From positions 1 to 64,000 of the forward strand of contig JAKOVQ010000047.1 in NCBI GenBank assembly GCA_029781975.1: a DNA stretch of 64,000 bases. Direction: 5' to 3'. This stretch comes from Acidobacteriota bacterium. Its GTDB lineage: Bacteria; Acidobacteriota; Thermoanaerobaculia; UBA5066. Below, in pieces: positions 1 to 64,000 of this stretch; position 1 is the stretch's first letter; each line of letters starts with the position of its first letter. The notes beneath the pieces were generated by a model that made no database searches, had not been told where the DNA came from, and worked only from the letters and a program-made list of their open reading frames with translations. The translations under genes were made by a program, and so were the position numbers.

Positions 1-132
1 CCTCGGCCCGAGCCTTCGGAGGGCCTCGTCGGCGACCTTCTTGACGAGGCGAATCGGGTGATCCCGGGGAACAAGGTCCTCGGGGCTCACCGTGACGATC
101 AAATCGGGCTGCCTTTCGATGTCTCCGCGCAC
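1..132 (-). CDS. IS1182-family transposase, amino-terminal fragment (runs off the window)
   Basis: The 44 codons visible on the minus strand begin VRGDIERQPDL and continue through a VSPEDLVPRDHPIR segment. This is the characteristic amino-terminal pattern of IS1182/IS5-like transposases, in which a short RGxxERQ start precedes a conserved P-x-DHP-(I/L)-R motif. GTG at 130-132 is taken as the start; the frame remains open upstream to a TGA at 187-189, so a slightly earlier start is possible. The catalytic DDE domain lies outside the window, so whether the element is intact cannot be judged. The frame is uninterrupted in the visible part, which suggests a fairly recent insertion. Confidence 0.75.
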   Translation of the reverse strand, partial: MRGDIERQPDLIVTVSPEDLVPRDHPIRLVKKVADEALRRLGPR

Positions 133-199
133 GCCAGCAAGGTCGCCTGCAGTGGCCGTTCTGTCAACGGTCTCACGCCGATCTTTTCAGCAGCCTGCT
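1..199 (-). mobile_element. End of an IS1182-type insertion sequence, cut by the window edge
   Basis: The minus strand here encodes the amino terminus of an IS1182-type transposase running off the left edge. About 50 bp upstream of it, at roughly 182-199, is a short sequence (minus strand AGGCTGCTGAAAAG) that I take as the terminal inverted repeat. That identification is from memory of related elements and the other end is not visible. The next gene, the JAB-E1 fusion, starts about 25 bp beyond this presumed end, so the element sits right against its 5' side. The exact boundary and any target duplication cannot be fixed from one end. Confidence 0.65.
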
Positions 200-223
200 A
201 GTGCAGCCGTGACGACACCCCCC

Positions 224-1591
224 ATGAGCCTCACCCTCCGAGACGAGCACCTCAAAGAGCTCGGGCGGCTTCTGTTCAGCCGCTCGGACGTCGAGTCAGC
301 GGCGTACGTGGTCTGCGGGAGGAGCGTCGGAGGTGGCCATGAGCGCCTGCTCTCCCGAGCCGTGCTTCCCGTCGAGGCCCCCCACTACCTCCGCCGGGAG
401 GCCGATCGCCTCTCTATCTCGGACGAGTCGTTCGTCCCCATCGTGAAGCGCGTCCGCGCCGAGGGCGGAGCGCTCGTCCTCGCCCATAGCCACCCGGAGG
501 GGCCGCTCGCGTTCTCCGCCCAGGACGACGCCGAGGAGGAGCGGTTCTTCAGGGCGGTGCAGCGTCGCGCGCCGGGTGGCTCCCACGGCAGCCTCGTGCT
601 GACTGCCCCGGACACCCTCGTCGGTCGCCTGTGGGGGCCTGACGGCCGCCCGACGCCGCTCGAACGAGTCACGGTCGTCGGCGAACGCCTCCGGCTCCTT
701 GCAGGTGACCACCGAGGGGTGTCGCCCATCTTTGACCGCCAGGTCCGCGCCTTCGGTCCGGACGTCCAACGGGTGCTCGAGCAACTCGTCATCGGCGTCG
801 TCGGGGTGGGTGGGACAGGCTCAGCAGTGTTCGAGCAGCTCCTCCGGCTCGGGGTCGGGCACATCCTCGTCATCGACGACGACCGCTTCGACCCGACGAA
901 CGTGAACCGCGTCCACGGCTCGCGCCTGAGCGACGTCGGCCTCCCGAAGGTCGATATCGCAGAGCGCACCGCCAGAGAAGTCGGCCTCCCCGGTCGGGTC
1001 ACGGCGATCAACGGCAGTATCCTGGATGCCTCCGTGGCTCGTCAGCTTCGCCGCTGCGACGTCGTCTTCGGCTGCACGGATCGCCAGTTCCCCCGGCTCA
1101 TCCTCAGCCGGATCGCCACGCGCTACCTCACGCCGGTGATCGACGTCGGCGCACTCGTCGACTCCCAGGACGGGGCGATCCGGTCCCTGGCGGGGCGCGT
1201 CACGACGCTCATCCCTGGCGCGGCCTGTCTCCTCTGCCGCGGTCAGGTCACGCCGGAGGGCCTCCGGGCCGAGGCACTCGCGCCCGACGAGCGGCGACGG
1301 CTCGCGGCTGAGGGCTACGTGCGGGGGCTCGACGCTGCCGCTCCCGCGGTCGTCCCCTTCACGACCGCCGTCGCGTCTCTCGGAATCGCCGAGCTGCTCC
1401 AGCGGCTGACGGGCTTCATGGGCGCGCGGGGGAGTACCGAGACGCTCGTGCGCTTCGATCTCCCCAAGCTGGCGACGAACAAGGCAGCGTCGATTCCGAC
1501 GTGTGACTGCGCGGACGCGTCGACGTGGGGACGGGGCGACGAGGAGCCCTTCCTCGGTCTGACCTGGAGACCGGAAGCGTCGAAACCGTGA
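224..1591 (+). CDS. JAB metalloprotease - ThiF/E1-like activating enzyme fusion
   Basis: Two domains are visible in 455 residues. Residues about 20-130 form a JAB/Mov34 isopeptidase-like domain carrying the metal motif H88-S-H90-P, then S98 and D101 (HxH-x7-SxxD spacing). Residues about 180-350 form a ThiF/MoeB/E1 adenylation domain with the nucleotide loop GVGGTG (194-199), the acidic IDDD strand end (217-220), N228/R229 and a C335-x2-C338 pair. A second Cys pair (CDC) lies near the carboxyl end. In eukaryotes and bacteria E1 enzymes adenylate the carboxyl end of a ubiquitin-like protein and JAB peptidases trim or remove it. The frame stays open into the upstream IS, but homology begins at the ATG at 224, so earlier starts are rejected; GTG at 209 is a possible alternative. 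It overlaps the next gene by 4 nt. No Ubl or E2 gene is visible beside it. Confidence 0.85.
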   Translation: MSLTLRDEHLKELGRLLFSRSDVESAAYVVCGRSVGGGHERLLSRAVLPVEAPHYLRREADRLSISDESFVPIVKRVRAEGGALVLAHSHPEGPLAFSAQDDAEEERFFRAVQRRAPGGSHGSLVLTAPDTLVGRLWGPDGRPTPLERVTVVGERLRLLAGDHRGVSPIFDRQVRAFGPDVQRVLEQLVIGVVGVGGTGSAVFEQLLRLGVGHILVIDDDRFDPTNVNRVHGSRLSDVGLPKVDIAERTAREVGLPGRVTAINGSILDASVARQLRRCDVVFGCTDRQFPRLILSRIATRYLTPVIDVGALVDSQDGAIRSLAGRVTTLIPGAACLLCRGQVTPEGLRAEALAPDERRRLAAEGYVRGLDAAAPAVVPFTTAVASLGIAELLQRLTGFMGARGSTETLVRFDLPKLATNKAASIPTCDCADASTWGRGDEEPFLGLTWRPEASKP

Positions 1592-1950
1592 TTGAGCGCC
1601 TGTTACGCCTGCTCCGGCGTGCGCTCCCGCCGCGCGCCTCTGCGCTTCTCCGGCGACGGCGCTACCGGTCGGTGACGCACTGCGCGAGGGAGGCGCTGGC
1701 CGAGGCGGATCGACTCGTTCGGCGCGGGCACGTCGTGGTCCTGCTCAAAGGCACGCACCCGACCTGGCTCGTCGCGCTCTGCCCGTGTCGCTGCGGCGAA
1801 ATCCTGCGCGTGAACCTGATGCCAACGGCAGAGCCAGCGTGGCGTGTCACGGTCAGCGCCCGTGGTAGCACTACGGTTTGGCCGTCACTTATCGTCACGC
1901 CCTGCGGGAGTCACTTCTGGGTCACCGACGGCCGCGTGCGCTGGACGTAG
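1588..1950 (+). CDS. DUF6527-like small Cys-rich protein
   Basis: This 120-residue product starts at a GTG that overlaps the stop codon of the JAB-E1 gene (GTGA), implying translational coupling. The amino-terminal third is Arg/Leu-rich. The carboxyl part carries a LCPCRCGE knuckle (about residues 68-75), a conserved LMP-x-W-R-V stretch and a terminal C-x-SHFW motif. Together these match my recollection of the DUF6527 family, small proteins found next to bacterial E1/E2/JAB ubiquitin-like gene sets. The Cys pattern suggests zinc binding; the SHF motif could be catalytic, but that is inference. A start at the GTG at 1525, inside the JAB-E1 gene, is possible but lacks support. The assignment rests on motif memory only. 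Confidence 0.7.
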   Translation: MIERLLRLLRRALPPRASALLRRRRYRSVTHCAREALAEADRLVRRGHVVVLLKGTHPTWLVALCPCRCGEILRVNLMPTAEPAWRVTVSARGSTTVWPSLIVTPCGSHFWVTDGRVRWT

Positions 1951-2102
1951 GGACCCCGCCGTCGTTTGGCTGAGGAGGATCATCACGGAGCCGGTCCGCA
2001 AGGCGATGCCTCATTTGCCGGAGAGTTCGTACCGCGCCCGCTCTGAGCGCGCCGGTTCAACGGCCGCCCGCTCCCTCCTCCACTTGGACGCTGCCTCCTC
2101 GC

Positions 2103-3557
2103 TTACGGCTCAGTATCTAGCTTGGTCGCGAGGATCTCCGAACGCCCCAGCCAGTAGCACGCGAGCGGGGCCGGGATCTTTACCGCCATCGCCTCGACGT
2201 TCTTGGTCGGAAGGCGCACGAGCCCGAAGTCGTCGGAATCGCGCGTGATGACGTACCCCTCCGAGACCTTGCGCTCGTCACAGAAGGCGGTGAGGCCCGC
2301 GAGCTTGCGCGGTGTGACGTCGGCGCGGTGCTTCACCTCGAAGGGGACGAGCCGGCCGTTCACGTCGGCGATGATGTCGACCTCCTGCCCCTTCGGACCT
2401 CCCCGCCAGTAAGAGAAACCAATGCTCTGAGCGTAGTAGCGCGTGTAAACGTGCTTGAAGAACGCGGTCTCCACCGCAAGGCCGAGAGCAGCCGCGTCTT
2501 CGAGGAGCGCCTTGCCCCGCAGGAGAACGCTTGGAGCGATCGCCGGATCGGCGAGGTAGATCTTCTGCTTCCCGCGGAGGGTTTCCTTGCCGTAGCCGAA
2601 CGGCCGCAGGCGATAGATGAGGTGCGTGTGCTCGAGAAGTTCGATGAAGTTGTTCGCGGTCGGCTTCTTGACCTCGAGACTCCGGCAGAGTTCTTGGACG
2701 TCGAGGAGCCCCCCGTCGTGGAGGCAGAGGTAGAGAAACGTCTGCTCCAGCTCGAGGATGCGGCGCACACCGTAGAGGGCCGTCATGTCGCGCTTGAGTA
2801 CCTTGTCGACGATGTCCTCGCGGAGGAGCTTCTGCGCGAGCGAGATGCTTTCGATCTGCGCGATCTGCGGGAATCCTCCCCGGATCAGGTAGTCTTGGAA
2901 TGGTCCGACGAGATCGGCGGCGAGCGCGCCAACGCGCGTGAACTGCGCGGGGGTCCAGGAGAAGAGCTCCCGAAGCGAGGGCACATCCGGCAGCTTCGGC
3001 GTCGGGAGCTTCTTGATCTGGAGGAACTCGTAGAACGAAAGTGGCGCGAGCCGGACGGTGTGCCACCTTCCGGGACCGGATTCCTGCCCTTCCACGATGA
3101 GCGGAGTCGCCGAACCGGTCACGGCGATACGGCGTTTCGGTTCGAACTTCACCTGGTGTTTGATCCACGTCTGCCAGTCCTTGGCGTACTGGATCTCGTC
3201 CAGGAGGACGTATTCGACATCGCGCGCCGAAGGCTCGTACTCCTTCCAGAGCCGCATGAGACCGTCGAGCCCGATCAGCTTCAGGAGCGGGTGATCGAAC
3301 GTCGCGTAGAGGATGCTAGTGGCCGGCACTCCCTTCGCGAGCAGTTCTTCTATCGCCTGGAGGAGGATCGTGGTCTTACCGACCTGGCGAGCGCCGCTCA
3401 GGAGGAGCGCCCTCGGCGCGGGAGGCGCCGATAGCCACGACTCGACCTCGCGGAAGGCGGCGCGCCGCCAGCGAGGCAACTCCGGCACGCGGTTGCCGTC
3501 CCACCACGGGTTGAACTGCCGGAGGACTGCGATGAGTTCGGCGCGTGGGGCGATCAT
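2103..3557 (-). CDS. AAA ATPase with DUF4143 domain (copy 1)
   Basis: This 484-residue protein has an AAA_14-type P-loop domain: Walker A GARQVGKT (about 55-62), Walker B VLLDE followed by IQYAKDW (about 117-127) and a sensor-like VTGSA (146-150). The central and C-terminal part fits DUF4143, ending with an EVDII...PFEVK stretch that resembles a PD-(D/E)xK nuclease core. The amino end carries an FNPWW motif shared with the second copy at 7709-9217. The physiological role of this ATPase family is unsettled; it is common in accessory regions. The gene faces away from the ECF/kinase pair, with about 180 bp between start codons. The start is the ATG at 3555-3557, with no good Shine-Dalgarno sequence. 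Confidence 0.88.
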   Translation of the reverse strand: MIAPRAELIAVLRQFNPWWDGNRVPELPRWRRAAFREVESWLSAPPAPRALLLSGARQVGKTTILLQAIEELLAKGVPATSILYATFDHPLLKLIGLDGLMRLWKEYEPSARDVEYVLLDEIQYAKDWQTWIKHQVKFEPKRRIAVTGSATPLIVEGQESGPGRWHTVRLAPLSFYEFLQIKKLPTPKLPDVPSLRELFSWTPAQFTRVGALAADLVGPFQDYLIRGGFPQIAQIESISLAQKLLREDIVDKVLKRDMTALYGVRRILELEQTFLYLCLHDGGLLDVQELCRSLEVKKPTANNFIELLEHTHLIYRLRPFGYGKETLRGKQKIYLADPAIAPSVLLRGKALLEDAAALGLAVETAFFKHVYTRYYAQSIGFSYWRGGPKGQEVDIIADVNGRLVPFEVKHRADVTPRKLAGLTAFCDERKVSEGYVITRDSDDFGLVRLPTKNVEAMAVKIPAPLACYWLGRSEILATKLDTEP

Positions 3558-3591
3558 TCCCGAAACCTACCAAGAGTGCCACATATAAGTC

Positions 3592-3601
3592 AAGTATACT
3601 T
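3592..3601. promoter_or_regulatory. AT-rich palindrome in the divergent promoter region of the ATPase/ECF genes
   Basis: The region between the divergent genes holds a perfect 10-bp palindrome AAGTATACTT within an unusually AT-rich patch (3580-3605). Read on the minus strand it contains TATACT, close to a -10 hexamer, about 36 nt before the ATPase start. It may be a promoter element, an operator, or both. Confidence 0.4.
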
Positions 3602-3740
3602 ACCCTGAATACGACACATAGGCAGATTCCCCGGGAAGACGAACGGTGCCGGCGTTCCCTGTCACCGGCTGCTGAACCCGGCCTGATCGAGGAATCTGGT
3701 CTAATCGGCGCACTTCGCGGCGGAGGTACCTCGAACAACC

Positions 3741-4316
3741 ATGGGCGTCGGCCCGGTCGCCCCACAGCAGCGTGTGACTGAACTGCTCCGGCGGTGGAGT
3801 AGCGGCGACGAGACCGCCTTCGAGGAGGCGGTCTCCCTTGTCTACGAGGACCTCTACCGGATCGCCCGACGGAAGATGGTCAACGAACGCCCCGGACACA
3901 CCCTCCAGCCGACCGCCCTCGTGAACGAGGCCATCGCCCAGATGATGGGCTGGGACGGCTACACCTTCGCCGACCGCGGCCACTTCCTCCGGGCCGCATG
4001 CCTCGCGATGCGACGGGTCCTCACAGATTACGCCCGCAAGCGGGCGCAGGCGGTCCAGGCAGAGGTCTCGCTCGCCGAGGGCGATGTCGAAGTCCCCGGG
4101 GAGACGGGAGCCTCCGTCGTCTCCGCAGCCGCGCTGAGCCAGGCGCTCGACCGGCTCGCCGCCGAGGACCCGAAGACCGCTGAAGTCGCGACGCTACGGC
4201 TGTTTGCAGACCTCACCCTCCAGCAGATCGCCGAGGTCACCGAAGCGACCGTCCCGACCGTCCACAGGAAGTGGGTCTACGCCAAGGCGTTCCTTCGAAA
4301 GGAGCTCTCCTCGTGA
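3741..4316 (+). CDS. ECF-type RNA polymerase sigma factor
   Basis: The 191-residue protein matches the ECF subgroup common in Acidobacteria and Planctomycetes (TIGR02999-like). Region 2 (about 5-75) includes the LYRIARRKM and GHTLQPTALVNEA segments. Region 4 is a carboxyl-terminal helix-turn-helix (LTLQQIAEVTEATVPTVHRK, about residues 155-174). No separate anti-sigma gene is present; instead the gene overlaps a Ser/Thr kinase gene by 4 nt (GTGA), an arrangement in which the kinase may control the sigma factor. The start is the ATG at 3741 with a GGAGG about 14 nt upstream, which is slightly far. It probably directs transcription of a small local or envelope-related regulon; targets cannot be read from this sequence. 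Confidence 0.93.
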   Translation: MGVGPVAPQQRVTELLRRWSSGDETAFEEAVSLVYEDLYRIARRKMVNERPGHTLQPTALVNEAIAQMMGWDGYTFADRGHFLRAACLAMRRVLTDYARKRAQAVQAEVSLAEGDVEVPGETGASVVSAAALSQALDRLAAEDPKTAEVATLRLFADLTLQQIAEVTEATVPTVHRKWVYAKAFLRKELSS

Positions 4317-6982
4317 CCGACGCCCGCCTCTTGAAAAAGCAGGAGCTCCTGGCTTCGCTGGCTCTCGCGCCGACCGAGGACCGACCCCGACTCCTTGCCG
4401 AGAACTGCTGTGACGATCTAGGTCTCCGGGCCGAAGTAGAGGCCCTACTCCCCTACCTCGGAGCCCCGACGCCATCCCCAGCAGGAGACCTCGAGGTTGC
4501 CCTCGAGGAGAAACTCGCCGAAAGGTTCGTCGGAAAGGCCTTCGGGCCCTACACCGTCCAGCGGCTCCTCGGCAGAGGCGGGTTCTCCCGCGTGTTCCTG
4601 GCGACCCGGTCGTTCGAGGGGCAGGAGCGGACCTACGCCATAAAGGTGCCTCTCTGGGGCTCCTTCGCGGAGGAGGTAGCGCGCTACCGCCTCGAGATCG
4701 CCGTCCTGAGTCAGCTCCGGCACCCGAACATCGCGGGCCTGGTCGACGTGGTTCCTGGCCCGGACGACCGGCCGCTCCTCGTCATGGAATACGTGGAGGG
4801 CGCCAAGCCGATCACGCTCGCCGCCGCGGAGGCGGGCCTCCTGACCCGGCGAAGGATCGAGCTCTTCCTTAAGGTCCTCTCGGCGCTTAGCGCCGCGCAC
4901 GAGCGGGGCGTCATCCACTGCGACCTCTCGGCTGGGAACGTCGTGCTGCGGGCGGACGGCGAGCCGGTCATCATCGACTTCGGCATCGCGAAGGTCTCGT
5001 GGGAGCGCTCCGGCACCGTCACGGTCGGCCCCCGGCCGCTCACGTACGAGTACGCCAGCCCCGAGCAGTACCGCGGAGAGGCCCTCACCGTCCGCACCGA
5101 CATCTACTCCGCAGGCGTCCTTCTCTACGAACTCCTTGCTGGTGCCCTGCCCTACGACGTCGATCGGAAGGACACCGAGGCGTGCCGGCGGGCGGTCTGC
5201 GACGTGCCGGCCGAGCGTGCGAGCCAGCGGGCCCTTCGGTCTTCGGGACCCGCCCCAGGGCCGGCCCGGCGCGTCGCGAAGCAACTCCGCGGGGACCTCG
5301 ACGCGATTCTGGGCAAGGCGCTCGAGAAAGACCCCGCCCGTCGATACGAGTCCGCGAATTCCTTTGCAAAAGACCTCCGGGCCCATCTGGAGCTCCGCCC
5401 CGTCGTGGCGAAGGCGCCGGGCGGCTTCGAGCGCCCCTGGCGTTGGGCGAGGCGCCATCCGGCGATCTCGGCGACGGCGGCTCTGGCGGTCATCCTCTCC
5501 ATCGGCTTCGGCACCTTCCACGTCGTCCGCCTCGAGCGGGAACAAGCGCGTGCCCGGAAAATCGCGGCGGCGTTTCGCGACGTCCTGCGGGGATTCGACC
5601 CGGCGGCTGTGGCGAAGAATCCGGTGACCGTGCGCGACCTGCTGGATCAGGCCGCAGCAAAGGCGGAAGACCAGCTGAAGGACGAGCCGCTCGTCCGCGG
5701 CGCGGTCCTCGAGACTCTCGGGACGACGTACTCGTCGCTCGGGGACCTCGATCGAGCCGAGAAGCTCCTCCGCGAAGCGGTCGCTCTGCGGAGGGGCGGG
5801 TCGCTCGCCGAGCGGGCGGAAAGCCTCATAGCACTTGGTGCGACCCTCCAGCGGCGGGGGCAGCTCAAGGAAGCGGAGCCGGTTCTCCGGGAGGCTCTGA
5901 CGCTGCGGATCAAGGACCGGGGGGAGTTCGACAAGGCGGTGGCCGAGTGCATGACGACACTCGCCATCGTCCTGAAAGACCAGGGGAACACGCGGGAGGC
6001 GATCTCGCTCATCGAGCGCTCGCTCGTGATCGAAGAGAAGGTCGCCCCGGGGAGCGACGCGGTGCTCGTGTCGCGTAACGAGCTCGCGAACATCCTCATC
6101 GAATCGACGAGCGACTACCAGAAGGCCATCGCTCTCCACGCCCAGAACCTGGTCGACCTGCGGAAGTACTACGGAGAGAACCATCCGTACGTCGCGCTGG
6201 CTCTGAACAACATCGCCCGGGCCGAGACGGACTCGGGCCGCTACGCGGACGCGGACCGACACTTCCAGGAGGCGCTCGCGCTCCAGCGGAAGATCTACGA
6301 CGGACCGCACCCCGAGACGGCGCTCACGCTGCACAACTACGGCTTCCTCCGCCTGGACGAGGGACGACTCGAGGAGGCCGAGGCGCTGACGCGCGAGGCG
6401 CTCGAAATGCGCCGGAGCGTCCTGCCGAAAGGGCACTCGGACCTCGCGGTGAGCCTCAACAACCTCGGCCTAATCGTGAAACGCCGCGGGCACCTCGACG
6501 AGGCCGAGGCGTGCTACCGCGAGTCACTCGAGATCACCCGGGCGGCGGACGGCGAGGACAGCCTGGAGATTCCCGTCACGCTCATGAACCTCGGCGGGAT
6601 CTACCGCGACAAAGGCGAGTTCGCGAAGGCGGAACCTCTCCTCGAGGACGCCCTCGCCCGGGACAGGAAATTCTTCCTCTCCCCGAACGTGGCCCTCGTG
6701 CGTGACATGACCTCACTCGCCCAGACAAAGACAGGGCTCAAGAAGTACTCCGAGGCGGAGGCGCTCCTGAAGGAGGCGACCGCCGCCCTCGGGAAGACCG
6801 GCGTGCCGCCGGACCACCGGGCGTACGCGGACGTGCAGGACGCCTACGCCGCGGTGCTTCTCAAGACCGGTCGCGTGGACGAAGCCCGGTCGGTCATCGA
6901 GACGGCGCTCCGGACCTTCGCGGCCAAGCCCGCCATCCGCGCCGGGTTCGAGAAGCTCCATGCCTCCCTCCCGAGCCAATAG
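4313..6982 (+). CDS. Membrane Ser/Thr protein kinase with TPR extracytoplasmic/sensor region
   Basis: The 889-residue protein has a kinase domain with glycine loop GRGGFS (87-92), catalytic AIK lysine (111), catalytic loop HCDLSAGN (202-209), DFG (222-224) and a SPE motif (249-251). The residue before the catalytic Asp is Cys, so it is a non-RD kinase. A single membrane span follows at about 384-404, then roughly ten TPR repeats fill 430-880, including the NNLG pattern typical of kinesin-light-chain-type TPRs. The GTG at 4313 overlaps the sigma stop codon and has GGAG 8 nt upstream. An earlier GTG at 4271 lies inside the sigma gene and is less likely. Context suggests it phosphorylates or senses for the coupled ECF factor. 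Confidence 0.92.
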   Translation: MTDARLLKKQELLASLALAPTEDRPRLLAENCCDDLGLRAEVEALLPYLGAPTPSPAGDLEVALEEKLAERFVGKAFGPYTVQRLLGRGGFSRVFLATRSFEGQERTYAIKVPLWGSFAEEVARYRLEIAVLSQLRHPNIAGLVDVVPGPDDRPLLVMEYVEGAKPITLAAAEAGLLTRRRIELFLKVLSALSAAHERGVIHCDLSAGNVVLRADGEPVIIDFGIAKVSWERSGTVTVGPRPLTYEYASPEQYRGEALTVRTDIYSAGVLLYELLAGALPYDVDRKDTEACRRAVCDVPAERASQRALRSSGPAPGPARRVAKQLRGDLDAILGKALEKDPARRYESANSFAKDLRAHLELRPVVAKAPGGFERPWRWARRHPAISATAALAVILSIGFGTFHVVRLEREQARARKIAAAFRDVLRGFDPAAVAKNPVTVRDLLDQAAAKAEDQLKDEPLVRGAVLETLGTTYSSLGDLDRAEKLLREAVALRRGGSLAERAESLIALGATLQRRGQLKEAEPVLREALTLRIKDRGEFDKAVAECMTTLAIVLKDQGNTREAISLIERSLVIEEKVAPGSDAVLVSRNELANILIESTSDYQKAIALHAQNLVDLRKYYGENHPYVALALNNIARAETDSGRYADADRHFQEALALQRKIYDGPHPETALTLHNYGFLRLDEGRLEEAEALTREALEMRRSVLPKGHSDLAVSLNNLGLIVKRRGHLDEAEACYRESLEITRAADGEDSLEIPVTLMNLGGIYRDKGEFAKAEPLLEDALARDRKFFLSPNVALVRDMTSLAQTKTGLKKYSEAEALLKEATAALGKTGVPPDHRAYADVQDAYAAVLLKTGRVDEARSVIETALRTFAAKPAIRAGFEKLHASLPSQ

Positions 6983-7044
6983 CGAGTATTTCGTCCGTCT
7001 CGCGAGAAAAACGACTCCATTTCCGCGCTCTACGGGGTAGCGGG

Positions 7045-7070
7045 CTGCGGACGTCCCGAGACATCCGCAG
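7045..7070. other. Long hairpin between the kinase gene and the next gene
   Basis: CTGCGGA (7045-7051) pairs with TCCGCAG (7064-7070), and an inner GTC/GAC stem closes a 4-nt loop with one mismatch, giving about 10 bp in total. There is no following T-run. It ends 19 bp before the next start codon, so it could be an RNA element in that gene's leader, a DNA operator, or a weak terminator for the kinase gene. Confidence 0.45.
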
Positions 7071-7089
7071 ACGCGAGAAGGAGAGCGCC

Positions 7090-7575
7090 ATGGAACTGAC
7101 CACTGCGGCCGGACAGTCCGCCTCCCGCCCCACCCGTCTGCTGACCGCCACCTGCGAGGATGCATGGTTCCGCTGCCCGTCGTGCCGAACGGACCTCCTG
7201 CGCCTGCCGTGGGTCCTGGACCTGCCCGGGACGTCGGAGACCGTCACGATCGACGTCTGGCCGGCCGGCGTCCGCGCCCCCTACGAGCTGCCGGTCGTGC
7301 CCCGGCTCGGGGTCCGGCAGATCGCGGCGATCCTCGGGCGAACGATCCGTTCCACGTACGCCCTTACCCAGGACTTCGACGACGCCGGACTCCGCCTCCC
7401 GGGCCGGGACCTCTTCGTCCGGACGGTCCCCTTCTTCGAGTGGCTTCACAGCCACCCGCGGCTGCGGTCCCGGGCCGAGACGCTGGCCGACCGAGACCAG
7501 CGGCGGGCTTCGAGCGGCGGGTTCCTCCGGCCGGGCCCGAAGGGCAGATCGCCGCAGCTCGTCGCGCTGGGATAG
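7090..7575 (+). CDS. Unrecognised 161-residue protein with a CPSC metal-knuckle
   Basis: I do not recognise this family. The reading frame has a good Shine-Dalgarno sequence (AAGGAGAG) 6-8 nt before the ATG and normal local codon use. A C-P-S-C pair sits at about residues 33-36. Residues about 72-92 (RLGVRQIAAILGRTIRSTYAL) look like a helix-turn-helix, and the tail is Arg/Gly-rich. These features would suit a small DNA-binding protein, but that is inference. It lies between the kinase gene and the second AAA/DUF4143 gene in the same direction, preceded by a long hairpin. Confidence 0.65.
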   Translation: MELTTAAGQSASRPTRLLTATCEDAWFRCPSCRTDLLRLPWVLDLPGTSETVTIDVWPAGVRAPYELPVVPRLGVRQIAAILGRTIRSTYALTQDFDDAGLRLPGRDLFVRTVPFFEWLHSHPRLRSRAETLADRDQRRASSGGFLRPGPKGRSPQLVALG

Positions 7576-7644
7576 TCCGGCACCGGCCGGATGAGTATTT
7601 TTCCTGCAGCCTCCCGAGGCACAGTCGCGGACCAAAACGAGACC

Positions 7645-7658
7645 TTAAATCTATTTAA
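7645..7658. promoter_or_regulatory. AT-rich inverted repeat upstream of AAA/DUF4143 copy 2
   Basis: TTAAAT and ATTTAA are separated by 2 nt within a patch of A/T-rich DNA (7645-7681) that stands out in GC-rich surroundings. A further CTAT...ATAG repeat follows at about 7661-7675, together with a TATAGA hexamer at 7671-7676. The site is about 50 bp upstream of the ATPase start and is a candidate promoter/operator. The other ATPase copy also has an AT-rich palindrome upstream, though of different sequence. Confidence 0.4.
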
Positions 7659-7708
7659 TGCTATGTACGCTATAGACTTTTTGCGCCTAAACCCCTAAGC
7701 TGACTCCG

Positions 7709-9217
7709 ATGGCATTCGAACTCGATCGCTCCCAGATCCTCAACGTCCTCCGCGGCTTCAACCCGTGGTGGGCGGGGCTGCCCATGAGCGTCCCCACGTT
7801 TCGCCGGCTCGCGTTCGACCAGTGCGTCCGGCTCCTGGAGGACCCGAAGTTCAAGCGGGCGATTCTCCTCAGCGGTCCTCGACGGGTGGGAAAGACAACC
7901 GTTCTAAAGCAGGTCGCGGAGTTGCTGCTCGCGGGAGGAGCTGAACCCGTCAGCGTGGTCTACATCAGCCTGGACCACCCTCTCCTCAAGCTCGCCAGCC
8001 TCACCGACCTGCTTCGGATCTACCGTGAGGACATCTTCGCCGAGGGAAGGCCCGCGGTCCTCTTGCTCGACGAGGTTCAGTACGCGGAGGACTGGGAGCT
8101 CCACGTGAAAACCCTCGTCGACCACCACCCCGAGTACCGGATTCTCGCGACCGGCTCCGCGGCGGTCGCGACGAAGCGCAAGCAGGCCGAGAGCGGCGTC
8201 GGCCGCTGGATCACCGTCCCGATCCCGACGCTGTCCTTCTACGAGTACCTCCGGATCCGTGAAGTAGGGATCCCGAAACTGCTCGACGAGCTGAAGCTCC
8301 AGGACCTCTTCACGTCCGCGCCCAGCCTCTTCGGTGGCATCTCCCAGGCAGCGCGTCCCCTCCTCCCCGAGTTTCGCCGGTACCTGCTCGTCGGCGGCTT
8401 CCCGGAAACGGCGCAGCAGGCGAGCGTCGAGATCGCCCAGCAGATCCTCCGAGAGGACGTCGTCGAACGCGTCCTTCGCAAGGACCTCGTCGCCCTCTAC
8501 GCCGTGCGCTCAGTCCGTGAATTCGAGCAGCTCTTCATCTACCTCTGCCTCCACACAGGGGGCATCTTCGCTGTCAAGACGGTGGCCACTGCGCTCGGCG
8601 TCGCGGCCCCCACCGTCGAGAATCACCTGGAGGTCCTCGAGCAGGCCCATCTCATCTACCGACTTCCTCCCATCGCGATCTCCGGGAAGAAGATCCTGAA
8701 GGCGAAGGACAAGATCTACATCGCCGATGCCGCTCTCCGGAACGCCGTACTCCTGAAGGGTGATCAGATTCTCGACGATCCCGCCGAGATGGGCCTCGTC
8801 GCCGAGACGACGGTCCTGCGTCACGTCTTCGCCTTCTACTACCAGGACACCCCGCGCGTCTCCTACTGGCTCGCGCCCGCGGCGACGGGTGGCAAGCGCG
8901 GCCGGCCGAAGGCAGGCGAGGAGCGCGGCGACGAGAAGCTCCTCGAGGTCGACATCGTGGTCCAGAGCCCGTCGTACACCATCCCGTTCGAGGTGAAGTA
9001 CCGCGATACGGCCACACTTCATGCCACGTCCGGCCTCGTCGCCTTCTGCCGCGAGGAGAAGCTGGAGCGGGCCTACTTCGTGACGAAGCGGAACGAGGAC
9101 TTCGGCGTCTCCACGTTCCCGGACCACCGGACGAAGTACCTCCGCATCCCGGCGCACATCCTGACCTGCCTGCTCGGGAGGGCGGAGCGGATCCAGTGGC
9201 GAGGGAAGGTGGGGTGA
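7709..9217 (+). CDS. AAA ATPase with DUF4143 domain (copy 2)
   Basis: This 502-residue paralogue of the gene at 2103-3557 shares the amino-terminal FNPWW motif. It has Walker A GPRRVGKT (about 56-63), Walker B LLLDE-VQYAEDW (about 115-126) and an ATGSA sensor. The DUF4143 part includes an REDVVERVLRKDLVALY segment closely matching copy 1 (REDIVDKVLKRDMTALY). It again ends with an EVDIVV...PFEVKYR nuclease-like stretch. Copy 2 has a Lys/Arg/Gly-rich insertion just before that stretch (about residues 390-410) that copy 1 lacks. The two copies are too divergent to be a recent duplication. The ATG start follows an AT-rich promoter-like region. Confidence 0.88.
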   Translation: MAFELDRSQILNVLRGFNPWWAGLPMSVPTFRRLAFDQCVRLLEDPKFKRAILLSGPRRVGKTTVLKQVAELLLAGGAEPVSVVYISLDHPLLKLASLTDLLRIYREDIFAEGRPAVLLLDEVQYAEDWELHVKTLVDHHPEYRILATGSAAVATKRKQAESGVGRWITVPIPTLSFYEYLRIREVGIPKLLDELKLQDLFTSAPSLFGGISQAARPLLPEFRRYLLVGGFPETAQQASVEIAQQILREDVVERVLRKDLVALYAVRSVREFEQLFIYLCLHTGGIFAVKTVATALGVAAPTVENHLEVLEQAHLIYRLPPIAISGKKILKAKDKIYIADAALRNAVLLKGDQILDDPAEMGLVAETTVLRHVFAFYYQDTPRVSYWLAPAATGGKRGRPKAGEERGDEKLLEVDIVVQSPSYTIPFEVKYRDTATLHATSGLVAFCREEKLERAYFVTKRNEDFGVSTFPDHRTKYLRIPAHILTCLLGRAERIQWRGKVG

Positions 9218-9399
9218 GGTCCCAGAAGCGCCGCGGCTGACCTCACACCTCCCTGCACTTCGTCACGGTTCCGCTTCCGGTCGATGCCGTGCCACGCAGC
9301 GCGTGGGCTGGCAGCCAACAGGCAAGGGCCCTATGCTGGGCCGATACCCGCTCGGTCTTTCGCGAGTCATGCCGCCCGCGTAAGGCCTTGGAGGAGTCG

Positions 9400-12300
9400 A
9401 TGACGCACCGAGCCTGGCTGAAGAACATCCTTCTCGTGCTCGTTGGATCCGCCCTTAGCGAGGTTCCTGCGTCGGCGAGAATCATCTCGTACGCTCCCAT
9501 CGCGCCGGTCCAGTCCGTCCCGGCGATCCAGAAGCGCGCGGCACGGCACGTCGTTTTGCGGGAACAAGCCGGCATCGTGAGGCCTTCGGAGTTCGACTAC
9601 GGATACCTCTGGCGCCTCGTCGTGCACGATTCCCAGGGCCTGGAGTCGCCGCGCGACATCACCCCCGGCGGCACGCCAGCGCGTCTTGGCATCGTCGCTG
9701 CGCTGGAGGATGAAGACGGCACCTTTCGGATCCTCGTCGCTTCAGGCTCCGGATTCCTCTACAGCCCCGACGGTGGCGTGACCTGGGCCTCCGTCTCTCT
9801 GCCGGGCGGGGCCTATCTCGTCAACCACAACGATGCCTTCTCATCATCGGACTGGGATATCGGCGGCCCGATCTTCGGCGCGACGTCGTCCGCCCTTCGT
9901 CTCGGGAACGCCGGCAACCCCTTCGTTCTCGCCCTGGCGACTTCCAACCCCAGCCAGTCCGGCTTCTGGGTGATCGCGGCCGACGGGTCGGCTCGAATGC
10001 TGAGCATCGCCTCCGGCTGGTTTGAGCTCCTCGGGGCCGATCTCGGCGGGACCAGATTCCTCGTCGGAGCTCGTTTCTTCGGACCCTGGCCCGACGACCC
10101 GTACACGAACTCATCCTGGAAAGTCGCCATCCTCGATCTCGCGGGAACCCTCCATCCCCTCTTCGAGGTGCCGCTCGGAGGGAACTACACGTGGCCGGCG
10201 ATCGAAGGGTGGATCACTCCGGACGGCGCGGCTTACCTCACCGTGAACTGGTACTGGGGGGGCATCGTCACACCGCTGGATCCCCTCCCTTCGATGCAGT
10301 CCGTCGCGCTCTGGAAGGACGGCGTCCTCCGAGAGCTGGTGTCCACCGGGAACTCGTGGCCCCAGCTGGAGGTCTTCGCCGTTCCGACACCCGACTTCGC
10401 CGGGGCCTGGATCGCGAGGATGGGCTCGGCGGAGACCGTGCTCATGTCGCACTCGGGCGACGGAGCGGTGAGAGATGTCTGGCGGGATGCGTCGCGCCCC
10501 ATCCTCTGGTCGATGCACGCCGCGGCGTCCGGCTCCCGGCTGCTGATCCGAACGAGGCGGTTCCAAGGGTACCGATACTGGAATGGGCTCGCCGTCTGGC
10601 ACATCGGCGAGCCACCGCCCTCGTCGTACGACGAGCTCGTCGTTCAACCCGAGCTGGGAGGCCTGGGATTCGTCCACCTCGACGTGGACGCCGTGGACGA
10701 GGGCGCTCCTTTCCTCTTCGACGCCGGGGCGACCCTCCCGCCGACGAGCGGTCCTTCAGCCGCGAGCGGGGGCGGCGGCGGAGCGGACGTGTTCCAGAGC
10801 GGTGGCGTGGTCCGCGCCTCGCTTCGGCAGCAGCTCGTGATCCCGGCCTCCGCCCGCGCGCCAGGACGGTTCGGCGCCACCTGGCGGACCGACCTGGTCC
10901 TCAGAAACCCGGAAAAGGAGCCGGTCCGGCTCAGCGTTCGACTCCTGCCGAACACCGAGACGGCCGGCGCCGCAGCCGACGCGGCCATCTTGCTGGCCGG
11001 AGCCTCCATCCAGGTCCTCCCCGACGTCCTCGCCACACTCTTCCACCTGGAGCAGGGATCCGGTGCGCTCCTTCTCGTCCCCGAAGCGGGTCGTTCCATC
11101 GAGGCCACGAGTCGGACCTGCACGACATCACCGACGGGGACGTTCGGCATGGGAGTCGGGTCCGTCGACATGCTCACCGCTGCCGGTCCGGCCTTCCCGC
11201 TCACGTTCTCGGCCGGTCTTCTCGGCGAGGGGTTTCGATCGAACCTGGTCGTAACCGACGCGACCGGGCGGGGAGCGCAGCTGGAGGCGCTGCTCTCGCC
11301 GGCGGGAGGGAAGGCTGAGATCCCGCTTCCGGTCTCACTGCCCGCCAACGGCCAGACGCAGCTCAACGACGTGGCCAGTTTGTCGGGAGCACCGGCCTCG
11401 ACGATTGGATCCCTGACGGTCACGCCGAAGTCCGGCTGGGTTCTCGCGGGAAGCATCGCGATCGACGACCGCACGAACGATCCTGCATGGTTCGGCCCCG
11501 ACTCAGTACCGGACGCGATCTGGGCACACTTGATCATCCCCGCCGTCGTGCACGCCGCGGGCGCGAATGGCGCGCAGTACCGTACCGATCTCTTCCTCTT
11601 CAACGCCGACGAGAGCACTGCGAGGCTTCGACTGTCGGCGAAGGACTGGTATCGGGACGAGAACGAACAGGACGTGGATCTGACTCTGTCCGGCCGGGAG
11701 TCCCGGGTGATACCGGACGTCCTCTGGACGTTGTTCGGCAGGTCCGGCGTATCTCGGCTCGCGTTGAGCGGCGCTGGGACCGGAAGGCTCGGCATCCGCG
11801 CCACCTCGCGGACCTACGACCTCGCGTCGGACGGGTCGACCCATGGAATGGCGCTCCCCGCTCTCGGATGGCTGCAGACCGCCCGCGATGGCGACACCCT
11901 CGAGATCTTGGGACCGACGGGGGGCGCCGGCTTCCGCACGAACCTGTCCATCGTGCACCTGGGATATCAGTACGCGTCGCCGTCCACGGTGCACGTAGAG
12001 ATCGTCGATCCTGCCGGCGTCGTCGCGGACGCGTTCGAGGTGTCCGTTCCGAGCGGCAGGGGCCTTCAGATCGACGACCTCTTTCACGCTCGTGGTCTCG
12101 GGAACGGCCCGGTGGCTGCGCTGATTCGCCTTTCCATTTCCACCACTGACCAGTCCGCGTCGCTCGCCGCTTACTCTACGACAATCGACAACGGCACGAA
12201 CGACCCCGTCTACTACGGGGCGAACCTTGCCGCCTGTTCCCCGAGTGCTGTGACCGGCTTGACTGCCACCCGCGGCTCCGATCCCGAGGAGAAACGCTCG

Positions 12301-12432
12301 CCGATCGGAACCAGCGACGCGAGGCCAAAGGCGGGGGCCTTCGCCCCGGACCGCGTTCGAATCGGCGCCAGCTCACCGGGGACCGGGGGGTCGCACTCGA
12401 TCACTGAAGTCCCCGGTATAGCGGGATTGTAG
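9400..12432 (+). CDS. Large secreted protein with propeller-like amino half and repeated beta modules
   Basis: The 1010-residue product starts at an ATG with GGAGGAG 7-10 nt upstream and has a signal peptide (KNILLVLVGSALSEVPASA). The frame is open for 37 codons further upstream, but without signal-peptide logic. Residues about 30-490 contain SPDGGVTW-like turns typical of BNR/propeller repeats. A Gly-rich linker (about 495-510) precedes about three related modules of roughly 150 residues, each with a (W/Y/F)RT(D/N)L-x-(L/I/V)-x-N opening, a DVL-x-F middle and an SRTY-like end. The same module type occurs in the protein at 51697-52536. I do not recognise a named family; surface display or release is inferred from the signal peptide. 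It is the cargo gene nearest the integrase. Confidence 0.8.
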   Translation: MTHRAWLKNILLVLVGSALSEVPASARIISYAPIAPVQSVPAIQKRAARHVVLREQAGIVRPSEFDYGYLWRLVVHDSQGLESPRDITPGGTPARLGIVAALEDEDGTFRILVASGSGFLYSPDGGVTWASVSLPGGAYLVNHNDAFSSSDWDIGGPIFGATSSALRLGNAGNPFVLALATSNPSQSGFWVIAADGSARMLSIASGWFELLGADLGGTRFLVGARFFGPWPDDPYTNSSWKVAILDLAGTLHPLFEVPLGGNYTWPAIEGWITPDGAAYLTVNWYWGGIVTPLDPLPSMQSVALWKDGVLRELVSTGNSWPQLEVFAVPTPDFAGAWIARMGSAETVLMSHSGDGAVRDVWRDASRPILWSMHAAASGSRLLIRTRRFQGYRYWNGLAVWHIGEPPPSSYDELVVQPELGGLGFVHLDVDAVDEGAPFLFDAGATLPPTSGPSAASGGGGGADVFQSGGVVRASLRQQLVIPASARAPGRFGATWRTDLVLRNPEKEPVRLSVRLLPNTETAGAAADAAILLAGASIQVLPDVLATLFHLEQGSGALLLVPEAGRSIEATSRTCTTSPTGTFGMGVGSVDMLTAAGPAFPLTFSAGLLGEGFRSNLVVTDATGRGAQLEALLSPAGGKAEIPLPVSLPANGQTQLNDVASLSGAPASTIGSLTVTPKSGWVLAGSIAIDDRTNDPAWFGPDSVPDAIWAHLIIPAVVHAAGANGAQYRTDLFLFNADESTARLRLSAKDWYRDENEQDVDLTLSGRESRVIPDVLWTLFGRSGVSRLALSGAGTGRLGIRATSRTYDLASDGSTHGMALPALGWLQTARDGDTLEILGPTGGAGFRTNLSIVHLGYQYASPSTVHVEIVDPAGVVADAFEVSVPSGRGLQIDDLFHARGLGNGPVAALIRLSISTTDQSASLAAYSTTIDNGTNDPVYYGANLAACSPSAVTGLTATRGSDPEEKRSPIGTSDARPKAGAFAPDRVRIGASSPGTGGSHSITEVPGIAGL

Positions 12433-12433
12433 A

Positions 12434-12454
12434 AACCGACGCTGAGCGTCGGTT
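12434..12454. terminator. Hairpin just after the secreted-protein gene
   Basis: AACCGACGC and GCGTCGGTT form a perfect 9-bp stem with a 3-nt loop starting 2 bp after the stop codon at 12432. No T-run follows, so it is at best a factor-assisted terminator or mRNA-stabilising hairpin. Confidence 0.5.
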
Positions 12455-12516
12455 CCACCGCGGCTGCTGTACTGACGGCAGACTGAGACGAAGGACGAGG
12501 GCGCTCCGCGTTTCGC

Positions 12517-12545
12517 CTCACGGACGGCATGGCGCCGTCCGTGAG
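12517..12545. terminator. 12-bp hairpin between convergent genes
   Basis: CTCACGGACGGC pairs perfectly with GCCGTCCGTGAG around a 5-nt loop. It lies between the plus-strand secreted-protein gene and the end of the minus-strand integrase gene, the position of a bidirectional terminator. There is no strong T-run on either side. Confidence 0.5.
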
Positions 12546-12560
12546 GATCTCTGGATTTCC

Positions 12561-13832
12561 CTACTTCCCGACCGACGCGTCGTTCACGCGATTGAGAACG
12601 TTGGCCACCTCCCCGAGCACCCGATCGTCACCCCGGGCGTAGCGGGCCGTCGTCGCGATGTCGGTGTGCCCGAGGAGGTCAGAGACGACCTTGAGGTTCA
12701 CGCCGGAAGAAACGAGCGTCGAGGCGAAGGTGTGGCGGAGATCGTGAATCCGGAGCCTTCGGGTGATCCCAGCCACCGCCTTCGCCATCGCGAACTTCCT
12801 GGCGACCTTCTCCTTCGTGAGCGGCTTGTTGTCCTCGTCGAGGAAGACGAACTCCGAGATGACCGGCCTCTTCTTCAGCGTCTCGAGTACGGTCCGGACG
12901 GCATCGGAGAGCGGCAACTTGACCGCCTTCTCCTTCTTTCGGGTCACGAGCCGGATGACGTTCTCGTCGAGCGACACGTTCGCCCATCGGAGGTTGAGCG
13001 CGTCCGAGAGGCGAAGCCCCGTGTCCAGGAGCATCCGGAAGAACTGACGGTAGTGCTGAAGCCGACGAAAGATCTCTTTCGCGGCCTTGCCGTCCGGGAG
13101 CCTTCCGCCGCCGACGCGCTTCATGCCGCCCGACGGGTGCGGCACGATCATCGGCGGGGTGCGGATGCGGCCGAGGTAGGCCTGGAACAGGGCCTCGTCC
13201 TCGAATGCCGAGAGGAAGCGATGGCGCTCCTCGAGGGAAAGCTCGAGTTCCGGGCGGGACTCGCGGGCCCACTTCACCTTCTTCTTTACGGGGCTCCCGT
13301 CGAGGACATCGAGCTCGACCGCCCAGCCGATGATGACCCGAAGGACGTGAGCCGCGCCGTTGATCGTCGACCCGGCGTACGGCCGCCTCACGCAGGCCGG
13401 CGTGCAGCCGTGAGGCTTTCGCTCCCGGCCGCGCTTCGGGCACCACCCCTCGGAGATCATCGAGCCGATGAGCGCATTCACGCGCTGAGACGTCAGTTGG
13501 TCCATCGGCACGTCGCCGAGTCTCGGGATTAGGTGGCGACGGAGGAAGTCGCCGTAGTAGCGCCGAGTCGCGGGCCGGAGACGGGCGGTCATCTCGACGA
13601 AGCGCTCCGAGACGAACTCGGCAAGGGTGGGGGGCCGGGTGAACTTAGCCGGCTCGAACGCCTCGCGTTCGAGCTCTTCGCGGAAGTCGGTCCAGAGCCG
13701 TATCGCCTCCGCCCGGGACGGGACGTCGGTGAGCTTCCGCTTGTGGCGCTTCCGGCCGTCCGTTCCCGGGACGAAACAGTAGAACGTCGCGACCCGGCGA
13801 CGCGCGTCGTAGGCGAAGCCGGGGAGCTTCAT
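12561..13832 (-). CDS. Tyrosine recombinase / phage-type integrase
   Basis: The 423-residue protein has an SAM-like core-binding domain (about 68-180) and a catalytic domain with the tyrosine-recombinase residues visible: R274 (TGLRLSD), K about 301, H363-x-x-R366, H389 (LLGHTD) and nucleophile Y398 (TARYA). An unusual Cys/His-containing insertion (C131...C143...C147) interrupts the core-binding domain. The gene lies 19 bp downstream of an excisionase-like gene, and both are read away from the 3' end of the tRNA-Pro gene at 14252-14328. This is the classic arrangement of an integrative element with attachment in a tRNA 3' end. It should catalyse integration and excision of the island to its left. 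Confidence 0.95.
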   Translation of the reverse strand: MKLPGFAYDARRRVATFYCFVPGTDGRKRHKRKLTDVPSRAEAIRLWTDFREELEREAFEPAKFTRPPTLAEFVSERFVEMTARLRPATRRYYGDFLRRHLIPRLGDVPMDQLTSQRVNALIGSMISEGWCPKRGRERKPHGCTPACVRRPYAGSTINGAAHVLRVIIGWAVELDVLDGSPVKKKVKWARESRPELELSLEERHRFLSAFEDEALFQAYLGRIRTPPMIVPHPSGGMKRVGGGRLPDGKAAKEIFRRLQHYRQFFRMLLDTGLRLSDALNLRWANVSLDENVIRLVTRKKEKAVKLPLSDAVRTVLETLKKRPVISEFVFLDEDNKPLTKEKVARKFAMAKAVAGITRRLRIHDLRHTFASTLVSSGVNLKVVSDLLGHTDIATTARYARGDDRVLGEVANVLNRVNDASVGK

Positions 13833-13851
13833 CGGTCACCCCCGCCGAGCG

Positions 13852-14082
13852 CTACTGCTTCGGCCCCTCCGGCGTCACCGGCGGCGCAGTCGACCGGTCT
13901 TGCCGGTCGAGAGCCGCCCTCTGCTCGCGGAGGAAGCTCTGAACCTCGGTTTCCGGGTAGACGACGACGGTCGCCGAGAGGGCGTACCACCCCTTCGGAC
14001 CCTTGCCCTGTCGACGCCACTTCCCGAGCGTCCCCGTCTTGACCCCGATTCGCCGGGCAACTTCGGATGCCTTGATCGCCAT
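13852..14082 (-). CDS. Excisionase-like small helix-turn-helix protein
   Basis: The 76-residue protein opens with an AlpA/MerR-like winged helix-turn-helix (KASEVARRIGVKTGTLGKWR, residues 4-23) followed by a short beta-wing (GPKGWYAL) and a polar tail ending in a Pro-rich stretch. Small proteins of this type directly upstream of integrase genes act as recombination directionality factors or as regulators of the integrase. It starts with ATG at 14080-14082 and a GGAGGTGT-like ribosome-binding site just upstream. Frame and spacing suggest co-transcription with the integrase gene. The assignment as excisionase is from context and fold type, not from a specific family match. Confidence 0.78.
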   Translation of the reverse strand: MAIKASEVARRIGVKTGTLGKWRRQGKGPKGWYALSATVVVYPETEVQSFLREQRAALDRQDRSTAPPVTPEGPKQ

Positions 14083-14163
14083 GCGACACCTCCGCGCGAA
14101 GCATCCGCGGACATCGCAGGACCGACCGGGACGGCGTCGAAATCACCGTCCCCGAAAAGAGAA

Positions 14164-14183
14164 TTAGATACTTTGTTAGATAC
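14164..14183. repeat. Direct repeat TTAGATAC x2 beside the xis gene
   Basis: The octamer TTAGATAC occurs at 14164-14171 and 14176-14183, 12 bp apart (about one helical turn), in the A/T-rich strip between the tRNA and the excisionase-like gene. This is where arm-type integrase or Xis sites would be expected, so it is a candidate recombination-protein binding site. Confidence 0.35.
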
Positions 14184-14189
14184 CCCCCC

Positions 14190-14218
14190 AAAAAGCCACA
14201 GGACGCCTCTTCGGCGTC
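14190..14218 (-). terminator. Intrinsic-type terminator downstream of tRNA-Pro
   Basis: On the minus strand, reading away from the tRNA, GACGCC and GGCGTC form a 6-bp stem with a 5-nt loop (14202-14218), followed within 10 nt by a run of five T (14190-14194). It would end the tRNA transcript before the island genes. Confidence 0.45.
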
Positions 14219-14251
14219 TCCCGCTAAACCCTTTGTTGTGAGTATTTTAGA

Positions 14252-14285
14252 TGGTCGGGACGGCGGGATTCGAACCCGCGACCCC
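14252..14285. other. Inferred attachment site (att) in the 3' half of tRNA-Pro
   Basis: Integrases of this type commonly recombine within the T-arm and acceptor stem of a tRNA. The integrase/xis pair lies just inside this end of the gene. I looked for a second copy of the T-arm/acceptor sequence in 1-14251 and saw none, so the partner att site is probably left of the window or has decayed. The exact core is inferred. Confidence 0.45.
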
Positions 14286-14328
14286 TTGAACCCCATTCAA
14301 GTACGCTACCAGGCTGCGCCACGTCCCG
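14252..14328 (-). tRNA. tRNA-Pro (anticodon GGG)
   Basis: The minus strand folds into a standard cloverleaf. The acceptor pair is CGGGACG/CGTCCCG, the anticodon stem CTTGA/TCAAG encloses loop ATGGGGT with anticodon GGG, and the T-arm is CGGG-TTCGAAT-CCCG. A CCA end is encoded (14252-14254). Its 3' end faces the excisionase and integrase genes, making it the probable integration site of the island. Confidence 0.95.
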
Positions 14329-14351
14329 ACCGGAAGGGCTACGACGGCGGG

Positions 14352-14984
14352 TCAGGCGGGGTCGGCCTTCAGGATCCGGAGGATCTCCTTGAGCTCGGCG
14401 ACCACCTGCCCCAGCCGGGGGTCCGCGGGTTGTACCACCTGGGAGGCTGAAGGGTCAACAGAGACAGGCGGTTGCGGCAGGTTCAGCTCGAAGGCATCCG
14501 CCCGTTCGGGCCGCCGGGGACCCGGCTCCTCGCCCGCTTCGCCCGCCGCCTCTCCGGCACGCTCCATCCCCGCGTCCGGCGAATCCGCGGGGGGCTCCGG
14601 CGCCGGCCGGGGGGCTCGCGCGCGCTTCGGACGCGGAGCGGGGGCCTCCGGCTCGGCGGGAGTCAGGACGAGGCCCTCGGCCTCGGAGTCCCCGTCGCCG
14701 GCCGACGCGCCCGTCGCCGGGAGGGTGCCGGCGCGCAACTCGGCGTCCAGCCGCTTCTTGGCGCCGGCGATGGTGTAGCCCTCGTCGTAGAGGAGCTTCT
14801 TGATCCGCTCGATCACGTGGAGGTCGCGCTCGCTGTAGGTGCGCGGGCCGGGGGCGCCCTTCTCGGCGGCGAGGAGGGGGAACTCCGTCTCCCAGTACTT
14901 GAGGACGTAGGGCTGGACGTCGGCCAGCTTGCAGACTTCGCCGATCTTGTACCGGGCCCCTTCGGACTCAGCCGCGTCGCTCAC
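14352..14984 (-). CDS. MerR-family transcriptional regulator
   Basis: The 210-residue protein begins with a MerR helix-turn-helix (about residues 12-80: [21 protein letters not shown] then a wing ending [18 protein letters not shown]). A long Ala/Pro/Glu/Arg-rich low-complexity linker follows (about 95-180), and the end is a short helix ([15 protein letters not shown]) that may dimerise. The residue pattern in the recognition helix resembles the HspR/RacA-like MerR subgroup often found near translation genes in Acidobacteria. No metal- or drug-binding Cys residues are visible apart from one Cys at about 19. The GTG start at 14984 has AGGAGGG about 12 nt upstream. The gene lies 23 bp beyond tRNA-Pro, on the backbone side of the island. 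Confidence 0.85.
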
Positions 14985-15028
14985 GCGTGTCTCGCCCTCC
15001 TTCCGGACAGTTTAGACGAAGGGAGGCT

Positions 15029-16348
15029 TCACTCCCCGGTCCCCACGGAAAGACGGACCGGCACCCCCTCCAGGGGCCATTTGGCCCGGATCCGGTTCTG
15101 GAGGAAGCGCTCGAAGGAGAAGTGGAGCTGCTCGGCCCGGTCGGCGAAGAGGCGGATGAGGGGGGGATCGGTCGCGACCTGGACGGCGTACCGGATCTTC
15201 AGGGGCCGGCCCGACCGGCCGCTGGGTGCCTGGACCTCGCACGCCTTCTGGACGACCCGGTTGAGCTCGCCGGTGGAGATCCGCGTCACCATCCGCTCCG
15301 CGAGGGCGTCGGCCTCGGGGAGGATCCTCGAGATGCCGCGCCCCGTCTTCGCCGAGACGGGGAGGAAGGCCGCCCCGCGCGCGAAGACGAAGCGGCGCTG
15401 GGCGTCCTCCTCGAGGGCCTTCTGGCGCGCGGGGTCCTTCTCCAGGAGGTCCCACTTGTTGGCCAGGAGGAGCATGCCGCGCCGCGCCTCCTCGGCGTAG
15501 CCGGCGACGTGGGCGTCCTGGGCCGTGACCCCTTCCTCGGCGTCGATGACGACGGCGGCGATCCGCGCGCGCTCCATCGACCGGCGGGCGGCGACGACGG
15601 AGAGCTTCTCGGCGGAGTCGGTCGTCTTCCCCTTCCGCCGGATGCCGGCGGTGTCGACGAGGAGGTAGCTCTTCCCCGCCCGCTCGGCGAGGACGTCCAC
15701 CGGGTCGCGGGTGGTGCCGGCGACCTCGGAGACCATGAGGCGCGGCGTGCCGAGGAGGCGGTTGACGATCGACGACTTGCCGACGTTCGGCCGGCCGACG
15801 ATGGCGATGGAGAGGGCGCCGGGGCGCGTCCCCGGGTCGACCGCGGGCGGGATCCTCGACTCGAGGGCGGCGAGGAGGTCCTCGTCGCCGATGCCGTGGA
15901 TGGCCGAGACGGGGAGGACCTCGTCGAAGCCGAGCTCGCTCCCTTCCGGCGCGTTCGACGCGGAGTCCTTCCGGTCGACCTTGTTCCACGCGACGAGGAC
16001 GGGCTTTCCCAGCGAGCGGAGGCGCTGGGCGATCCGGCGGTCCTCGGGGAGGAGGCCGTCCGAGCCGTCGACGACGAAGACGAGGAGGTCGGCGTCGGCC
16101 ACCGCCTGGAAGGCCATGTCGCGGGTGAGGGCGGCGAACCCGCCGGCCGCGTCGAGGTCGAGGCCGCCCGTGTCGACGAGACGGAAGGTGCGGCCATCGT
16201 CGGTGGCGACGTCCATCTCCAGCGCGTCGCGCGTCATCCCGGGGCGGTCGTGGACGAGGGCGCGCCGCGTCCCGCTGAGGCGGTTGAAGAGCGCCGACTT
16301 CCCCACGTTCGGGCGGCCGACGAGGACCACGGTGAAGGGGGACGTCAT
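15029..16348 (-). CDS. der: Ribosome biogenesis GTPase Der (EngA)
   Basis: The 439-residue protein has the signature tandem GTPase domains. The first carries P-loop GRPNVGKS (11-18), DTGG (59-62) and NKVD (122-125); the second carries GRPNVGKS (185-192), DTAG and NKWD. A carboxyl-terminal KH-like domain follows. Der is an essential factor for 50S subunit assembly in the cytoplasm. The length is normal for the family. The ATG at 16346-16348 overlaps the rnr stop codon by 4 nt (ATGA), which fixes the start and implies co-translation with RNase R. The frame is open further upstream but only inside rnr. Confidence 0.97.
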   Translation of the reverse strand: MTSPFTVVLVGRPNVGKSALFNRLSGTRRALVHDRPGMTRDALEMDVATDDGRTFRLVDTGGLDLDAAGGFAALTRDMAFQAVADADLLVFVVDGSDGLLPEDRRIAQRLRSLGKPVLVAWNKVDRKDSASNAPEGSELGFDEVLPVSAIHGIGDEDLLAALESRIPPAVDPGTRPGALSIAIVGRPNVGKSSIVNRLLGTPRLMVSEVAGTTRDPVDVLAERAGKSYLLVDTAGIRRKGKTTDSAEKLSVVAARRSMERARIAAVVIDAEEGVTAQDAHVAGYAEEARRGMLLLANKWDLLEKDPARQKALEEDAQRRFVFARGAAFLPVSAKTGRGISRILPEADALAERMVTRISTGELNRVVQKACEVQAPSGRSGRPLKIRYAVQVATDPPLIRLFADRAEQLHFSFERFLQNRIRAKWPLEGVPVRLSVGTGE

Positions 16349-18651
16349 CCGCGTCTCCTGCCGGCGCCGCGGCCGGGGGAGCCGCGCCGGCCGCCGGACG
16401 GGGCGCGCTCTCCCCTCTCCCGCCGCTCGCCCCGGGGCGGGCCGCCTCTCTCGTCGCGGGAGAGGCGCCGGGGGGAGACCTCGACCCCCTCGAGGTGGAA
16501 CTCGAGCTGGCGCTTGTCGGGGTCGGCGCGGAAGAGCGTCACACGGAGCGGGTCGCCGAGGCGGAAGACCTTGCCGGTGTCGACGCCGACGAGGCGGTGA
16601 CCGGCCTCCTCGTAGCGGAAGAAGTCGTTCCCGAGGACGTCGATCGGGACGAGGCCGTCGGCGTAGACCTCGTCGAGGAGGACGAAGAGGCCGAAGCCGG
16701 TGACCGCCGAGACGCGGGCGTCGAAGGCGTCGCCGACGCGCTTCTCGAGGAAGACGAACTTCTTCCACGCCTGCGCCTCGCGCTCGGCCGACTCGGCGCG
16801 CCGTTCCCGCTCGGAGGTGTGGGGCGCGGCCTCGTCGAGCCACATCGTCCGCCGGTCGGCCTCGTCGGCCGAGGGGGCACGGCGGGTGGCGATCCACTCG
16901 CAGAGAGCGCGGTGGACGACGAGGTCGGGATAGCGGCGGATGGGCGAGGTGAAGTGGGCGTAGTGCTCGGCGGCCAGGGCGTAGTGCCCGCGGCAGTCGG
17001 GCGCATAGAGCGCCTTCTTCTGGGAGCGGAGGACGAGCTCGTCGACGAACCGCTCCTCCGGCGTCCCCTCGGCCTGGTCGAGGATCCGCTGGAAGACCGC
17101 CGGGGTGATGTCCTCGTTCTCGGGCGGGAGGAGGATGCCGAAGGGCTCGAGGACCTCGCGCAGCTCGCCCAGCCTCCGCTCGTCCGGCTGGTCGTGGACG
17201 CGGTAGAGGGCCGGCATCGGGATCCCGTCGAGGTGCCTCGCCACGGCCTCGTTGGCGGCGAGCATCAGCTCCTCGATGAGCCGGTGGGCGACGTTCCGGG
17301 TGGCCTTGACGATGTCGACGACGTCACCCGACTCGCCGAGGATGAGGTCGGCGTCGGGGAGGTCGAAGTCGAGCGAGCCGCGACGCTCGCGGCGGCCCCG
17401 GAGGAGGGCGGCGGCGCGCGCCGCGCGCGGCAGGAGGGTCTTCACGTCGTCGGGGAGCCCCGCCGCCGCCTCCGCCCGCTCCTCGGCGCCGCCCTCGAGG
17501 AACGCGGCGGCGCAGGTGTAGGTGAGGCGCGCGCGGGAGCGGATGACGCTCCGGAAGAACTCGGCCTCCACGGTCTCGCCCCGCTCGTCGAGCGTCAGGA
17601 CGGCGGAGACGGTCCGCTTCTCCTCGCCGGGGCGGAGGGAGCAGAGGTCGTTCGAGAGCCGCTCGGGGAGCATCGGGATGGCGCGGTCGGGGAAGTAGAC
17701 CGAGGTCCCCCGCTCCCACGCCTCGGCGTCGAGCGCGGTGCCGGGCCTCACGTAGTGGGAGACGTCGGCGATGTGGACTCCGACCCGGAGCCTTCCGCCG
17801 GGGAGCTCCTCGACGCCGATGGCGTCGTCGAAGTCGCGGGCGGTCTCGCCGTCGATGGTGACGATCGTCTCGGAGGTGAAGTCCTTTCTCTCGCGGCGCT
17901 CCGCCTCGCCGATCTCGCTCCGCGCCGCCTCGGCCTCGGCGAGGACCGCGTCGGGGAAGGCGCGCGGGAGGCCCCACTTCCGGGCGACGACCTCCACGTC
18001 CACCCCCGGCTCGCCCGGGAAGCCGATCAGCTCGGTCACCTCGGCCGTGGCGGTCCGCCTGTCGTCGGGGAAGGAGAGGATCCGGCAGTCGACGTAGATC
18101 CCCTCCGGGGCGTCGAGGTCGAGGCCGTGGGGGACGCGGAAGAGGGCGTCGACCTTCGTGTCGAACGGGACGACGACGGTCCCTTCGGCGCCGCGGGCGA
18201 TCCGGCCGACGAGGGTCTCGCGCCGGCGGACGAGGACCTTCTCGACGACGCCGGTCTCGAGGGGTCCGCGGAAGTCGTGCTTCGGCTTCCGCCGCTCGAC
18301 GTGGACGAGGACGACGTCGCCGTCCAGCGCCCCCGCGAGGCCGCCGCGCGCGATCGGGAGGTCGGGGACCCCCTTCTCGCCCGAGAGGAGCCAGCCGCGC
18401 CCCTCGCCCCGGACGGCGATCCGCCCGGCCTTGTAGCTGGTGAACTCGATCAGGGAGAGCTTCTGGCCGCGGACGCGGACGACGGCGCCGCGCCTCTCGA
18501 GGCGGGCGACGGCGAGGCGGAGGGCCTCGAGGCTCTCCTCGTCCGCGTCACGGCCGAAGAGGCCGCGCGCGAGGTCGGTCAGGGAGACGATGCGGGAGCC
18601 CCGCGGCTTCAGGGCCGCGAGGACCTTCTCTTCGAGGTTCTCGGAATTCAA
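16345..18651 (-). CDS. rnr: Ribonuclease R (RNase II/RNB family 3'-5' exoribonuclease)
   Basis: The order is winged helix/cold-shock domains (1-220), a catalytic RNB domain with TARDFDDAI and a long VHIADVSHYV segment, and a C-terminal S1 domain (VSAVTGFGLFVLLDEVYADGL). An Arg/Gly-rich basic tail of about 50 residues is typical of RNase R. The enzyme degrades structured RNA. The frame remains open upstream through the tRNA-Leu gene, so the start must lie after it. I favour TTG at 18649-18651, preceded by a purine-rich AGAAGAGAG and giving LNSENLEEKVL and 768 residues; this choice is uncertain because no ATG or GTG is close. The gene overlaps der by 4 nt. Confidence 0.92.
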   Translation of the reverse strand: MNSENLEEKVLAALKPRGSRIVSLTDLARGLFGRDADEESLEALRLAVARLERRGAVVRVRGQKLSLIEFTSYKAGRIAVRGEGRGWLLSGEKGVPDLPIARGGLAGALDGDVVLVHVERRKPKHDFRGPLETGVVEKVLVRRRETLVGRIARGAEGTVVVPFDTKVDALFRVPHGLDLDAPEGIYVDCRILSFPDDRRTATAEVTELIGFPGEPGVDVEVVARKWGLPRAFPDAVLAEAEAARSEIGEAERRERKDFTSETIVTIDGETARDFDDAIGVEELPGGRLRVGVHIADVSHYVRPGTALDAEAWERGTSVYFPDRAIPMLPERLSNDLCSLRPGEEKRTVSAVLTLDERGETVEAEFFRSVIRSRARLTYTCAAAFLEGGAEERAEAAAGLPDDVKTLLPRAARAAALLRGRRERRGSLDFDLPDADLILGESGDVVDIVKATRNVAHRLIEELMLAANEAVARHLDGIPMPALYRVHDQPDERRLGELREVLEPFGILLPPENEDITPAVFQRILDQAEGTPEERFVDELVLRSQKKALYAPDCRGHYALAAEHYAHFTSPIRRYPDLVVHRALCEWIATRRAPSADEADRRTMWLDEAAPHTSERERRAESAEREAQAWKKFVFLEKRVGDAFDARVSAVTGFGLFVLLDEVYADGLVPIDVLGNDFFRYEEAGHRLVGVDTGKVFRLGDPLRVTLFRADPDKRQLEFHLEGVEVSPRRLSRDERGGPPRGERRERGERAPSGGRRGSPGRGAGRRRG

Positions 18652-18687
18652 CTCTCTTCTCGGGATCCGTCCACCGGGGGGCGGACA

Positions 18688-18776
18688 TGGTGCGAAAGGG
18701 GGGACTCGAACCCCCACGGCTGTTGAGAGCCACAAGGTCCTGAGCCTTGCGCGTCTACCAATTCCGCCACTTTCGC
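18688..18776 (-). tRNA. tRNA-Leu (anticodon CAG)
   Basis: The minus strand gives a class II cloverleaf. The acceptor pair is GCGAAAG/CTTTCGC, the anticodon stem CAAGG/CCTTG encloses loop CTCAGGA with anticodon CAG, and there is a long variable arm, T-arm GGGGG-TTCGAGT-CCCCC and encoded CCA (18688-18690). It lies 36 bp upstream of the proposed rnr start. Confidence 0.95.
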
Positions 18777-18833
18777 ACGGACGGGAAAGGGAGGATAGCC
18801 GCGAACCCCTGACCCGTCAACGCGGCAGCGAGA

Positions 18834-19175
18834 TCAGCCCGCCAGGTAGGCGAGCGCGGCGTCGTCGTCCGGGAAGATCCGGATGAGGGTGTCGAGGCGG
18901 GTCAGGCGGAGGAGGGCGACGACCCGGTCCTTGGGGCGGACGATGGCCATCCGGCGCTTCTTCTCCTCGAAGCGCTGGAGGTAGCCGATCAGCTCGCCGA
19001 GGCCGGTGGAGTCGAGGGTGTCGATCTTCTCGAAGTCGAGGAGGACGGGCCCCTCGTCCTCGCGGAGGACCTTCTCGAGGAAGTCCGAGAACTGCCTGGC
19101 GCTCTCCCCCAGCTTGACGACCCCCTGGATCCTCAGGATCGTCGTGCCGGACCGGCGCTCGCGGAAGATGATCAC
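18834..19175 (-). CDS. STAS-domain protein (anti-sigma factor antagonist-like)
   Basis: The 113 residues form one STAS domain. They contain the LLDFEKIDTLDSTGLGELIGYL region (about 56-77) with the D-S-T-G-L-G loop whose Ser is the usual phosphorylation site in SpoIIAA-type proteins. Such proteins bind anti-sigma factors or other partners in a phosphorylation-dependent way; no kinase or anti-sigma partner is encoded next to it. The GTG at 19175 overlaps the stop codon of the PilZ gene (GTGA), fixing the start. It is the last gene of the acyl/glycan operon starting at 23978. Its inclusion suggests a regulatory output or localisation role for that operon. Confidence 0.88.
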   Translation of the reverse strand: MIIFRERRSGTTILRIQGVVKLGESARQFSDFLEKVLREDEGPVLLDFEKIDTLDSTGLGELIGYLQRFEEKKRRMAIVRPKDRVVALLRLTRLDTLIRIFPDDDAALAYLAG

Positions 19176-19894
19176 GCCCCCTCCCGTCCGGCGGCCTCGC
19201 GGCTGGAGACGTAGCGGCCGATCCGCTCCCGGTCGCGGGCGGAGAGCTCGAGGAAGCGGATGCCGTAGGCCGGGTGGTAGGCGTTCCCCTCGTTCGCGCG
19301 CCGGGCCACCTGGCCGCGGCTCCTCACGGACGCGGGGTCCTCCGGGAGGAAGAACTCCAGCTCGACGATCCGGCCGAGGTGGAGGGCCCCCTCCGTCTCG
19401 ATGAGGATGCCGTTGACCGAGACGTTGAGGGTGCGGCCGACGACGGCGGTCGATCCCTCGCGGATCTCCCGGACCCTCACGATCGACTGGACGACCTTCC
19501 GCGCGGCCACCTCGGTGAGGCGGCGCGCCTTGTGGAGGATCTCCTCGGCCGGGAAGGGGGCGACGACGAAGTCGTTGATCCCCGCCACGAGGCACTCCTC
19601 GAGATGCGGGGCCCCGGCCGGGAGGACGACGAGGAGCGACACCCTCCGCCACGCCTCGCGCTCCCTCAGCGCCCGGGCGACGGCGATCCCGCCCTCGGGC
19701 CCGAAGGCCTCGTCGACGACCAGGAGGTCGGGCGGCCCGGCGAGCGCGTCGAGCTCCGGGAGGGTCGAGACGCGCGCCGTGGAGAAGCCGGCCCCGGAGA
19801 GGATCGGGAGGACGGCGACGGTCGGCGCGCCCTGCGGCGCGGCGACGACGACGCTCCGGGGGCCCTCGGCAGGCTCCGGGGCGTCGGCGCTCAC
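19172..19894 (-). CDS. Receiver-like plus PilZ domain protein
   Basis: The 240-residue protein has an amino-terminal domain resembling a response-regulator fold (VVVAAPQGAPTVAVLPILSGAGF to about residue 125). It has a DLLVVDEAF strand where a phospho-Asp might sit and a late K/F switch region that looks degenerate. A PilZ domain (about 135-235) follows, with R-x3-R-like residues (RVREIRE) and an N-x-S-x-x-G motif (LNVSVNGILIE). PilZ domains bind cyclic di-GMP. The protein probably senses c-di-GMP for surface glycan, motility or lipid output. It starts with GTG at 19894, overlapping the stop of the FabZ-like gene, and overlaps the STAS gene at its own stop. Confidence 0.85.
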   Translation of the reverse strand: MSADAPEPAEGPRSVVVAAPQGAPTVAVLPILSGAGFSTARVSTLPELDALAGPPDLLVVDEAFGPEGGIAVARALREREAWRRVSLLVVLPAGAPHLEECLVAGINDFVVAPFPAEEILHKARRLTEVAARKVVQSIVRVREIREGSTAVVGRTLNVSVNGILIETEGALHLGRIVELEFFLPEDPASVRSRGQVARRANEGNAYHPAYGIRFLELSARDRERIGRYVSSREAAGREGA

Positions 19895-20301
19895 GGCGCC
19901 TCCCCCTTCCGGACGGTGACGGCGCCGGAAGCCACCCGGCGCCCGTCGGCGTCGGTGACGACCCCCTCGAACCGGACCACGGGCCCGAGGCGCGCGGCGA
20001 GGGTGACGTCCACCTCCAGGGCGTCCCCCGCCTCCGGGGGACGGTCGACGACGAAGTCGGAGAAGCCGGCGAGGAAGCCGCTCCGCCCGATCCCCGGGTC
20101 CCCTCCCTCGAGGAGGAGGGCGGCCTGGGCGATCATCTCGGCGAGGGTGAGGGGAGGGATGCGACCGTCGGGGCCGACGGCCCGGCCTCCCGCGGAGATC
20201 AGCGCCCGGACGCGTCCCGAAGCCGGCCCCCGCCTCTCCAGCGTCCGGTCGACGAACCGGAACGGGTAGACGTGGGGCAGCGGCTCCGGCGCCGGGGTCA
20301 C
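19891..20301 (-). CDS. FabZ-like hotdog-fold 3-hydroxyacyl-ACP dehydratase
   Basis: The 136 residues fit a single hotdog domain. An LPHVYPFRFVDR opening carries the conserved His of FabZ (LPHRYPFLLVD pattern), and LAEMIAQAALLL supplies the catalytic Glu and central helix. FabZ enzymes dehydrate 3-hydroxyacyl-ACP in fatty-acid elongation. The usual PG-x-F segment between them is replaced by PDGRIPPLT, so substrate range may differ; proteins of this kind also appear in aryl-polyene and special lipid clusters. GTG start overlapping the ACP stop by 4 nt. Confidence 0.85.
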   Translation of the reverse strand: MTPAPEPLPHVYPFRFVDRTLERRGPASGRVRALISAGGRAVGPDGRIPPLTLAEMIAQAALLLEGGDPGIGRSGFLAGFSDFVVDRPPEAGDALEVDVTLAARLGPVVRFEGVVTDADGRRVASGAVTVRKGEAP

Positions 20302-20567
20302 GCGGCCTTCGACTCGATGAACGCGCAGAGCGCGTCGACGGACGCGAAGGCCTTCACGCCGACCTCCTCGTCCTGCACCTTGATGCCGAACTCCTTCTCG
20401 ATGCCGAGGACGAGCTCCAGGGCGTCGATCGAGTCGAGCCCGAGGCCTTCCGCGCTGTCGCCGAAGAGAGGCGCGCTGCTCGCGATCGACGCCGGATCGA
20501 TCTCGAGCTTCAGCTGGCGGACGATCAGCTCCTTGACGCGCCGGTCCAGATCCTGACCCTGATCCAT
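20298..20567 (-). CDS. Acyl carrier protein
   Basis: The 89-residue acidic protein has the four-helix ACP pattern with the phosphopantetheine attachment motif GLDSIDALEL (Ser at about residue 46). The amino-terminal helix DRRVKELIVRQLKLEID matches the group of dedicated, non-housekeeping ACPs better than AcpP, which is usually about 78 residues. It carries the growing acyl chain for the neighbouring FabD, FabG and FabZ-like enzymes. There is an 85-bp gap to fabG upstream, the only real break in the operon, and it could hold an internal promoter. Its stop overlaps the dehydratase start. Confidence 0.93.
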   Translation of the reverse strand: MDQGQDLDRRVKELIVRQLKLEIDPASIASSAPLFGDSAEGLGLDSIDALELVLGIEKEFGIKVQDEEVGVKAFASVDALCAFIESKAA

Positions 20568-20652
20568 TCGAACTCCTCCCGGGGAACCGGGTGACGAAGT
20601 ATACGGGGAGCCACGGGACCCGTGGGGCCGCGGGCGCCGCCGGAAGCGCCGG

Positions 20653-21396
20653 TCAGCCGACGAAGCCGCCGTCGACGCGGATGGTCTGCCCCGTGAGGTA
20701 GGCCGCGCCGTCGGAGCAGAGGAACGAGATGATCGGCGCGATGTCGTCGGGCTCGCCGAAGCGGCGCATCGGGATCCGCTTCAGGAAGTCCTCGCGCGCC
20801 TCCGGGGTGAGAAACGAGATCATCTCCGTCTCGACGAACCCGGGCGCGATGCAGTTGACGGTGACGCCGTAGGGGCCGACCTCGGCCGCCAGGGACTTGG
20901 TGAACGAGACGAGCGCCCCCTTGGCCGCGGAGTAGTTCGTCTGCCCCGCGCTCCCGGAGAACGCGGCGAGGGACGAGATGTTGACGATCCGCCCCCAGCG
21001 GCGGCGGAGCATCCCCCGGATCACGGCCTTGGTGGAGCGGAACGTCCCGCCGAGGGCGGTGTCGACGACGGCGTCCCAGCTCGCCTCGGGCATCAGGGCG
21101 AAGAGGCCGTTCTTCAGGACGGCGGCGTTGTTGACGAGGACGTCCACCCCCCCGCGCTCGGCGTCGAGGCGGTCGGCCAGGGCCTCGAGCGCCTCGCGGG
21201 ACGTGGCGTCGGCCTGGACGGCCTCGCCCGATCCCCCGGCCGAGCGGATCGCCTCGACCACCTTCCCGGCACCGGCGGCGTCCGCCCGGTAGCTGACGAC
21301 GGCGTGCATGCCGTCGGCCGCGAGACGGCGCGCGATGGCCGCTCCGATCCCCCGCGAGCCCCCGGTCACCCAGGCGACCTTCTGCCGCTCCGTCAC
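20653..21396 (-). CDS. fabG: 3-oxoacyl-ACP reductase (SDR family, FabG-like)
   Basis: The 247-residue protein is a classical short-chain dehydrogenase. It has NADP-binding TGGSRGIG (10-17), an NNAA motif, catalytic Ser (NISSLAAF), Y-x-x-x-K (TNYSAAKGA) and a PGFVETEM stretch after the active site. FabG reduces 3-oxoacyl-ACP with NADPH. Its position between FabD-like and ACP genes supports an acyl-ACP substrate. The GTG at 21396 overlaps the FabD-like stop by 4 nt (GTGA). Homology starts right at this codon, so longer starts in this open frame are not used. Confidence 0.93.
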   Translation of the reverse strand: MTERQKVAWVTGGSRGIGAAIARRLAADGMHAVVSYRADAAGAGKVVEAIRSAGGSGEAVQADATSREALEALADRLDAERGGVDVLVNNAAVLKNGLFALMPEASWDAVVDTALGGTFRSTKAVIRGMLRRRWGRIVNISSLAAFSGSAGQTNYSAAKGALVSFTKSLAAEVGPYGVTVNCIAPGFVETEMISFLTPEAREDFLKRIPMRRFGEPDDIAPIISFLCSDGAAYLTGQTIRVDGGFVG

Positions 21397-22391
21397 GCGA
21401 CTCCCTCCGACCGGACCGGGTCCCGCGGATGCCCGGCTCCGGGCGCCCGGGCCGCCGCGGCGCTCGCGAGGGCCGCGAGGGCCGCGAGGGATGTCGGGTC
21501 CTCGGCGACGGACGGCCGCGCGGAGCGGAGCGTCCACCTCAGCATCTTCGCCAGGACGTCGCCCGGCCCGGCCTCGACGAAGCGCTGGTGGCCGTCGGCC
21601 GCGAGGGAACGGAGGACCGCCTCCCACCGCGAGCGGGAGGCCAGCTGGCGCCCGAGGACGCGCGCGGCCTCGGCGGCGTCGCCCACCCGCCTCCCGAGCA
21701 TCGGGGCGTAGAGCGCCGCGGTACCCGGCCACCGGAGGCGGACCCGGCTCCTCACGAACGCCTCGAGGCGGTCGGCGACCGGCTCGAGGAGCGGGGAGTG
21801 CATCGGCCGCCCGAGCGGCAGGAGATCGGCCCGGAGGGCCCGGGGCTCGAGCGCCCGGAGGACTTCCACCACGAGGCCCCGGTCGCCGCTGACGACCTGC
21901 TGCTGGGGGGCGTTCTCGGTGCCGACGGCGACCCCCGCGGATGCGCCGCCCAGGGCGGACACGGCGGCCTCGACCTCCTCGACCGGGAGGCCGATCACGA
22001 ATCCCATCCCCCCGGGCCGGCCGTCCTCGCGGAGGAGCCGCTCGGCCTCGAGGAGGACGTCGAGCGCCTGGAAGCGGTCGAGGACGCCCGCCGCGACGTA
22101 CGCGGCGTAGGTCCCGAGGCTGTACCCGGCGGCGGCGGAGGGGCGGAGCCCGTGCTCGGCGTCGAGGACGTCGAGGACGGCGACGGAGACGGCGAAGACC
22201 CCCGCCTGGGCGGGGAGGTCCTCGTGGAGCGCGGGCGACCCCTCGCCGAAGAACGTCGCGGAGAGGTCGAAGCCGGAGCGGCGCGACACCTCTCCGAACC
22301 ACGCGGCCACGGAGTCGTGACGGGCGGCGAGCGCCTCGCCCATTCCCGCCTTCTCCGAGAGCTGCCCCGGGAAGAGGGCGGCGAAGCTCAA
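21393..22391 (-). CDS. FabD-like ACP S-malonyltransferase with a GYSLG active site
   Basis: The 332-residue acyltransferase starts with FAALFPGQ and carries a nucleophile elbow GYSLG instead of the usual GHSLG, with the second active-site His in PMHSPLL. FabD moves malonyl groups from CoA to ACP. The His-to-Tyr change beside the active Ser is unusual and could change acyl selectivity; it is visible directly. The proposed TTG start (22389-22391) overlaps the deacetylase stop codon (TTGA) and places the conserved FPGQ motif at residues 7-10, as in family members. The long open frame upstream lies within the deacetylase gene and is not coding. The Ala-rich carboxyl tail is longer than usual. Confidence 0.88.
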   Translation of the reverse strand: MSFAALFPGQLSEKAGMGEALAARHDSVAAWFGEVSRRSGFDLSATFFGEGSPALHEDLPAQAGVFAVSVAVLDVLDAEHGLRPSAAAGYSLGTYAAYVAAGVLDRFQALDVLLEAERLLREDGRPGGMGFVIGLPVEEVEAAVSALGGASAGVAVGTENAPQQQVVSGDRGLVVEVLRALEPRALRADLLPLGRPMHSPLLEPVADRLEAFVRSRVRLRWPGTAALYAPMLGRRVGDAAEAARVLGRQLASRSRWEAVLRSLAADGHQRFVEAGPGDVLAKMLRWTLRSARPSVAEDPTSLAALAALASAAAARAPGAGHPRDPVRSEGVA

Positions 22392-23254
22392 GCGGCCACC
22401 CCGGGCGCCTCTCGCGGCCCGCGGGCGGCGCCCGAGACGACGGCCGAGAGCGGGACCGTCGGCGTCGCCTCGCAGAGGCGCGCGAGGCGCGGCAGGACCC
22501 GACCGCGCCCCGCGAAGTGGACGAGCCGCGGGATCGGGGAGAGCTCCATCGCCGGGTGGTCGGGGTCGACCTCCCACGGGTGGACGTAGAGGACCGCCGG
22601 AATGCCGGACTCGCTGGCCGCGGCCATGGCCCTTCGCACCCGCGATTCGCGCGAGAGGCGCGCAGTCCAGCCCCCTCCCAGCATCGCCGGGAAGCCGAAG
22701 AACGTCCCGACGAGGGGCGGGACCTCGAGGATCGGCCCGGGGGAGGTGTGGAGGAGGGTCGGCCGGGTGGGGTTCCCGCGATCGCCGATCGGCGGGACGG
22801 CCTGGAGGGAGGAGTCGACGGTGAACCCCTCCTCGACGAGGAGGGCGAGGGCGGGGCTGTCGGCCCTGCGGAGCGACCACTCCGGCGCCCGGAACGCGGT
22901 GACGGCCCGCCCCGAGACGTCCTCGACGGCGGCCTTCCCGGCCCTCACGTCCGCCCGGAAGGCGTCGAGAGAGACCTCGTCGGCCCGGACGTGGAGGTCT
23001 CCGTGGCACCCGACCTCGTGCCCCTCCCGGACGATCCGGGCGAGGAGGGAGGGGTGGCGGCGGGCGATCCAGCCGAGGACGAAGAAGGTGGCGCGCGAGC
23101 GGGTCCGGGCGAGGAGGTCGAGGAGGAGCTCCGTGGACGGCCCGACCCGGGAGGGGAACCCGTCCCAGCGGGCCGGGTCGCCGTAGAGGGGGTGGCCGCA
23201 GACGTGGAACCACTCCTCCAGGTCCACCGTCAGAACGGGGTTCGGGGCGGCCAT
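22388..23254 (-). CDS. Polysaccharide deacetylase (NodB-type, with DUF3473-like tail)
   Basis: The 288-residue protein opens with LTVDLEEWFHV (catalytic DxEE-type start), followed by ATFFVLGW, HEVGCHGDLH (metal-binding HxxxH-type motif) and FRAPEWS. These are the five-motif layout of NodB/XrtA-locus deacetylases that end in a DUF3473 domain (VLYVHPWEVD). Such enzymes remove acetyl groups from extracellular polysaccharides and are frequent in exosortase-linked glycan loci. No signal peptide is visible, typical for this subgroup. ATG start at 23254, seven bp after the GT2 stop. Its stop overlaps the FabD-like TTG start. Confidence 0.92.
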   Translation of the reverse strand: MAAPNPVLTVDLEEWFHVCGHPLYGDPARWDGFPSRVGPSTELLLDLLARTRSRATFFVLGWIARRHPSLLARIVREGHEVGCHGDLHVRADEVSLDAFRADVRAGKAAVEDVSGRAVTAFRAPEWSLRRADSPALALLVEEGFTVDSSLQAVPPIGDRGNPTRPTLLHTSPGPILEVPPLVGTFFGFPAMLGGGWTARLSRESRVRRAMAAASESGIPAVLYVHPWEVDPDHPAMELSPIPRLVHFAGRGRVLPRLARLCEATPTVPLSAVVSGAARGPREAPGVAA

Positions 23255-23261
23255 CCCCGGA

Positions 23262-23978
23262 TTATGACTCGTCGGAGTCGGTGGTCTTGTAGTGGACGGA
23301 GAGCCACGACGTGATCCACGTGTCGTGAAAAGGGCGGTAGTGCTTCGGCCCGGTCCCGTAGATCGACCGGACCGGGACGACCGCGAGCTTCCTCACCTTC
23401 CGGGAGGCCTTGATGAGGACCTCGTTCTCGATGGCGTAGCGCCTCGCGCCCAGGCGGAGCCGACGGAGGAGCGGGGAGGCGATCACCCGGTAGCCCGACT
23501 GCCCGTCCTCCACGGCGAGCCCGGTCATCCGGGAGAGGACCTTGTCGCCTATCGTGTTGGCCCAGTAGCTCTTCGCCGGCATCTCGCCCCTGTCGAGGAG
23601 GCGGGACCCGATGACGAAGTCGGCCCCGCGGCGCGCCGCGTCGAGGAGGGCCGGCAGGTCCGCCGGGTCGTGCTGGCCGTCGGCGTCGACGAACGCGACG
23701 TGGCTCCACTCTTCCGCCAGGAGGAGCCGGAGGCCGTCCCGCACCGCCGAGCCCTTCCCGCCGTTCGCCCCCCGGACGAGGACGCGGGCTCCGGCTTCGC
23801 GCGCGCGGACGGCCGTGGCGTCGCCGCTGCCGTCGTCCACCACGAGGACGTGCGGGACCACTCTGAGCAATCCTTGCACCACCGCGCCCACCGTGGCCTC
23901 GCATCGGTACGCGGGAACCAGCGCCGCCGGACTGAAGGGACCCGGCGCGCCGTCCTTTACGGTTGACGGGGCCCCCAA
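23262..23978 (-). CDS. GT2-family glycosyltransferase (dolichyl-phosphate/undecaprenyl type)
   Basis: The GT-A core is clear: LVPAYR, VLVVDDGSGD, GGKGSAVRDG, FVDADGQHDP (DxD-like) and an SGYR motif. It is close to the DPM1/ArnC-like group that transfers a sugar from a nucleotide to a polyprenyl phosphate at the inner membrane. The start is uncertain because no ATG precedes the core domain: TTG at 23976-23978 (238 residues) is preferred, GTG at 23994-23996 is possible. Either choice puts the 5' end under the divergent nuoA promoter/Rex site. The gene probably heads the minus-strand acyl/glycan operon. Confidence 0.85.
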   Translation of the reverse strand: MGAPSTVKDGAPGPFSPAALVPAYRCEATVGAVVQGLLRVVPHVLVVDDGSGDATAVRAREAGARVLVRGANGGKGSAVRDGLRLLLAEEWSHVAFVDADGQHDPADLPALLDAARRGADFVIGSRLLDRGEMPAKSYWANTIGDKVLSRMTGLAVEDGQSGYRVIASPLLRRLRLGARRYAIENEVLIKASRKVRKLAVVPVRSIYGTGPKHYRPFHDTWITSWLSVHYKTTDSDES

Positions 23979-23992
23979 CTTTGTGAAAATTA
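23963..23992 (+). promoter_or_regulatory. Candidate promoter of the nuo operon
   Basis: TTGACG (23963-23968) is followed after 17-18 nt by an A/T hexamer (AAAATT at 23986-23991 or AAATTA at 23987-23992). Transcription would start near 23999, giving a leader of only 6-8 nt before the nuoA ATG at 24006, and no Shine-Dalgarno sequence is present. The -35 is good and the -10 is weak. Confidence 0.5.
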
Positions 23993-23998
23993 GCACGA
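23981..23998. promoter_or_regulatory. Candidate Rex operator overlapping the nuo promoter
   Basis: TTGTGAA-AATT-AGCACGA fits the 18-bp Rex consensus TTGTGAA-N4-TTCACAA with a perfect left half and 4 of 7 bases in the right half. It covers the predicted -10 region of nuoA, so binding would block transcription. The rex gene is the last gene of the same cluster (35108-35752). Rex releases DNA when NADH is high, which would induce NADH dehydrogenase. Confidence 0.6.
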
Positions 23999-24005
23999 GC
24001 GCCGA

Positions 24006-24368
24006 ATGGGTACTCCAGAAGCCTTCCTTCCCATCCTCCTCATGCTCGTGGCGGCCGCCGTGGTGGCGACCGCCCTCCTCGTTCTCAACACGTTCCTGGG
24101 ACGTAAGGTCCGGACCCTCCGGAAGCTGTCCCCGTACGAGAGCGGACTCCCCCTCCTCGACGACAGCCACAAGCGGATATCGGTGAAGTTCTTCATCGTC
24201 GCGATGGTCTTCATCCTGTTCGACGTGGAGACGGGGTTCCTCTGGCCGTGGGCGACGGTCCTCCGCGAAGGGGGCTGGCTGGTCTTCTGGCCGATGCTCC
24301 TCTTCCTCGGCGTCCTCGTCGTCGCAGACGTCTACCTGTGGAAGAAGGGAGCGTTCGACTGGGAATGA
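24006..24368 (+). CDS. nuoA: NADH-quinone oxidoreductase subunit A
   Basis: The 120-residue membrane protein has three predicted spans and the conserved loop YESGLPLLDDSHKRISVKFF, in which the family usually has YECG; here Ser replaces the Cys. NuoA belongs to the proton-pumping membrane arm near the quinone site. It is the first gene of the nuo cluster and overlaps nuoE by 4 nt (ATGA). That is abnormal, because nuoB, C and D usually follow nuoA. The start lacks a Shine-Dalgarno sequence and lies 6-8 nt from the likely transcription start. Confidence 0.96.
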   Translation: MGTPEAFLPILLMLVAAAVVATALLVLNTFLGRKVRTLRKLSPYESGLPLLDDSHKRISVKFFIVAMVFILFDVETGFLWPWATVLREGGWLVFWPMLLFLGVLVVADVYLWKKGAFDWE

Positions 24369-24918
24369 GCGGAGGCGCAGGCACCCCCGTAGCCGAACTG
24401 GCCGGCAACCCCCGAACCGGAGAGCACGGTGCCCTCTCCTGCGGTCACCCCGTCGCGTTCTCGCCGGCCGCCCTCGAGCGCTTCGAGGCGCTCCTCACCC
24501 GCTACCCGACGAAGCAGGCCGCGCTCCTCCCCACCCTCTGGATCGCCCAGGAGGAGTTCGGCTGGATCTCGCGGGAGGCGGTGGACTACGTCGCCTCCCT
24601 CCTCGACCTCGCCCCCGCCTTCGTCTGGGGGGTCGTGACCTTCTACACGATGTACAACCGGGCCCCCGTCGGGAAGCACCTCATCCAGGTCTGCACCTCG
24701 ATCTCCTGCCACCTGGCGGGCGCCGAGAAGGTCTACCACGAGTGCCGCAGGAAGCTCGGCGACCTCAAGCCGGGCGAGACGTCGCTCGACGGCAAGTACA
24801 CCGTCATCGAGGTGGAGTGCCTCGCCCAGTGCGACAAGGCGCCCGCGGTGATGGTCAACGGCGACGACTACGAGCGGATCACCCTGGAGAACCTCGACTC
24901 CTTCCTCGAAAAGCTGAA

Positions 24919-24922
<4 letters not shown>
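24365..24922 (+). CDS. nuoE: NADH-quinone oxidoreductase subunit E (24 kDa, 2Fe-2S)
   Basis: The 185-residue protein has the thioredoxin-like fold of NuoE and four ligands for cluster N1a, in C-TSIS-C and C-LAQ-C. An amino-terminal four-helix part (AALERFEALLTRYPTKQAALLPTLW) is standard. It is part of the NADH-oxidising N module together with NuoF and NuoG. ATG at 24365 overlaps the nuoA stop; its own stop overlaps nuoF. The first 30 residues (Gly/Ala-rich) precede the conserved region, so a later start is possible, but the overlap favours this one. Confidence 0.96.
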
Positions 24923-26285
<1,363 letters not shown>

Positions 26286-26286
<1 letters not shown>

Positions 26287-27989
26287 TGGCGAAGGTCACG
26301 GTCGACGGCCGGACGGTCGAGGTCCCGGACGGCTCGAACGCCCTCGAGGCGTGCCGGGCCGCGGGGGTCGACGTCCCCCACTTCTGCTACCACCCGCGGC
26401 TCTCCGTCGTCGGCCAGTGCCGGATGTGCATGGTCGAGGTCGAGGGGATGCCGAAGATCCAGGCCTCCTGCACGGTGCCGATCCGCGACGGGATGGTGAT
26501 CCACGCCTCCTCCGAGAAGGCCCTCGCGGCGCGGAACGCCACCATGGAGTTCCTCCTCATCAATCACCCGCTCGACTGCCCCATCTGCGACCAGGCGGGC
26601 GAGTGCAAGCTCCAGGACAACGCCTTCGCCGCGGGCCTCCCGGTCTCGCGGACGTCGGAGCCGCGGCGGCAGTTCCCGGGCTACGACCGGACCGACATCG
26701 GCCCGCACGTCGTCGCCGACATGACCCGCTGCATCCAGTGCACGCGCTGCATCCGCTTCTGCCAGGAGATCGCGGGGACGGGCGAGCTGACGTTCATCGA
26801 GCGGGGCGGCCACACCATCGTCTGGACCCACGAGGGGCGCGCGCTCGACAACGAGTGGTCCGCCTGCGCGGCGGACGTCTGCCCGGTGGGGGCCCTGACG
26901 GTGAAGGAGTTCCGGTTCCGCAAGAGGGTCTGGTGGCTCGAGAAGGCGTCCTCGGTCTGCGACGGCTGCGACGTCGGCTGCAACGTCTCGATCGAGCACC
27001 GCGACCGGGTCGTCCACCGCTACCTGCCGCGGGTCAACCCCGAGGTGAACGACTTCTGGATCTGCGACTACGGCCGCTTCCGCGCGGAGGGGCTGAACGG
27101 GCAGGACTTCCTCCGCCCCGTCCTCCGCGGCGCCTCCGGCGAGCGCGAGACGAACTGGGGCGAGGCGCTCGACTCCGTGAAGGGCGCGGTCGACGCCGCC
27201 CTCGCCGAGGCGGGAGAGGGCTCGGTCCTCGCCCTCGGCTCGGCCCGGCTCTCCACGGAGGAGAGCTGGCTCCTCGCCCGGCTCTTCGGGGAGACCCTGA
27301 AGGGGCGGGCCGAGCTCACGGTCGACGACGGCGAGCTGCGGCGGATCCGGAACCCGAAGGCCCGCGGAAGCTTCGAGGGGTTCCTGAAGGGCCGCGAGGC
27401 CGCCCCCAACTCCCGCGGGGCCGAGGCGGCCGGCCTCGTCCGCGCGGGGAAGGACTCCGCCCTCGAGAAGCTCCTCGCGGGCGGGCCCGCCCCGAGGGTC
27501 CTCTACGTCGCCGACGCGGCGTTCACCTATCGCGTCAAGGACCCCGAGTACGTCGCGGCGCTCCGCCGCGCCCCGGTCCTCGTCGTCCACGCCCGGACGC
27601 GCAACGCCCTCACCGACGTCGCCGACGTCGTCCTGCCGGTCGCCTCGCTCGCCGGCAAGGAGGGGACGTTCGTGAACGTGCAGGGGCGCGTCCAGCGGTT
27701 CGACGTCGCGATCGTCCCGCCGCCGGTCGTCCGGACGGACCTCGAGGTCCTCCTCCACCTCGGAAGGCGCTGGGGCGCGTTCGACACCCGTTGGACCGCG
27801 CGGGACATCTTCGAGAGGATGCGGGGCTCGGTCGACGGCTACGCCGGCCTCGAGTGGGACGCCGAGTCGATCGTCGGCGCGCCTCCCTCGGTCTCCCCCG
27901 CCGCCGCGTACGACTCGCTCCTCGCCGAGCCGCTCTCCCTGCCCGAGCTCGTCCTGCCGGCGGCCCCGGCGGGCGGAGGCGCGAAGTGA
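26286..27989 (+). CDS. nuoG: NADH-quinone oxidoreductase subunit G, short form
   Basis: The 567-residue protein has the N1b 2Fe-2S ligands (CYHPRLSVVGQCRMC), the N5 motif H-PLD-C-PI-C-DQAGE-C, and the N4-type cluster CIQCTRCIRFC with CP further on. It also has an extra C-DG-C-DVG-C set with a distal Cys (about residues 215-255), which matches the N7/molybdopterin-type cluster. The carboxyl part (about 300-560) is a reduced molybdopterin-oxidoreductase-like domain. NuoG is often 700-900 residues, so this is short. No break in the frame is visible. The stop overlaps nuoH (GTGA). Confidence 0.95.
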
Positions 27990-29038
27990 CGCTCACGCTG
28001 TCCGAGCCCCTCTTCAACGCCCTCCTCGCCGTCGTCAAGATCCTGTTCGTCTGGGCCATGACGCTCGCCGCCCTCCTCCCCAACCTGATCTGGGCGGAGC
28101 GACGCGTCTCGGGCCTGATCCAGGACCGCCCCGGCCCGAACCGGGTCGGCCCGCTCGGGCTCTTCCAGGCGGTGGCCGACGTCCTGAAGCTGATGATGAA
28201 GGAGGACGTCGTCCCGCTCTACGTGGACAAGGTCCTCTTCACGCTCGCGCCGCTCATCACCCTCACCCCCGCGCTCGTCACCTTCGCGGTGATCCCGTTC
28301 GGGTCGTCGATCCCGATCACCTGGAACGGCGCGGTGCGGGACGTCCCCCTCGTCATCGCGGACGTCAACGTGGGGATCCTCTACATCTTCGCGCTGACCT
28401 CGCTCGCCGTGTACGGGATCGTCCTGGCGGGCTGGTCCTCGAACGACAAGTACTCCCTCCTCGGGGGCGTGCGGGCGTCGGCCCAGATCATCAGCTACGA
28501 GCTGGCGATGGGCTTCTCGGCGGCGGGCGTCTTCATCGCCGCCGGCTCGCTCCGCCTGCCGGCCGTCGTCGAGTGGCAGCACGCGCACCTCTGGAACGTC
28601 GTCCCGCAGTTCCTCGGCTTCGTCGTCTTCGCGGTGGCGATCTTCGCCGAGACGAACCGGATCCCCTTCGACCTCTCCGAGGCCGAGGCCGAGCTGGTCG
28701 CGGGGTACCACACCGAGTACTCGTCGTTCCGGTTCGCGATGTTCTTCATGGGCGAGTACGCGAACCTGATCGCCGCCTCGGCCGTCGTCACGACGCTCTA
28801 CTTCGGCGGCTGGTCGCTCCCAGGCGTCGCCTTCACGGGCCTCTGGGGCGGCCTCGCCTCCATCGCGGTCTTCGCCGTCAAGACCGCCGCGTTCATCTTC
28901 CTCTTCCTCTGGGTCCGGTGGACCCTCCCCCGCTTCCGCTATGACCAGCTCATGGAGCTGGGGTGGAAGGTCTTCCTCCCGCTCTCGTTCTTCCACCTGA
29001 TCGCGGTGGCGGCCTTCGTCGCGGCATCCGGGAGGTGA
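27986..29038 (+). CDS. nuoH: NADH-quinone oxidoreductase subunit H
   Basis: The 350-residue polytopic protein has about eight spans with quinone-site signatures: ERRVSGLIQDRPGPNRVGP, the AETNRIPFDLSEAEAELVAGYHTEYSS loop and a terminal FHLI span. It forms the link between peripheral arm and membrane arm at the quinone tunnel. Its usual partner in the operon, nuoI, is absent; the next gene is nuoJ 1 bp after the stop. It starts with GTG at 27986, overlapping nuoG. Confidence 0.97.
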   Translation: MTLTLSEPLFNALLAVVKILFVWAMTLAALLPNLIWAERRVSGLIQDRPGPNRVGPLGLFQAVADVLKLMMKEDVVPLYVDKVLFTLAPLITLTPALVTFAVIPFGSSIPITWNGAVRDVPLVIADVNVGILYIFALTSLAVYGIVLAGWSSNDKYSLLGGVRASAQIISYELAMGFSAAGVFIAAGSLRLPAVVEWQHAHLWNVVPQFLGFVVFAVAIFAETNRIPFDLSEAEAELVAGYHTEYSSFRFAMFFMGEYANLIAASAVVTTLYFGGWSLPGVAFTGLWGGLASIAVFAVKTAAFIFLFLWVRWTLPRFRYDQLMELGWKVFLPLSFFHLIAVAAFVAASGR

Positions 29039-29039
29039 C

Positions 29040-29564
29040 ATGTCGGCCCAGATGATCGTGTTCGCCCTGGCCTCGGCTCTCGCGCTCGTCTTCGCCCTCC
29101 TGATGGTGGTGGTGAAGACCCCCGTCAAGAGCGTCCTGTCGCTCGTCGTGACGTTCTTCGGCCTGGCGGTCCTGTCGATCCTCCTGGCGGCCCCCTTCAT
29201 CGCGGCCCTCCAGGTGATCGTCTACGCCGGGGCCATCCTCGTCCTCTTCCTCTTCGTGATCATGCTGCTCAACCTGCAGAAGGAGGCGACCGAGAAGGAC
29301 GCGCGGCCGATCCACCGCGTCCTCTCCCTGGTCGCCGTCCTGGCGTCGGGCGGGCTCCTCGCGGGGGTCACGCTCCGCGCCGGCGCCCCCCCGGTCCCCC
29401 TCACCGCCCCGGCGGCGGCGTACGCCATCCCGGCGGCGGACGAGATCCCGCTCCTCGGGCGCCTCCTCTTCTCGGACTACCTCCTCGCGTTCGAGGCGCT
29501 CTCGGTGCTCCTCCTCCTCGCCGCGGTCGGCGCCCTCATCCTGTCCAAGCGGAGGTTCGAGTGA
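29040..29564 (+). CDS. nuoJ: NADH-quinone oxidoreductase subunit J
   Basis: The 174-residue membrane protein has five predicted spans. The conserved part includes VIVYAGAILVLFLFVIMLLNL (residues about 60-80), containing the pi-bulge helix typical of ND6/NuoJ. It belongs to the proton-translocating arm. ATG at 29040 has AGGTG 4-8 nt upstream within the end of nuoH. The stop overlaps the nuoK GTG. Length is in the family range. Confidence 0.95.
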   Translation: MSAQMIVFALASALALVFALLMVVVKTPVKSVLSLVVTFFGLAVLSILLAAPFIAALQVIVYAGAILVLFLFVIMLLNLQKEATEKDARPIHRVLSLVAVLASGGLLAGVTLRAGAPPVPLTAPAAAYAIPAADEIPLLGRLLFSDYLLAFEALSVLLLLAAVGALILSKRRFE

Positions 29565-29914
29565 CCCCAGCCCTTCCGGGCGCCGCCGCGGGGGCCGGCG
29601 TCGCGGCGATGACCGTCCCCCCCGCGGCCTTCCTCCTCGTCGGCACGCTCCTCTTCTTCATCGGCGTGGCGGGCGCCCTCCTGAAGCGCAACGCCCTCTC
29701 GATGTTCCTCTCGATCGAGCTGATGATGAACGCGGTCAACCTCCTCTTCCTGACCTACGCGCGGATGCGGGGCGACGCGGCCGGACAGATGGTCGTCTTC
29801 TTCGTCATCGCGGTCGCCGCGGCCGAGGCCGCCGTCGGGCTCGCCATCTTCGTCGCCCTCTTCCGGGCGCGGATGACGATCGACGTCGACAAGGCCAACC
29901 TGCTGAAGTGGTGA
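29561..29914 (+). CDS. nuoK: NADH-quinone oxidoreductase subunit K
   Basis: Three membrane spans with the two conserved membrane Glu residues are visible: SIELMMNAVNL and VAAAEAAVGLAIFV. The overlapping GTG start at 29561 gives 117 residues, with 16 extra Ala/Gly-rich residues at the front. The internal ATG at 29609 gives 101 residues, the usual NuoK length, beginning MTVPPAAFLLVG. Operon style (GTGA overlap with nuoJ) favours the first start, family length the second. NuoK pairs with NuoJ in proton translocation. Confidence 0.95.
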   Translation: MTPALPGAAAGAGVAAMTVPPAAFLLVGTLLFFIGVAGALLKRNALSMFLSIELMMNAVNLLFLTYARMRGDAAGQMVVFFVIAVAAAEAAVGLAIFVALFRARMTIDVDKANLLKW

Positions 29915-29927
29915 GGGAGCGGCAGAC

Positions 29928-32048
29928 GTGAACGTTCCTCTCTGGACCATCCCCGCCCTCCCGCTCGCCGGGTTCCTCCTGAACGGAGCCGTCGCCCTCC
30001 GGGCCGGCGCGCGCCGAGCCGCCCGGGCCTCCGAGGCGTGGCGCGCCGCGCACCCGGACGCTGCCCACGACGACGACCACGGCGGCGGCGACGCCCACGC
30101 GGCCCACGACGGCCACGCCTCCCACGGCTCCGCGGACGACCACGGCTCGGGGCACGGCCACGGCGGGGCCGCCCTCCCCCGGGGCCAGCGGCTCTTCCAC
30201 GGGGTCGTCGGCGTCGCCTCGTGCGGCCTTGCCGCCGTCGCGGCCTTCGCGAACCTCGTCCCCTACGTCAAGGCGTCCCTCGCGTCGCCCGAGGGGATCG
30301 CCCCGGTCGTCCAGCACGCCTACCTCTGGATGGCCGCGGGAGGGCTCTCGGTCGACATCGCCTTCCGGCTCGACCCGCTGTCGGCGATGATGCTCGCCTT
30401 CGTCACCCTCGTCGGGACGCTCATCCACCTCTACAGCGTCGGCTACATGCAGGAGGAGGAGGGGTACGGCCGGTTCTTCGCCTACCTGAACCTCTTCATG
30501 TTCGCCATGCTGACCCTCGTCCTGGCGAACAGCCTCCCGATGCTGTTCATCGGGTGGGAGGGCGTCGGGCTCTGCTCCTACCTCCTGATCGGCTACTACT
30601 ACGACAAGGACTTCGCCGTCGCCGCCGGGAAGAAGGCGTTCGTGACGAACCGGGTCGGCGACTTCGGGATGATCCTGGGGATCTTCGGCATCATCTCCCT
30701 CTTCGGGACCGCCGACTTCTCGTTCCTCGACAAGGCCCGCCACGCGATGGTGAACGGCGGCTCGCCCGTCACCGTCTACGCCGTCTGCCTCCTCCTCTTC
30801 CTCGGCGCCTGCGGCAAGAGCGCGCAGTTCCCCCTCTACGTCTGGCTCCCGGACGCGATGGCGGGCCCGACGCCGGTCTCGGCCCTCATCCACGCCGCGA
30901 CGATGGTCACGGCGGGCGTCTACCTCGTCGCCCGCTGCTCGGCGGTCTACGTCCTGGCGCCCGACGCCATGACGCTCGTGGCCTGGATCGGGGCGGGGAC
31001 GGCGGTCCTCGCCGCCACGATCGGCCTGGCGCAGAACGACATCAAGAAGGTCCTCGCCTACTCCACCGTCTCGCAGCTCGGCTACATGTTCCTCGCCTGC
31101 GGCGTCGGCGCCTTCGGGGTGGGGATGTTCCACGTCTTCACCCACGCCTTCTTCAAGGCCTGCCTCTTCCTCGGCTCCGGCTCGGTGATCATGGCGATGC
31201 ACCACGAGCAGGACATGAGGGCCATGGGGGGCCTCGCGCCGAAGATCCGGCAGACGTTCCTGACGATGATGATCGCGACGCTCGCGATCTCCGGCATCCC
31301 GCCGCTGGCGGGCTTCTTCTCCAAGGACCAGATCCTCGGGGCGGCGTTCGCGACCGGGCACACGGTCCTGTACGTGGTGGGCCTCGGCACCGCCGGGCTG
31401 ACCGCCTTCTACATGTTCCGCCTGGCGCGGATGACGTTCTACGGCCCGTTCCAGGGGACGAAGGAGGCCGAGGGGCACGTCCACGAGTCGCCCGCGACGA
31501 TGACCGTCCCGCTCTGGGTCCTCGCCACCGGGGCGCTCTTCGCGGGCTTCCTCGGCGTCCCCGCCGCCCTGGGAGGCAGGAACACGTTCGTGAGGTTCCT
31601 CGAGCCGAGCCTCGCCCGCGTCCCCGAGCACGAGGTGCCCCACTCGACCGAGTACCTCCTGATGGGGCTCTCGGTCGCCGTCGCCCTCGTCGGGATCGGG
31701 CTGGCGTGGCGCTGGTACGGGCAGGCGACGGCGACGTCCGCCGTCCCGAGCGCGGCGGCCGACGCCTTCTACCGGAAGACGGGGGCCCTCGGCCCGATCG
31801 TCGCCAACAAGTGGAACGTGGACGAGGGGATCGAGGCGCTCGTCCTCTCGCCGTTCCGGAAGCTGGGGACCTTCCTCTGGCGCGGGTTCGACGCCCTCTT
31901 CATCGACGGGATCGTCAACGCCTCGGCCTTCCTCGTCGAGCTGACCGGCGACCTGGTCCGCTTCTTCACGACCGGCAACGTGAGGAACTACGCCCTCGCC
32001 TTCTCGCTGGGCGTCCTCGCGTTCGCCCTCTTCGTGCTGGTGAGGTAG
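29928..32048 (+). CDS. nuoL: NADH-quinone oxidoreductase subunit L with His-rich loop
   Basis: The 706-residue antiporter-like subunit has the core motifs GWEGVGLCSYLLIGYYY, KSAQFPLYVWLPDAMAGPTPVSALIHAATMVTAGVY and DIKKVLAYSTVSQLGYMF, followed by the long lateral helix and final span. It is longer than many homologues, partly because of a His/Asp-rich insertion at residues 41-79 (ten His), between the first span and the next. It starts with GTG at 29928; GAGGGAG lies about 10 nt upstream. It drives proton translocation at the far end of the membrane arm. Confidence 0.97.
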   Translation: MNVPLWTIPALPLAGFLLNGAVALRAGARRAARASEAWRAAHPDAAHDDDHGGGDAHAAHDGHASHGSADDHGSGHGHGGAALPRGQRLFHGVVGVASCGLAAVAAFANLVPYVKASLASPEGIAPVVQHAYLWMAAGGLSVDIAFRLDPLSAMMLAFVTLVGTLIHLYSVGYMQEEEGYGRFFAYLNLFMFAMLTLVLANSLPMLFIGWEGVGLCSYLLIGYYYDKDFAVAAGKKAFVTNRVGDFGMILGIFGIISLFGTADFSFLDKARHAMVNGGSPVTVYAVCLLLFLGACGKSAQFPLYVWLPDAMAGPTPVSALIHAATMVTAGVYLVARCSAVYVLAPDAMTLVAWIGAGTAVLAATIGLAQNDIKKVLAYSTVSQLGYMFLACGVGAFGVGMFHVFTHAFFKACLFLGSGSVIMAMHHEQDMRAMGGLAPKIRQTFLTMMIATLAISGIPPLAGFFSKDQILGAAFATGHTVLYVVGLGTAGLTAFYMFRLARMTFYGPFQGTKEAEGHVHESPATMTVPLWVLATGALFAGFLGVPAALGGRNTFVRFLEPSLARVPEHEVPHSTEYLLMGLSVAVALVGIGLAWRWYGQATATSAVPSAAADAFYRKTGALGPIVANKWNVDEGIEALVLSPFRKLGTFLWRGFDALFIDGIVNASAFLVELTGDLVRFFTTGNVRNYALAFSLGVLAFALFVLVR

Positions 32049-32052
32049 GGAG

Positions 32053-33600
32053 ATGCCGACCACGCCCTTCTCCCCCCTCGGCGCCGACCTCCTGTCGACG
32101 CTCGTCTTCCTCCCCGCCGTCGGGGCGCTCGTCCTCCTCTTCGTCCCGGACGGGGCCCGGAAGACGATCCAGGGGATCGGGCTCCTCTTCAGCGGCGCCA
32201 CCTTCGCGGTCTCCGTCCTCGCGCTCCTCCGCTTCAACCCCGACCTCGTCGGGAGCGAGGCGTTCCGGAGCCTGATGGTCGACCGGCCGTGGATCCCCCG
32301 CTTCGGGATCCGCTACCTCCTGGCCGTCGACGGCCTCTCGCTGTCGCTCGTCCTGCTGACGACGCTCCTCACCCTCTCGGTCCTCCTCGTCGCGTGCGGG
32401 CAGAAGATCGACCGGTTCAAGGGCTACGTGGCCGCGTTCCTCGTCCTGGAGACCGGGATGCTCGGGAGCCTCGTCGCCCTCGACATGATCCTCTTCTACG
32501 TCTTCTGGGAGGTCATGCTGATCCCGATGTACTTCATCATCGGGATCTGGGGCGGCAAGCGGCGGATCTACGCGACGATGAAGTTCGTCCTCTTCACGCT
32601 CGCCGGGTCGCTCCTGATGTTCGTCGCGATCCTCTTCGCTGCGAACGTGAACGCCCAGGCGACGGGGATCCAGACGTTCTCGCTCCTCGACTGGGTCCCG
32701 GCGGCGCTCGGCGGCGCCTGGGGCCTGACGCCGCGGTCCGAGGCCCTGCTCTTCTGGGCCTTCGCCCTGGCCTTCCTCGTGAAGGTGCCGCTCTGGCCGC
32801 TCCACACCTGGCTCCCCGACGCCCACGTCGAGGCGCCGACGGGCGGCTCGGTCATCCTCGCCGGGGTCCTCCTGAAGCTGGGGACCTACGGCCTCCTCCG
32901 CTTCGCCCTTCCCCTCTTCCCGAACGCCACCGCGCGCTACACGCCGTTCATCGCCGTCCTGGCGCTCATCGGCATCGTCTACGGGGCCTGGGTGGCCGCG
33001 GCGCAGAAGGACATGAAGAAGCTGGTCGCCTACTCGTCGGTCAGCCACCTCGCCCTCGTCGTCCTCGGGATCTTCGCGGTGAACGCGACGGCGGTCTCCG
33101 GGGCGGTGGTGCAGATGGTCGGCCACGGGCTGACGACGGGCCTCCTCTTCATGCTGGTCGGCGTCCTGTACGACCGGCGCCACACCCGGGAGATGGCCGA
33201 CTACGGCGGGGTGGCCAGCCAGGTCCCGGTCACCACCACCCTCTTCCTGATCGCGACGCTCGGCTCCATCGGGCTCCCGGGCCTGAACGGCTTCGTCGGG
33301 GAGTTCCTGATCCTCGGCGGCGTCTTCAAGGTGAGCGTCCTCTGGTGCGCGGTCGCCGCCACCGGGATGGTCCTCTCGGCGATCTACCTCCTGACGCTCG
33401 TGCAGAAGGTCTTCTGGGGGCCGTCGACGGTCGCCGCGAACCGCGGCCTGACCGACATGAACGGCTGGGAGCTGGCCGGGGCCCTCCCCCTCATCGCCTT
33501 CGTCGTCATCCTCGGGGTCTATCCGGCCCCGCTCCTGAACCTCGTGAAGAACTCCGTCGAGTCGATCGTCCAGGTCGCCCGCGTCAGGATGCTCCCCTGA
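32053..33600 (+). CDS. nuoM: NADH-quinone oxidoreductase subunit M
   Basis: The 515-residue antiporter-like subunit contains FYVFWEVMLIPMYFIIGIWG (with the key Glu), KVPLWPLHTWLPDAHVEAPTGGSVILAGVLLK and DMKKLVAYSSVSHLALV. About fourteen spans are expected. The length and sequence pattern are standard for NuoM. ATG at 32053 follows the nuoL stop by 4 bp with GTAGGGAG as a weak ribosome-binding site. It pumps protons in the membrane arm. Confidence 0.97.
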   Translation: MPTTPFSPLGADLLSTLVFLPAVGALVLLFVPDGARKTIQGIGLLFSGATFAVSVLALLRFNPDLVGSEAFRSLMVDRPWIPRFGIRYLLAVDGLSLSLVLLTTLLTLSVLLVACGQKIDRFKGYVAAFLVLETGMLGSLVALDMILFYVFWEVMLIPMYFIIGIWGGKRRIYATMKFVLFTLAGSLLMFVAILFAANVNAQATGIQTFSLLDWVPAALGGAWGLTPRSEALLFWAFALAFLVKVPLWPLHTWLPDAHVEAPTGGSVILAGVLLKLGTYGLLRFALPLFPNATARYTPFIAVLALIGIVYGAWVAAAQKDMKKLVAYSSVSHLALVVLGIFAVNATAVSGAVVQMVGHGLTTGLLFMLVGVLYDRRHTREMADYGGVASQVPVTTTLFLIATLGSIGLPGLNGFVGEFLILGGVFKVSVLWCAVAATGMVLSAIYLLTLVQKVFWGPSTVAANRGLTDMNGWELAGALPLIAFVVILGVYPAPLLNLVKNSVESIVQVARVRMLP

Positions 33601-33634
33601 CGGGGGCGGCCGACCGAGAGGAGCCCGCACCACC

Positions 33635-35092
33635 GTGTCCGGCCCGTTCCTTCACGTCACCTCCGCCGACCTGGCCGCCGTGGCCCCGGAGATCGTCCTG
33701 GCCCTCGCCGGGATGCTCCTGATCCTCCTCGACGCCTTCGCGCGGCCGGCGCGCCGGGCCTTCCCCTACGTCGCGCTCGCCGCCTGCGCGGTCGCGAACC
33801 TGTTCGGCAACTACCCCAGCGGCTCCGCGTTCTCCGGCGCGATCCAGGCGTCCGAGCTGACGCGCTTCGTCGACCTCCTCGCGCTGGCCGCGGTCGTCCT
33901 CTCGGTCCTCGGCGGCGGGGCGCTCCTCGAGCGCGACCGCAAGGACCAGGGCGAGTTCTACGCGCTCCTCCTCTGGTCGGCCGCGGGGCTGACCCTCATG
34001 GTGAAGGGGACGGACCTCCTCGTCGTCTTCCTCGGCCTCGAGACGATGTCGATCGCCCTCTACGTCCTGGCGGCCTGGTACCGCGACGTCCCGGAGGCGA
34101 CCGAGGCCGGGATGAAGTACTTCCTGATGGGCGCGTTCGCCTCGGCGTTCTTCCTCTACGGCGTGGCGACGGTCTACGGGAGGCTGGGGAGCACGCGGCT
34201 GGACGCCCTCCAGGCGGCGGCCGCGGGGAGCTCGGCGTACGGCGACCCGCTCGTGACGATCGGGGTCCTCGCGATCCTGGCGGCCCTGGCGTTCAAGATC
34301 GCCCTCGTCCCGTTCCACGCGTGGGCCCCCGACGTCTACCAGGGGATGACGACGCCGGCGGTCGCGTTCCTCTCCACCGCGCCGAAGGCCGGGGCCGTCG
34401 TCGTCGCCGTGAAGGTCCTGATGGCCCTCGCCCCGGCCGGGCTCGGCGTCCCCTGGAGGCCCTTCCTCGCCGCGCTGGCGATCCTCTCGATCCTCTTCGG
34501 GAACGTCGTCGCCCTGGCGCAGCGCGACGTGAAGCGGATGCTCGCCTACTCCGGCATCGCGCAGATGGGCTACGTCGCCATCGGCCTCGCCACGTTCACC
34601 AGGCCCGCCCTGGAGGGGGTCCTCGTCTTCCTGGCCGGCTACCTCGCGACGAACGCAGCAGCCTTCCTCGCGGTCGCGGCGCTCTCGGGCGGCGAGCGCG
34701 AGCCCCACCCCCTCGCGGACCTGGCGGGGATGGGCCGGAGGCGCCCGTTCGCCGCCACGGTCCTGACCCTCTCGATGCTCTCCCTCACGGGGCTCCCGCC
34801 GACGGTCGGCTTCATCGGGAAGCTGCTCGTCTTCCGGGCCGCCGTCGACGCCCAGCTCGTCTCGCTGGCCCTCGTCGGCATCTTCGGGAGCCTGATCTCC
34901 GCGGGGTACTACCTCCGCGTCGTCTACTTCCTCTGGATGAAGGAGCCGACCCGCGAGGTGGAGGCCCCGGCGGAGGACGTCCTCTCGGGCGCGGCGTACA
35001 TCCTCGCGATGACGGCGATGCTCGTCCTGGGCGTCCTCCCCCGGCCGCTCCTCGACTGGGCCCGGACGGCCGCCCTCTCCCTCCCCCGCTAG
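33635..35092 (+). CDS. nuoN: NADH-quinone oxidoreductase subunit N
   Basis: The 485-residue antiporter-like subunit has FLGLETMSIALYVLAA, KIALVPFHAWAPDVYQGMTTPAVAFLSTAPKAG and DVKRMLAYSGIAQMGY signatures, followed by LTGLPPTVGFIGKL. It completes the set of three antiporter subunits. The GTG at 33635 has GAGAGGAG about 12 nt upstream. It is the last complex I gene here; rex follows after 15 bp, likely in the same transcript. Confidence 0.97.
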   Translation: MSGPFLHVTSADLAAVAPEIVLALAGMLLILLDAFARPARRAFPYVALAACAVANLFGNYPSGSAFSGAIQASELTRFVDLLALAAVVLSVLGGGALLERDRKDQGEFYALLLWSAAGLTLMVKGTDLLVVFLGLETMSIALYVLAAWYRDVPEATEAGMKYFLMGAFASAFFLYGVATVYGRLGSTRLDALQAAAAGSSAYGDPLVTIGVLAILAALAFKIALVPFHAWAPDVYQGMTTPAVAFLSTAPKAGAVVVAVKVLMALAPAGLGVPWRPFLAALAILSILFGNVVALAQRDVKRMLAYSGIAQMGYVAIGLATFTRPALEGVLVFLAGYLATNAAAFLAVAALSGGEREPHPLADLAGMGRRRPFAATVLTLSMLSLTGLPPTVGFIGKLLVFRAAVDAQLVSLALVGIFGSLISAGYYLRVVYFLWMKEPTREVEAPAEDVLSGAAYILAMTAMLVLGVLPRPLLDWARTAALSLPR

Positions 35093-35107
35093 GAGGGCGG
35101 GCCGGCC

Positions 35108-35752
35108 GTGGCGAGGCGTCGCAGCACGGGCGTCTCCGAGGCGACGACGCAGCGCCTCTCGCTCCTCCTCCGGAGCCTCCGGGAGCTGGAGCGGGAGGGG
35201 GTCGGCAGCGTGTCCTCGAGCGAGCTGGCCGAGCGCCTCGGGTCGAACTCCGCGCAGGTGCGCAAGGACCTCGCGCAGCTCGGGGAGCTCGGCGTGAGGG
35301 GCGTCGGGTACCGCGTTCCCGAGCTGAGGACGCGGATCGAGGGCCACACGGGGCTCGGGACCCCGCGCACGCTCGTCGTGGTCGGGGCCGGCAACCTCGG
35401 GAAGGCGCTGGCCGACTCGCCGAACTTCCACTCGGAGGGGTTCCGGATCGCGGCGGTCTTCGACGTCGACCCGCGGAAGGTGGGCGGCCGGACCCGGACG
35501 GGGGTGCCGGTCCTCGACGCCGCCCGGCTCGACGCCGCCGTCCGAGAGCTCGGGGCCGCGATCGGCGTCGTGGCGGTCCCGGCTCCCGCCGCCCGCGCCG
35601 CGGCGGACTCCCTGGTCGCCGCGGGGGTGAAGGCCATCCTCAACTTCGCGCCGCACGCCGTCGGGCCGTACCCCGGCGTCGTCGTGAAGAACGTCGACCT
35701 GACGCTCCTGGTGGAGACGCTCGGCGCCCGGCTGGCCGCGTCGGGCGCCTGA
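35108..35752 (+). CDS. rex: Redox-sensing transcriptional repressor Rex
   Basis: The 214-residue protein has the Rex winged helix (SSSELAERLGSNSAQVRKDL, about residues 37-56, with the following LGVRGVGY wing). The Rossmann domain opens with VVGAGNLGKAL (about 92-102) and contains VFDVDPRKVG. The carboxyl helix swap region ends in NVDLTLLVETL. Rex represses target genes when NADH/NAD is low and dissociates on NADH binding. Its position directly after nuoN, with AGGAGGG upstream of the GTG start, suggests co-transcription with nuo and feedback through the operator at 23981-23998. Confidence 0.96.
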   Translation: MARRRSTGVSEATTQRLSLLLRSLRELEREGVGSVSSSELAERLGSNSAQVRKDLAQLGELGVRGVGYRVPELRTRIEGHTGLGTPRTLVVVGAGNLGKALADSPNFHSEGFRIAAVFDVDPRKVGGRTRTGVPVLDAARLDAAVRELGAAIGVVAVPAPAARAAADSLVAAGVKAILNFAPHAVGPYPGVVVKNVDLTLLVETLGARLAASGA

Positions 35753-35758
35753 CGCCCC

Positions 35759-36490
35759 TCAGGACTCGAGCGCCTCCCTCTTGGCGCGCGCCACCGCCTC
35801 CGCGCGGCGCGAGTCGTTCGGGCGGTCGTCGGAGATCCGGCCGTCCCGGATCCGGATGATCCGCCGCGCGTGGGCCGCGATGTCCTCCTCGTGGGTGACG
35901 AGGACGATGGTGTTCCCCGCGTCGTTCAGCTCGCGGAAGAGCCGCATGATCTCCTCGCCGGTCGCCGAGTCGAGGTTCCCGGTCGGCTCGTCGGCCAGGA
36001 GGATCGACGGGTTCGTGACGAGGGCCCGCGCGACGGCGACGCGCTGGCGCTGACCGCCCGACAGCTCGTTCGGCGCGTGGTGGGCCCGGTCCGTCAGAGA
36101 GACCCGCTCGAGGGCCTTCTCGGCCCTCTCGCGGCGCTCCTTCTTGGAGACGCCCGAGTAGACGAGCGGGAGCTCGACCTGCTGGAGCGCGCTCGTCCGC
36201 GGGAGGAGGTTGAAGGTCTGGAACACGAACCCGATCTCGCGGTTGCGGATCCGCGCGAGGGCGTCGTCGTCCATGCTCCCGACGAGCTGGCCGTTGAGGA
36301 CGTACCGGCCGGCGCTGGGGGTGTCGAGACAGCCGACGAGGTTCATGAGGGTCGACTTGCCGGAGCCCGAGGGCCCCATCACCGCCACGTACTCGCCGCG
36401 GTCGATCGACAGCGTGATGCCGCGGAGGGCGCGGACCTGCTCCTCGCCCACCACGTAGGTCTTCTCGATGTCCGTCATCTCGATCAGCAT
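35759..36490 (-). CDS. ABC transporter ATPase, MacB/LolD type
   Basis: The 243-residue ATPase has Walker [10 protein letters not shown] (39-47), a Q-loop FQTFNLLPR, signature [15 protein letters not shown], Walker [13 protein letters not shown] and switch His VTHE. The [17 protein letters not shown] features are characteristic of the MacB/LolD/FtsE-like group that works with periplasm-spanning permeases. No permease (FtsX-like) or membrane-fusion protein is encoded beside it; instead a YIP1-type membrane protein and TolC-like protein lie directly upstream in the same direction. ATG at 36490, 10 bp after the YIP1 gene. It ends 6 bp from the convergent rex gene. Confidence 0.93.
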
Positions 36491-36500
36491 CGAAGCCCTC

Positions 36501-37307
36501 TCATCCGAGGAACACCGCGGCCAGGCCCGCCTTGGCGAGGACGTAGAGCCCCCAGAAGACGAGCGGGATCGCCGTGGCCGCCCCGCGCGGGAGCGCGGGG
36601 AGCTTGCGCATGCCGATCACGAGGAGGACGAGCGCCGCGATGGTGAAGACGTCGACGGAGGTCGCCAGCGACCCGACGGCCGCCGGGACGGTGTCGGGGA
36701 GGAAGGCGCCGAGGTTCGACTTGAACGCCTTGCCGATGGAGAGCTGCGTCTCGGAGGCGTCGGGCAGGGAGGCGAGGACGGGGAGCGACAGGAGCCCCCC
36801 GACGACGTTGACGAGGTTCGCGTGGCCCCAGACCGCGAGCACCTGGGGGTAGCGCGCCTCGGACCCGAACGCCCGGGCCCCGCCCCAGAAGAGGAGGCCG
36901 ACGATCAGGAAGGAGACGACGAAGCCCGCCGAGGCCACGAGGCCGCTCCGGAGCCCCGTGCTCGTCTGCCGCGCCGCGATCTCGCGGATCTGCTGGTCGG
37001 AGATCTCCTGGCCCGTCCGCGCGGCCCGCTTCTCCAGGATCTCGCGCATCGAGCGCTCCATGTCGATCTTCGGGGTGGCGATGAAGACCGACGCGAAGAC
37101 GACGGCGACCCAGAGGAGGAGCGGCAGGAGCCACTGGGGCCTGCGGACGAGCGCCTCGAACGTCCGCCCCGGCTGGGTGAAGGTGCCGACGATCGCCGAG
37201 ACGGCCCCGATCGGAGGGCCGTCGGACGCGGAGGGGCCCGCCGGCGAGGCGGCGGGCCCGGGAAGAGACGAAGGGCGTTGGTCGGTCGGCGGCCGGTCGT
37301 CGGTCAT
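36501..37307 (-). CDS. YIP1-family integral membrane protein
   Basis: The 268-residue protein starts with a Pro/Ser/Asp-rich cytoplasmic tail (1-35), then [26 protein letters not shown], the usual entry to a YIP1 domain. Five hydrophobic spans follow between about 60 and 265. YIP1-domain proteins in bacteria are inner-membrane proteins of mostly unknown function, often next to ABC or efflux genes. Here it separates the TolC-like gene from the ABC ATPase, so it could be an accessory or substitute membrane component; that is inference. ATG at 37307. Confidence 0.85.
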
Positions 37308-37326
37308 CGCGTCCTGCGCCGTCCCG

Positions 37327-38988
37327 TCACTTCGCGGTGGCCTCGACCGCCGGGCCCGAGGCGAGCCGGACCGGAAGCCCGGTCAGCTCGACCCCCTTGA
37401 CCTGGAGGAGGTCGCCGGTCGCCTTGTGCCACGCGACCAGGGCCTTGAGCCACCCCGCGGTCGCCTGGAGCTCGTTGGAGCGCGCGGTGGTCAGGTCGTT
37501 CTGGACCTGGGCCACCTGGAAGGCGGTGGTCATCCCGTTGTCGAACTTCTTCCGCTCCGCGTCGAGGTTCCGCTCGGCCAGCTCGCGCGACTTGCGGGCG
37601 GCCGCGACCGACCTCTGGGCCGTGTCGACGTTCCGCGCGGCGTTCCTCACCTCGACGGCGAGGTTCTGCTTCAGGAGCGCGAGGCCCGTCTGCGCCAGCT
37701 CGAGGCCGGTGCTCGCCATCGCCGCGTTGTTCTTCGCGACCCGGTTGCCGATCGGCATGGTGAAGAAGAGCCCGACGGACCAGTTCGGGTAGTCGCCGCC
37801 GCGGATCTGGTAGTAGGCGTCGCTGTAGGTGGAGCCCGGGCGGATCTGGTCGTTGGCGAAGCCGACGCCCTGGTAGCCGTACGACCCCGAGAGGTCGAGC
37901 TGCGGGAGGAGCTGGTTCTTCGTGTAGACGACGTCGACCTTCCGGGACTCCACGTCGCCCATCGCCTGCATGATCTCAGGGCGCGTCTGCAGGGCGGTCT
38001 CGACCCCCTTCTCGACGTCGAGGGTCACGATCTCGTCCTTCGGCTTGTCGAGCGGGATGATCGGCCGGTTCCAGTCCGCGGCGTCGCTGACGCCCATGAG
38101 GCGCTTGAGGATGTCCTGCGCCGTCCCGATCGCGGCCTCGGCGAGGATGATGTCCTGCTCGCGCTGGGCGATCGTCACCTCGGTCTGGACGATCTCGATC
38201 GGGGCGAGGGCGCCCACGTCGATCTTGATCTTCGTGATCCGGTTGAAGTCCCGGGCGCGGTCGAGCGCCTCCTGCTTCGCCTTCAGGTTGTCCTGGGCGT
38301 AGGCGAGGTCCCAGTACGCGTCCTCGACCGACTGGATCGTCTGCTGGACGCTCGTGACGAAGCCCCACGCCGACTGGTCGCGGGCGATCTGGCTCTGGAC
38401 GATCAGACGCTTCGTCACCTTCGACCCGAAGTTGCGCAGGAGGGGCTGCGTGGCCGAGAGGGTCAGCCCGCTTCCGAAGATCGGGTTCACCTGGACGTAG
38501 CCCGGGATCGTCGAGAACGTCGGCGAGTCGGTCCGCTGGTTCGTCCACCCGAGGCTGTAGGTGGTGCCGGGCGAGAGGAGGCCGCCGAATCCGAGGCTCA
38601 GGCTCTGCGTCTGGGTCTTCTGCGACTGGAACGAGCTCGTCACGGGCGTCTCGCTCTTCCGCGCCGACGCGTTGGCCTGGAGGTTCGGGTCGAAGATCCC
38701 CGACGCCGCCCCGAGGCCGAACCCGGCCCGCTCGTAGGTGAGCGCGGCGACGTCGAGGTCGAGCGCGTTGTGCAGGGCGAAGCCGAGGGCGTCCTCCAGC
38801 GTCAGCTCGATCTTGTCGCCGGCCGGGAGCGGGATCGGCTGGCGCTTCCCGCTGCCGATCGGGATCGAGAGCTTTCCGGCGGCGTCCGCCGCCCGCGCGG
38901 GTCCCGAGCCCAGCGCTCCCACGGTCAGGAGCGCGGCGACGGCCGCGCCGAGGCGGCGCGACCTCCGCGCCCGGATGTTGCTCTTCAA
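37327..38988 (-). CDS. TolC-family outer-membrane efflux protein
   Basis: The 553-residue protein has a signal peptide (RRLGAAVAALLTVGALGSGPARA) and two TolC-type repeats with long coiled-coil helices. Examples are SVEDAYWDLAYAQDNLKAKQEAL and the later ELAERNLDAERKKFDNGMTTAFQVAQ. TolC forms the exit duct of tripartite export systems. The TTG at 38986-38988 is chosen because GAGGAGG lies 5-6 nt upstream and the signal peptide begins right after it. A GTG nine codons upstream (39015) has no ribosome-binding site. The nearest ABC partners lack an obvious adaptor protein, so the full pump is not encoded here. Confidence 0.9.
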   Translation of the reverse strand: MKSNIRARRSRRLGAAVAALLTVGALGSGPARAADAAGKLSIPIGSGKRQPIPLPAGDKIELTLEDALGFALHNALDLDVAALTYERAGFGLGAASGIFDPNLQANASARKSETPVTSSFQSQKTQTQSLSLGFGGLLSPGTTYSLGWTNQRTDSPTFSTIPGYVQVNPIFGSGLTLSATQPLLRNFGSKVTKRLIVQSQIARDQSAWGFVTSVQQTIQSVEDAYWDLAYAQDNLKAKQEALDRARDFNRITKIKIDVGALAPIEIVQTEVTIAQREQDIILAEAAIGTAQDILKRLMGVSDAADWNRPIIPLDKPKDEIVTLDVEKGVETALQTRPEIMQAMGDVESRKVDVVYTKNQLLPQLDLSGSYGYQGVGFANDQIRPGSTYSDAYYQIRGGDYPNWSVGLFFTMPIGNRVAKNNAAMASTGLELAQTGLALLKQNLAVEVRNAARNVDTAQRSVAAARKSRELAERNLDAERKKFDNGMTTAFQVAQVQNDLTTARSNELQATAGWLKALVAWHKATGDLLQVKGVELTGLPVRLASGPAVEATAK

Positions 38989-39024
38989 GATGACCTCCTC
39001 GAGAGACCGTTTCACGTCAGTCTC

Positions 39025-40038
39025 TTACGTAGACGAGGGAGAAAAGTTTCCCGTTGACGCCTCCGGGACGAAGCACCGGAACCGCCGTCCCGAGGGCTCC
39101 ACGGTCTCCGTGGGCTCCTCTCTGCGGCATTCCGGGCGGGCCGACGGGCAACGGGGGTGGAAGGGACAGCCCGGCGGCAGGGCCGCCGCCGAGGCGGGCT
39201 CCCCGGCGACCCGCCGCCTGGCGAGCGAGGCCCCGTCCCGCCGTCCGGGCTGGGAGGCCAGCAGGAGGGCCGTGTAGGGGTGGCGCGGGGCGGCGAAGAG
39301 CTCGGCGGTCGGCCCTTCCTCGACCACCTTCCCGAGGTAGAGGACGGCCGTCCGCTCGGCCACGGCCCTGACGACGCCCAGGTCGTGTCCGATGAACAGG
39401 TAGGCCGGACGCGAGGGGGTCCCCTCCTGGAGGTCGAGGAGGAGGTTCAGGACCTGAGCCCTCACGGAGACGTCCAGCGCCGAGACCGGCTCGTCGAGGA
39501 CGACGAACCGCGGCTCCGTCGCGAGGGCGCGCGCGATGCCGATCCGCTGCCTCTGCCCGCCGGAGAACTCGCCGGGGCGCTTGTCGAGCGCGGCGGCGGG
39601 GAGCCCGACGGCCGCGAGGAGCCGCACCACCCTCTCGCGCCTCTCGGAAGCCGTCCCGATCCGGTGGACGAGGAGCGGCTCGGAGACGATCTCCTCGACC
39701 GTCATCCGCGGGTTCAGCGAGCTGGCGGGGTCCTGGAAGACGACCCCCACCTTCCGCCGCTGCCTGTTGAGCTCCGCGCGGGGCAGGCCGAGCCAGTCGA
39801 GGCCGTCGAACGAGACGGCGCCGGCGTCCGGCCGGAGGAGCTGCAGGACGAGGCGCGCGATCGTGCTCTTACCGGATCCCGACTCCCCGACGAGGGCGAG
39901 CGTCTTCCCCGCCGGGACGTCGAACGAGACGTCCGCGACCGCGGCCACCCGGCGGGCCGGCCGGCCCCAGCCTCCACCGGTCCCGAACGACTTCCAGAGG
40001 CCCCGGACCGAGAGGAGCGTCCCCGGCGGCGCGGTCAC
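39025..40038 (-). CDS. Oligopeptide/dipeptide-type ABC transporter ATPase (OppF/DppF-like)
   Basis: The 337-residue ATPase has Walker A GESGSGKST, Q-loop FQDPASSLNPRMTVEEI, signature FSGGQRQRIGIARAL, Walker B FVVLDEPVSALD and the carboxyl oligo_HPY-type tail with CPFHPRCPSARPEC, whose Cys residues can hold a 4Fe-4S cluster in this family. It works as a pair with the adjacent OppD/DppD-like ATPase; permease and binding-protein genes are not nearby. GTG at 40038 overlaps the partner's stop codon by 4 nt. A duplicated carboxyl extension ends in RRFRCFVPEA. Confidence 0.93.
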   Translation of the reverse strand: MTAPPGTLLSVRGLWKSFGTGGGWGRPARRVAAVADVSFDVPAGKTLALVGESGSGKSTIARLVLQLLRPDAGAVSFDGLDWLGLPRAELNRQRRKVGVVFQDPASSLNPRMTVEEIVSEPLLVHRIGTASERRERVVRLLAAVGLPAAALDKRPGEFSGGQRQRIGIARALATEPRFVVLDEPVSALDVSVRAQVLNLLLDLQEGTPSRPAYLFIGHDLGVVRAVAERTAVLYLGKVVEEGPTAELFAAPRHPYTALLLASQPGRRDGASLARRRVAGEPASAAALPPGCPFHPRCPSARPECRREEPTETVEPSGRRFRCFVPEASTGNFSPSST

Positions 40039-41036
40039 GGCGCGTCACCCTCCCGGAGGAAGCAGGCCGCCCGCCTCGTCCCCGAGGCGCCGGGGACGGC
40101 GTACCAGCCCGGCGCCTCCGTCCGGCACCTGGCGAACGCGTCGGGGCACCGGGGCGCGAACGAGCACCCCGGAGGACGGGCATCCGGCTCGGGGACGGAG
40201 CCCTCGAGAGCCGGGAGTCGCCGCCCCGGCGCCGCGTCCTCCCCGCTCGGAAGGGACGCGAGGAGCCCCCGGGTGTACGGGTGCGCCGGCGCGGCGAGGA
40301 CGTCCTCCGCCGGGCCCTCCTCGACCAGGTGTCCCGCGTACATCACGAGAGCGCGGCCGGCGACCTCGCGGACCACGCCGAGGTCGTGCGTCACGAGGAG
40401 GACCGCCAGGTCGAGCTCCTCCCGGAGCGAGGCGAGGAGGCCGAGCACCTGCGCCTGGATGGTCACGTCGAGGGCCGTCGTCGGCTCGTCCGCCACGAGG
40501 AGGCGCGGGCCCCCGGCGAGAGCCAGGGCGAGCATCGCGCGCTGGCGCATGCCGCCCGACATCCTGTGCGGGAGGTCCCTCAGCCGCTCCTCCGCCCCCG
40601 GCAGCGCCACGCGCCGGAGCCAGGAGAGGGCCTCGGCGCGCGCCTCCCGGCGGCCGAGGCCCCTGTGCCGCCGGAGGACGGCCACGAGCTCGGAGCCGAT
40701 GGTCCGGACCGGGTCGAGGGCCGTCGAGGGCTCCTGGAAGACGTAGCCGATGGCGCCCCCCCGGAGGCGCGAGAGGTCCCGCTCCCCGAGGGAGCCGACG
40801 TCGACGCCCTCGAAGCGGACGGTCCCGGCGGCGATCCGGCCCGGCTCGGGGACGAGCCTGGCGAGCGCGAGGCCGGTCAGGGTCTTGCCGGAGCCCGACT
40901 CGCCCACGAGGGCGACGACCTCGCCGCGCCCCACGTCGAACGACACCTCCTCGACCGCGAGGACGTCGCCGGCAGGCCCCGGGAACGCGACGCTCAGCCC
41001 ACGGACGGAGAGGAGCGGCGGATCCGCGTCCCCCAT
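40035..41036 (-). CDS. Oligopeptide/dipeptide-type ABC transporter ATPase (OppD/DppD-like)
   Basis: The 333-residue ATPase has Walker A GESGSGKTL, Q-loop FQEPSTALDPVRTIGSEL, signature MSGGMRQRAMLALAL and Walker B LLVADEPTTALD. It ends in the oligo_HPY tail with CSFAPRCPDAFARC. With the overlapping OppF-like gene it would form a heterodimeric motor for peptide or nickel uptake. The start is ATG at 41034-41036 (MGDADPP). The open frame continues upstream across the neighbouring promoter but is not coding. A TATCAT hexamer 9 nt before the start and the lack of a Shine-Dalgarno sequence suggest a leaderless message. Confidence 0.93.
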   Translation of the reverse strand: MGDADPPLLSVRGLSVAFPGPAGDVLAVEEVSFDVGRGEVVALVGESGSGKTLTGLALARLVPEPGRIAAGTVRFEGVDVGSLGERDLSRLRGGAIGYVFQEPSTALDPVRTIGSELVAVLRRHRGLGRREARAEALSWLRRVALPGAEERLRDLPHRMSGGMRQRAMLALALAGGPRLLVADEPTTALDVTIQAQVLGLLASLREELDLAVLLVTHDLGVVREVAGRALVMYAGHLVEEGPAEDVLAAPAHPYTRGLLASLPSGEDAAPGRRLPALEGSVPEPDARPPGCSFAPRCPDAFARCRTEAPGWYAVPGASGTRRAACFLREGDAP

Positions 41037-41045
41037 CGTGCGCCG

Positions 41046-41066
41046 ATGATAGCGGGGTGGTAGCTT
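41046..41066. promoter_or_regulatory. Back-to-back -10 elements in a 40-bp divergent spacer
   Basis: The OppD-like (minus) and DHS-like (plus) start codons are only 40 bp apart. On the minus strand TATCAT (41046-41051) lies 9 nt before the ATG. On the plus strand TAGCTT (41061-41066) lies 10 nt before the other ATG. Neither gene has a Shine-Dalgarno sequence, so both may be read from near-leaderless transcripts. Confidence 0.45.
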
Positions 41067-41076
41067 AACGGCTCGT

Positions 41077-42312
41077 ATGGCGAAGAAGCCCGTCCCCCCC
41101 ACCAGCCGCTTCCTCTCCGGCCGGCGGATCGCGCCCCGCCCCGTCCGCGCCGGCGTCCGCGCCGCCGACCTCGTCAACGCTACCTTCTCCGCGTACAACG
41201 CCGCGCGTCTCCGGGAGGCGTGCGCGCTCTTCGTGGAGAAGATGCTGGAGCCCGACGTCACCGTCGGGATGTCGCTGACGGGCGCCCTCACGCCCGCGGG
41301 CCTCGGCATGTCGTGCCTCGTCCCGCTCCTGAAGGCCGGCTTCGTCGACTGGATGATCTCGACCGGCGCGAACCTCTACCACGACGTGCACCACGGGCTC
41401 GGGATGCCCCTCCACGAGGGGCGGCCGACCTTCGACGACGTGGAGCTCCGGGACGCGGGGATCATCCGGATCTACGACATCGTCTTCCCCTACGAGGTCC
41501 TCCTCGACACGGACGCGTTCTTCCGCGAGGTCCTGAAGGCTCAGGAGTTCCAGAGACCGATGTCGACCGCCGAGTTCCACTGGCGCGCGGGGCGCTGGGT
41601 GGCGCGGCGTGCGCGGGCTCTGGGGCTCCCCGTCGAGGCCTCGGTCCTCGCCACGGCGCACCGCCTCGACGTGCCGGTCTACACGAGCTCGCCGGGAGAC
41701 TCCTCCATCGGCATGAACGTCGCGCGGCAGGCGCTGGAGGGGGGAGCCTTCGCCTTCGACGTTTCGGCCGACGTCAACGAGACCGCGTCGATCGTCTACG
41801 CCGCCAAGCGCTCCGGAGGGAAGAGCGCCGTCCTCATCGTCGGCGGCGGGAGCCCGAAGAACTTCCTCCTCCAGACCGAGCCCCAGATCCAGGAGGTCCT
41901 CGGGATCGACGAGGCCGGGCACGACTACTTCCTCCAGCTGACCGACGCGCGTCCCGACACGGGCGGACTCTCCGGGGCGACTCCTGCGGAGGCGGTGTCG
42001 TGGGGGAAGATCGACCCGACGAAGCTCCCGGACACGGTCGTCTGCTACCTGGACGCCACGGTCGCGCTCCCCCTCCTCACCGCCTACGCCCTCGCCCGGC
42101 ACCGGCGCCGTCCGCTCCGGCGGCTCTACTCCCGGCGGGAGGAGCTGATGGCGACCCTCCGGACGGCGTTCGCGGCGGCCCAGAAGGGGGAAGGGGCGTC
42201 CCGCCGGGCCCCGAAGGAGTACGCGGACGCGATGCGAGGGCCGGCGTCCGGGCCGAAGAGACCTCACGCGGGCCTCCGCTCGCACGGCCTCTACGGGAAG
42301 AAGGGGCGCTGA
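41077..42312 (+). CDS. Deoxyhypusine synthase-like protein
   Basis: The 411-residue protein matches the deoxyhypusine synthase family. Visible are [15 protein letters not shown], an [15 protein letters not shown] segment with the His pair, [15 protein letters not shown] and [11 protein letters not shown]. The reaction-center segment [22 protein letters not shown] carries Lys at residue 311, the position that binds the butylamine intermediate. Archaeal and eukaryotic enzymes modify eIF5A, but bacteria lack that substrate; bacterial members can make homospermidine or have unknown targets. The Arg-rich tail beyond about residue 345 is not typical. ATG start without a Shine-Dalgarno sequence; it converges with the TPR gene 12 bp away. 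Confidence 0.88.
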
Positions 42313-42324
42313 GGCCGGACGGGC

Positions 42325-45300
42325 TCAGGCGTCGGGCCTGAGCTCCTTCAGCCGCTCGGGGACGTCGCGGTACCCCGCGTCGGTCCCGTAGATCTCGAGG
42401 TACGTCCTGTAGGCGCCTTCGAGGTCGCCGATCTGCTCGTAGACGTGGGCGAGGTCGTACTGGAGGCCGAGCTTGTCCTCCTCGCGGACCCCGATCGTCT
42501 CGAGCCCCTTCCGGTACCACTTCACCGCCAGCTGCGGAAGCCCCTTCTCGAGGAAGCAGAGTCCCAGCATCGAGCAGCACTCCACGGCGTGGAGCGGGTC
42601 CTTGGCGGCGAGCTGGAACTCCCCGATCGCCTCGTCGGTCAGCCCCATCTCCTTGTAGGCGATCCCGAGGTTGTAGTGGGTCTCGTAGTCCTCGGGCGAG
42701 AGGGACTGCTCGACCCCCTTCTTGAAGTCGCGGAAGATCTCCTCGAGGGACATCTCCTTCCCCATCAGGTCGGGTGGACCGCCGGCCGCGGGGACCTCCT
42801 GCTTGAGCTCCGACTGGAGCTCGTCGGCGAAGTTGAAGAAGTCCTGCTCGTCGGAGAAGAGCTCCGCGTCGTCGACGGCCGGGGCCGCCTCGGCCGGGGC
42901 CGGACCGGGCGGGGGCACCAGGACGGGACCCGACGCGTCCCGGGCCATCTCGTCGGACAGGGCGCGCCCGAGCTCGGCGTCGAGGACCGAGTCGAGGTCG
43001 ACCGAGAGGATGTCGTGGAGCTCGGGGCGCGGGACCTCTCCTCCGCGCGCGCCTTCCAGACGCTGGCGACGCGCCTGGATCTCCGGGTGGCCGGGGAACC
43101 GGGACTCCAGCGTCTGGAGCCGCTCGGCGGCGTCCACCACCATCCCCTGCTCCAGGCAGAAGTCGACCTCCGCCAGGTCGTCCGAGGTCGGGACGAGAGG
43201 GGGCGGCGGCGCGAGCGAGAGCGGCGCCGCATACGGGACGTCGGCGCTCTCCTCGAACGGAGCCTCGGCCGCCTCGAACGTCCCGGCCGTCTCGACGGTC
43301 TCGGTCGTCTCGACGGACTCGGTCGCCTCGACGGTCTCGGTCGTCTCGACGGCATCGGTCGCCTCGACGGGTTCGGAGGTCTCAGAGGCGGCCGGAGGGG
43401 TTTCGGGTGCCTCGGGGGCCTCGGGGGCCTCGGCGGCAACCTCGACCGGGAGCTCTTCCGGCGGCGCCTCCGGTTCCGCGGCGGCCACGGGCGGCGGGGC
43501 CGCCTGGGGCGGGACCGGCTCGGACGGGGCCGCGGGCTCGGCAGGCGTTGGCGGAGCCGCCGGCCGGGCCGGCCGCCCGGCCTTGCGGGCCAGCCCTTCC
43601 AGGAGGTCGTCCGGCAGGGTGACCGATGCGGCGGCCGGGGCCGGCTTCGGCCGGGGAGCCTTGGGCGTCTTGCGTCCGAGGATGTCGAGCTCGAGCTCGT
43701 CGGCCCGCGACTGCTTCGCCTTCCCCTTTCGGGCTTCGGGCGGGGCGTGGACGACCCCTTCCAGCAGCTCGTCCGCCGACGGCAGCGGTCGCGCCGCCTT
43801 CCGCCCGCCGGCGCGCGACGGCTCCGGAGCCGCCTGGAGCCCCGCGACGAGCTCGGCGAGCTCCTCCTCGGCCTGGGGCGTACCGTGCGGCTGCGGCGCC
43901 TCCAGGAGAGACTCGGGCGAAGGGACCTCCGGGACCGTCGCCTCGGCGGGGGCCGGGGCCGCGGACACCTCGCCGGGGACGGCGGCAGGAGGCTCCTCCA
44001 GCGGCTGCGCTGCCGCGACCTCGAGCTCCGGAACGGGCTCGAGCTCCCCGAAGCCGGGAGGCGTCGCGGCGGCGGGTCCCTCGAGCTCCGGCTCCTCCGC
44101 ACCGGGCCCCTTCGCCTCCCCGGGCCAGAGCGAGGCCGGGACTTCCAAGGCCGATATCGCCTCGGGCTCGGTCACGTGCGGGACCTCGGGAGCGGGAGCC
44201 TTCGCCTGCCGGAGCTCTCCGCCGGTGACCCCCGAAGGCTCCATCTCCCGCGCAGGCTCCTCGGCGCGGGGCCCTTCGGCCGACAGAGGCCCCTGCGGGC
44301 CCGGCACGGCGGCTACGACGGGCTCTGCCGGCGCCGCGGCGACCTCCGCCACCGACGCCTCCTCGAGCGGGACCTCCGGAGCGGGCGCTGCCGGCTGCGC
44401 CGGGAAGAAGCCGCTCCGGACGGTGGGCGCCGGGCCCCACTCCCCTGAGACGAACCCGTCGAGGACGGTGGTGACCTCCTCGGCCGAGACGGAGAGCTCA
44501 CCCGACGGGGGCGGGCCCGGAGGGGCGGCCACGGGGTGGCTGGGCGCCTCCGTCGGGAGCCCCAGGAGCGCCTCGAGGCCGCGAATCCTCTCCTCCCGCC
44601 CCTCCTGGCGATACCTGTGGACGAGGACGTCCGCCTCGGCCCGGGCCAGGTCCTTGCGCCCCTGCTCGAGATAGATCTCGAACAGCTTCTCCCGCAGCCT
44701 GAGGGATTCGGGGGCCTGCTCGAGGAACGGCGTGAGCTGATCCACGGCCTTCTCCAGCAGACCGTACTTGCGGAAGACCTCGGCCTCGACCAGGGCCTCG
44801 TCGAGCGCCGACTCCGAAGCGCTCGGGCGCGGCGCGACCGGGGCCGCGAGGACGGGGACCTCGACGGCGAGGTCGGGGACGTCCCATCCTTCCGACGCTT
44901 CCAGCGGCGCGGGAGAGGGCTCCGGGGGAGGGGCGACGAAGGCGGAGGGCGCCGGCCACCCTTCCCCGAGCTCGAACGAGAGGGACGCTGGTCCGCCCGG
45001 CTGGGGAAGCGACGGCTGGGACGGCGGGGGACCGGGCGCCAGGCCCGCCGACTGGGGATCGCCGAAGGAGAACTCGACCGAGGGGGGCTCCTCGATCTCC
45101 TCGGCGGAGGGGAGGCGCTCCGGTGCCGGAAGGCCCGAGGGCGGCGTCGGGGTCCCTCCTCGCTTCGCGCGCGCCTCGAACTCCTCGATCGCCTCGGCGG
45201 CCGAGAGAGGCTGCCAGCCGATGTCGAAGTCCTCCGGCGGGCGGGGGGTCTCGGGAGGCCGCGAGGCGCTGCGCGCCGCGGCGGCTCCCCGCCCCTCGCG

Positions 45301-46743
45301 CGTCCAGACGTCCGCGGCCGGGAGCTGGGGGACCCCCCGGGCCGGCGTCCGCGCCGTCGCGGGAGAGGGCTCGCCCACGAGGTCCTCCTCCGCGAGGTCG
45401 AACTCGAACGAGCCCGCCGGCGAGGAGGGAGCGGGCGCCGAGATCTCTCCGGCGGGAGCCTGGGGGGGGGCCTGCGCGGGAGGAGCGGACGGCTCGACCG
45501 GGGTGAAGCCGGGGATGGTGATCTCGTAGGCGGTCTCGGGGACGACGGTCCGCGCCCCCGGCGTCGGGCCCGCCACGAGCGGCTCGAGCTGGGCGAGGCG
45601 CGCCCGGAACTCGGCGTTCTGCGGCTCCGCCCTCGCGCAGCTGCGGAGGGCCTCGATCGCCTCGGCGATCTTCCCCTGCTTGCGGTAGAGCTCCGAGAGG
45701 GCCGACCGGTACGGGACCGCCGTCGCGATGTCCCCGGCGGCCTCCGCCACGTCCCCGACCTTCCGGACGATCTCGAGGTTGTCCGGGGCGGCCTTCGCGA
45801 TCGGCCCCAGGAGGGTGATCGCCTTCTTCGCCTCCCCGCGGCGGACCGCGAGCTCCACGAGCGGGAGCGCCGCCTGGAAGGCTGCGAGGGGATTCCGGCC
45901 CCGGAGCTGGATCCTGACGACGGCGGAGAGGACCTCCTCGTTGTCCGGCTCGACCGCCTGCGCCTTGGCCGCGAACGACTTCGCCTCGGCCATGTCGTTC
46001 GCCGAGAGGGCGACGTCGGCCGAGAGGAGGAAGAGCGGGACCGAACGGGGGGTGGTCTCCAGCGCCTTGCGGAGGACCGTCCGCGCCTCGTCGACGTGGT
46101 TCACGGAGACGAGCAGGGGGACGAGGGCCTTCAGGACGTCGATGCTGTCGGGCGAGAGGCGGAGCGCCTTCTCGTAGACGCGGATCGCCTCCTCGGTCGC
46201 TCCGCGCTCCACGAGGGCCTGGGCGACCACGACGTACTCCTTGAGCGCCTCCGGGATCCGCTTGCTCTGCGTGAACAGGTCGGCGAGCTTGACGTGGAGC
46301 TGGAGGTTGCCCGCGTCGATCGCCGCCATCTTCTGGTAGATCCCGATGGCCCCCGGGACGTTGTCCTGCTTGAGGAGGTAGTCCGCCAGCACCTGGTAGT
46401 TGCTCTTGGCCTCCATCCAGAGCTGCTGCTTGGCGTACAGCTCCGCGAGCTTCTCGTAGATCTCGAGCCGGGCCGGGTCGAGCTTGTTGATCTTCTTGTA
46501 CATCGCGATCGCGCGGACGTAGAAGCCGTCCTTGGCGTAGTGGTCCGCGATGCGCGAGAAGAACGGGATCGACTCGTCGTTCCGGTTGAGCCGGACGTAC
46601 AGGTCGCCCACCTTGTTCAGGACGTTGATGTCTCCGGGGGTCTCCTCGAGGACCTTGAGGTAGTCCTTGAGCGCCGAGTCGACCTTCCCCTTGAGGAGCC
46701 ACTTCTCCGCAGAGGAGATCAGGGCTTCGCGCTTGGAGGCCAC
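42325..46743 (-). CDS. Giant TPR protein with long Ala/Pro/Glu-rich middle region
   Basis: The 1472-residue protein has TPR repeats in about residues 1-370 (starting SSAEKWLLKGKVDSALKDYLKVLEETPGD). A low-complexity region of about 800 residues rich in Pro, Ala and Glu follows, with a few isolated TPR-like helices. A terminal TPR set (about 1390-1470) contains YETHYNLGIAYKEMGLTDEAIGEFQ. The middle includes a run of EATESVETTETV-type hexamers encoded by 18-bp tandem repeats at 43283-43372. No signal peptide or membrane span is seen, so it is probably a cytoplasmic scaffold. It follows rnhB by 21 bp and may share its transcript. ATG at 46743, with GAGAAG nearby as a weak ribosome-binding site. 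Confidence 0.85.
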   Translation of the reverse strand: MASKREALISSAEKWLLKGKVDSALKDYLKVLEETPGDINVLNKVGDLYVRLNRNDESIPFFSRIADHYAKDGFYVRAIAMYKKINKLDPARLEIYEKLAELYAKQQLWMEAKSNYQVLADYLLKQDNVPGAIGIYQKMAAIDAGNLQLHVKLADLFTQSKRIPEALKEYVVVAQALVERGATEEAIRVYEKALRLSPDSIDVLKALVPLLVSVNHVDEARTVLRKALETTPRSVPLFLLSADVALSANDMAEAKSFAAKAQAVEPDNEEVLSAVVRIQLRGRNPLAAFQAALPLVELAVRRGEAKKAITLLGPIAKAAPDNLEIVRKVGDVAEAAGDIATAVPYRSALSELYRKQGKIAEAIEALRSCARAEPQNAEFRARLAQLEPLVAGPTPGARTVVPETAYEITIPGFTPVEPSAPPAQAPPQAPAGEISAPAPSSPAGSFEFDLAEEDLVGEPSPATARTPARGVPQLPAADVWTREGRGAAAARSASRPPETPRPPEDFDIGWQPLSAAEAIEEFEARAKRGGTPTPPSGLPAPERLPSAEEIEEPPSVEFSFGDPQSAGLAPGPPPSQPSLPQPGGPASLSFELGEGWPAPSAFVAPPPEPSPAPLEASEGWDVPDLAVEVPVLAAPVAPRPSASESALDEALVEAEVFRKYGLLEKAVDQLTPFLEQAPESLRLREKLFEIYLEQGRKDLARAEADVLVHRYRQEGREERIRGLEALLGLPTEAPSHPVAAPPGPPPSGELSVSAEEVTTVLDGFVSGEWGPAPTVRSGFFPAQPAAPAPEVPLEEASVAEVAAAPAEPVVAAVPGPQGPLSAEGPRAEEPAREMEPSGVTGGELRQAKAPAPEVPHVTEPEAISALEVPASLWPGEAKGPGAEEPELEGPAAATPPGFGELEPVPELEVAAAQPLEEPPAAVPGEVSAAPAPAEATVPEVPSPESLLEAPQPHGTPQAEEELAELVAGLQAAPEPSRAGGRKAARPLPSADELLEGVVHAPPEARKGKAKQSRADELELDILGRKTPKAPRPKPAPAAASVTLPDDLLEGLARKAGRPARPAAPPTPAEPAAPSEPVPPQAAPPPVAAAEPEAPPEELPVEVAAEAPEAPEAPETPPAASETSEPVEATDAVETTETVEATESVETTETVETAGTFEAAEAPFEESADVPYAAPLSLAPPPPLVPTSDDLAEVDFCLEQGMVVDAAERLQTLESRFPGHPEIQARRQRLEGARGGEVPRPELHDILSVDLDSVLDAELGRALSDEMARDASGPVLVPPPGPAPAEAAPAVDDAELFSDEQDFFNFADELQSELKQEVPAAGGPPDLMGKEMSLEEIFRDFKKGVEQSLSPEDYETHYNLGIAYKEMGLTDEAIGEFQLAAKDPLHAVECCSMLGLCFLEKGLPQLAVKWYRKGLETIGVREEDKLGLQYDLAHVYEQIGDLEGAYRTYLEIYGTDAGYRDVPERLKELRPDA
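43283..43372. repeat. Five 18-bp tandem units within the TPR gene
   Basis: Units of TCGGTC(G/T)(T/C)CTCGACGG-type sequence repeat five times at 18-bp intervals (43283, 43301, 43319, 43337, 43355), encoding Val/Ala-Glu-Thr/Ala-Thr-Glu/Asp hexamers on the minus strand. The first unit is more divergent. Being a multiple of three, the array can change length without breaking the frame. Confidence 0.8.
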
Positions 46744-46764
46744 GTCCGATCTTCTCCCCGATCC

Positions 46765-47526
46765 TCAGGCCGCCGCAACCGTTCCGGCCGCCGCGCCGCC
46801 GAGGACGCCGCGGAAGCTGAGCCGATGCAGCGGGCACGGCCCGTGGCGCCGGAGGGCCTCGAGGTGCTCCGCGCTCCCGTATCCCTTGTGGGAGGCGAAC
46901 CCGTACCACGGGTAGTCGCGGCCGGCGCGCTCCATGAGGCGGTCCCGCTCGACCTTCGCGACGACCGAGGCGGCCGCGATGCAGGCGACGCGGCCGTCCC
47001 CCTTCACGACGGCGCGCTGCGGGAGCGAGAGGCCGGGGATCGGCGCGGCGCCGTCCACCAGGACGAAGCCGGGCCCGGCCCCCGCGCTGGAAAGAGCGGC
47101 GAGCGCCCGGTGCATCGCGAGGAAGGTCGCCGGCGCGATCCCGAGCGCGTCGATCTCGGCAGCGGAGGCCGCTCCGATCCCGAAGGCGAGGGCGGCCCGG
47201 CGGACCCTCCGGTCCACGTCCTCGCGCACCTCGGAGGTGAGGACCTTCGAGTCGTCCAGCCCTCCGATCCGGGCGCCAGAGGGGAGGATCACGGCGGCGG
47301 CGAGGACCGGTCCGGCGAGGGAGCCGCGGCCCACCTCGTCCACGCCCGCGACGAACGCGACCCCGCCGCCGCGGACGTCGAGCTCGACGGCCTCGAGCGC
47401 CGCGAGGCGGGAGCGCTCGCCGGAGAGGACGCAGGCCGACCGCCTCGCCCCCGCTCGGGTCACGCCCCCTTCCGTGCTCCCCGAGGCGCCGGCGCTCCGG
47501 CGCGCCCCGCCCGCGTTCCGGTCCAT
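46765..47526 (-). CDS. rnhB: Ribonuclease HII
   Basis: The RNase HII core is clear: AGVDEVGRGSLAGPV with the catalytic Asp-Glu pair, GLDDSKVLT, VLVDGAAPI and AASVVAKVERDRLM, followed by YGFASHKGYG. It removes ribonucleotides from DNA and RNA-DNA hybrids. The start is ambiguous. ATG at 47526 (253 residues) has AGGAGG only 3 nt upstream and a Gly/Ala-rich front. GTG at 47463 (232 residues) has GGAAGG about 5 nt upstream and gives a more usual length. The gene follows rplS in the conserved trmD-rplS-rnhB order. Confidence 0.93.
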   Translation of the reverse strand: MDRNAGGARRSAGASGSTEGGVTRAGARRSACVLSGERSRLAALEAVELDVRGGGVAFVAGVDEVGRGSLAGPVLAAAVILPSGARIGGLDDSKVLTSEVREDVDRRVRRAALAFGIGAASAAEIDALGIAPATFLAMHRALAALSSAGAGPGFVLVDGAAPIPGLSLPQRAVVKGDGRVACIAAASVVAKVERDRLMERAGRDYPWYGFASHKGYGSAEHLEALRRHGPCPLHRLSFRGVLGGAAAGTVAAA

Positions 47527-47572
47527 CCGCCTCCTGGATCCGCCCGCGTCCGCCCTCGGGCGGCGCGGAACG

Positions 47573-47920
47573 CTAGTTGTCGCGCCTCTCGGCGATACGG
47601 GCCGCCTTGCCGCGCAGCTGACGGAGGTAGTAGAGCTTCGCCCGGCGGACGATGCCGTGGCGCTCGACCTCGATCCGCTCGAGGACGGGAGAGTGGACCG
47701 GGAACGTCCTCTCCACTCCGATCCCCTGAGAGACCTTCCGGACGGTGAAGGTCTCCCGGACCCCACCCCCCTTGCGGGCGATGACGAGGCCCTGGAAGAC
47801 CTGGATCCTCTCCTTCTCGCCCTCGCGGACCTTCACGTGAACCTTGACGGTGTCGCCCGGAGCGAACGGGGGAACATCCCCCCGGAGAGCATGGCGTTCC
47901 GCCTCGATGAGCTTGTCCAT
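47573..47920 (-). CDS. rplS: 50S ribosomal protein L19
   Basis: The 115-residue protein is a standard L19: [31 protein letters not shown], then [47 protein letters not shown] and the ending [18 protein letters not shown]. It stabilises the 30S-50S interface. ATG at 47920 has GGAGG about 10 nt upstream. An in-frame start farther upstream (47983) exists but adds a non-family extension. The gene is separated from trmD by about 100 bp. Confidence 0.97.
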
Positions 47921-48019
47921 CCCCAGGAACCTCCACGAAAAAACGTGCTGGCCGCCAACCCGCTCCGAGGGACACGTCGCCATGCCCCGACCGAGCCGAA
48001 CGACCAGCGGCGCGGTAGT

Positions 48020-48772
48020 TTAGGGGGAAACCCGGTCCCGGGCAACCCGCGAAAGCATCTCGCGGTCCTCGTCCGTCCGGGGCCGGAACCGCTCGAGGAG
48101 GTCCGGACGCCAGCGGGCGGTCTCCCGGAACTGCTGCTCGCGCCGCCAGAGGCGGATCCGCTCGTGGTGGCCCGAGAAGAGGACGTCCGGGACGGCCCTC
48201 CCGCGGAACTCGCGCGGCCGGGTGTAGTGCGGATGGTCGAGGAGCCCGTCCTCGAAGCTGTCGGCCGTGACGCTCCCCGAGTCGCCGACGACGCCCGGCA
48301 GGAACCGGGAGACGGCCTCGATGACCGCCAGGGCGGCCACCTCCCCGCCGGAGAGGACGAAGTCGCCGAGGGAGAGCTCCTCGTCGAAGAGGCCGGCCTC
48401 CCGCGCGCGCTCGTCGATCCCCTCGTACCGGCCGCAGACGAGCGACACCCGCACGCGACCCGACAGCTCGCGGACGACCCCGGCGTCGAGACGGCGGCCG
48501 CGCGGGGAGAGGAAGACCACGTGGGGCGCCGGCGCGCCGGGCTCCGAACGGAGCGCCTCCACGGCAGCGGCCACGGGCGGGGCCGAAAGGACCATCCCGG
48601 GACCGCCTCCGTAGGGCTCGTCGTCGACCTTGCGGTGGGGGTCGTCGGAGAAGAGCCGCAGGTCCACCAGCCGGATGTCGAGGAGGCCGGCGTCGACCGC
48701 GCGGCCCACCAGCGACTCGGCCAGCGGCGAGGCGAAGTAGCCCGGGAAGATGGTCAGGACGTCGAAACGCAT
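48020..48772 (-). CDS. trmD: tRNA (guanine-37-N1)-methyltransferase TrmD
   Basis: The 250-residue SPOUT-fold enzyme has the start MRFDVLTIFPGYF, the VDDEPYGGGPGMVL segment, VCGRYEGIDER and the AdoMet-binding trefoil knot SLGDFVLSGGEVAALAVIE. It methylates G37 of tRNAs such as tRNA-Pro and tRNA-Leu, preventing frameshifts. The ATG at 48770-48772 follows rimM by 11 bp. The open frame extends upstream through rimM but is not coding. Length is normal. Confidence 0.97.
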   Translation of the reverse strand: MRFDVLTIFPGYFASPLAESLVGRAVDAGLLDIRLVDLRLFSDDPHRKVDDEPYGGGPGMVLSAPPVAAAVEALRSEPGAPAPHVVFLSPRGRRLDAGVVRELSGRVRVSLVCGRYEGIDERAREAGLFDEELSLGDFVLSGGEVAALAVIEAVSRFLPGVVGDSGSVTADSFEDGLLDHPHYTRPREFRGRAVPDVLFSGHHERIRLWRREQQFRETARWRPDLLERFRPRTDEDREMLSRVARDRVSP

Positions 48773-48783
48773 GGCGGCGCCCC

Positions 48784-49308
48784 TCAGTCCAGGAGGCCGA
48801 GCGGCGGATCGAGGACGACGCGCCGGGCCCCCACGTCGACGGAGACGACGATCCCCTCGACGAACGGGACGTCCCGCGGCCCGGACGGCGTCGAGAGCGT
48901 CAGCATCGGCCGCCCCGCCACGTCTCCAAGAGCCTCCACCCGCCCGAGGGGGCGGCCGTCGGTCCCGACGGCGTCGCACCCTTCGATCTCGAAGTGAAAG
49001 ACGAACCCGTCCGGACGCCGGGCGAGGCGGTCCGCCGGAACGGCGAGGTCCCGTCCGCGCAGGGCCTCGGCCGCCTCCAGGCTCTCCACGCCCGAGAGCT
49101 TCAGGAGCGGCCTCCCCTGGTGCCAACGCACCGCCGTGACCTTCGTCTCCCGCGCGCCACCCGAGGGGTCGACGAGGAGGAGCTCGAGGCCGGCGCGGAA
49201 CCGCTCCGGGAAGTCGGTCAGCGGGTCGACGACGACCTCGCCGGCGAGGCCGTGAGGGCGGGCGACCCGCCCGACGACCACCGGCCCGGCGGGACCGTCC
49301 GTCGGCAC
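48784..49308 (-). CDS. rimM: 16S rRNA processing protein RimM
   Basis: The 174-residue protein begins PVVVGRVARPHGLAGEVVVDPLTDFPERF, the RimM motif GxxxxxHGxxGxxxV, and ends with a PRC-barrel domain including LTLSTPSGPRDVPFVEGIV. RimM assists 30S maturation by binding S19. It starts at 49308 (ATG or GTG class start within an overlapping translation operon) and follows rpsP after 11 bp. Order rpsP-rimM-trmD-rplS is the conserved bacterial arrangement; no KH-domain gene (khpA) lies between rpsP and rimM. Confidence 0.96.
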   Translation of the reverse strand: MPTDGPAGPVVVGRVARPHGLAGEVVVDPLTDFPERFRAGLELLLVDPSGGARETKVTAVRWHQGRPLLKLSGVESLEAAEALRGRDLAVPADRLARRPDGFVFHFEIEGCDAVGTDGRPLGRVEALGDVAGRPMLTLSTPSGPRDVPFVEGIVVSVDVGARRVVLDPPLGLLD

Positions 49309-49319
49309 GCCGGCCCGCC

Positions 49320-49565
49320 TCAGGCCTGGGCGGCGGGGACCTTGACGAGGAGCCGGCGAACGGTCGGCGACGCCTGCGCGCCCTTCCCGATCCAGACCTG
49401 GGCCTTCTCGCGGTCGACCTTCAGGAGAGGGGGATTCTTGGTGGGGTCGTAGTGGCCGAGCTCCTCGACGACCTGGGCGGTCGGGGTCTTCGTGGAGTCC
49501 GAGACGACGATGCGGTAGGCGGGCGCGTTGGTGCCGCCGACGCGGCGGAGTCGGATCTTCAGCAT
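49320..49565 (-). CDS. rpsP: 30S ribosomal protein S16
   Basis: The 81-residue protein is a standard S16: MLKIRLRRVGGTNAPAYRIVVSDS, followed by VVEELGHYDPTKNPPLLKVDREKAQVWIGKGAQASPTVRRLL. It is needed for 30S assembly. ATG at 49565 has GAAAGGAAGA 5-8 nt upstream. It lies 41 bp after ffh in the same direction and probably shares its transcript. Confidence 0.97.
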   Translation of the reverse strand: MLKIRLRRVGGTNAPAYRIVVSDSTKTPTAQVVEELGHYDPTKNPPLLKVDREKAQVWIGKGAQASPTVRRLLVKVPAAQA

Positions 49566-49606
49566 GGTCTTCCTTTCACGGGTGTCGGGTCGTCACCGGG
49601 GCGGTC

Positions 49607-50908
49607 TCAGAACCGCATCCGGGCGGCGCCCTTCATCAGCTTCTTCATCTCGAGGTACTGCTTGAGCAGCTGGTTGAGCTCGGGGACGCTCGTCCCGGAC
49701 CCGGAGGCGACCCGCCTCTTCCGGCTCCCGTCGAGGACGCGCGGGTCCTCGCGCTCCTCGGCGGTCATCGAGTCGATCATCGCCTCGAACCGCTTGGTGG
49801 CGTCGTCGGGGATGTCCAGGTTCCGGAGCTGCTTGAACGGCCCCACCTTCGGGAGGTGGCCGACGAGGCTGCTCAGCGAGCCGAGCTTCTTCAGCTGGCG
49901 GAACTGGTCCCTGAGGTCGTCCAGGGTGAACTCGTTGCGGCGGAGCCGCTCGACGGTCCGGAGCGCGGCCTTCTCGTCGGTCTCCGCCTGGACCTTCTCG
50001 ACGAGGGAGAGGACGTCGCCCATCCCGAGGATGCGCGAGGCCGCGCGGTCGGGGTGGAAGACCTCGAACTCCTTCACCTTCTCGCCGACGCCGGCGAACT
50101 TCAGGGGGCGTCGGGCGACCGTCGCGAGGGAGAGGGCGGCGCCCCCCCGGGCGTCGCCGTCCATCTTCGTCAGGATCACCCCGGTCAGCGGAAGGCGGGC
50201 CCCGAACGCGCCGGCGGAGCGGACCGCGTCCTGACCGGTCATGGCGTCGGCGACGAAGAGGATCTCCTCGGGCTCGGTGGCCTCGCGGATCCGGGCCACC
50301 TCCTCCATCAGGACCTCGTCGACGTGGAGGCGCCCCGCGGTGTCGAGGATGGCCACGTCGTAGCCGAAGAGCTTCGCCTCCTTGACGGCCGCCTTCGCCC
50401 GGACGACGGCGTCGGGCTCTCCCTTCGGGTCGAAGCAGAAGAGGCCGTTCTCCTTCGCCAGGGTCCTGAGCTGCTCGGTGGCCGCGGGGCGGTGGACGTC
50501 GGCCGGGACGAGGAGGACCTGCTTGCGGAGGGTCGTCTTGAGGTGGAGCGCGAGCTTGGCCGCGCTGGTCGTCTTGCCGGAGCCCTGGAGCCCGACGAGC
50601 AGGATGACGGCCGGACGCTTCTTCAGGGAGAGGGGGGTCGCCTGGCCGCCGAGGATCCTGACGAGCTCGTCCTGGACGATCTTCAGGACCTGCTGGGCCG
50701 GGGAGAGCGACGTCAGGACCTCGTGGCCGACCGCCCGCTCCCGCACCGCCTGCGTGAACGACTTGACGACGTCCACGTGGACGTCCGCCTCGAGGAGCGC
50801 CACGCGGATCTCCTTGAGGGCCTGGTCGACGTGGAACTCCGTGAGGTGGCCTTCGCCCCGGAGCTCCTTGAAGACGCGCTGGAGACGTTCGGAAAGGGAG
50901 TCGAACAT
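49607..50908 (-). CDS. ffh: Signal recognition particle protein Ffh (SRP54)
   Basis: The 433-residue GTPase has the N domain (1-90), the G domain with GLQGSGKTTSAAKLA, DTAGRLHVD and TKMDGDARGG, and a Met-rich M domain ending NQLLKQYLEMKKLMKGAARMRF. The M-domain SGS motif (ASGSGTSV) binds SRP RNA. Ffh targets nascent membrane proteins to FtsY. The ATG at 50908 has no Shine-Dalgarno sequence; a good promoter places the transcript start only about 6 nt upstream. It heads the translation operon running to rnhB and possibly to the TPR gene. Confidence 0.97.
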   Translation of the reverse strand: MFDSLSERLQRVFKELRGEGHLTEFHVDQALKEIRVALLEADVHVDVVKSFTQAVRERAVGHEVLTSLSPAQQVLKIVQDELVRILGGQATPLSLKKRPAVILLVGLQGSGKTTSAAKLALHLKTTLRKQVLLVPADVHRPAATEQLRTLAKENGLFCFDPKGEPDAVVRAKAAVKEAKLFGYDVAILDTAGRLHVDEVLMEEVARIREATEPEEILFVADAMTGQDAVRSAGAFGARLPLTGVILTKMDGDARGGAALSLATVARRPLKFAGVGEKVKEFEVFHPDRAASRILGMGDVLSLVEKVQAETDEKAALRTVERLRRNEFTLDDLRDQFRQLKKLGSLSSLVGHLPKVGPFKQLRNLDIPDDATKRFEAMIDSMTAEEREDPRVLDGSRKRRVASGSGTSVPELNQLLKQYLEMKKLMKGAARMRF

Positions 50909-50920
50909 CGAAAGGCGGAG

Positions 50921-50950
50921 ATTTTACCGGCCGTTCCACCCGGCGGTCAA
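50921..50950 (-). promoter_or_regulatory. Sigma-70-type promoter of the ffh operon
   Basis: On the minus strand TTGACC (50945-50950) and TAAAAT (50921-50926) are separated by 18 nt. The -10 ends 12 nt before the ffh ATG, so the leader would be about 6 nt, too short for a normal ribosome-binding site. Confidence 0.7.
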
Positions 50951-51023
50951 CGAAGCGCTACCCCGCCCCGACCATCCGGTCCCGGGGCGGCCGGCCCGCC
51001 CGCCGCTCACCGGGCCGCGGGGC

Positions 51024-51051
51024 TTGACAGGCGGCGTGGATGCCGTATTCT
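51024..51051 (+). promoter_or_regulatory. Strong sigma-70-type promoter of the lipoprotein gene
   Basis: TTGACA (51024-51029), spacer 16 nt, TATTCT (51046-51051). This is the best consensus match in the window. Transcription would begin near 51058, about 240 nt before the lipoprotein start. Confidence 0.75.
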
Positions 51052-51057
51052 CTCCGG

Positions 51058-51297
51058 CCGAAGCTCGGGGCAGGAGAGAGTCCCGCCCTTTTTTTCTCCT
51101 GTACCCTCTTGGGGAGACGGCCGTCAGACGGCGCCGAGGGTCCCGTGAGGGTCGATTTCGAGCCTGGGGTATCGAGCCCTGGTTGGTCTCCAGGCCCGGA
51201 TGAGAGACACTACTTTTTTCCCGACCGATCCCGGAAAGCCGCTTCCCCATAGGGGACGCTGACCCCAGCGACCCAAGCTCATGCAAGGAGAGACCGA
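51058..51297 (+). ncRNA. Structured 5' leader or small RNA upstream of the lipoprotein gene
   Basis: This gene-free stretch between the promoter and the lipoprotein ATG contains several potential hairpins. GCCG/CGGC lies near 51118-51131. GGGTCGAT pairs with ATCGA-CCC (one bulge) at about 51155-51185. CCTGG/CCAGG encloses a 7-nt loop just after it, and CCGGAT pairs with ATCC-CGG further on. A T7 run sits at about 51089-51095, close to the transcript start. GGGC/GCCC directly before it and CAGGAGA/TCTCCTG around it would form mutually exclusive stems, as in an attenuator. I recognise no riboswitch, 6S RNA or SRP RNA signature. It could be a regulatory leader or a processed small RNA. Confidence 0.45.
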
Positions 51298-51537
51298 ATG
51301 AAGAAGACCCTGTCCGTCGTCGCCCTCATCGCCCTTTCAGCCTCGCTCGTTGCCTGCTCCGGCGGCGAGAAGAAGGAGCCGGCCGCCACCGAGGCTCCGA
51401 AGGTCGTCGAGGAGACGCCGGCCGCCGCTCCGGCCACCGAGGCCGCCGCTCCGGCCACGGGCACCGAGGCTGCCGCTCCGGCCACGGGCACCGAGGCCGC
51501 CGCTCCGGCGACCGAGGCGACCCCCGCCACCAAGTAA
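51298..51537 (+). CDS. Small Ala/Pro/Thr/Glu-rich lipoprotein
   Basis: The 79-residue protein has a lipoprotein signal MKKTLSVVALIALSASLVAC with lipobox L-V-A-C (Cys at residue 20). A tail composed almost only of Ala, Pro, Thr and Glu follows, including repeats of AAAPATGTE. The mature part has no fold that I recognise and is probably an extended, unstructured chain anchored in the outer or inner membrane. AAGGAGAG lies 6-8 nt before the ATG. It has its own strong promoter, a long structured leader and a strong terminator, so it is likely an abundant monocistronic product. Confidence 0.85.
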   Translation: MKKTLSVVALIALSASLVACSGGEKKEPAATEAPKVVEETPAAAPATEAAAPATGTEAAAPATGTEAAAPATEATPATK

Positions 51538-51543
51538 GTACCC

Positions 51544-51594
51544 CGAGCGTTTCGCTCGAAGAGCGCCCCGCGACGCGGGGCGCTCTTTCTTTTT
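51544..51594 (+). terminator. Double-hairpin intrinsic terminator of the lipoprotein gene
   Basis: A first stem CGAGCG/CGCTCG (51544-51558) is followed by a 12-bp GC-rich stem GAGCGCCCCGCG/CGCGGGGCGCTC (51561-51585) and then TTTCTTTTT (51586-51594). This is a textbook rho-independent terminator. Confidence 0.92.
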
Positions 51595-51696
51595 CCCTGG
51601 TCCGGGCCGTCCGCCCCGGGCGACGCGGCCTCGTGGCAGGGAGCTTGCGAGAGAATCGGCACGGACCCCAGGCCCTGCCCGGGAGAGGAGCTGCCG

Positions 51697-52536
51697 ATGA
51701 CCAACCACGCGAGCCCCCGGATTTCCCGCGCCGTCCTCGCCGCGACGGCCGTCCTCGTCGGCCTCGCCGCCGGGGCGGCGCCCGCCGCGCGCGCCGACTC
51801 GATCGTCACCGCCGACGCGTTCGTTCCCGCCGTGAAGGTGGTCGGGGCGACGGGGACCTTCGTCACGGACGTCTTCATCTTCAACCCCGACCCGACCAAC
51901 AACGCCGAGGTCTACCTCTACTTCACCCCGGCCGACACCGACGGGACGAACAGCGTGCCGCTGAAGATCACGCCGGACCTCGCCCCGAGGGAGACGGTGA
52001 CCCTCGCCGACATCCTGGGCCGCTACTTCGGGGAGGACGGGACCTTCGGCCTCCTCGAGGTCCAGGGGAGCGTCCCCCTCCTGGTCACCAGCAACACGTA
52101 CAACGTGGCCGGGGCCCTGGCCGGGACCTACGGGCAGTACTCCCCCGGCCAGCCCTACCGCGCCTCGCTCGGGTTCGACGACTCGGTCTACGGGAACCTC
52201 TACGTCGCCGGGCTTCCGAACGACCCGGACCACAGGGTCAACGCGGCGATCCAGAACCCGACGAAGTACCGGCTCTACGCCGGCGTCCAGCTCGTCGACT
52301 CGCTCGGTTTCGTCTACGGCACCCGGAAGTTCGAGGTCCCGCCGTTCTCCCAGACCCAGCTGAACGACGTCTTCGGGAGCGTCTTCGCCTCGTTCGGCCC
52401 CCCGCGCGGCGACTCCTACCGCCTCAACTTCTACGTCGACGTCAACAACGGCGCGCGGATCCTGTCGTACGCGACGATCACCGACACGCGGACGGGAGAC
52501 CCGTACCTCGTCCCGGGCCAGGCCATGGTGCCGTGA
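51697..52536 (+). CDS. Secreted protein with the same beta-module as the island protein
   Basis: The 279-residue protein has a signal peptide (AVLAATAVLVGLAAGAAPAARA) and two related segments. VVGATGTFVTDVFIFNPD with DILGRYFG and GLLEVQGSVPLLVTSNTYN comes first; YRLYAGVQLVD with QTQLNDVFGSVF and ILSYATITDTRTGDPYLV follows. These match the module pattern (F/W-RT-D-L/V-F-L/I-N-P, D-V-L-x-x-F, S-R-T-Y) repeated in the protein at 9400-12432. Function is unknown; export is inferred from the signal peptide. ATG at 51697 has GGAGAGGAG 6-8 nt upstream. Its stop overlaps the HAD gene (GTGA). Confidence 0.82.
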   Translation: MTNHASPRISRAVLAATAVLVGLAAGAAPAARADSIVTADAFVPAVKVVGATGTFVTDVFIFNPDPTNNAEVYLYFTPADTDGTNSVPLKITPDLAPRETVTLADILGRYFGEDGTFGLLEVQGSVPLLVTSNTYNVAGALAGTYGQYSPGQPYRASLGFDDSVYGNLYVAGLPNDPDHRVNAAIQNPTKYRLYAGVQLVDSLGFVYGTRKFEVPPFSQTQLNDVFGSVFASFGPPRGDSYRLNFYVDVNNGARILSYATITDTRTGDPYLVPGQAMVP

Positions 52537-53144
52537 CGACCGGGCGGGCGCTCCTCCTCGACCTGGGGAACGTCCTCGCCCGCTTCGACCACGGCATCAC
52601 GGTCCGGACCATCGCGCAAGCGGCCGGGATCTCCCCGGCAGCGGTCGCGCCCCAGCTCTTCGGCGACCTCGTCGACGCTCTCGACAGGGGGCGGCTCGAC
52701 GCCACGGCGTTCTTCCGGGGGGTCGAGCGGCGTGCGGGCATCGGGCCGCTCCCGGAGGAGACGTGGGTCCGGGCCTGGCGCGACATCTTCGAGCCGATCC
52801 CCGAGGCCCTCGCCCTCCTCGGCCGGCTCCGGCCGGACGTGAGGACCGCCCTCGTGTCCAACACGAACGCGCTCCACTGGGACGGGGTCCTCCGCGTCTG
52901 CGACGTCGACCGCCGCGTCGACTTCCTCGCCCTCTCTTTCGAGATCGGCGCGCTCAAGCCGGAGCCGGCGATCTTCGAGGCGGCCCTCCGGGGGCTCGGG
53001 TCTCCCGCCGGCGCGGCCACGTTCGCGGACGACCGTCCCGAGCTCGTCGCCGGGGCTCGCGCCCTCGGCCTCGACGCCTTCCTCGTCGATCGCGCCGACT
53101 CCCTGGAGCGGGGCCTCCGCGAGCGCGGCCTCCTGATCGACTGA
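52533..53144 (+). CDS. HAD-family hydrolase (YihX-like phosphatase)
   Basis: The 203-residue protein has HAD motif I LLLDLGNVLARFD (Asp nucleophile with Asn at the +2 region, as in YihX), motif II LVSNTN, motif III Lys in EIGALKPEPAIFEAAL and motif IV FADDRPE. Such enzymes are sugar-phosphate or FMN phosphatases of the cytoplasm. The small cap between motifs I and II is alpha-helical. GTG at 52533 overlaps the stop of the secreted protein gene. The substrate cannot be read from sequence. Confidence 0.93.
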   Translation: MTTGRALLLDLGNVLARFDHGITVRTIAQAAGISPAAVAPQLFGDLVDALDRGRLDATAFFRGVERRAGIGPLPEETWVRAWRDIFEPIPEALALLGRLRPDVRTALVSNTNALHWDGVLRVCDVDRRVDFLALSFEIGALKPEPAIFEAALRGLGSPAGAATFADDRPELVAGARALGLDAFLVDRADSLERGLRERGLLID

Positions 53145-53252
53145 CGGGGCGCGCCGCCCCCGGGACCCGGCGACCGTCGGCGCGACGCCGGGCGCTCCCC
53201 CGGGAATGAAGGCGCTCCGTGTTACGTTTGCCCCCGGAAGGAAAGGACCAGC

Positions 53253-53759
53253 ATGACCCTCCCCAGCTCCCCCGCGCGTCCCCGCCGTATCGTCCTCCCG
53301 GCCGCCCTCGCGGCGATCGTCCTCCCCGCCGCCGTCGCCGCCGCTCTCCTCGCCGGGACCGAGTGTACCCGGTCGTCGTCGGGCGCGTCCGGCGGATCGG
53401 GCGCCGAGGGGGCCGTCGCCTTCGCGAGCCTCAGCTACGACGGCGCCCTGGCACAGGCGAAGAGCGACCGGAAGCTCGTCATGCTCGACGTCTACACGGA
53501 CTGGTGCGGCTGGTGCAAGAAGCTCGACAGGGACGTCTACTCGGACAGCCGGGTCGCGGCCGCGCTCAAGGACGTGATCCCGGTCAAGGTGAACGCCGAG
53601 AAGGGGGGCGAGGACGTCGCCCGCCGGTACGCCGTCGAGGGGTTCCCGACGATCCTGTTCGTGGACGCCAACGGGCAGGTCGTGAAGCGGATCGACGGCT
53701 ACGTCGACGCCGACGAGATGCTCCGGACGATCCAGGCGCTCCCGCGCGCGAGGGCGTGA
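53253..53759 (+). CDS. Exported thioredoxin-family protein
   Basis: The 168-residue protein has a signal/anchor segment (about residues 13-35) and a thioredoxin fold with active site DWCGWCKK (C-G-W-C) and the cis-Pro segment GFPTILF. C-G-W-C and the following KKLDRDVYSD resemble the thioredoxin_7/DsbD-gamma-like group that acts in the periplasm. No lipobox is convincing. AAGGAAAGGAC lies upstream of the ATG. Its stop overlaps the next start (GTGA). Confidence 0.92.
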   Translation: MTLPSSPARPRRIVLPAALAAIVLPAAVAAALLAGTECTRSSSGASGGSGAEGAVAFASLSYDGALAQAKSDRKLVMLDVYTDWCGWCKKLDRDVYSDSRVAAALKDVIPVKVNAEKGGEDVARRYAVEGFPTILFVDANGQVVKRIDGYVDADEMLRTIQALPRARA

Positions 53760-54181
53760 GGGTCGAGGCCGCGGGCCCGGGCTCCCCCCTGTTCCGCGGC
53801 GGGCTCGCGGCCTACGCGAACCGCCGCTTCTTCGAGGCGCACGAGGAGTGGGAGAAGCTGTGGGCAGGCGCCACGGGCGCGGACCGGACGCTCCTTCATG
53901 CCCTTATCCAGCTGGCGGCGGCATCCCTCCACCTCGAGGCCGGCCGCCGCCCCCCGGCGGGACGCCTCCTCCGCGCCGCGCGGGAGAAGCTCCTCGCCGT
54001 CCCCGAGCTCCACTGGGGGCTCGACCTGGCTCCGCTGCGGGGGCGCCTCGTCGACGCCGAAAGGCTCCTTCTCGAGGACGCCCCGGTCGACGCGTTCCGA
54101 GCGGTCCTCTCCCTGGACGGCCTGGCTTCCCTGCTCGGAGCTCAGCCCGCCCCGGTCGAGGACCCCTCCCCCTCCCGGTAG
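53756..54181 (+). CDS. DUF309-family protein
   Basis: The 141-residue protein has the DUF309 signature FFEAHEEWEKLW (about residues 28-39), followed by LLHALIQLAAASLHLEAG. DUF309 proteins are small all-helical proteins of unknown function, found in many bacteria. GTG at 53756 overlaps the stop codon of the thioredoxin gene. The 3' end overlaps the convergent glycosyltransferase gene by 40 bp (54142-54181), so the two mRNAs are complementary at their ends. Confidence 0.88.
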   Translation: MRVEAAGPGSPLFRGGLAAYANRRFFEAHEEWEKLWAGATGADRTLLHALIQLAAASLHLEAGRRPPAGRLLRAAREKLLAVPELHWGLDLAPLRGRLVDAERLLLEDAPVDAFRAVLSLDGLASLLGAQPAPVEDPSPSR

Positions 54182-55497
54182 GCCGCGGGAGGGGACGGGA
54201 GGAGGCCGGACAGCCGGGCTGCCGCCTCGCAGGCGAGCTCGCCGTCCGGACCCCGCTCCGCGGTCCCCCACGCGCCCGCCCGGGCCGTCCCGAGCTCCCA
54301 GAGCGCGTGGGAGACCCGCCCCAGGAGGCCGAGGGGCCGGGCGGCGCCCGCGGAAACCTCCCGGATGACGCGGGCGTAGGCGTCGGCGATCCGCTCCGGG
54401 CTCCGCTCGCGGCCCCAGCGGACGGCGGCCGAAGCCTGGCGGCCCCGTTCGTCGGGATCGAGGAGCTTCTCGAGGGCCGCGGCGGCGGCCTCGACCTCCC
54501 CGTCGCCGACGGGGACCTTCGCCGCGAACGAGTCGGGGAGCTCGCGGAACCAGCCGACGTCGCTCACGAGGACCGGGAGGCCGTTCCCCGCGAGCCGGCA
54601 GACCGCGCCGGAGGTCTCCCCCACCGTCGGGAAGCGGAGGTTCACCGCCACGTCCGCGGCCGAGGCCGCGAGCCAGAAGTCGGCGTCGGAGAGATACCCG
54701 GTGAAGACGACGTCCTCCCCCAGGCCGAGGCGGGCGACGCTCGCCACGAGCGGGTCGTCCGAGCCGACGGCGCCCCCGACGAGGAGGAACGGCCTGCGGG
54801 ACGCCGGCAGGAGGGCCAGGGCCTCGATCAGCTTTCCGATCCGCTTGGCCGGGGTCACCACTCCCAGGGAGGCGGCGATCACCCTGTCCGGCGGCAGGCC
54901 GAGGGCCTGGCGGGCCTCCGGGCGGGGAGTCCTCGGCGACGGGGGCACCAGGTGCGGCACCTCGTTGACCCAGGCCCCCGGCCTGTCCCTGAGGAGGGCC
55001 CCGCGGACGAGGCGGGAGTGGACGATCACCGCGTCCGCGTCCGAGACGACGCCGCCCGACAGGGGCCACTCCCACGGGGCGAGGTCCCAGACCGGGTTCC
55101 GCGCCCCTTCCCGGGCGCGCTGCCCGAGGACGCGGCCGCGCGCGCCGTGGGCTCGCTCGAGCTCCCGGGCGTAGTCGTCGACCCGTCCCCGATCGAGGTA
55201 CCCGGCCGCGAAGAGGTGGTGGATCGAGTAGTCGTGGAGGACCAGGACCACCGGGGACCGCCCCGCTCGCTCGCGCATCGCCTCGACGGTCGGGAGGTGA
55301 AGGGGGTCGTTCCCCACCTGGCAGACGACCGCGGCGTGACCCGCCCGGAGCGCCTTCGCCGCGTCGGCCGGCTCGTAGGTCACGACCTCGAGCCTCTCCC
55401 GGAGCGGGCCGAGGAGGTCGGCCGAGTAATCCGCGATGCCCGACCTCACGGGCGGGAGGGGGCTGACGAACCCGACGGCGCCGGGGCCGGCGCTCAC
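54142..55497 (-). CDS. Group 1 glycosyltransferase
   Basis: The 451-residue protein has the GT-B fold with amino-terminal FVSPLPPVRSGIADYSADLL, typical of GT4-type enzymes in O-antigen and exopolysaccharide loci. The carboxyl domain includes SLGVVTPAKRIGKLIEAL, VFTGYLSDADFW and FPTVGETSGAVCRLAGNGLPVLVSD, the donor-binding E-x7-E-like region. GTG at 55497 overlaps the stop of the upstream glycosyltransferase (GTGA). The carboxyl end is Ala/Gly-rich and overlaps the DUF309 gene on the other strand. Confidence 0.92.
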   Translation of the reverse strand: MSAGPGAVGFVSPLPPVRSGIADYSADLLGPLRERLEVVTYEPADAAKALRAGHAAVVCQVGNDPLHLPTVEAMRERAGRSPVVLVLHDYSIHHLFAAGYLDRGRVDDYARELERAHGARGRVLGQRAREGARNPVWDLAPWEWPLSGGVVSDADAVIVHSRLVRGALLRDRPGAWVNEVPHLVPPSPRTPRPEARQALGLPPDRVIAASLGVVTPAKRIGKLIEALALLPASRRPFLLVGGAVGSDDPLVASVARLGLGEDVVFTGYLSDADFWLAASAADVAVNLRFPTVGETSGAVCRLAGNGLPVLVSDVGWFRELPDSFAAKVPVGDGEVEAAAAALEKLLDPDERGRQASAAVRWGRERSPERIADAYARVIREVSAGAARPLGLLGRVSHALWELGTARAGAWGTAERGPDGELACEAAARLSGLLPSPPAAYREGEGSSTGAG

Positions 55498-56531
55498 GCG
55501 ACCCCGCCCGCGCCGAGGAGGGCATCGACGGCCGCCTTCCAGGTGATGCCGCGGACGCGCTCGTAGCCGTCCTCGCCCATCGCGCGCGCCCTCGCCCTGT
55601 CGGCGAGAAGGGACGCAGCCGCCCCGCCCACGGCCCGGCCGTCGGGAGGCGTCACCAGCCCGCTCTCCCCGTCCACGACGAACTCGAGCGGTCCGCCCGA
55701 GTCGGAGCAGGTGACGACCGGCTTCCTCGAGAGGTAGGCCTCGAGGGCGATGTAGCCGTAGTCCTCGTCCGCGGGCGTGAAGAGGACGACCCCGCACGAC
55801 GCGTAGAGGGCGAGGAGCTCGTCGTCGGAGACCCGCCCCCGGAAGTCGACGCGGGCCCCGCTCCGGGCGGCCACCTCTCTCAGGCGCCTCTCGTCCGGGC
55901 CGGTCCCGGCGACGACCAGCGGGAACCCGCCGGCCGCGGCCCCTTCGATCGCCAGGTCCATCCGCTTCCAGGGGTCGAGGCGCCCGACGACGAGGCCGAA
56001 GGTCCCGAGCTCGTCGGTGCGGTAACGGCCCGCGAGGGGAGGCGGGTGGTAGAGCGGCTGGGCCGGGATCCCGTTGAAGCGTTCGAGGCGCTCGGCGGTG
56101 TTGCGGGCGTTCGTGAAGACCTTCCTCGACTCGCCGAGCCCCGTGGCGTCGGCCGAGGCGATCAGCTCCCGCCAGCGGGTGTCCTCGGGGCTGGCGGTGA
56201 AGTCGCTCTCGGGCGTCCCGAACCGGTCGTAGGCCTGGCGGAACTGGTGGATGAGCCAGACGACCTTGTTCGGGTGCCGGACGAGGTAGGAGGGGAACTT
56301 CATCGGGATCACGAGGTCGACGGCCCGGCCGTCGGCCTCCGTCACGTCGAGGAGCCGCCACGCGGCCGCGGACAGGAGGATCTCGGGGCGCGGGTACCAC
56401 TTGAACGGGAGCTGGACGAGGTCGACCTCGTGCCCCGCCGCCGCGATCTCGCGGACGAGGCCGGCGGCGTGCCTCTCGGCCCCCCCCGAGGCGAACGGCA
56501 CCTGCGCGGTGCAGACGAGGACGGTCGCCAT
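55494..56531 (-). CDS. GT4-family glycosyltransferase
   Basis: The 345-residue GT-B enzyme starts ATVLVCTAQVPFASGGAERHAAGLVREI (acceptor domain). Its GLVVGRLDPWKRMDLAIEG and FTPADEDYGYIALEAYLSRKPVVTCSDSGGP segments form the nucleotide-sugar site (E-D-Y-G-x-x-x-x-E). It likely adds a sugar to a lipid-linked glycan in the cytoplasm. ATG at 56531 directly follows the stop of the methyltransferase gene (TGA then ATG). With the second glycosyltransferase and the methyltransferase it forms a three-gene glycan operon. Confidence 0.93.
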   Translation of the reverse strand: MATVLVCTAQVPFASGGAERHAAGLVREIAAAGHEVDLVQLPFKWYPRPEILLSAAAWRLLDVTEADGRAVDLVIPMKFPSYLVRHPNKVVWLIHQFRQAYDRFGTPESDFTASPEDTRWRELIASADATGLGESRKVFTNARNTAERLERFNGIPAQPLYHPPPLAGRYRTDELGTFGLVVGRLDPWKRMDLAIEGAAAGGFPLVVAGTGPDERRLREVAARSGARVDFRGRVSDDELLALYASCGVVLFTPADEDYGYIALEAYLSRKPVVTCSDSGGPLEFVVDGESGLVTPPDGRAVGGAAASLLADRARARAMGEDGYERVRGITWKAAVDALLGAGGVA

Positions 56532-58010
56532 TCAGCGAACGCCCGTCACCGCGACGTCCTGGGGAGCGAAGACGAGCCCGGCCATGGCGCGGACGACGGG
56601 GTCGGTGGACGCGGCCACGGGTCCCGACACCGCCTCGGGGACGGGAGACCGGAGCTCGACCTCGACGTCACGGAGGCCGCAGGCCTCCATCAGCTTCGCG
56701 AGCGACGGTCCGGGGACGGGTCGGACGTGGGTGAGGTCCATCCAGAACCACCTCATCGCGGCGACCGACTCGGGGTTGACGGTCTCGAGGAGGAGCCGGC
56801 CGCCCGGCGCCAGCTTCCGGACCGCCGTCTCGACCAGGACGGTCAGCTGCCGGGGCTGCAGGTGCTCGACGACCTGGTAGGCCGCGACGCCGCCGAGGGA
56901 CCCGTCGGGGCGCGCCTCGAGCCAGCCGAAGAGGTCCGCCTCGTCGACGGCGAGCCCTTTCTCCCGGCAGATCGCGACGGCCACGGGGTTCGAGTCGCAG
57001 CCGACCCCCTCCCGCCCGGCGTCGCGAAGCGCCTCGAGGAACTCGCCCCGGCCGCACCCGAGGTCGGCGACGGGCCCCGGGACCGCCGCGAAGAGCGCCA
57101 GGTCCTTCTCCTGGCGGTGCCGGATGTCCGCCTCGGAGCCGCGGAACGTCCGCTCGAACTCGGCGTAGAGGCCGGCGGAGAGGGGATCGTCCGCCTGCGG
57201 CTCCGGGCCGCTCGCGGCGGCGGCGACCGGCTCCACCCGCGCCGGGGTCTTCGCGCGGCCCCCTTCCTTTCGCAGCTCCGAGCGGAGCGCGCTCCACTCC
57301 AGGCGCAGGACCCGCACCTCCTCCGCGAGCTGCGAAAGGCGCTCGACCCCGTGCGCCGCCTCGTCGATCCGGGACCCATGGCCGTCGACCCGCGAAAGGA
57401 GCCCGGCGATCCGGCCGAGCGCCTCGTCCGACCGGGTCTCGAGCGTGTCCACCCTCCGTTGGGTGGCGTGCAGGTCGGCCGTCACGTCGTCGAAGGTCCC
57501 GAGCCGGCCGGCGGCCTCCCGGAAGCGGTCCTCCGCGGAGGCCAACCTCCTCTCGGCCGCCCCGAGGAGACCGCCGAGCGCGAGCCTCGCGGCCTCCTCG
57601 GCGTCGAGCCGCTCGGCGTTCCTCTCGCCCGCGGCCCGGGCCGCATTCAGCGCGGACTCCAGCTCGCGGCGCCCGGCCGCCTCCCGCGCGAGGAGGGCCT
57701 CGACCTCGAGGAGGGCGGTCCGGAGCGCCTCGGCCACCGCGGAGTTGAAGACCGTCTGGTCGCGCGTGACGATCCGGAGGGCCCGCAGGACGAGCGCCTT
57801 CAGGGACCGGAACGGGGCGTCCGCCGGCAGCGTCGGCGAGACGAACCGCGCGCCGTTCTCCAGGATCGCCCGGGGTCCGGAGAGGCTCGGCCGATCCGCC
57901 CCGGCGGAAGGGCGAGAGGCCCCCGCTCCGCCCGGCCCCTCGGGCCCCGGCGTCGCGAGCGCGGCGAGCTCCGCCGCCAGCTCCCGGGCCAGCGCCCGCG
58001 CGTCGTCCAT
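56532..58010 (-). CDS. Coiled-coil class I SAM methyltransferase (glycan-chain modifying type)
   Basis: The 492-residue protein has an amino-terminal Ala/Glu/Arg-rich helical region (about 90-250) with heptad-like pattern, probably a coiled coil. A methyltransferase domain (about 280-440) follows with VADLGCGRGEFLEAL (motif I, AdoMet site), VEHLQPRQL and the GGRLLLETVNPE strand. Proteins of this layout (WbdD-like) methylate or cap O-antigen ends. The ATG at 58010 has no Shine-Dalgarno sequence; a TACTAT hexamer overlaps the palindrome 10 nt upstream. It is divergent from the propeller lipoprotein gene and heads the glycosyltransferase operon. Confidence 0.9.
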   Translation of the reverse strand: MDDARALARELAAELAALATPGPEGPGGAGASRPSAGADRPSLSGPRAILENGARFVSPTLPADAPFRSLKALVLRALRIVTRDQTVFNSAVAEALRTALLEVEALLAREAAGRRELESALNAARAAGERNAERLDAEEAARLALGGLLGAAERRLASAEDRFREAAGRLGTFDDVTADLHATQRRVDTLETRSDEALGRIAGLLSRVDGHGSRIDEAAHGVERLSQLAEEVRVLRLEWSALRSELRKEGGRAKTPARVEPVAAAASGPEPQADDPLSAGLYAEFERTFRGSEADIRHRQEKDLALFAAVPGPVADLGCGRGEFLEALRDAGREGVGCDSNPVAVAICREKGLAVDEADLFGWLEARPDGSLGGVAAYQVVEHLQPRQLTVLVETAVRKLAPGGRLLLETVNPESVAAMRWFWMDLTHVRPVPGPSLAKLMEACGLRDVEVELRSPVPEAVSGPVAASTDPVVRAMAGLVFAPQDVAVTGVR

Positions 58011-58014
58011 CGGC

Positions 58015-58029
58015 CCCGTATAGTACGGG
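58015..58029. promoter_or_regulatory. Palindrome and overlapping -10 elements in a 26-bp divergent spacer
   Basis: CCCGTA-TAG-TACGGG is a perfect inverted repeat in the centre of the 26 bp between two divergent ATGs. TATAGT (plus strand, 58019-58024) lies 12 nt before the 58037 start. TACTAT (minus strand, 58020-58025) lies 9 nt before the 58010 start. Both transcripts would be nearly leaderless, and one regulator could control both. Confidence 0.55.
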
Positions 58030-58036
58030 ACGACAG

Positions 58037-59200
58037 ATGAAGAGCCACTCTCCTTCCCGCGCCTCCCTCGCCGGCGCGGTCGCCGCCGCTTCCCTTGCCG
58101 CCGCGATCGCCTGCTCGCCCGCCCCGGCCCCGGCTCCTTCGGCGCCCGCCCCGACCCCGACGGCGCGGCCCGAGCCGACCCCGTCGCCGGCCGGCAGACC
58201 AGCTGAGGGGACCCTGTCCCCCCTCCTCTACCCGGGCGAGAGGCACCTCGCGAACGTGAGGCAGCTGACGTTCGGAGGCGAGAACGCCGAAGCCTACTGG
58301 TCCGCCGACGGGACGAAGCTGATCTTCCAGTCGACGCGCCCGCCCTACGACTGCGACCAGATCTTCGTCCTGGACCTCTCGAAGCCCGACGAGGCTCCCC
58401 ACCTCGTCTCGACCGGGAAGGGGCGGACGACGTGCGCCTACTTCTTCCCGGACGGCCGGAGGATCCTCTACTCGTCCACCCACCTCGGGGGGCCGGCCTG
58501 CCCGACCCCTCCCGACCGGTCGCACGGGTACGTCTGGGGCCTCTTCCCCGACTACGACGTCTTCTCGGCCCGGTCCGACGGCTCGGGCCTGACCCGGCTG
58601 ACGACGGCTCCGGGCTACGACGCCGAGGCGACGATCTCGACCGACGGCTCGCGGATCGTCTTCACCTCGGACCGCGACGGCGACCTCGACGTCTACACCA
58701 TGGCCGCCGACGGGTCGGACGTCCGCCGCCTGACGCACGAGGTCGGCTACGACGGCGGGGCGTTCTTCAGCGACGACGGCGAGTGGATCGTCTACCGGGC
58801 CGCCCGCCCGGAGACGCCGGCCGCCGCAGAGGAGTTCAAGGCGCTCCTCGCGAAGCACCTCGTCCGCCCGTCGAAACTCGAGATCCACGTGATGCGCTCC
58901 GACGGCTCCGGCGACCGGCAGGTCACCGCGAACGGCGCGGCGAACTTCGCCCCCTTCTTCTTCCGGGGGAGCCACGACAGGATCATCTTCTGCTCGAACG
59001 TCGCCGACCCGAAGGGGCGCGACTTCGACCTCTTCACGGTCCGGGCGGACGGGACCGACCTCGAGCGGATCACGTACAACCCCTCGTTCGACGGCTTCCC
59101 GATGTTCTCGCCCGACGGCAGGAGGCTCGCGTTCTGCTCGAACCGGCACAACGCGAGGCCGGGCGAGACGAACGTCTTAGTCGCGGACTGGATCCCCTGA
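58037..59200 (+). CDS. TolB-like beta-propeller lipoprotein
   Basis: The 387-residue protein has a lipoprotein signal (VAAASLAAAIAC, lipobox Ala-Ile-Ala-Cys), then a Pro/Ala-rich linker. PD40/WD40-like propeller blades follow, such as NAEAYWSADGTKLIFQS, ATISTDGSRIVFTSDRDGD and GFPMFSPDGRRLAFCSNR. The repeat style is that of TolB propellers and of DPP-IV-like amino domains; no peptidase domain is present. It probably sits at the inner face of the outer membrane. ATG start; a -10-like hexamer 12 nt upstream and no Shine-Dalgarno sequence. Confidence 0.9.
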   Translation: MKSHSPSRASLAGAVAAASLAAAIACSPAPAPAPSAPAPTPTARPEPTPSPAGRPAEGTLSPLLYPGERHLANVRQLTFGGENAEAYWSADGTKLIFQSTRPPYDCDQIFVLDLSKPDEAPHLVSTGKGRTTCAYFFPDGRRILYSSTHLGGPACPTPPDRSHGYVWGLFPDYDVFSARSDGSGLTRLTTAPGYDAEATISTDGSRIVFTSDRDGDLDVYTMAADGSDVRRLTHEVGYDGGAFFSDDGEWIVYRAARPETPAAAEEFKALLAKHLVRPSKLEIHVMRSDGSGDRQVTANGAANFAPFFFRGSHDRIIFCSNVADPKGRDFDLFTVRADGTDLERITYNPSFDGFPMFSPDGRRLAFCSNRHNARPGETNVLVADWIP

Positions 59201-59205
59201 CCGGA

Positions 59206-59225
59206 CCGGCCGCCGCGGCGGCCGG
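59206..59225. terminator. 20-bp GC palindrome between convergent genes
   Basis: A perfect 20-bp palindrome of C and G begins 6 bp after the stop codon of the propeller gene and precedes the end of the convergent AI-2E-family gene. There is no T-run on either strand. As RNA it would form a very stable hairpin and could act as a bidirectional terminator or 3' end stabiliser. Confidence 0.5.
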
Positions 59226-59248
59226 GGACCGGAAGGGCGGGGACCCGC

Positions 59249-60361
59249 TCAGGGAGCGGCCGCGCCCGCTCCGTGCGCCGCCACGGGGGACGGCGGCCGG
59301 GCGAGCTCGCGGAGGACGTCGAGGATGGTCCGCCCGAGGGCGAGGACGATCGGGCCGAGGAAGAGGCCGAGGAGCCCGAAGGCCGCGATCCCCCCGAAGA
59401 CGCCGACGAAGACCGCCAGCGTCCCCATGTCGCCGCTCCCGCTCCCGATGAGGAGCGGCTTCAGGACGTTGTCCGCGAGGAACGAGGTCACCACCGCCCC
59501 CCAGATCGCGAGGAAGACCGCCGCTCCCGGCCGGCCGGACGCCCAGCACCAGAGGGCGCCGGGCCCCCAGACGAAGGCGGTCCCCCCGACCGGCAGGAGC
59601 GAGAGGAAGGCCATGACGGCCCCCGCCAGGACGGGCGACGGGAGCCCCGCGAGGGTCCAGCCGATCGCGCCGGTCACTCCCTGGGCGAGCGCGCAGAGGA
59701 GCGAGCCGCGGAAGATCGCCTGGAGCATCGCCCGGAGCCTCCGAACGATCTCCCAGCGCTTGCCGTCGTCCAGGGGGATCGCGTTCACCAGCGCCCCGGT
59801 CATCTCGTGACCGTCGCGGAAGTAGAAGAAGAGGAAGAACATCGTCATCACGAACGTGAGGGCGGCGCTCACGAAGCCCTTGACGAGCCCCCCTCCGAGG
59901 GACGCGATCTGCGCCGAGAGCGCGGCGAGGTTGTCGGCGACCCTCCGGGTCAGCTCTGCCGTCCCGAGCCCCGTCCGCGCGTGGAGCCAGTCGAGGGGAC
60001 CGCTGAGGGCGGGGAGACGCACGACGTCCGCCACCGAAGAGACCTCCCGTCGCCTCAGCTCGTCCCCGAGGAGCGTCGCGGCGCGCCCCGCCTCGTTCAG
60101 CACGACGATCCCGAGAACGATCGACGGGAGGAGGACGCAGAGCGCGATCGTCGTGGAGAGGAGGAGCGCCGAGAGGGAGCGCCGGCGGGGGAAGCGCCGC
60201 TCCACCCGGCCCCAGGGGCCGCTGAAGGTGACGCCGAGGACGACGGCCCAGGCGATGGCCGCCGCGAACGGGGCCAGGACGCGCAGGACGAGGACCCCGA
60301 TGCCGGCGGTCACGACGGTGAGGAAGATGGCCGGGTAGATCCGGGCTCGGGTCTCGTTCAC
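59249..60361 (-). CDS. AI-2E transporter family (PerM-like) membrane protein
   Basis: The 370-residue protein has about seven membrane spans. The arrangement is four amino-terminal spans, a central soluble loop (about 70-160) and the conserved carboxyl part with LAQGVTGAIGWTLAGLPSPVLAGAVMAFLSLLPVGGTAFVWGPGALW. The family exports or conducts diverse small molecules and ions; the name comes from E. coli TqsA. The GTG start at 60361 has GGAGGGGAG about 6 nt upstream. It is divergent from queG by 55 bp. Confidence 0.93.
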   Translation of the reverse strand: MNETRARIYPAIFLTVVTAGIGVLVLRVLAPFAAAIAWAVVLGVTFSGPWGRVERRFPRRRSLSALLLSTTIALCVLLPSIVLGIVVLNEAGRAATLLGDELRRREVSSVADVVRLPALSGPLDWLHARTGLGTAELTRRVADNLAALSAQIASLGGGLVKGFVSAALTFVMTMFFLFFYFRDGHEMTGALVNAIPLDDGKRWEIVRRLRAMLQAIFRGSLLCALAQGVTGAIGWTLAGLPSPVLAGAVMAFLSLLPVGGTAFVWGPGALWCWASGRPGAAVFLAIWGAVVTSFLADNVLKPLLIGSGSGDMGTLAVFVGVFGGIAAFGLLGLFLGPIVLALGRTILDVLRELARPPSPVAAHGAGAAAP

Positions 60362-60401
60362 TCGATCTCCCCTCCGGGCCTCATGTTATCGGCCCCGTTG
60401 C

Positions 60402-60407
60402 TAGACT
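60402..60407 (+). promoter_or_regulatory. -10-like element close to the queG start
   Basis: TAGACT lies 9 nt before the queG ATG at 60417, consistent with a near-leaderless message, although GGGAG also lies 5 nt before the ATG and could serve as a ribosome-binding site on a longer transcript. No clear -35 hexamer is visible. Confidence 0.35.
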
Positions 60408-60416
60408 GGGAGCGCG

Positions 60417-61394
60417 ATGTCCGGATTCCGCTCCCGGAGGCCGGAGCCGCGCTTCCCGCCGGCTCCCCCGCCCGACGACCCCGTCGCCCTCTCCCGGCTG
60501 GCCGTCCGGGCGGCCCTCGAGAACGGCTTCGACGCCGCGGGGGTCGTCGCGGCGACGCGCCCCGACAGCTTCTCGACGTTCCGCGCCTGGCTCGACGCGG
60601 GGCTGCACGGCGAGATGACCTGGCTCGAGCGCGACGCGCGGGCGCGGGAGAGCTTCGACTCGATCCTCCCGCACGCGAAGGCCGTCCTCGCGGTCGCCCG
60701 CGCCGTCGTCCCCGGCGGCGACGGCAACGTGGCCCGCTACGCACGGGGAGAGGACTACCACGCGGCCGTCCGGCGCGACCTGAAGCGGGTCGTCTCGCGG
60801 CTCCTCGAGCAGGCCCCTCCCGGAAGCCATTTCCGGGTCTGCGTCGACACGGCGCCGCTCCTCGAGCGCGAGCTGGCGATGCGGGCCGGCCTCGGCTTCC
60901 TCGGCAAGAGCGGCCTCCTGATCGTCCCGGGAGTCGGGTCGCACGTCGTCCTGGGCGAGGTCCTGACCGACGTCGCGCTGGCGCCGTCGGCGGGGCCGGT
61001 CGACCCGACGTGGGAGCGGTGCGGCTCCTGCTCGCGGTGCCTCGAGGCCTGCCCCACGTCGGCCTTCCTCGGGCCCCGCTGGCTGGACGCGCGCCGCTGC
61101 CTCTCGTACCTGACGATCGAGAAGAGGAGCCCTCTCACCCCCGAGGAGGAGGCGGCGCTCGGGGGGCGGCTCTTCGGATGCGACGTCTGTCAGGACGTCT
61201 GCCCCTGGAACGGCGGCGGCCCCTGGGCACCCTCCGCCGGCGGGGAGGGGGCGTGGCTCGACCCGGCTCCCCTGGCCGGGATCGACGACGGCGCGTTCGA
61301 GGAGCGGTTCGGGAAGAGCGCGATCCGGAGGGCCACGGCGGCCGGCCTCTCCCGGAACGCTCGGGCCGCCCTGGCCCGCGGAGCCGCGCCGTGA
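60417..61394 (+). CDS. queG: Epoxyqueuosine reductase QueG
   Basis: The 325-residue protein has a flavin-reductase-like, cobalamin-binding amino part (FDAAGVVAA through VCVDTAPLLERELAMRAGLGFLGKSGLLI). It also has two 4Fe-4S cluster motifs, CGSCSRCLEACPTSAF and CDVCQDVCPWN. QueG reduces epoxyqueuosine to queuosine in tRNA, the last step of queuosine synthesis. The usual carboxyl HEAT-like part is short here, as in many compact homologues. Its stop overlaps the NUDIX gene (GTGA). Confidence 0.95.
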   Translation: MSGFRSRRPEPRFPPAPPPDDPVALSRLAVRAALENGFDAAGVVAATRPDSFSTFRAWLDAGLHGEMTWLERDARARESFDSILPHAKAVLAVARAVVPGGDGNVARYARGEDYHAAVRRDLKRVVSRLLEQAPPGSHFRVCVDTAPLLERELAMRAGLGFLGKSGLLIVPGVGSHVVLGEVLTDVALAPSAGPVDPTWERCGSCSRCLEACPTSAFLGPRWLDARRCLSYLTIEKRSPLTPEEEAALGGRLFGCDVCQDVCPWNGGGPWAPSAGGEGAWLDPAPLAGIDDGAFEERFGKSAIRRATAAGLSRNARAALARGAAP

Positions 61395-62179
61395 CGCTCC
61401 TCGTCGTCGCCGGGATCCTCGTCCGCGACGGCAGGCTCCTCCTCGCCCGCAGGCCGGCGGGAGGGGAGCTCGCCGGGCTGTGGGAGCTGCCGGGAGGGAA
61501 GGTCGAGGAAGGGGAGCGTCCCGCGGCCGCGCTCGCCCGCGAGTGGCGGGAGGAGCTCGGGGTCCTCGTCGCCGGCCTGACGCCCTGGGGCTTCGCCGAC
61601 GCGGACGGAGGGGGACGCCCCCTCACGCTCCTCTTCTACACGGTCGGCGCCGTCCGCGGCGAGCCGCAGCCCGTCGCCTGCGACGCCGTCCGTTGGGCCG
61701 GCGCGGAGGAGGCCCGGCTCCTGGCGACGCCGCCGCCCGACGCTCCTGCCCTGGCGCGCCTCGCCCGCGAGGGAGGCGGAGCGTTCCGCGACACGCTCGT
61801 GCCGGAAGGGCCGGCCCTCCTCGCGCGCGCCGAGGAGGAGGACCCGTACCTCTGGGGCTCGGAGTCCCTCGAGCCCGGCCGCCCCCTCTTCTTCGTGAAG
61901 CGCGGCCTCCTCGGGCGCGACGCGATCGCGGGGCTCCTCGTCGCCACGCGCGAGGGTCCGCGCGCGTACGAGAACTCCTGTCCCCACGCCCCCCAGCCTC
62001 TCGAGCGGCCCGGCGGCCACCCGATGACCGAAGACGGGCGCCTCCTCGTCTGCAGCGCCCACGAGGCCCACTTCGTCCCCGAGTCGGGCCTCTGCGTCCG
62101 GGGACCGTGCGAGGGGGATTCGCTCCGCCCCCTCCCCCTCTTCCGAGAGGGCGCCGGCTGGACCCTGGTGAAGCCGTGA
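61391..62179 (+). CDS. NUDIX hydrolase fused to a Rieske 2Fe-2S domain
   Basis: The 262-residue protein has an MutT-like NUDIX domain (about 1-130) with the box GGKVEEGERPAAALAREWREELGV (36-58, G-x5-E-x7-REUxEExGU). A second domain contains C197-P-H199 and C221-S-A-H224, the C-x-H / C-x-x-H ligand pattern of Rieske clusters, in a WTLVKP-ending fold. The second half also keeps ENSCPHAPQPLE, typical of Rieske ferredoxin-like domains. This fusion joins nucleotide-pool cleaning chemistry with an electron-transfer domain; I know no named family with it. Start and stop both overlap neighbours by 4 nt. The long frame upstream belongs to other genes and is not coding. Confidence 0.85.
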   Translation: MTLLVVAGILVRDGRLLLARRPAGGELAGLWELPGGKVEEGERPAAALAREWREELGVLVAGLTPWGFADADGGGRPLTLLFYTVGAVRGEPQPVACDAVRWAGAEEARLLATPPPDAPALARLAREGGGAFRDTLVPEGPALLARAEEEDPYLWGSESLEPGRPLFFVKRGLLGRDAIAGLLVATREGPRAYENSCPHAPQPLERPGGHPMTEDGRLLVCSAHEAHFVPESGLCVRGPCEGDSLRPLPLFREGAGWTLVKP

Positions 62180-63456
62180 GCGTCGGGATCCTCCTCGGGG
62201 CGCTCGCGCTCTGCGTCGTCGCGTCGGCGTTCTTCTCGGGGACGGAGACGGCCCTCACGTCGCTCTCCGACACCTCGGTCCACCAGCTCAAGGAGCGGCG
62301 GAACCCCCAGGCCAGGCGCCTGGAGGAGCTCCGGGCGGATCTCCCGCGGACCCTCTCGACGCTCCTGATCGGGAACACCCTGTTCAACATCGCGGCGGGC
62401 TCCATCGGCACGGCGCTCGCCATCGGGGTCCTGGGCGAGCGGTGGGGCGTCCTGGCGGCGACGGCCGGGACCACCCTCCTCCTCCTCCTCTTCGGCGAGG
62501 TGACCCCGAAGACGCTCGCGTCCCGGCGCCCGGAGGCCTTCGCGGTCGCCGTGGCCCCGGCGGTCGCCCTCCTCGTCACCCTCAGCGCACCGATCGCCCG
62601 GCTCCTCGCCGGGGCCGCCTCGCCTCTCCTCCGGCCCTTCGGCGCGGGGGTCCCGGGCCCCCGCGCGGTCACGGAGGAGGACGTCCGGAGCGTCATCTCC
62701 CTGTCGCACGTGCGAGGGGGCCTGGAGAAGGAGGAGACCGAGATCCTCCAGGCCGTCCTCGACTTCGGCGAGCTCCCGGTGCGCGACGCGATGGTCCCGC
62801 TCGCCCGGATGATCACCCTCCCCGTCGGGGCGACCTTCGCCGAGGTCCAGGCGGTCTGCCGGACCCACCGTTACAGCCGTTTCCCCGTCCACTCGGCCTC
62901 CCCGGACGACTTCGTCGGGACCCTTCACGTCAAGGACCTGTTCGACGTCACGGACGCCGAGGAGAAGGCCTTCGACCTCGCGCGCCACCTTCGCCCCGCC
63001 GTCTTCGTCCCCGAGCTGAAGCGGGCGGGAGACCTCTTCCGGGAGATGCGGCGGAGGCGGTTCCACATGGCGATCGTGGTGGACGAGCTCGGCTCGGTGA
63101 CCGGGCTCGTGACGCTCGAGGACCTCGTCGAGGAGATGCTCGGCGACATCGCCGACGAGCACGACGAGCCCGACGCCTCCCCCGTCCTCGACGGCGCCTC
63201 GATCCTCGTCGAAGGGTCGTATCCCCTCACGGCCGCCGAGCGCGAGCTCGGCCTCGTCCTCCCCGCGGAGGGGGCCGAGACGGTGGCCGGCTTCCTGATC
63301 CAGGCCTTCGGCAGGATCCCGCGCGCCGGCGCGCGGACCTTCGTGGGGGACGTCGAGCTCGTGGTGGAGCGTGCTTCGCCCCGCGCGGTGGAGCGGGTGA
63401 GAATCACGAGGAAGCCCCGGTCGCCCGGAGGCGGCGAGGAGCGGAAGGCATCCTGA
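62176..63456 (+). CDS. CNNM/CorC-type membrane protein (DUF21, CBS pair, HlyC/CorC domain)
   Basis: The 426-residue protein has a DUF21 membrane domain (about 1-150: FFSGTETALTSLSDTSV, TLLIGNTLFNIAAGS, LLLLFGEVTPKTLASRRP), a CBS pair (about 205-325: VRDAMVPLARMITLPV and HMAIVVDELGSVTGLVTLEDLVEEMLGDI) and a carboxyl CorC_HlyC domain. These are Mg2+/Co2+ efflux-associated proteins. GTG at 62176 overlaps the NUDIX-Rieske stop. The typical order of domains and length is retained. Confidence 0.93.
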   Translation: MSVGILLGALALCVVASAFFSGTETALTSLSDTSVHQLKERRNPQARRLEELRADLPRTLSTLLIGNTLFNIAAGSIGTALAIGVLGERWGVLAATAGTTLLLLLFGEVTPKTLASRRPEAFAVAVAPAVALLVTLSAPIARLLAGAASPLLRPFGAGVPGPRAVTEEDVRSVISLSHVRGGLEKEETEILQAVLDFGELPVRDAMVPLARMITLPVGATFAEVQAVCRTHRYSRFPVHSASPDDFVGTLHVKDLFDVTDAEEKAFDLARHLRPAVFVPELKRAGDLFREMRRRRFHMAIVVDELGSVTGLVTLEDLVEEMLGDIADEHDEPDASPVLDGASILVEGSYPLTAAERELGLVLPAEGAETVAGFLIQAFGRIPRAGARTFVGDVELVVERASPRAVERVRITRKPRSPGGGEERKAS

Positions 63457-63469
63457 AGATGACGAGACC

Positions 63470-63763
63470 ATGGCGAAGGTCGTCTTTCTCGACCAGGGCC
63501 TGAGGGCCGAGGTCCCCGAGGGGACCACCGTGCTCGACGCGGCGCGGCGGATGGGGGTCCGGATCTCCTCGATCTGCGGAGGGAGCGGGACCTGCTCCAC
63601 CTGCCGCGTCTCCTGCGTCGTGAACCCCGAGAACCTCTCCCCCGTGGAGCCCCTGGAGATCGCCTACGACATGGGGCCGGGCGTGAGGCTCGGCTGCCAG
63701 GCCCACGTCCGCGGCGACGTGGGGCTCAGGGTCGTCAAGATCCCGAAGGCGGTGCTCGAGTGA
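63470..63763 (+). CDS. 2Fe-2S ferredoxin (plant/ASKHA-type)
   Basis: The 97-residue protein has a beta-grasp ferredoxin fold with ligands C-GGSGT-C-ST-C and a distal Cys (RLGCQAH). The pattern C-x5-C-x2-C is that of small plant-type ferredoxins. The RVSCVVN stretch after it is shared with ASKHA-domain-associated proteins (reductive activators). It could supply electrons to a partner; the Rieske-fused NUDIX protein two genes upstream also carries a 2Fe-2S site. ATG start with GATGACGAGA upstream. The stop overlaps trmB. Confidence 0.92.
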   Translation: MAKVVFLDQGLRAEVPEGTTVLDAARRMGVRISSICGGSGTCSTCRVSCVVNPENLSPVEPLEIAYDMGPGVRLGCQAHVRGDVGLRVVKIPKAVLE

Positions 63764-64000
63764 GCCGGCCCTCCCTCCGGCGCGCGCTCCGGCGCGCCGG
63801 CGTCGGCCCCCTGCCGAGGGGGGCCCGCCCCGCAGGGGTCCCGTCGCCGCTCGTCCTCCTCGAGGGCGAGGAGGACGGGAGCGGTCCCGTCGACCTCTCC
63901 GGGGCGTTCGGGCGCGCCGCGCCGACGGAGATGGAGATCGGGAGCGGCAAGGGGCGCTTCCTCCTCGAGAGCGCCGCCGAGCGCCCCGAGCGGAACTTCC
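63760..64000 (+). CDS. trmB: tRNA (guanine-46-N7)-methyltransferase TrmB, 5' part (cut by window edge)
   Basis: The 80 visible residues show an Arg/Gly/Pro-rich front and the TrmB motif EMEIGSGKGRFLLESAAERPERNF (AdoMet-binding strand and helix) at residues about 57-80. TrmB makes m7G46 in tRNAs. The GTG start at 63760 overlaps the ferredoxin stop by 4 nt. The rest of the gene lies beyond position 64000. Confidence 0.88.
   Translation, partial: MSRPSLRRALRRAGVGPLPRGARPAGVPSPLVLLEGEEDGSGPVDLSGAFGRAAPTEMEIGSGKGRFLLESAAERPERNF

Follow-up and report, generated by a model that had tools for sequence, protein, structure and literature searches.

The window, which is the whole 64,000-nucleotide stretch of DNA analysed here, opens inside a mobile element and continues directly into two overlapping genes of a bacterial ubiquitin-like (Ubl) pathway (Table 1). 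It begins at base 1 of contig C42 of assembly G000, so that the contig itself begins within the insertion sequence (IS). A Pfam scan of the window's frames placed a Prok-JAB domain (PF14464, E=9.9e-6) at the N-terminal end of the frame 182-1591 and a ThiF domain (PF00899, E=1.2e-34) in the same frame. Both the JAMM metal motif (Glu, HSHP...S..D) and the E1 nucleotide-binding motif GVGGTGS of this JAB-E1 protein are intact. The product of the frame 1588-1950 scores well over the curated cut-off of the DUF6527 model and contains the cysteine/histidine motif C-x3-C-x36-C-x2-H. The two genes share the 4 nt GTGA (GTG at 1588-1590, TGA at 1589-1591). A first-pass annotation made from the sequence had read the pair as a JAB and E1 (ThiF) fusion overlapping a DUF6527 gene by 4 nt, and had named a profile search of the 120-residue product as the test of that assignment; the Pfam matches and the shared GTGA bear this out.

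Table 1. Features at the 5' edge of the window
Feature	Position	Strand	Basis or content
End of IS5/IS1182-type insertion sequence	1..200	-	Three related insertions and Azospirillum plasmid transposase homologue
Transposase N-terminus	1-186	-	Frame VRGDIERQPDLIVTVSPEDLVPRDHPIRLVKKVADEALRRLGPR, running to contig edge
IS terminal repeat CTAGCAGGCTGCTGAAAA	184-201	-	
E2 (Prok-E2_E) 3' remnant, GTG CAG CCG TGA (V Q P stop)	201..212	+	Alignment with L033
JAB-E1 fusion (BubCD-like)	209/224..1591	+	JAMM peptidase N-terminal, then ThiF/E1 adenylation domain
DUF6527 protein, 120 aa, putative metal-binding partner	1588..1950	+	PF20137 E=1.1e-17

Two lines of earlier work describe operons of this kind. 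Bub structures include Citrobacter BubB and BubCD (PDB 9ea4, 9ea5, 9eae, 9eav; Ye et al. 2026 and Gong et al. 2025, as cited in PMC13373217), and in a search of the PDB, the window JAB-E1 aligned with Citrobacter BubCD over residues 12-446 (9ea4, E=1.4e-43). The Citrobacter BubCD structures were its only full-length PDB matches, and the E2 protein of a close relative (G003) matched Citrobacter BubB (E 3e-9). The second description is the operon type 6e of Iyer, Burroughs and Aravind (2006), which comprises a polyUbl of one to three Ubl domains, an inactive E2/RWD-like protein, a JAB-E1 protein with the JAB domain fused N-terminally to E1, and a metal-binding protein Y (PMC1779556). The operons of the relatives have this same gene set and the same JAB-first fusion. 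The printed signature of protein Y, C-x(3)-C-x(35-38)-H-x(2)-C (PMC1779556), fits the window DUF6527 except in the last metal pair, which is C-x2-H rather than H-x2-C; given its position and motif, protein Y is probably DUF6527.

The native order of the operon emerged from 80 related loci surveyed in GTDB genomes. In 79 of them the genes run Ubl, E2, JAB-E1, DUF6527, and in all 80 DUF6527 adjoins JAB-E1 directly downstream, in line with the earlier proposals that the two window genes belong together and that Ubl and E2 partners should be expected upstream. The closest genome with the gene, the Thermoanaerobaculia MAG G003, has a JAB-E1 79% identical to that of the window. In this comparison with a related genome, which the annotation had also called for, the operon proved intact (locus L033), with a Multi_ubiq Ubl gene (one Ubl domain), a Prok-E2_E E2 gene, JAB-E1 and then DUF6527. 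On a finished plasmid of Rhizobium phaseoli, pRphaR620c, the annotated series is HTH, ImmA/IrrE, DUF2188, multiubiquitin, E2/UBC, ThiF and DUF6527, and 4-nt overlaps flank ThiF on both sides, as with the window genes. In the alignment of the relatives' E2 proteins, no column has a cysteine in more than 23 of 80 rows; the lack of a conserved catalytic cysteine agrees with the inactive E2 fold of the type 6e description. Given the order in 79 of 80 loci and the type 6e description (PMC1779556), a JAB-first protein with a DUF6527 partner is therefore the rule, and the suggestion that either feature marks a variant has to be given up.

What sets the window apart is the IS. Three other insertions of this element, in G004 and G009 (same family; ~88% identical), match the window through CCTGCTA at position 200 and diverge from it beyond that point. 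Thus far, the earlier placement of an IS at the 5' edge stands, but its distance from JAB-E1, given as about 25 bp, is corrected to 8 or 23 bp. The native start of JAB-E1 is likely to be either GTG 209, which is proposed because it would overlap the old E2 stop, or ATG 224. The label IS1182-type is widened to IS5/IS1182-type. A homologous transposase on Azospirillum plasmids has DUF772 and DDE domains and scores first on IS5_4, over the cut-off, and second on IS1182, under it. The sequence CTAG is present at both ends of the IS, but it is short and palindromic and reads CTAA in one G009 copy, so that it is at most a candidate target duplication. Another candidate copy, a DDE_Tnp_1_6 hit at C37:48872, was set aside as a different element, being internal to its contig and having no DNA match to the window IS end.

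From the IS end to the JAB-E1 start, the window reads V Q P stop, in frame with the end of the G003 E2 gene. In G003 that gene finishes ...L V G P stop, the TGA overlapping the JAB-E1 start codon GTG. The IS therefore lies in the last E2 codons, and only three codons and the stop are left of the E2 gene in the window. The remainder of the operon was sought in the whole assembly, a 5.37-Mb draft of 54 contigs that is 96.35% complete. No E2_E gene was found in the 5.37 Mb, whereas the same E2 search succeeded in 4 of 4 control genomes; likewise, no Multi_ubiq gene was found there, by a search that succeeded in both controls, G003 and G061. E2 and Ubl queries also gave weak tblastn matches (E 0.009 among 158 queries) within unrelated genes of the window, which were attributed to chance. 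The earlier statement that no Ubl or E2 is visible thus extends from the window to the assembly, but because the window starts at a contig edge, it is in part a contig-end effect.

Elsewhere in the assembly, the IS terminal repeat is found just once, at the beginning of contig C30 (C30:1-201, L144), where it again lies 200 bp from a contig edge. C30 opens with NLIRIARLEPAAT-stop, and because this resembles the C-terminus of the Azospirillum transposase, AYNLIRLPKLLAAA, the segment is probably the opposite end of the IS that opens C42. No contig carries the full element; the window has an N-terminal transposase fragment and one end, and C30 its probable other end. The two contigs may lie next to each other in the genome. 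Past the IS end, C30 has a response-regulator gene and then a gene that, by its sequence, encodes a metal P-type ATPase; neither Ubl nor E2 is present in its first 14 kb. These unrelated genes beside the IS end favour a truncated remnant. If C30 and C42 flank a single copy of the IS, a deletion or rearrangement has removed Ubl and E2; if there are two copies whose other flanks are unbinned, the operon may only have been split.

Taken together, these results make it very probable that the locus is the 3' half of a Bub/type 6e operon, with an IS in the last codons of its E2 gene and with Ubl and E2 no longer adjacent. The earlier proposal that the IS separates or removes the partners is thereby strengthened, since the IS ends in the last E2 codons and neither gene is in the assembly. 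Of the alternatives it left standing, a remnant or split operon is the better supported and a variant is not. The features of Bub/type 6e operons that are present are the JAB-E1 fusion, its intact motifs and the adjacent DUF6527, while the adjacent E2 and Ubl genes, cut off by the IS, are missing; having no adjacent E2 gene, the locus is filed as a truncated rather than a complete Bub/type 6e operon. It is thus an interrupted copy of a known kind and no new variant. It extends Bub operons, in broken form, to one more Acidobacteriota (Thermoanaerobaculia-related) genome, and by itself adds little.

In this model, an IS5/IS1182-type element would have inserted into the last codons of the E2 gene. 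As judged from the structures of Bub proteins, from the JAMM and E1 motifs and from what was predicted in 2006, the E1 domain of the intact system would adenylate the C-terminus of the Ubl and, aided by the E2-like protein, pass it on; trimming or removal of the Ubl would fall to the fused JAB metallopeptidase. DUF6527 would be a small obligate partner, probably metal-binding and perhaps an adaptor. With no Ubl or E2 in the assembly to complete the cascade, most likely the copy in the window does not function or was broken recently. JAB-E1 (dN/dS 0.25 against G003) and DUF6527 are both intact, and their ratio of ~0.25 indicates purifying selection with no sign of decay; however, the selection so recorded mostly predates the IS insertion.

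A simple insertion, in which Ubl and most of E2 survive across the IS on an unassembled or unbinned contig, is a sub-case of this explanation, differing only in whether the genes have been lost or the operon split. It is a serious contender that falls somewhat short of an even chance. Since the assembly is an incomplete draft and contig C42 stops within the IS, the genes could lie on an unbinned contig, which would make the operon a split and not a decapitated one. A contig that starts inside an IS is what a multi-copy repeat produces, and two G009 contigs also start within this IS, at one common internal position. Furthermore, the roughly three E2 codons on the window side are what a clean insertion leaves. 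However, E2 and Ubl are absent from a bin that is 96% complete, and the one further end of this IS type in the assembly borders the response-regulator and P-type ATPase genes of C30. A split operon might still function if a promoter in the IS drives JAB-E1 and DUF6527.

A true two-gene variant, in which JAB-E1 plus DUF6527 act with neither Ubl nor E2 nearby and might serve as a stand-alone module for Ubl removal, would account for the intactness of both genes and the retention of DUF6527. It has a parallel in Pararobbsia silviterrae (L065:5812-7658), where JAB-E1 and DUF6527 likewise occur without Ubl and E2. Nevertheless, the E2 end beside the IS means that the two-gene state in the window is derived, the full set is kept in 79 of 80 relatives, and the Pararobbsia JAB-E1 is without the conserved N-terminus, a loss that looks like decay; this locus is read as a second, independent remnant. 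Such a variant is therefore improbable. The related idea that, once the IS had brought about the loss of Ubl and E2, JAB-E1 and DUF6527 persisted in this cell as a working module for deconjugation or sensing, with DUF6527 and the JAB acting on another Ubl, is likewise improbable. Finally, a ThiF/MoeB-type sulfur-carrier adenylyltransferase with a JAB domain, serving cofactor or siderophore biosynthesis, has a negligible chance. In its favour, the ThiF domain also scores on the ThiF and MoeB models, under their cut-offs; against it, the full-length BubCD match (1e-43) far outranks MoeB (1e-10), a sulfur-carrier partner is absent and the Multi_ubiq and E2_E neighbours are conserved.

Bub operons also share the logic of E1, E2 and JAB with the Ubl pathways of BIL (bacterial ISG15-like) and type II CBASS systems, but the E1 architecture of these differs from that of JAB-E1. 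No CD-NTase gene was seen beside the window E1, and the E1-E2 models of PADLOC 2023 match only the ThiF domain of the window protein. As for the biological role of Bub operons, many have DNA-damage regulators upstream, and no protection against phage has been shown for them (PMC13373217). Upstream of the Bub-like operon of G047 (L034:8092-9532) lie a STAS/GHKL and a STAS/winged-HTH gene, which resemble the regulators CapK and CapS, and L035 has an upstream HTH-peptidase pair resembling CapH and CapP.

DUF6527 itself is an obligate neighbour in the Bub pathway that is still uncharacterised. Its name did not occur in papers in the literature searched, and a search of the PDB with its sequence gave no match. 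A model built from 47 sequences reached pLDDT 89, and searches with it found no convincing solved fold: the best Foldseek match had E 0.69, and VIA gave at best Z 4.5, for a 49-residue match to SH2 domains, neither of which is usable.

In seven loci (L058, L059, L060, L061, L065, L074 and L075), the DUF6527 gene is on the other strand and converges on JAB-E1, and so keeps its adjacency without co-transcription. That the adjacency holds in every locus of the survey, even when the gene is flipped, marks DUF6527 as an obligate part of the pathway. Five of the seven are neighbours on the JAB-E1 tree and the other two, from Paenibacillus, stand apart from them; the inversion may therefore have happened more than once. 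In Paracoccus luteus (L085:4520-4801), DUF6527 is represented by two frames with exactly one codon between them, which suggests an in-frame stop within the gene.

Further into the window, genes for an ECF sigma factor (3741-4316) and for a Ser/Thr kinase that has TPR repeats (4271-6982) stand between those of two AAA_14/DUF4143 ATPases of one family (2103-3557 on the minus strand and 7709-9217 on the plus strand).
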